Notes under the pieces: model-generated | Seen by the model: only the letters and a program-made list of their open reading frames with translations | Told to the model about the DNA's origin: nothing | Databases searched by the model: none | Assembly (NCBI GenBank): GCA_026692885.1 | Contig: JAPLNJ010000301.1 | Location: 1 to 14,378, forward strand | DNA length: 14,378 bases | Direction: 5' to 3' | Source: Planctomycetota bacterium | GTDB lineage: Bacteria; Planctomycetota; Planctomycetia; Pirellulales; Pirellulaceae | In this document: positions 1 through 14,378 of the stretch, one piece after another | How the letters are laid out: every line of letters starts with the position of its first letter | Numbering within the stretch: the first letter of the stretch is position 1 | Translations under genes and position numbers: made by a program

Positions 1-519
1 CAGGGTGAAACCCTGCCGCCGGATGAGCCGTTCGATCAGGTTCCAAAGTTCACCCGCAGCCAGCGTTCGCGTTCGCGGAGTGTTCCGCAGTTGTTCCATC
101 AACAGCTTGGGGATTCCATCCGCTTCCGTGGGCAGCCCCGCGAACTGGAGCAGCATCGCCAGGCAGTTGCCGTTCACGCCCGTTTGCCGGAGACACTGCA
201 TTTGTTTCAAGGCCGTGGTCTTGCCCACACCGGCGTCGATCGTCACGCACAGCCGGGTGACGGACATATCGCCCAAGAACTCACGGCGGCGGCGAGCTGG
301 GTAAGCGGGCCGGTTCGGGCCCGCTGGAGACGCGGGATTGATCAGCTCCCAACGGCACTCGCCGCTCGGTAGTCCGTGGACTGGGATCGGCTGCACGCCG
401 GTCGAATCCCCTGCATCGGGCAGCACCCCCAAGGGAACGGCCGCCAAGCAGTCCCACTGGAAATTCGGCGGGCACACGAGCCGCCACAATCGTTGCGCGG
501 CTATAAAGGGTGGGTGCAT
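1..519 (-). CDS. NACHT-family NTPase, N-terminal part (runs off left edge)
   Basis: The frame from ATG at 519 down to 1 is open for exactly 173 codons with no stop, so the gene continues outside the window. Residues 93-102 read TIDAGVGKTT, a P-loop (Walker A) in the style of NACHT/STAND NTPases, which act as ATP-driven switches in signalling and immune-like systems. The window ends at RLIRRQGFTL, just where a Walker B strand would be expected. The start is chosen because M-HPPFIAAQRL matches [13 protein letters not shown] at the start of the plus-strand NTPase at 1079, and the strand before the P-loop (RLCVTIDAGVGKTT) matches [14 protein letters not shown] there, so the two are paralogues. 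No clear Shine-Dalgarno precedes 519. A GGCGCCT element lies 118 nt upstream. The effector or sensor domain is outside the window and cannot be named. Confidence 0.8.
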   Translation of the reverse strand, partial: MHPPFIAAQRLWRLVCPPNFQWDCLAAVPLGVLPDAGDSTGVQPIPVHGLPSGECRWELINPASPAGPNRPAYPARRRREFLGDMSVTRLCVTIDAGVGKTTALKQMQCLRQTGVNGNCLAMLLQFAGLPTEADGIPKLLMEQLRNTPRTRTLAAGELWNLIERLIRRQGFTL

Positions 520-616
520 CGAAGAACGTCTCGTGGGGAGGAACAAAGCCTGGCGAACGGCAATATACCGTCTGCCACGGCCGTCGTCGACAGACGGCGG
601 TCGAGAGCAGACGCAG

Positions 617-642
617 GGACAGAAGTCTAAAGGCGCCAGAAA
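617..642 (-). promoter_or_regulatory. GGCGCCT upstream element, copy facing the minus-strand NACHT gene
   Basis: Read on the minus strand this is TTTCTGGCGCCTTTAGACTT followed by CTGTCC. Its GGCGCC begins 118 nt before the ATG at 519. It matches elements found upstream of the other genes in this window in the same orientation relative to the gene. Its function (promoter, operator or leader) is inferred from position only; no classical -35/-10 pair was recognised. Confidence 0.4.
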
Positions 643-670
643 CGGGGATTTGCTTGGCGTTTTTTCGCTG

Positions 671-696
671 CTGCGGCGCCTTGAGTCTCGTAGAGG
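671..696 (+). promoter_or_regulatory. GGCGCCT upstream element, copy facing the plus-strand NACHT unit
   Basis: The element contains GGCGCCTTGAGTCTCGTAGA plus GG, with GGCGCC starting 84 nt before the ATG at 759. It matches the copy at 6569-6590 at 19 of 22 positions, and all three differences are transitions. Together with the minus-strand copy at 617-642 it makes a divergent pair (AAGGCGCC at 630-637 against GGCGCCTT at 675-682) between the two NACHT units. A regulatory role is inferred from repetition and position. Confidence 0.45.
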
Positions 697-758
697 CAGC
701 GCGGCGTAGACCGGCTGTCGTGGATCTGCAACCAAATCGATGAAACAGGAGAAGCCCC

Positions 759-959
759 ATGTCCCTGGAATTGATGCCGCCCATCGTCGTCCCTAGGCCC
801 TTTCCCGTGTTGGAGAACCGCGAGCCGAGGGGGGGCGGTATGTCGGAGGAATTGGCCGAGGAAGCGCGGAAGTGGGTCAAACCGCAGCCGGAACGTCGCC
901 TACCGGAGCAGCCACAACTCGCCGTGTCCACTCCGCGGGTTCGATTTGACTTGGATTGA
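759..959 (+). CDS. small hypothetical protein, first gene of the plus-strand NACHT unit
   Basis: A 66-aa proline- and arginine-rich, charged product with no membrane segment, beginning MSLELMPPIVVPRPFPVLEN. I do not recognise a family. Support for it being real is a strong Shine-Dalgarno (AGGAGAA at 747-753, 5 nt before the ATG) and its place in the gap between the divergent promoter elements and the NACHT NTPase. Its TGA at 957-959 overlaps a possible TTG start at 956 of the NTPase frame, which would couple the two genes if that start is used. It could be a regulator or partner of the NTPase, or simply a leader ORF; nothing in the sequence decides this. Confidence 0.55.
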   Translation: MSLELMPPIVVPRPFPVLENREPRGGGMSEELAEEARKWVKPQPERRLPEQPQLAVSTPRVRFDLD

Positions 960-1078
960 TCAGACGTGGTGATACCGTGCTGTTGGGAGACGGGAACAAT
1001 CGCGATAATGGCCCGGACAGCCAGTTGCCCTCTCGGCTGTCCGTGCCCGACCGGTGGCCAATCACGAACCCCCAGACC

Positions 1079-2362
1079 ATGCCTGAAAAACCGCCGTTCA
1101 TCGCTTCGCAGCGGCTTCTGCTGCTCGACCCCAACGTGCCTGACCCACGGGAGTTTCTCTCGCCGGAGAAGTTCCGCGCAGCGCGATTGTCGGGTGTCGG
1201 CGACGAAGGCCGAGCAGGTGACGATCCAGACGCGAAGTACTGGCAGCCCATCGATCGCCGCAACCTGTTCTGCGACCCCTGTATCCGTCGACTGTGTGTC
1301 ACAACCGATGCCGGTGTGGGCAAGTCGACCATGCTGAAATGGGCCGCCCATGCCATTATGGCCCACGACCCGCGTACGTTGGCCATCTATATCCCACTGC
1401 GGGACCTTCCGGATTCGGCGGACAAGTATCTGGGGACAATCGATATGGATCCGAAGGCCCAGGCCATCGGGCCGCTCGTGATGGCCATGCTTCGGGACGG
1501 ACACAATGCCCGGCTCGATGAACCGGCACATTCCGCCAACGCGAAAACCTCGCGGCAGGTTGACGGACTGCGCGCCACTGACTCGTCGCGCATCGCCCAG
1601 TTGTTACGCCGGTTGGCCGCCCAGAGGCGACTGGTGCTGTTGGTGGACGCCCTGGACGAAATCAGCCGCCAGGCCGGTGACGAGGAGGCGGTGCCGAAAC
1701 GCGTGCAGGCCCTGCAGGATTTCCTGCAGACCGCGGGCCGCGGCTGCCGCGTGGTAATTGCCGGCCGGCCGTTTGCGATCGACCGGTACTGGGAAGCCCT
1801 GTTTGCACGAGGAGACTGGCGGTTTGCCCAGATTGATCATTTTGCCCCGCAGGAGCAGCAACAGTATCTCGGCTGGGATAGATACAGTCGCGTACTGGCA
1901 ACCGAGATCAAGATCATTTCCGTGCCGCGCGCACTGGAAGCGATTCGGCTCCTGCGGCCACAGCAACTCGACGACCTCCGGACCGCCAGCGACGTCTACT
2001 GGAACTGCGTGGACACAATGCTGAGCAAGGCGGCAACTGCCGAATTGATCGGGCAGGGATTTCGGGACGAGACTCTCCAGTGGCTGCTAGGGGCGTTGGC
2101 CTTTCAGATGGTCGTGGACGGCAATTTTGAGGGCGTTACGGAAGGTGAGTTCGGGAGCTTCTGTGACCGGGTCTGGCTTCGTCAGGCAGGCGAGCACCCG
2201 CGGCTCTGTAGCTCGCCGGAGAAGTTCCAATCGCTACTGGAGATGCTGGGCAAGACGATCGAGTTCCTGGATCACGGATTCCTGGACGGGCGGGGAATGA
2301 AGCAGGTGTTCTGGCGGAAGGCGACGGCACACTGGCAGGCACACCGCGGTCGACCGAAATGA
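1079..2362 (+). CDS. NACHT-family NTPase
   Basis: A 427-aa product from the ATG at 1079. Walker A is TDAGVGKST at residues 76-84. Walker B is [10 protein letters not shown] at 185-194, with the acidic run and following small residues typical of NACHT proteins. RVVIAGRP at 224-231 fits the sensor strand after it. The part after about residue 240 is helical and ends in [20 protein letters not shown] before an abrupt 3' end. The start at 1079 is preferred because [13 protein letters not shown] aligns with the start of the divergent paralogue at 519. An in-frame TTG at 956 would add 41 poorly folded-looking residues and overlap the upstream small gene. No good Shine-Dalgarno precedes either start. 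The stop overlaps the next ATG (ATGA), so the next protein is probably translationally coupled. In relatives I remember, this N-terminal part and an FGE-like domain lie in one polypeptide, so this gene may be the 5' half of a broken longer gene. Confidence 0.85.
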
Positions 2363-3288
2363 TCTACCGCTGTTACCAAACAGTTGACAGGTACGTGGCG
2401 AGCGAACGCCAACGACCGCAATTGGCCCTTAGATTTCAAGCCGAGTTCCAGGCTCGCTGCGTGGCGCCGTTTCAGGCGGAATTGCCGCAGCAGATCCTGA
2501 GTGGCCTGCGGGATCGTGCAGGGCTGCATGAACAATGCCAGCCAAGTTCTATTATGCGCGAGTTCCTGACCGTACGCGAAGGGCCGAAGAAGCAACCTAT
2601 TGGCTTTCGGCGCATCCCGCCGGATGACAGCCATTCGCTGCGATTTGTCATGGGATCGATGGAACGAGACAGTGAAGGTCCGCATCAAGTGGTCATCTTA
2701 GAAGCCTTTCTTGTGGCGTGCTCCCCGACGACGAACGAACAGTACGAACTTTTTGATCCTTCGCATCGGCAGCGAGCGGCGTGGGATGAGGGCTTGGACA
2801 TAGCGCCACGCGAAGACACATCGGACCGGTGCCCCGTCGTGTGGGTATCGTTTTACGATGCCTGGACCTACTGCCTATGGTTGGGGGAAGGCTATCGTTT
2901 GCCGAGCGAAGAGGAATGGGAATTCGCCTGCCGAGCGAGGAGCAAAACCCGCTGGTTTTTCGGCGACGACAAGGAGAGGCTGCGCGAATACGCCTGGTAT
3001 TCCGCGAATTCCGACAGAGTGACACACCCGGTTGGAGAACTCAAAGCCAACGAATGGGGCCTTTACGATGTGCACGGCAACGTGCGGGAATGGTGCGACA
3101 CACGTTGGAGCGTCCGCGGATCGACCCGTGTGTTGCGTGGCGGGTCGTGGGACGACACCGCGGGGTATGTGCGATCCGCGGCTCGCGACGATGGGCGTCC
3201 CGACTATCGTTGCAGCAGATTCGGTTTTCGTGTGGCCAGGATCCTAACTGAACACCCCTTTCCCTTATTTCCTTCTTCGCGAACGTAG
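2359..3288 (+). CDS. formylglycine-generating-enzyme-like (SUMF1/FGE-sulfatase, C-type lectin fold) protein, non-catalytic
   Basis: A 309-aa product starting in the ATGA overlap with the NACHT gene. Residues 1-80 are a helical linker. The FGE/SUMF1 domain runs from about 83 to 295, with RFVMGS (95-100), [12 protein letters not shown] (158-169), [15 protein letters not shown] (179-193), [14 protein letters not shown] (234-247) and [20 protein letters not shown] (260-279) ending in GFRVARI. True FGE oxidises a sulfatase cysteine using two active-site cysteines. In the matching stretch the RCAAR-type cysteine is Ser (RSAAR), the earlier one is missing, and GFRCA is GFRVA, so catalysis is unlikely and a ligand-binding role is more probable. 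Paired with the NACHT NTPase it may be the sensing or effector part of the same machine. Upstream of its ATG the same frame still encodes family-like sequence, suggesting it was once fused to the NTPase. Confidence 0.85.
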
Positions 3289-3784
3289 CGAGATTGCGAA
3301 AGACTCCCGGGGCACTGATTACGGTGCATGGATTCAGGATCCCGACGGCCTGGGTTTGCGGCCTGTCGATTCAATCGACAGCGGTCCAAAGTGCAAAAAA
3401 ACGCTAGCCAAAATAAGTTCCCGGATTCCACGCGGTGTGTCGCTGCTCGAAACGGCCGCGACCAACCACGGCCGCTACTCGCCAACGTTTTGAGCAGTGC
3501 TACGTTTCGAGTGGCCTGACACTGTTGGGAATCACGTTGAGTCCGGGTCGGTGAATCGTCCAGACCATTCCCAGCGGTGGCACGCTCCGCAAATCACACG
3601 CTGTCCACACCTCGTCTGTTATGCGCCTTGTCGAGACGCAAGAGCCGTGTTAAGGTCCTCTACTCCGTAACTGCCTTCCCGCGCGGCACGGCCTCGCATC
3701 CGGGCGGCCGTGCCTTCCCAGGCGAATCCCCGGAACGAACACGCGAAGGACGTTGCCAGCGGTTCTCCGATAATTCGTCACGCG
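3289..3784. other. gene-free stretch between convergent genes
   Basis: I see no convincing coding sequence on either strand. It separates the plus-strand FGE-like gene from the minus-strand membrane gene, so it should hold the ends of both transcripts. Two short inverted repeats are visible: CTGTCGATT/AATCGACAG at 3363-3381 with a one-base centre, and GGCACGGCC/GGCCGTGCC at 3685-3714 with a 12-nt loop. Neither is followed by a T run in the direction of its gene, so calling them intrinsic terminators would be a guess. Confidence 0.5.
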
Positions 3785-4123
3785 TCAGGACCGGGAAGTG
3801 GCTTCGTCCGTCGGCGCCTCGCCTTCGTCTTGGTGCCCGACGAACGAAGTCCAGCCGTCGATGAAGCTACTCACATCACGGGCCAACTGCTCTCCCGACT
3901 CCTGGACCATGGCGGTCGTGATGCGTCCCTGGGCCGCCAACAGCATCACCAGACAGGTGCAGACGTGCCCCGTGGCGCGCGCGGCGTGCTTGGCCAGCCA
4001 GCACCACGCTCGAGGCAAGCTGACTGCCGCAGCCAGAAAGCCGCCGGCGACGCAGGCCAGGACGATGATCCCCAAAACAGCTGCCCATTCTCGCGGAGCG
4101 AGATCCAATACGAACGCGTGCAT
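3785..4123 (-). CDS. small membrane protein, hypothetical
   Basis: A 112-aa product from the ATG at 4123, preceded on the minus strand by GAGGAG (4130-4135) six nt upstream, a strong ribosome binding site. Residues 13-34 (WAAVLGIIVLACVAGGFLAAAV) form a clear transmembrane helix; a weaker hydrophobic stretch at 52-64 could be a second. The remaining C-terminal part (about 70-112) is polar and acidic and would sit on one side of the membrane. I do not recognise a family. A GGCGCCT element lies 89 nt upstream of the start, so the gene appears to be transcribed on its own and not as part of the decayed ureohydrolase gene behind it. Confidence 0.6.
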   Translation of the reverse strand: MHAFVLDLAPREWAAVLGIIVLACVAGGFLAAAVSLPRAWCWLAKHAARATGHVCTCLVMLLAAQGRITTAMVQESGEQLARDVSSFIDGWTSFVGHQDEGEAPTDEATSRS

Positions 4124-4187
4124 GACTATCTCCTCAACAAAGAAACCGCTCGTGCTTGCCTCCCTTCCCTGGGATCCATTCCTCTCG

Positions 4188-4217
4188 TGCCTTCCGCAAG
4201 AAGAGAGGCGCCGGAAA
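4188..4217 (-). promoter_or_regulatory. GGCGCCT upstream element before the small membrane gene
   Basis: On the minus strand this reads TTTCCGGCGCCTCTCTTCTT followed by GCGGAAGGCA. GGCGCC begins 89 nt before the ATG at 4123. The TTCCGGCGCCT core is identical to the copies at 5124 and 6565. The function is inferred. Confidence 0.4.
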
Positions 4218-4297
4218 CGGACCGCCGTCCGAAATCTTCTGCGGCTGCGCCGGACGACTCAGAGTGCCAGGCGTTGGGCCAGAAACTGTTTGAGCAA

Positions 4298-4733
4298 TCA
4301 GATGACCGCGCGCGGTGGTTCCGTCTCCACCCGCCACGCGGATAAACTGAGGCTGGTGATCCGCATGGCGTTGCTCAGGAGGAACCCTTCCAGATCCCGT
4401 GCCGGGATGCCGCCCCTGGACGGATGGGTCACATTCGGAACATCCGCCAGGCGGTGGAGGCAATCCACGTCAATGTGCACGTGGGAAGCCCGCGGGATTC
4501 GCCGGGGGGGCGAGCGCAGCACACGGATGCCGGCCGCCTGCGTTCTCTCCCGCTCACCGGTGTCCCAATCGCGTCCGCCCACGTGGACGCATTCCCGCGG
4601 ACGAGAGGCGACTTTGCCGAGAAGTGCGACCAACCGATCGCAGGCGCGACCGGTGAGGGCGGCCAGGGGCATGCCCCCAGAAAGCCAGAGGCGGTCGTGA
4701 CTTCGTCGTTGTAGTCCCCGTAGGCGTCCGTCG
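4298..4733 (-). pseudogene. arginase/agmatinase (ureohydrolase) family remnant, C-terminal half, frameshifted
   Basis: Read from high to low coordinates, one frame gives TDAYGDYNDEVTTASGFLG (4733 to about 4675) and the next gives GGMPLAALTGRACDRLVALL, then VHVGGRDWDTGERERTQAAG, then SHVHIDVDCLHRLADVPNVT and HPSRGGIPARDLEGF, ending at a TGA at 4298. This is the order of arginase-fold enzymes, which hydrolyse guanidino groups using a dimanganese site: DAHxDxN, then the SGFxGGMPLAAL segment, then HxDxDxxDP. A single missing G in the GGGGG run at 4674-4678 would explain the frame change. DAHGD is DAYGD, so a metal ligand is lost, and the DP after the DVD motif is HR. The N-terminal half is not recognisable. 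The same reading frame stays open to 5221, but that part has no family resemblance. It looks like an old pseudogene; the frameshift alone could be a sequencing error. Confidence 0.6.
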
Positions 4734-4745
4734 GTCAAGCCGGCA

Positions 4746-5123
4746 TCGATCCAATCGAAATAGGTTCGGAACTGCGGATGGCTCTGGCGAAGTCCCGCCG
4801 CAAGATTCGTCCACCGCGGCTGGGCGTCCGGGCGGTGGGCTGTCGCGCCGCGACCCGTCTCAGCATGCCTCCGTCGATCTTCAATAACTTTGCTGGATTT
4901 CGCGTGGCCAGGGACCGTGACAAGAGTCGTTGACCCTTCCCTCCTCGGACGCGCGCCAAGCGTGCGCCAGACGGATCCCGTAGCGGCTTGATGCGAGCTG
5001 CCGGCCCGAACTGGCTTCTTCCGATAGGCCGAGTTCTGGCGAGCCACAGTCGCTGCCGGTGCGGCAGGCGCATGGGACCTATCGGCCTCGTACCCATTCG
5101 CCGCTGAGATGCTTCCGCTGGCA
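4746..5123. other. stretch without a recognisable gene
   Basis: It lies between the ureohydrolase remnant and the regulatory element at 5124. Long open frames cross it on the minus strand, but their translations are arginine/proline-rich composition products of GC-rich DNA and match nothing I know. It may include the unrecognisably decayed N-terminal half of the ureohydrolase gene. Confidence 0.4.
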
Positions 5124-5150
5124 TTCCGGCGCCTCTCTATAGGCGAAGGA
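5124..5150 (+). promoter_or_regulatory. GGCGCCT upstream element before the secreted 348-aa gene
   Basis: It reads TTCCGGCGCCTCTCTATAGG followed by CGAAGGA. GGCGCC starts 105 nt before the ATG at 5233. The first 14 bases are identical to the minus-strand copy at 4188-4217. The function is inferred. Confidence 0.4.
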
Positions 5151-5232
5151 CGGCCTTTATGGAACGTCCGCGGAGCGCGGAAAGCCGTCCCTGAGCAGCC
5201 ACAGCAGGCGATTTGTTTCACAGGGGGGAGTC

Positions 5233-6279
5233 ATGTTCGTATCCACTATTTGCCGTAGCGAAGTGTCGCGCGTCAGGGATGACAGTTCCCAAGTCAACTG
5301 GAACCCGTCGCTCATGGGTACACGGGTCGACAAGCAGCTGGCCCGCACTGCGGGGCCGGCGACGGCGTGGGGCGCCAGTTCGTGTTCCCCACGCTCGCGT
5401 CTCGTCCCTATCGCCCTCGGTTTGGCGGCCCTGCTGATACCCCAGCTCATCTTCGCTCAAGATCTGCGCCCGGGGTTGTGCACGCGGGGCATTGCAGAGC
5501 GATTGGACGAGGGAGAACCGCTGCTGCAGGCGATGATCGAGTCGGATGAGTACATCCAGTACACCCTCGATCGTCGTTTGGGCTGCCGCCGTCTGGGCAT
5601 GAACCTCGCGTCCACCCTGCGGTGCGGCAAAAACGCCGAGATCTACGAGGGGCGACAGGCTCTGTACCGTGGAATGCGCATCGATCGGCCATACTTCGAG
5701 CGCGACTATGTCTCCGGAACCGCCACCGACAAACTCCCGGTCAGCCGTTTCCAGAATCCCCTCTACGCTGTACGATTCGCCGAACTCCTGGGCCGCGCAG
5801 CAGCAGCTGCCAACATGGTTGTCGGACGCTGCTGTCCCCATGGCCACATGCTGTTCGACGATGGAGACGAGATCTTAGTGGAGGACGAACACGGCCTGCC
5901 CGTCGAATTGGTGGTTGCGGATTACACCGGCGCCTTTGCGGACTACGAGCGGAATTTCACTGACCTTGTGGCCACTTATCTGTGTCCCGTCAATACTCGT
6001 ATGGAACACATGCCAAACCCAGCAGTCTTCAGTGGGGCTTACGTCAACGCCCTCGTCACGAAACTGGGCGAGATCCAACAGAAATACCGCGAGCAGAAGC
6101 GGGCCTTCGATACCCTGTTTGCCCACCGGCACCGTGACCATCCCGGTAGCCTTGCTTATCGTTGGGATCGGATCCTGTCGCGTCTGGCGGCGGCGAACCT
6201 GGAAGAATTGGAGCGGGAGCTGCGTAGACAGTCAGCCAGCCAAATGCGAAGTACTGAAGGGGCAGTGCCCTCGCCATGA
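5233..6279 (+). CDS. secreted or membrane-anchored protein of unknown family, possible ADP-ribosyltransferase-like fold
   Basis: A 348-aa product with a strong Shine-Dalgarno (AGGGGGGAG, 5222-5230) just before the ATG. Residues 57-75 (LVPIALGLAALLIPQLIFA) form a hydrophobic export signal or anchor after an unusually long, basic N-region; a start at Met28 (5314) would shorten it. A signal-peptidase site is plausible at FA/QD. The mature part is rich in charged residues and has several cysteines (83, 118, 131, 200, 201, 251), suiting an extracytoplasmic protein. ALYRGMRI (143-150), PVSRFQNPLYAVRFAE (169-184) and DEILVED (212-218) appear in the order and rough spacing of the R-S-E motifs of arginine-type mono-ADP-ribosyltransferases, but the S and E motifs are imperfect, so this is a weak suggestion. 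A coiled-coil-like charged C-terminus (275-335) follows. It stands alone as a transcription unit. Confidence 0.75.
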   Translation: MFVSTICRSEVSRVRDDSSQVNWNPSLMGTRVDKQLARTAGPATAWGASSCSPRSRLVPIALGLAALLIPQLIFAQDLRPGLCTRGIAERLDEGEPLLQAMIESDEYIQYTLDRRLGCRRLGMNLASTLRCGKNAEIYEGRQALYRGMRIDRPYFERDYVSGTATDKLPVSRFQNPLYAVRFAELLGRAAAAANMVVGRCCPHGHMLFDDGDEILVEDEHGLPVELVVADYTGAFADYERNFTDLVATYLCPVNTRMEHMPNPAVFSGAYVNALVTKLGEIQQKYREQKRAFDTLFAHRHRDHPGSLAYRWDRILSRLAAANLEELERELRRQSASQMRSTEGAVPSP

Positions 6280-6687
6280 CGATCGCATAAACAAGAATCC
6301 GTCTTGGCTTCGGGGGCAGGCCGGTCGGCTGACCGCTGCCAACAACCAAACGCGCCCGCCGTCCGACGCCCTCCGCGTTGACGTTTTGCGGGTGGGGATC
6401 GCCGGCTGGCTGACTGTCTTGCTGCGCGACCTCGCAGCAGCGGCGTGCGGTGCCTGACGCAGCCCCCCCCTCGCCCGTCCGGAGACGGTGATCCCGCGTC
6501 CTGTTTCGCCGGTCCCCGTGTCCGCGACCGGTTCTTTTTCGATCAAGCAAGCCAACTGGATGCTTTCCGGCGCCTTAAGTCTTGTAAAGGGCAAGAACCG
6601 GGGGCAGCCGTGGAAGGCTGCTGACTCGTGGGGGAACGTCGGACCTCCGCGAGTATGCCGAACATTTCCGATCGGGAGGGCAACGCG
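6280..6687. other. gene-free stretch after the secreted protein gene
   Basis: No convincing gene on either strand; overlapping frames here are short or antisense and lack start signals. It holds a short hairpin, TGCTGCG/CGCAGCA at 6420-6439, without a T run, and the GGCGCCT element at 6565-6595. Confidence 0.5.
6565..6595 (+). promoter_or_regulatory. GGCGCCT upstream element before the short ORF and the giant peptidase
   Basis: It reads TTCCGGCGCCTTAAGTCTTG followed by TAAAGGGCAAG. GGCGCC lies 119 nt before the ATG at 6688 and 386 nt before the ATG at 6955. It matches the copy at 675-696 at 19 of 22 positions. It may drive the short ORF and the peptidase together; this is inference. Confidence 0.45.
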
Positions 6688-6804
6688 ATGAATTCCCCCA
6701 CTCAGCGTCGGTTCAAGGTGCATGACCATTCCAGCCGGGTTCGGCATTCTGGCTGCCGCAGGTTGAGATCCCTGCAGCTGGCCACACTAAAATCTCCGCG
6801 TTAG
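6688..6804 (+). CDS. short ORF with strong ribosome binding site (38 aa)
   Basis: The ATG at 6688 is preceded by GGGAGGG (6674-6680) at 7 nt, one of the best Shine-Dalgarno matches in the window. The product is 38 residues and very basic, starting MNSPTQRRFKVHDHSS and ending with RRLRSLQLATLKSPR. It could be a leader peptide for the peptidase gene that begins 150 nt later. It also resembles the basic N-terminal run before the LExRxLL signature of planctomycete exported proteins: another frame just after it reads ALESR, so it may be the stump of a second such gene. Composition alone cannot separate these. Confidence 0.35.
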   Translation: MNSPTQRRFKVHDHSSRVRHSGCRRLRSLQLATLKSPR

Positions 6805-6954
6805 AGTCGCGTGCCGGCAGCACCAAAGCCATGACGGGACCTTCTTCCGCCGTCAGTTGAGAAGGTCGGTTGCGGTGTAAGTGTTGGACATATTGGACTG
6901 CTGTTGGAGCCAAAGTCGGTCGTGTTTTTCTGACTTCTTCAAAGGATTCAAGCT

Positions 6955-9900
6955 ATGATGCCGTTCAAAGGACCTCATTGCCCACCTATCGTACGGGCCA
7001 CATCTCCAAAAGCCAAGCGTGGTCGCCGAAAGAAGCTGTCCGCGCGCCGTGCTCTACAAGTCGAGTCCCTCGAAACCCGCTTGCTTCTGGAGGGAGCACC
7101 GGTAGCAGCAACGAGTAACTTCGTCGTCGTGCGAGACGACGGCGCCGGACTGTTCTTGCACCTGGGAAACAGCGATAATGACCCCGGCGAGGAATTCAGC
7201 TCCCGCTTCGGTTTCGCCGAATCGTCACCCTACACAAACGAGGCCCACCGGATACTCTACGGCGATATGTCGGGACGTGGTGTCGATCGACCGGTCGCCG
7301 TCCAAAAATCCGGTGTTGGTCTCGAGTGGTTCGTCCAAGACGACGACGACACCGATGTCGAGTACCGTTTCCAATTTGGACTGAGCCCCGATTTAGTGTT
7401 AATCCGTGACTTCAACGGGAACTTGACGGATGACGTAGCTGTTGCTCGTCCTGGGCGATTTGACGCCGCCGTAGGGCTGCGCGTATATCAGTGGTATGTG
7501 GCTTACGACCCCTTCCGTGCCAAGGAGAGCGGGGCCGATGGTGGTCTCTTGTCCGTCGACTATGTCTTCGAGTACGGCTACGACGGGGATACGTTGCTGG
7601 TCGGTGACTGGAATGGCGATGGGAAAAGTGAGCCGGGGCTTGTGTCGCAGAATACGACTGTCCTCGGTAATCAGACCCTCATGCAGTGGTATCTGGACGG
7701 TGTTTCCTTCCCATTCGGCATTCCACCCGCGAAACCCGTGGTCGGTGACTGGGACGGCGATGGTCGCGATAACGTCGGGGTCGTTGAAGAGTATCCCGGT
7801 CAGCCGTTTCCTAACAACATTTCCCTGTGGTTGCTGCACCTAAATCGTGACCCTCACGCGGAAGGTCAATTCCGTTACGGTCTGCCCGACGATCAATACT
7901 TTACGGGACAACTGGACCAACCCGATATATTGATTGATGACGTCAGTGTTACCGAGGGAGACAGCGGAACCGGCAATCTTGTCTTCACTGTCAGTTTGTC
8001 CCACGCAAGCCAAGTGCCGGTAACCGTCGATTTCACCACCTCGGACTACACGGCCAGCCAGGGCAGTGACTACAACCCGGTGAGCGGACGTCTGACATTT
8101 CTTCCGCCAACATCGGGAAACATCGGGGAAACGTCCAAGACGATCAATGTACCAGTAAAAGGGGACGACCTGGTCGAGGGAGCGGAGAGCTTTCATCTGA
8201 GGCTCAGCAATCCGGTGGGCGCTCGTTTGCCGGACAATATCGGCATCGGATCGATCCGCGACAACGATGGCGCACTGCTCAGCATCTCGGACGTCGTGCG
8301 AAATGAAGGGGCGAGTGGAAGCACGGAGTTCCGCTTCCTGATTAGCTCCACAAAACCCATCGATACACCCATTGAAGCACGCCTACGAACGCGTGATGGC
8401 ACAGCGCGCGGCGACAGCGACTATGTGCCAGTCGACAAGACGATTGTCATTCCAGCGGGCCAACTGTCCACATCGTCGTCAGTCAGTGTCACGGGTGACC
8501 TGATGGTCGAGTTGGACGAAACCTTCTCCGTCGAACTCAGCAGCATTCAGGCGTTGGGCCGAGATGTGCGTCCGGGCAATGTGGTGGGTACTGGCACGAT
8601 TCTCAACGACGACAGCGCCCACTTCCAAGTGCAAGTGTCTAACGCGTCCGCTCGTGAATCTCTCGGACAGATGCCATTTATAGTCACACTGTCCAACCCG
8701 GTTGACGTCGAGACGCGAGTGGTGGTATCCACTGCAGACGGTTCCGCTTCAACAGCCGATCGCGACTATCAGCCGCTCGCACAGGAGGTGACGTTTCCAG
8801 CCGGCGTCACCGAGCGCACGGTGCCGGTGACCATCAATGACGACGCCCAAGTCGAGCTCGATGAGACTTTCTTTGTAAACATCTCGGGCATACAGTCCAG
8901 CGAGCGGGCGGTCAACCTTGGTGCAGGGGGGCAGGGTGTCATTGTGAACGACGATTTCGCCATCATCGAGATCATCAGCGATGTGCAACGAGTGGAAGGT
9001 GATTCGGGCACAACTGCGTTTACTTTCGGCGTCCGGCTAAGCAATCCGGTCGATGCACCAATCGACGTCCGGTTCACCACGACGGGGGGCGCTGCGGCGG
9101 AGGGCAAGGCGACGGAAGGCGATGATTTTCGACGGGTAAATGACGTGATCTCATTCTCCCGCGGAGAATCAGGCACTCGAACGATATCTGTGGATGTTAT
9201 CGGCGACGTTGTCCCTGAGGGGGACGAGTTTTTTTTCATGAATCTTGCCGATTTGCATGTCCATTCGCGGGATGTACGAATGGGAGCCGACCAACGACGG
9301 GGAATCATCAAGGACGATGACGTGATGGGCTCGATCTCAGGCACGAAATTCGAGGACTCTAACGGCAACGGTATGCGTGATCAGAACGAAACCGGTCTGC
9401 CGAACTGGACGATTTTTGTGGACGCAAATGGGGACGGTGTATTGAACTCGCACGTCCAGGTGCCCGTTGAATCGACCAACATCCCCGTACCCATTCGCGA
9501 TCGCACGACGTCCCGATCCCAATTGATCGTTACGGGACTTGTCGGGCCGGTTGGCGACGTCGATCTTAAGCTTGATATCACGCATACGTATGTGGCCGAT
9601 TTGACGGCTACGCTGATCAGTCCACTTGGCACGCGGGTTATGCTGTTTAGCCGCGTTGGAGGTCTGGGCGCTAACTTTACAAATACCATATTGGACGACG
9701 AAGCTGAGTTTGGCATTGGCGAGGGTATTTCACCTTTCGCAGGGCGGTTTCGGCCGACAGTTTCTCTTGCCAACCTGGTCGGAGAAGATCCCAACGGCAT
9801 TTGGACGCTGGAGATATCTGACAACGAACTGAGGGATGAGGGATCCCTTAATAGCTGGTCGCTCGATATATCTACCGCGGTCTGTGACGCCAATGCAGCT

Positions 9901-12900
9901 GAAGCATGTACGATCACCGATGTCAACGGAGAATACGTCTTTCGCGACCTGCCGGCAGGATCCTATCAATTGGTCGAAGTACAGCAGCCAGGGTGGCGGC
10001 AGACCTTCCCGCTGGGCCCCAACCGCCGTTCGAGCGCGAATACTAACGCGATCGGCCTGGGAGATGGTACGGCACAAATCGGCGGCCTCTATCTGCCCCC
10101 CCAGCGGCGCCTCGTCGGCGGTCTGAAACCACTTAGCGTCCCCTCCAAGATGGATGCCCTGGATGTAGCACTGGAGTTCCTTCGCGGCCGAGCTACGGAC
10201 CTCGGCTTGAGCGAGAGTGACTTTGAGTCATTTGTCGTCAAGGACCGGTACGTGAGCGGACAGACGGGCGTTACCCATCTCTATCTGCGTCAAATGCATA
10301 ACGGATTGGAAATCCTCAACGCGGATATCAACGTTAACGTATCGCCGCAGGGAGAAGTGCTCAGTGTCGGCAGCACATTCCTTCCCCTGAGTTCGGTGAA
10401 GAACGACCTTGTGCCGCTCGTGCCGTTGATCGACGCTGAATCCGGTATGCCGGAATTGGAATCGTATTTTGGCGAATCGCTTGACGCGATGTCGGAGGCG
10501 TTCCCTCCAGAGTTGCATTATGTACCAACGCCCAATGGGCTCGAACTCGCGTGGCGTCTCAACTCGCAATCTAGGGACATTGCTCATTGGTATGATTCGA
10601 GCGTCAGCGCCATCGACAGCGAAGTTCTGTATTGGACCGACTGGGTGTTGTCGTTCGCCGAGTACAACGTATTCCCGCTTCCTGTGGAACACCCCGAAGA
10701 TGGCGGACGGGTCCTGCAGGCCAGTCCCCATGATCCTGATGCTTCACCGCTTGGCTGGCATGACACGAACGGTGTCGTGGGACCGGAATTTACGGACACT
10801 CGGGGTAACAATGTCTTCGCCCAGGAAGATGCTGACGCAAATAATCGAGAAGGGTTTCGTCCTGACGGAGGCGGCAGTCTGACTTTCAGCTTTCCGTTGG
10901 ATTTGAACGGGCCGCCGGCTTCCTATCTGCCCGCGGCCATCACCAATTTATTCTACTGGAACAACGTGTTGCACGACATTCACTACCAGTATGGATTTGA
11001 CGAGGCGGCGGGCAACTTCCAGCAGACGAATTACAGCGGAGCCGGGGCGGGCGGCGATCCCGTGATGGCGGATGCGCAGGACGGATCGGGAACGAACAAT
11101 GCGAACATCTTCGTACCGCCAGACGGCTCCCCACCACGAATGCAGATGTATCGCTGGACGAACACCACACCGGAGCGTGATAGCGACTTCGACAACCAAG
11201 TCATCATTCATGAATACGGCCACGGGGTATCCAACCGCTTGACCGGTGGGCCGTCAAATTCTGGTGCGCTCAGCGCGCTTCAAAGCGGAGGTATGGGGGA
11301 GGGGTGGAGCGACTGGTGGGCCCTTGTTCTAACGGCTAAGCCCGAGGATTTCTCTAACCCCGCTAATCAATTCCCGATCGGCGCGTATTTGCTAGGGCAG
11401 GACTCGGAGACGGGCAGAGGCATCCGAGCGTACCCTTATAGTTTTGACATGAGTATAGATCCACTGACGCTGGGCCGTTTCAACATGAATAGTCAAGTCC
11501 ATTTTGTGGGCACGATCTGGGCGTCTGCGTTGTGGGACCTGACGTGGTTGCTGGTTAACGGAGATGGCGGGAACATTCCAGCAAAGGGATTTGATACCGA
11601 CGTTTACCGAGGAGACGGCGGAAACAACGTGGCGATGCAGCTCGTTATGGACGCAATGAAACTGCAACCTGCGAACCCGTCATTCTTGGATGCCCGTGAC
11701 GCGATTCTGCTGGCCGATCAGGTTTCCAATGGAGGGGCGAACCAGCTCGCAATTTGGACGGCTTTCGCCAGACGCGGCATGGGCGCAAGTGCGTCGGACG
11801 GCGGCCAGGCGAATTCACAAACTGTTTCGGAGGCATTCGATCTTCCGCTGGGGAGCCATGTCATCCTCCTGTCGCCAAGGCAGACGGTCGAGGGCGCCGA
11901 TTTCGGCAATCGCCGGGAACCGGTGCGCATCTCGATTGCCAAAACTGCCGCTGTTGTCGAAGGTGATCAGGCGGAGGTGCTAGTATCACTCGGACGGCCG
12001 TCGCAAGACGAAGTAAGGGTGAACTATCACACGGTTGCTGATTCTGCTGTCGCGTCGAGCGATTTCGAGCCCATAACCGGAACGCTTCTGTTCAAACCAG
12101 GCGAAATACGAAAGACGGTGCACGTGCCGATCCGCGCCGATGGGCTCACTGAACCTTCGGAAGTATTGCACTTGTCGTTGAGCTCTGCCGAAAACGGTCT
12201 CATTGTCGATGGCCTTAGTACGATTACCATTGTGGACGACGGGCTTAGCATCGGCCTGCCGACGCTCGCGATCGCGGCCACGGATGCCGTGAAGTCCGAA
12301 GGGAGCAGTGGTTCTACTGCATTCATCTTCGCGGTCACCCGTACGGGCCTGACGACGGGCATGACTTCGGTCGATTGGGCAGTGACCGGCAGTGGGACCA
12401 GTCCGGCCAACGCAGCAGACTTTTCCGGCAGCACATTGCCCCGCGGGACCCTGACGTTCGCCGCGGGCGAGATGACAAGGACGATCACGGTCGGCGTTGT
12501 CGGCGATATGACGCTGGAACCGGACGAGGGTATTGCTGTCGCGATCTCCAACGCCTCCAACGCCCAGATCACCACGGCGATTGGGGACGTCAGCGGCGAG
12601 CGTTTCCCGGTTGGGGCGCCTCTTCCGTCCACTCTGTTCGCTGCGTCCGCTCGCATCCCGAACGTCGCGATACCGCTCGCGTTCGACGCGGGTGGGAAGT
12701 TGTCGGCCGTTGCCGCTTCACCCGTCGGCGTCTTGCCGACCCAAGCCGCGCCTCGAAACTGTTCGACGAGCAAAATCGAGGGAGTAAAAACCGGCCTACA
12801 TGGCAGCGGCCTTGTCGGCGATTCGTCCGAGGAAGACGAGTTGATCGATGTGCTGGCAGCGGCAACTCGTCGGACTTCGCTGGCCGAGGATGTCGATGCG

Positions 12901-12927
12901 GTCTTCGGCGGCGTATTGTGGGACTGA
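6955..12927 (+). CDS. giant exported M36 (fungalysin-like) metallopeptidase with FG-GAP-like, Calx-beta, P- and SdrD-B-type domains
   Basis: 1990 aa; Shine-Dalgarno AAAGGA (6941-6946), 8 nt before tandem ATGs. A basic N-terminus leads to LETRLLLEG (39-47), the planctomycete surface-protein signature. Then follow FG-GAP/VCBS-like calcium loops (RDFNGNLTDD near 145, GDWNGDGKSE near 216, GDWDGDGRDN near 263) and four Calx-beta domains (about 323-438, 440-552, 555-667, 668-789). An SdrD-B-type start (ISGTKFEDSNGNGMRDQNET, from about 792) is interrupted by a proprotein-convertase P-domain (about 852-975) and resumes at TDVNGEYVFRDLPAGSYQLV. An FTP-like propeptide covers about 1055-1200. The M36 zinc peptidase has HEYGH at 1419-1423 and the third ligand in GEGWSDWWAL (Glu1449); M36 enzymes are secreted zinc proteases made with an inhibitory propeptide. 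Two more Calx-beta domains (about 1656-1762 and 1768-1885) and an alanine-rich tail follow. There is no transmembrane anchor. Probably a calcium-stabilised surface or secreted protease; substrate unknown. The catalytic residues look intact. Confidence 0.93.
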   Translation: MMPFKGPHCPPIVRATSPKAKRGRRKKLSARRALQVESLETRLLLEGAPVAATSNFVVVRDDGAGLFLHLGNSDNDPGEEFSSRFGFAESSPYTNEAHRILYGDMSGRGVDRPVAVQKSGVGLEWFVQDDDDTDVEYRFQFGLSPDLVLIRDFNGNLTDDVAVARPGRFDAAVGLRVYQWYVAYDPFRAKESGADGGLLSVDYVFEYGYDGDTLLVGDWNGDGKSEPGLVSQNTTVLGNQTLMQWYLDGVSFPFGIPPAKPVVGDWDGDGRDNVGVVEEYPGQPFPNNISLWLLHLNRDPHAEGQFRYGLPDDQYFTGQLDQPDILIDDVSVTEGDSGTGNLVFTVSLSHASQVPVTVDFTTSDYTASQGSDYNPVSGRLTFLPPTSGNIGETSKTINVPVKGDDLVEGAESFHLRLSNPVGARLPDNIGIGSIRDNDGALLSISDVVRNEGASGSTEFRFLISSTKPIDTPIEARLRTRDGTARGDSDYVPVDKTIVIPAGQLSTSSSVSVTGDLMVELDETFSVELSSIQALGRDVRPGNVVGTGTILNDDSAHFQVQVSNASARESLGQMPFIVTLSNPVDVETRVVVSTADGSASTADRDYQPLAQEVTFPAGVTERTVPVTINDDAQVELDETFFVNISGIQSSERAVNLGAGGQGVIVNDDFAIIEIISDVQRVEGDSGTTAFTFGVRLSNPVDAPIDVRFTTTGGAAAEGKATEGDDFRRVNDVISFSRGESGTRTISVDVIGDVVPEGDEFFFMNLADLHVHSRDVRMGADQRRGIIKDDDVMGSISGTKFEDSNGNGMRDQNETGLPNWTIFVDANGDGVLNSHVQVPVESTNIPVPIRDRTTSRSQLIVTGLVGPVGDVDLKLDITHTYVADLTATLISPLGTRVMLFSRVGGLGANFTNTILDDEAEFGIGEGISPFAGRFRPTVSLANLVGEDPNGIWTLEISDNELRDEGSLNSWSLDISTAVCDANAAEACTITDVNGEYVFRDLPAGSYQLVEVQQPGWRQTFPLGPNRRSSANTNAIGLGDGTAQIGGLYLPPQRRLVGGLKPLSVPSKMDALDVALEFLRGRATDLGLSESDFESFVVKDRYVSGQTGVTHLYLRQMHNGLEILNADINVNVSPQGEVLSVGSTFLPLSSVKNDLVPLVPLIDAESGMPELESYFGESLDAMSEAFPPELHYVPTPNGLELAWRLNSQSRDIAHWYDSSVSAIDSEVLYWTDWVLSFAEYNVFPLPVEHPEDGGRVLQASPHDPDASPLGWHDTNGVVGPEFTDTRGNNVFAQEDADANNREGFRPDGGGSLTFSFPLDLNGPPASYLPAAITNLFYWNNVLHDIHYQYGFDEAAGNFQQTNYSGAGAGGDPVMADAQDGSGTNNANIFVPPDGSPPRMQMYRWTNTTPERDSDFDNQVIIHEYGHGVSNRLTGGPSNSGALSALQSGGMGEGWSDWWALVLTAKPEDFSNPANQFPIGAYLLGQDSETGRGIRAYPYSFDMSIDPLTLGRFNMNSQVHFVGTIWASALWDLTWLLVNGDGGNIPAKGFDTDVYRGDGGNNVAMQLVMDAMKLQPANPSFLDARDAILLADQVSNGGANQLAIWTAFARRGMGASASDGGQANSQTVSEAFDLPLGSHVILLSPRQTVEGADFGNRREPVRISIAKTAAVVEGDQAEVLVSLGRPSQDEVRVNYHTVADSAVASSDFEPITGTLLFKPGEIRKTVHVPIRADGLTEPSEVLHLSLSSAENGLIVDGLSTITIVDDGLSIGLPTLAIAATDAVKSEGSSGSTAFIFAVTRTGLTTGMTSVDWAVTGSGTSPANAADFSGSTLPRGTLTFAAGEMTRTITVGVVGDMTLEPDEGIAVAISNASNAQITTAIGDVSGERFPVGAPLPSTLFAASARIPNVAIPLAFDAGGKLSAVAASPVGVLPTQAAPRNCSTSKIEGVKTGLHGSGLVGDSSEEDELIDVLAAATRRTSLAEDVDAVFGGVLWD

Positions 12928-13099
12928 GCGTCCACGCGGTATTTCCGTTTTACACAGGTGGCTGCCTGTGCTACGCAGTCGTGATGTGGGGCAGCTTTCC
13001 CAACCTGCCCACGCAGATGACTGCCTGGGGCATTGGCAAATAATCGTAAGCGTCCGGCACAAGCACTGTTGACGGATGGCGTAATCTGGCAGGGTGTTT
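12928..13099. other. short gap after the peptidase gene
   Basis: A weak inverted repeat CACAGG/CCTGTG (12953-12970, 6-nt loop) lies about 25 nt after the peptidase stop. It has no T run, so a terminator role is uncertain. No gene seen. Confidence 0.3.
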
Positions 13100-13500
13100 T
13101 CAGTTTTCGCACTCGAAACGCCGACTATCCATCGTGGCGATCACCGTACGGTCCGCGTCCGTGGGCAGCGTCTGAGCCGCTGGCGACCATCCACACTTCA
13201 GCTCGTCGATGAACCGCAGGCATTCGGCTTCAAACAGGTCCCACCTGGCGTCTACTGACTCGCTTACATGGACCACTTTCGCCCGTTGCCGTGCTGGAAC
13301 AGCCGCTGGCCTTCGAAGTCGTGCTGGGACATTGTGCCCGGAAGCGTGTGGATGCCACATGACGGCATGGCGTACGCCTGACCGAATTTCCGCCAGCACA
13401 AATGGAACAGTTCCTTGTCGCCGAAGACGTGGGCAAAGAAGAACGCCGAATGTTCCCCCACACCGGTTGGCGTACGCTATCGCCAGCCGCACGGCGATCG
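13100..13500 (-). pseudogene. glycosyltransferase remnant, frameshifted C-terminal part
   Basis: One minus-strand frame (about 13461 to 13264) reads GEHSAFFFAHVFGDKELFHL, then CWRKFGQAYAMP, then TMSQHDFEGQRLFQHGNGRK before a TAA. The pattern GDKELFHLxWRK...YAMP...CQHDFEGRR.FQHxNxxKW is what I know from bacterial relatives of fungal alpha-mannosyltransferases (sugar-nucleotide glycosyltransferases). The sequence continues in a second frame as WDLFEAECLRFIDELKCGW, which fits the end of that family, and stops at a TGA at 13100. Upstream, LAIAYANR in that second frame fits the segment before GEHS. At least two frameshifts and the loss of the N-terminal catalytic half make it non-functional. The family call is from memory of motifs. 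Confidence 0.55.
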
Positions 13501-13807
13501 CTACCGGTTATACGAAGGATGAGGCACAACGAGTTCGATGCCGACGACTCACCTTCGCGATATTGTCAGGAGCTTCGACCACAGCAAGTCTTTCGGTCCC
13601 TGCAGACTTCTTACATTTCCGCGGAGGAGTGGCCTTGCCTTGCGGCGGGACATGCAAGCTTCGTGTAGCTACATGTAGTTAATTGCCCGGAATTCCACTG
13701 AATCCCAGCCAATTCTCCGCAACCCAGATCGCCTCAGGAAAACCGTGAATTGTGGCCGTTTTGCCCTATTTCCTTGGGGCCGCCGGCTTGAATGGCATCC
13801 TGCTATA
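13501..13807. other. stretch between two gene remnants
   Basis: Short frames with stops on both strands. It presumably contains decayed sequence of the sulfatase (its missing body) or of the glycosyltransferase N-terminus, but no motif of either can be read. Confidence 0.4.
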
Positions 13808-14035
13808 TTACTTATCATCGGCAAGTATTAGTACGATGTTTGGCCCACGCGGAGCATCTGCACAAACGCGGTTAATCGATGGGCAGATCGACAGAACAGC
13901 TGCGGCACTGGCCAGCCCTAGTGCAGTGATTGTAGGTCGCCCTTGATGGGGTAACTTGCGACTCGACTCGTACCCAACTAAAGCTGCACGAGAGATCATG
14001 GCAGTGTCTCGATACCGATAGGGATGGACCATCAC
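13808..14035 (-). pseudogene. sulfatase 5' stump (signal peptide and first catalytic motif only)
   Basis: From a GTG/ATG at 14035/14032, or more likely the ATG at 13999, this frame encodes a hydrophobic export segment (ITALGLASAAAVLSICPS) followed by ADAPRGPNIVLILADDK and a TAA at 13808-13810. RPNIVLILADDxGY is the N-terminal hallmark of type I sulfatases; the adjacent Asp pair binds the active-site calcium. The frame stops exactly where the family continues with GYxDLGCYG, and the CxPxR motif that FGE modifies is not found downstream. A full sulfatase is about 450-550 aa, so more than 85% is missing. GGGA lies near the GTG start. Planctomycetes carry very many sulfatases, which makes a dead copy unsurprising. 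Confidence 0.7.
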
Positions 14036-14156
14036 TTCCCTGCCCAGGCCCAGCTGTTTACACCGATTGGACGACGATTCAGCGGCTGAACGAGGAGCGA
14101 AAACAAAGTCGCCTTAGGAGCGGCGAATCAATAACTGTCAGGACATCGCGTGCGGC

Positions 14157-14228
14157 CTCGTTTAACCCGGAGCCAACGGCGACGGCGGTTCGGCCCGCGC
14201 CGTCGCCGTTGGCTCCGGGTTAAACGAG
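14157..14228. repeat. perfect 31-bp inverted repeat (long hairpin), REP/MITE-like
   Basis: The left arm 14157-14187 (CTCGTTTAACCCGGAGCCAA then CGGCGACGGCG) is the exact reverse complement of the right arm 14198-14228, around a 10-nt centre (GTTCGGCCCG). No mismatch was found in 31 pairs; pairing ends at C14156/A14229. Each arm's outer part contains TTTAA, so the element supplies TAA stops in reads crossing it. It lies at the 3' end of the minus-strand ORF entering from the right. It is too long and perfect for an ordinary terminator and has no T run; a mobile or dispersed intergenic palindrome is the best guess. Confidence 0.9.
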
Positions 14229-14377
14229 ACACTTATTGCTTCGCCGGTCCTTAGTATCTCGCATCCCGCAGCCACCGTCAACGTTCCGATGGCCAGCAGG
14301 TTACGTGGGTGGTGGCCAGGATCTGCTCGGAATACATCCAGTACTGTGAACGTGGCGTCGTCAACGGAATGGTCAGC
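14162..14377 (-). CDS. C-terminal part of an unidentified protein (enters from right edge)
   Basis: A minus-strand frame is open from the right edge for 71 codons to a TAA at 14162-14164. It reads ADHSVDDATFTVLDVFRADP, then NLLAIGTLTVAAGCEILRTG, then EAISVSFNPE, which looks like a folded beta-rich protein. The final residues (about EPTATARAEPPSPLAPG) and the stop codon come from the inverted repeat at 14157-14228, so the natural C-terminus may have been replaced by it. No family recognised. The frame could also be chance, given only 72 codons. Confidence 0.4.
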   Translation of the reverse strand, partial: ADHSVDDATFTVLDVFRADPGHHPRNLLAIGTLTVAAGCEILRTGEAISVSFNPEPTATARAEPPSPLAPG

Positions 14378-14378
14378 A

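What the first reader, a model, noticed from the sequence alone, without database searches (positions are those of the whole stretch)
617..6595. A shared GGCGCCT element 84-119 nt upstream of every non-operonic start I trust here, always in gene orientation
Five intergenic copies were found by eye: minus strand 617-642 (start 519), plus 671-696 (start 759), minus 4188-4217 (start 4123), plus 5124-5150 (start 5233), plus 6565-6595 (start 6688, then 6955). Three share TTCCGGCGCCTY exactly; the fourth (617-642) has TTCTGGCGCCTT. The 671 and 6569 copies agree at 19/22 positions with only transitions. Several continue with CTTG or CTCG and RAGG about 10-15 nt later. Distances from GGCGCC to the start codon are 84, 118, 89, 105 and 119 nt. 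The genes are unrelated, so this is not paralogy. It could be a planctomycete promoter class, a dispersed operator, or a conserved 5' leader. A looser look-alike lies about 85 nt before the sulfatase stump on the minus strand (around 14100-14120).
Basis: seen in the sequence. Interest (0 to 1): 0.7.

Follow-up and report, generated by a model that had tools for sequence, protein, structure and literature searches.

The report
Short shared DNA element before genes
Five genes or gene groups in this bacterial DNA stretch carry the same short sequence at a similar place in front of them, most likely a switch or landing site for starting transcription; the match is far beyond chance here, but it is not seen as a common element in the relatives that could be searched.

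Summary
Five non-coding copies of a ~27-nt directional element (roughly TTCYGGCGCCTY-N4-CTTG-N2-RAGG; the second block is imperfect) lie 84-119 nt before start codons, all in gene orientation. Over five upstream regions the shared motif exceeds all 2000 dinucleotide shuffles (z about 9). Similarity stops at the core, I see no common RNA fold, and the five-copy matrix finds no sixth site in the window.

The wider reading is not supported. None of 392 sampled phylum genomes has more than 20 TTCCGGCGCCTY (reversed control up to 47). The longer form is in 2 of 397 class genomes (reversed control 7). In relatives the core lies mostly inside ORFs. One suggestive exception: a 15/16 match before a homologue of the window's NACHT gene, 1 of 30 scanned. 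"Genes unrelated" is partly wrong: genes behind the first two copies are homologous.

Best reading: a lineage-restricted promoter or activator-type site, 0.45. No transcript data and no source genome were available, so function is untested.

The parts
616..642 (-). element copy 1 (TTTCTGGCGCCTTTAGACTTCTGTCCC; second block poor), GGCGCC 118 nt before the start at 519
   Evidence: 15/16 match of its first 16 letters before a NACHT homologue in G007
670..696 (+). element copy 2 (GCTGCGGCGCCTTGAGTCTCGTAGAGG), divergent to copy 1; 84 nt before 759, 404 nt before 1079
   Evidence: 0.78 identical to copy 5 over the core
4191..4217 (-). element copy 3 (TTTCCGGCGCCTCTCTTCTTGCGGAAG), 89 nt before the start at 4123
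5123..5149 (+). element copy 4 (ATTCCGGCGCCTCTCTATAGGCGAAGG), 105 nt before the start at 5233
6564..6590 (+). element copy 5 (TTTCCGGCGCCTTAAGTCTTGTAAAGG), 119 nt before 6688, 386 nt before 6955
1..519 (-). gene behind copy 1: N-terminal piece of a NACHT-like protein (runs off the window)
759..959 (+). small ORF (66 aa) between copy 2 and the NACHT gene; reality unproven, codon-position GC like the larger genes
1079..3288 (+). NACHT ATPase gene and overlapping FGE-sulfatase gene
   Evidence: Pfam; homologues; start supported by the homologues' N-termini (PPxIASQ)
3785..4123 (-). gene behind copy 3: 112-aa protein with a hydrophobic stretch, no Pfam family
5233..6279 (+). gene behind copy 4: 348-aa protein without Pfam family, 97 homologues apart from itself among the candidates scored
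6955..12927 (+). gene behind copy 5: 1990-aa Calx-beta / M36 metallopeptidase protein (small ORF 6688-6804 in between)

Best explanation
A short, directional DNA element that acts at transcription initiation: most likely a promoter (read by an alternative or lineage-specific sigma factor) or the promoter-proximal part of one, shared by a set of accessory genes (NACHT, FGE, large M36 protein, two unknowns) in the source lineage. The strongly conserved block TTCCGGCGCCT would be the upstream contact and the weaker block at +12 to +21 (CTTG-N2-RAGG) the downstream contact, with transcription starting a little further down and leaving leaders of very roughly 50-90 nt. Shown: the shared core, its orientation, its distance to starts, its confinement to about 27 nt. 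Inferred: that a protein binds it, that this is a sigma factor, and the start sites.
For: Motif far beyond shuffles (0 of 300 at each of seven motif lengths; 0 of 2000). Five of five non-coding GGCGCCT copies point at the next gene. Identity between copies falls to 0.16-0.40 outside the core, as for a protein-binding site and unlike a longer copied repeat. Two copies are back to back in the divergent region 520-758, as promoters of divergent genes would be. No sigma-70-like promoter overlaps a copy (2 found in 500-7000, 1.3 expected). A near-identical 16-mer stands 69 nt before the start of a NACHT homologue in another planctomycete.
Against: No transcript 5' ends. No source genome, so five copies in 14 kb is all there is. 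The second block is imperfect (CTTG in 2 of 5, RAGG in 3 of 5) and poor in A+T for a melting region. One sigma-70-like site (590-562, minus) lies between copy 1 and its gene and could be that gene's promoter. The element was not found for 29 of 30 NACHT homologues scanned (for 15 of the 26 rows the match began more than 30 residues into the query, and in several the open frame ran far upstream, so the stretch scanned may not be the true upstream region). No GGCGCC within 800 nt before the match of the G614 homologue of the 5233 protein. No sampled relative uses it as a common element.
Confidence: 0.45

Rival explanations
1. Operator of a dispersed regulator: a transcription factor binds the element beside separate ordinary promoters, making the genes one regulon.
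For: Same statistics; the core holds the palindrome GGCGCC; distance to the start varies by 35 nt (coordinates); one sigma-70-like site lies between copy 1 and its gene.
Against: The full element is not a palindrome and has one orientation in all five copies, which dimeric operators do not need; no sigma-70-like promoter sits at a fixed place beside the copies.
Confidence: 0.27
2. Part of a conserved 5' leader RNA or leader-peptide region acting after transcription starts.
For: Small ORFs follow copies 2 and 5; GCCT and AGGC could pair in some copies (my reading).
Against: Minimum-energy folds of the five leaders show no common stem to my eye, with z-scores of -1.85, 0.76, -0.05, -0.74, -2.07; no Rfam match at the copies; the sequence downstream of the core is not conserved.
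Confidence: 0.08
3. Dispersed mobile or palindromic repeat that happens to lie between genes.
For: A repeat holding TTTTCTGGCGCC sits near contig ends in G007.
Against: Similarity is confined to 27 nt with flanks at random level, and all five copies are oriented with the next gene; the sampled genomes do not carry a family of it.
Confidence: 0.08
4. Chance resemblance selected by eye in GC-rich upstream DNA.
Against: 0 of 2000 shuffles at k 12 and 22, twice; 0 of 2000 sets of separate coding segments; 0 of 500 with longer regions and the large-ORF starts, though the best shuffle came within one point.
Confidence: 0.1

Closest known systems
Extracytoplasmic-function (ECF) sigma factor promoters (recalled; only review titles and abstract starts were seen)
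   Same: Two blocks in a 25-30 nt directional site with a strong upstream block; planctomycetes are recalled as rich in ECF factors.
   Different: Core GGCGCC is not the recalled GGAAC-type -35 and no recalled CGT/GTC-type -10 is shared; no start sites are known.
Sigma-54 promoters (recalled consensus TGGCAC-N5-TTGC)
   Same: GG followed by TTG or CTTG in some copies.
   Different: The recalled fixed GG-N10-GC spacing is met in 0 of 5 copies (letters at +12/+13 are CT, CT, CT, TA, CT).
Sigma-70 promoters as predicted for Planctopirus limnophila (PMC11958385, passages seen)
   Same: Upstream promoter site with two blocks.
   Different: That paper compares software-predicted -35/-10 boxes with the sigma-70 consensus; no such pair overlaps a copy here.

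Membership tests
Sigma-54 promoter | GG and GC dinucleotides exactly 10 nt apart (recalled) | tested here: not met
   0 of 5 copies have GC at +12/+13
Sigma-70 promoter | TTGACA/TATAAT-like boxes 16-18 nt apart at the element | tested here: not met
   only 590-562 minus (between copy 1 and its gene) and 6930-6959 plus found, neither overlapping a copy; 2 against 1.3 expected; the scan needs 9 of 12 letters
ECF-type promoter | two-block directional site of about 28 nt (recalled) | tested here: inconclusive
   Two blocks seen but the second is imperfect
ECF-type promoter | transcription start a few nt downstream of the second block | not testable with these tools
   No transcript data
ECF-type promoter | known group-specific -35/-10 words and a cognate ECF gene | not tested
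   No source genome held; group motifs not read in any paper
Known structured RNA leader | match to an Rfam family | tested here: not met
   three weak matches, all below gathering score, none at a copy
Planctomycete-wide promoter class | many intergenic copies in other planctomycete genomes | tested here: not met
   392 genomes; 397; 199; stretches of two genomes; 0 of 28 hits outside ORFs; a sample of the phylum, not all of it

The most novel reading that the evidence does not exclude
A private promoter class of an unsampled planctomycete lineage: an unusual sigma factor reading TTCCGGCGCCT-N5-CTTG-N2-RAGG drives a set of NACHT/FGE conflict genes and giant secreted proteins as one regulon, with traces surviving in front of NACHT genes of distant relatives.
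Probability: 0.2. Interest if true: 0.5.

Novelty: new member of a known kind. Interest (0 to 1): 0.3.

Why it matters
Promoter words of planctomycetes seem little mapped: the seven literature searches that gave listings showed no title that announces a transcription-start map for the phylum, though they cover open papers only and few terms. A motif that marks transcription starts without RNA data would let regulons be read from metagenomes. If it links NACHT genes with secreted proteins it would also hint at how such genes are switched on.

Tried and rejected
Exact long pattern in genome contigs: 0 hits. A 20-letter pattern in viral contigs: 0. Region 5090-5236 against plasmids: 4 records, E 5, chance level. 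Some genomes exceeded their reversed control (for example G294, 18 against 1); six were followed, others such as G195, G024 and G233 were not. Of the six genomes' 68 places 30 were fetched and 29 of 30 lay inside ORFs of a simple ORF caller, so I read that excess as codon usage. G007: GGCGCC outside ORFs 8, 7.2 expected (257,432 bases in 21 loci, one of them fetched by pattern). TTYYTGGCGCC in G007: 41 places against 13 for the reversed control; 30 fetched, 5 outside ORFs, of which three are a repeat near contig ends and one is the NACHT site. G614, holding the only match to the 5233 protein among 382 class genomes (54%): TTYYGGCGCCTY 19 against 22 for the control; GGCGCC outside ORFs 16 against 37 expected in 299,879 bases; none within 800 nt before that match. 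Twelve genomes with NACHT or FGE matches: 28 core hits against 21 for the control, 0 of 28 outside ORFs. TTTCYGGCGCCYTNAG: 2 of 199 genomes, the reversed control in 19. Matrix scan of the loci held by then (1,510,077 bases): 87 hits above 11 against 64 for the reversed matrix; the best hit, non-coding, lies in a locus fetched by pattern.

The G007 match could be chance: apart from three rows of that same place and one pattern-fetched locus, the loci scanned gave 4 places at 14/16 and none at 15/16 in 3.39 million strand-bases, so about 0.02 or fewer would be expected in 30 stretches of 500 nt (the rows removed by me afterwards; the loci include many non-planctomycetes of other base composition). 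The ORF caller is crude and over-calls ORFs, which lowers every 'outside ORF' count.

In one search the NACHT query was translated one base out of frame by mistake; its missing row there means nothing.

Full report
What is there. The window (14,378 bases, 59.7% GC) holds five copies of a short element, read in gene orientation: 616-642 (-), 670-696 (+), 4191-4217 (-), 5123-5149 (+), 6564-6590 (+). Anchored on GGCGCCT (positions 0-6), columns with at least 4 of 5 identical letters are TTCC at -4 to -1, GGCGCCT at 0-6, and C12, T13, G15, A19, G21. Letters at +12 to +15 are CTTC, CTCG, CTTG, TAGG, CTTG, and at +18 to +21 TCCC, GAGG, GAAG, AAGG, AAGG (copies 1-5), so the second block is a tendency, not a rule. 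Copies 2 and 5 are the closest pair over the core (0.78), then copies 3 and 4 (0.74); outside the core all pairs fall to 0.16-0.40.

Is it more than chance? Yes within the window. GGCGCCT: 9 found, 3.08 expected. TTCCGGCGCCTY with one mismatch: 5 found, 0.28 expected, 0 of 200 shuffles. The best common word over the five upstream regions beats 300 of 300 shuffles at each of seven lengths from 8 to 26 (200-nt regions, two of which overlap on opposite strands) and 2000 of 2000 at lengths 12 and 22 (130-nt regions, a 21-nt overlap). With strictly separate regions it again beats 2000 of 2000 (z 9.2 and 8.8). Sets of five random coding segments reached the score 1 of 2000 times if overlaps were allowed and 0 of 2000 if not.

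The genes. Minus 519 and plus 1079 are homologous NACHT-type genes (N-termini of homologues). The plus gene overlaps an FGE-sulfatase gene. 4123 (minus) and 5233 have no Pfam family; 6955 is a 1990-aa Calx-beta/M36 protein. Small ORFs at 759 and 6688 lie between copies 2 and 5 and the large genes; nothing here proves that they are translated (codon-position GC fits for 759).

Relatives. No genome of the source is held. The best-scoring homologues are distant: 58% over 95% of the M36 part (64-65% over about 70% in two others), 56% over 88% for NACHT, 53% over 72% for 5233. Exact TTCCGGCGCCTY occurs in 334 of 392 phylum genomes but at most 20 times; the reversed control goes up to 47. Three exact copies in 14.4 kb would by simple proportion mean about a thousand in 5 Mb. 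The long form GGCGCCTTNAGTCTNGT is in 2 of 397 class genomes, the reversed control in 7. TTTCYGGCGCCYTNAG is in 2 of 199 genomes of the family of G007, the reversed control in 19. Fetched core hits lie inside ORFs in 29 of 30, 25 of 30 and 28 of 28 cases.

One of the two genomes is G007 (MAG Planctomycetaceae F1-80-MAGs021, the genome of L022), where TTTCTGGCGCCCTTAG stands 69 nt before the start of a NACHT-FGE homologue; copy 1 of the window, in front of a NACHT gene, reads TTTCTGGCGCCTTTAG. This is 1 of 30 distinct homologous genes scanned (5; 26 rows, one of them the same gene). For 15 of those 26 rows the match began more than 30 residues into the query, and for five the open frame ran more than 600 nt upstream of the match, so the 500 nt scanned may not be their true upstream region. 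The family pattern was written after seeing this hit, so its rarity there is not an independent test. The background rate makes chance unlikely but not excluded. In G007 at large the element is not a family.

Mechanism. The fixed orientation, the limited range of distance to starts, the back-to-back pair in the divergent region and the sharp limits of similarity are those of a protein-read site at transcription initiation. The layout over about 27 nt resembles an alternative-sigma promoter in geometry, not in letters; sigma-54 spacing is not met and no sigma-70 pair overlaps a copy, though one weak pair lies between copy 1 and its gene. An operator is the main rival. A structured leader is disfavoured. 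I hold the promoter reading at 0.45.

Literature. Seven searches gave listings. Fourteen listed papers hold both GGCGCC and a planctomycete word; none was opened, and by title and start of abstract none is about planctomycete promoters. Passages of one paper were seen (PMC11958385), which compares software-predicted boxes of P. limnophila promoters with the sigma-70 consensus. ECF and sigma-54 consensus words are recalled.

Verdict. A real, well-observed local motif; its phylum-wide reading is not supported in the sample searched; most likely an ordinary kind of thing (a promoter or operator) in an unsampled lineage.

Noticed in passing
2340-2362 (NACHT gene end) and 2359 (FGE gene start): Three NACHT homologues read in full (P0220-P0222) have NACHT and FGE fused in one protein, with a stretch of very roughly 70 residues between the window's two ORFs that is missing here, so the window's gene pair may be a deleted and split form of a fused gene, or an assembly fault.
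   Followed up: partly
14155-14229: Long near-perfect hairpin palindrome (AACCCGGAGCCAACGGCGACGGCG and its complement); Rfam's MIR5534 match there is below the gathering score and probably reflects the hairpin only.
   Followed up: no
L248, L249, L250, L257 (near contig ends of G007): The repeat TGGTACCTTTTCTGGCGCCTATTACTGGTACCTTTTCAGCGCTCAGTGACA sits near the end of four contigs, like the end of a multi-copy mobile element.
   Followed up: no
L154 / L179 (upstream of the NACHT homologue in G007): A long inverted repeat around GTGGGATAAGCTTCCAGCTTGTCAA lies just upstream of the element-bearing NACHT start.
   Followed up: no
1-519 (-) and 1079-2362 (+): Two homologous NACHT-type genes stand in divergent orientation with back-to-back element copies between them.
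   Followed up: partly
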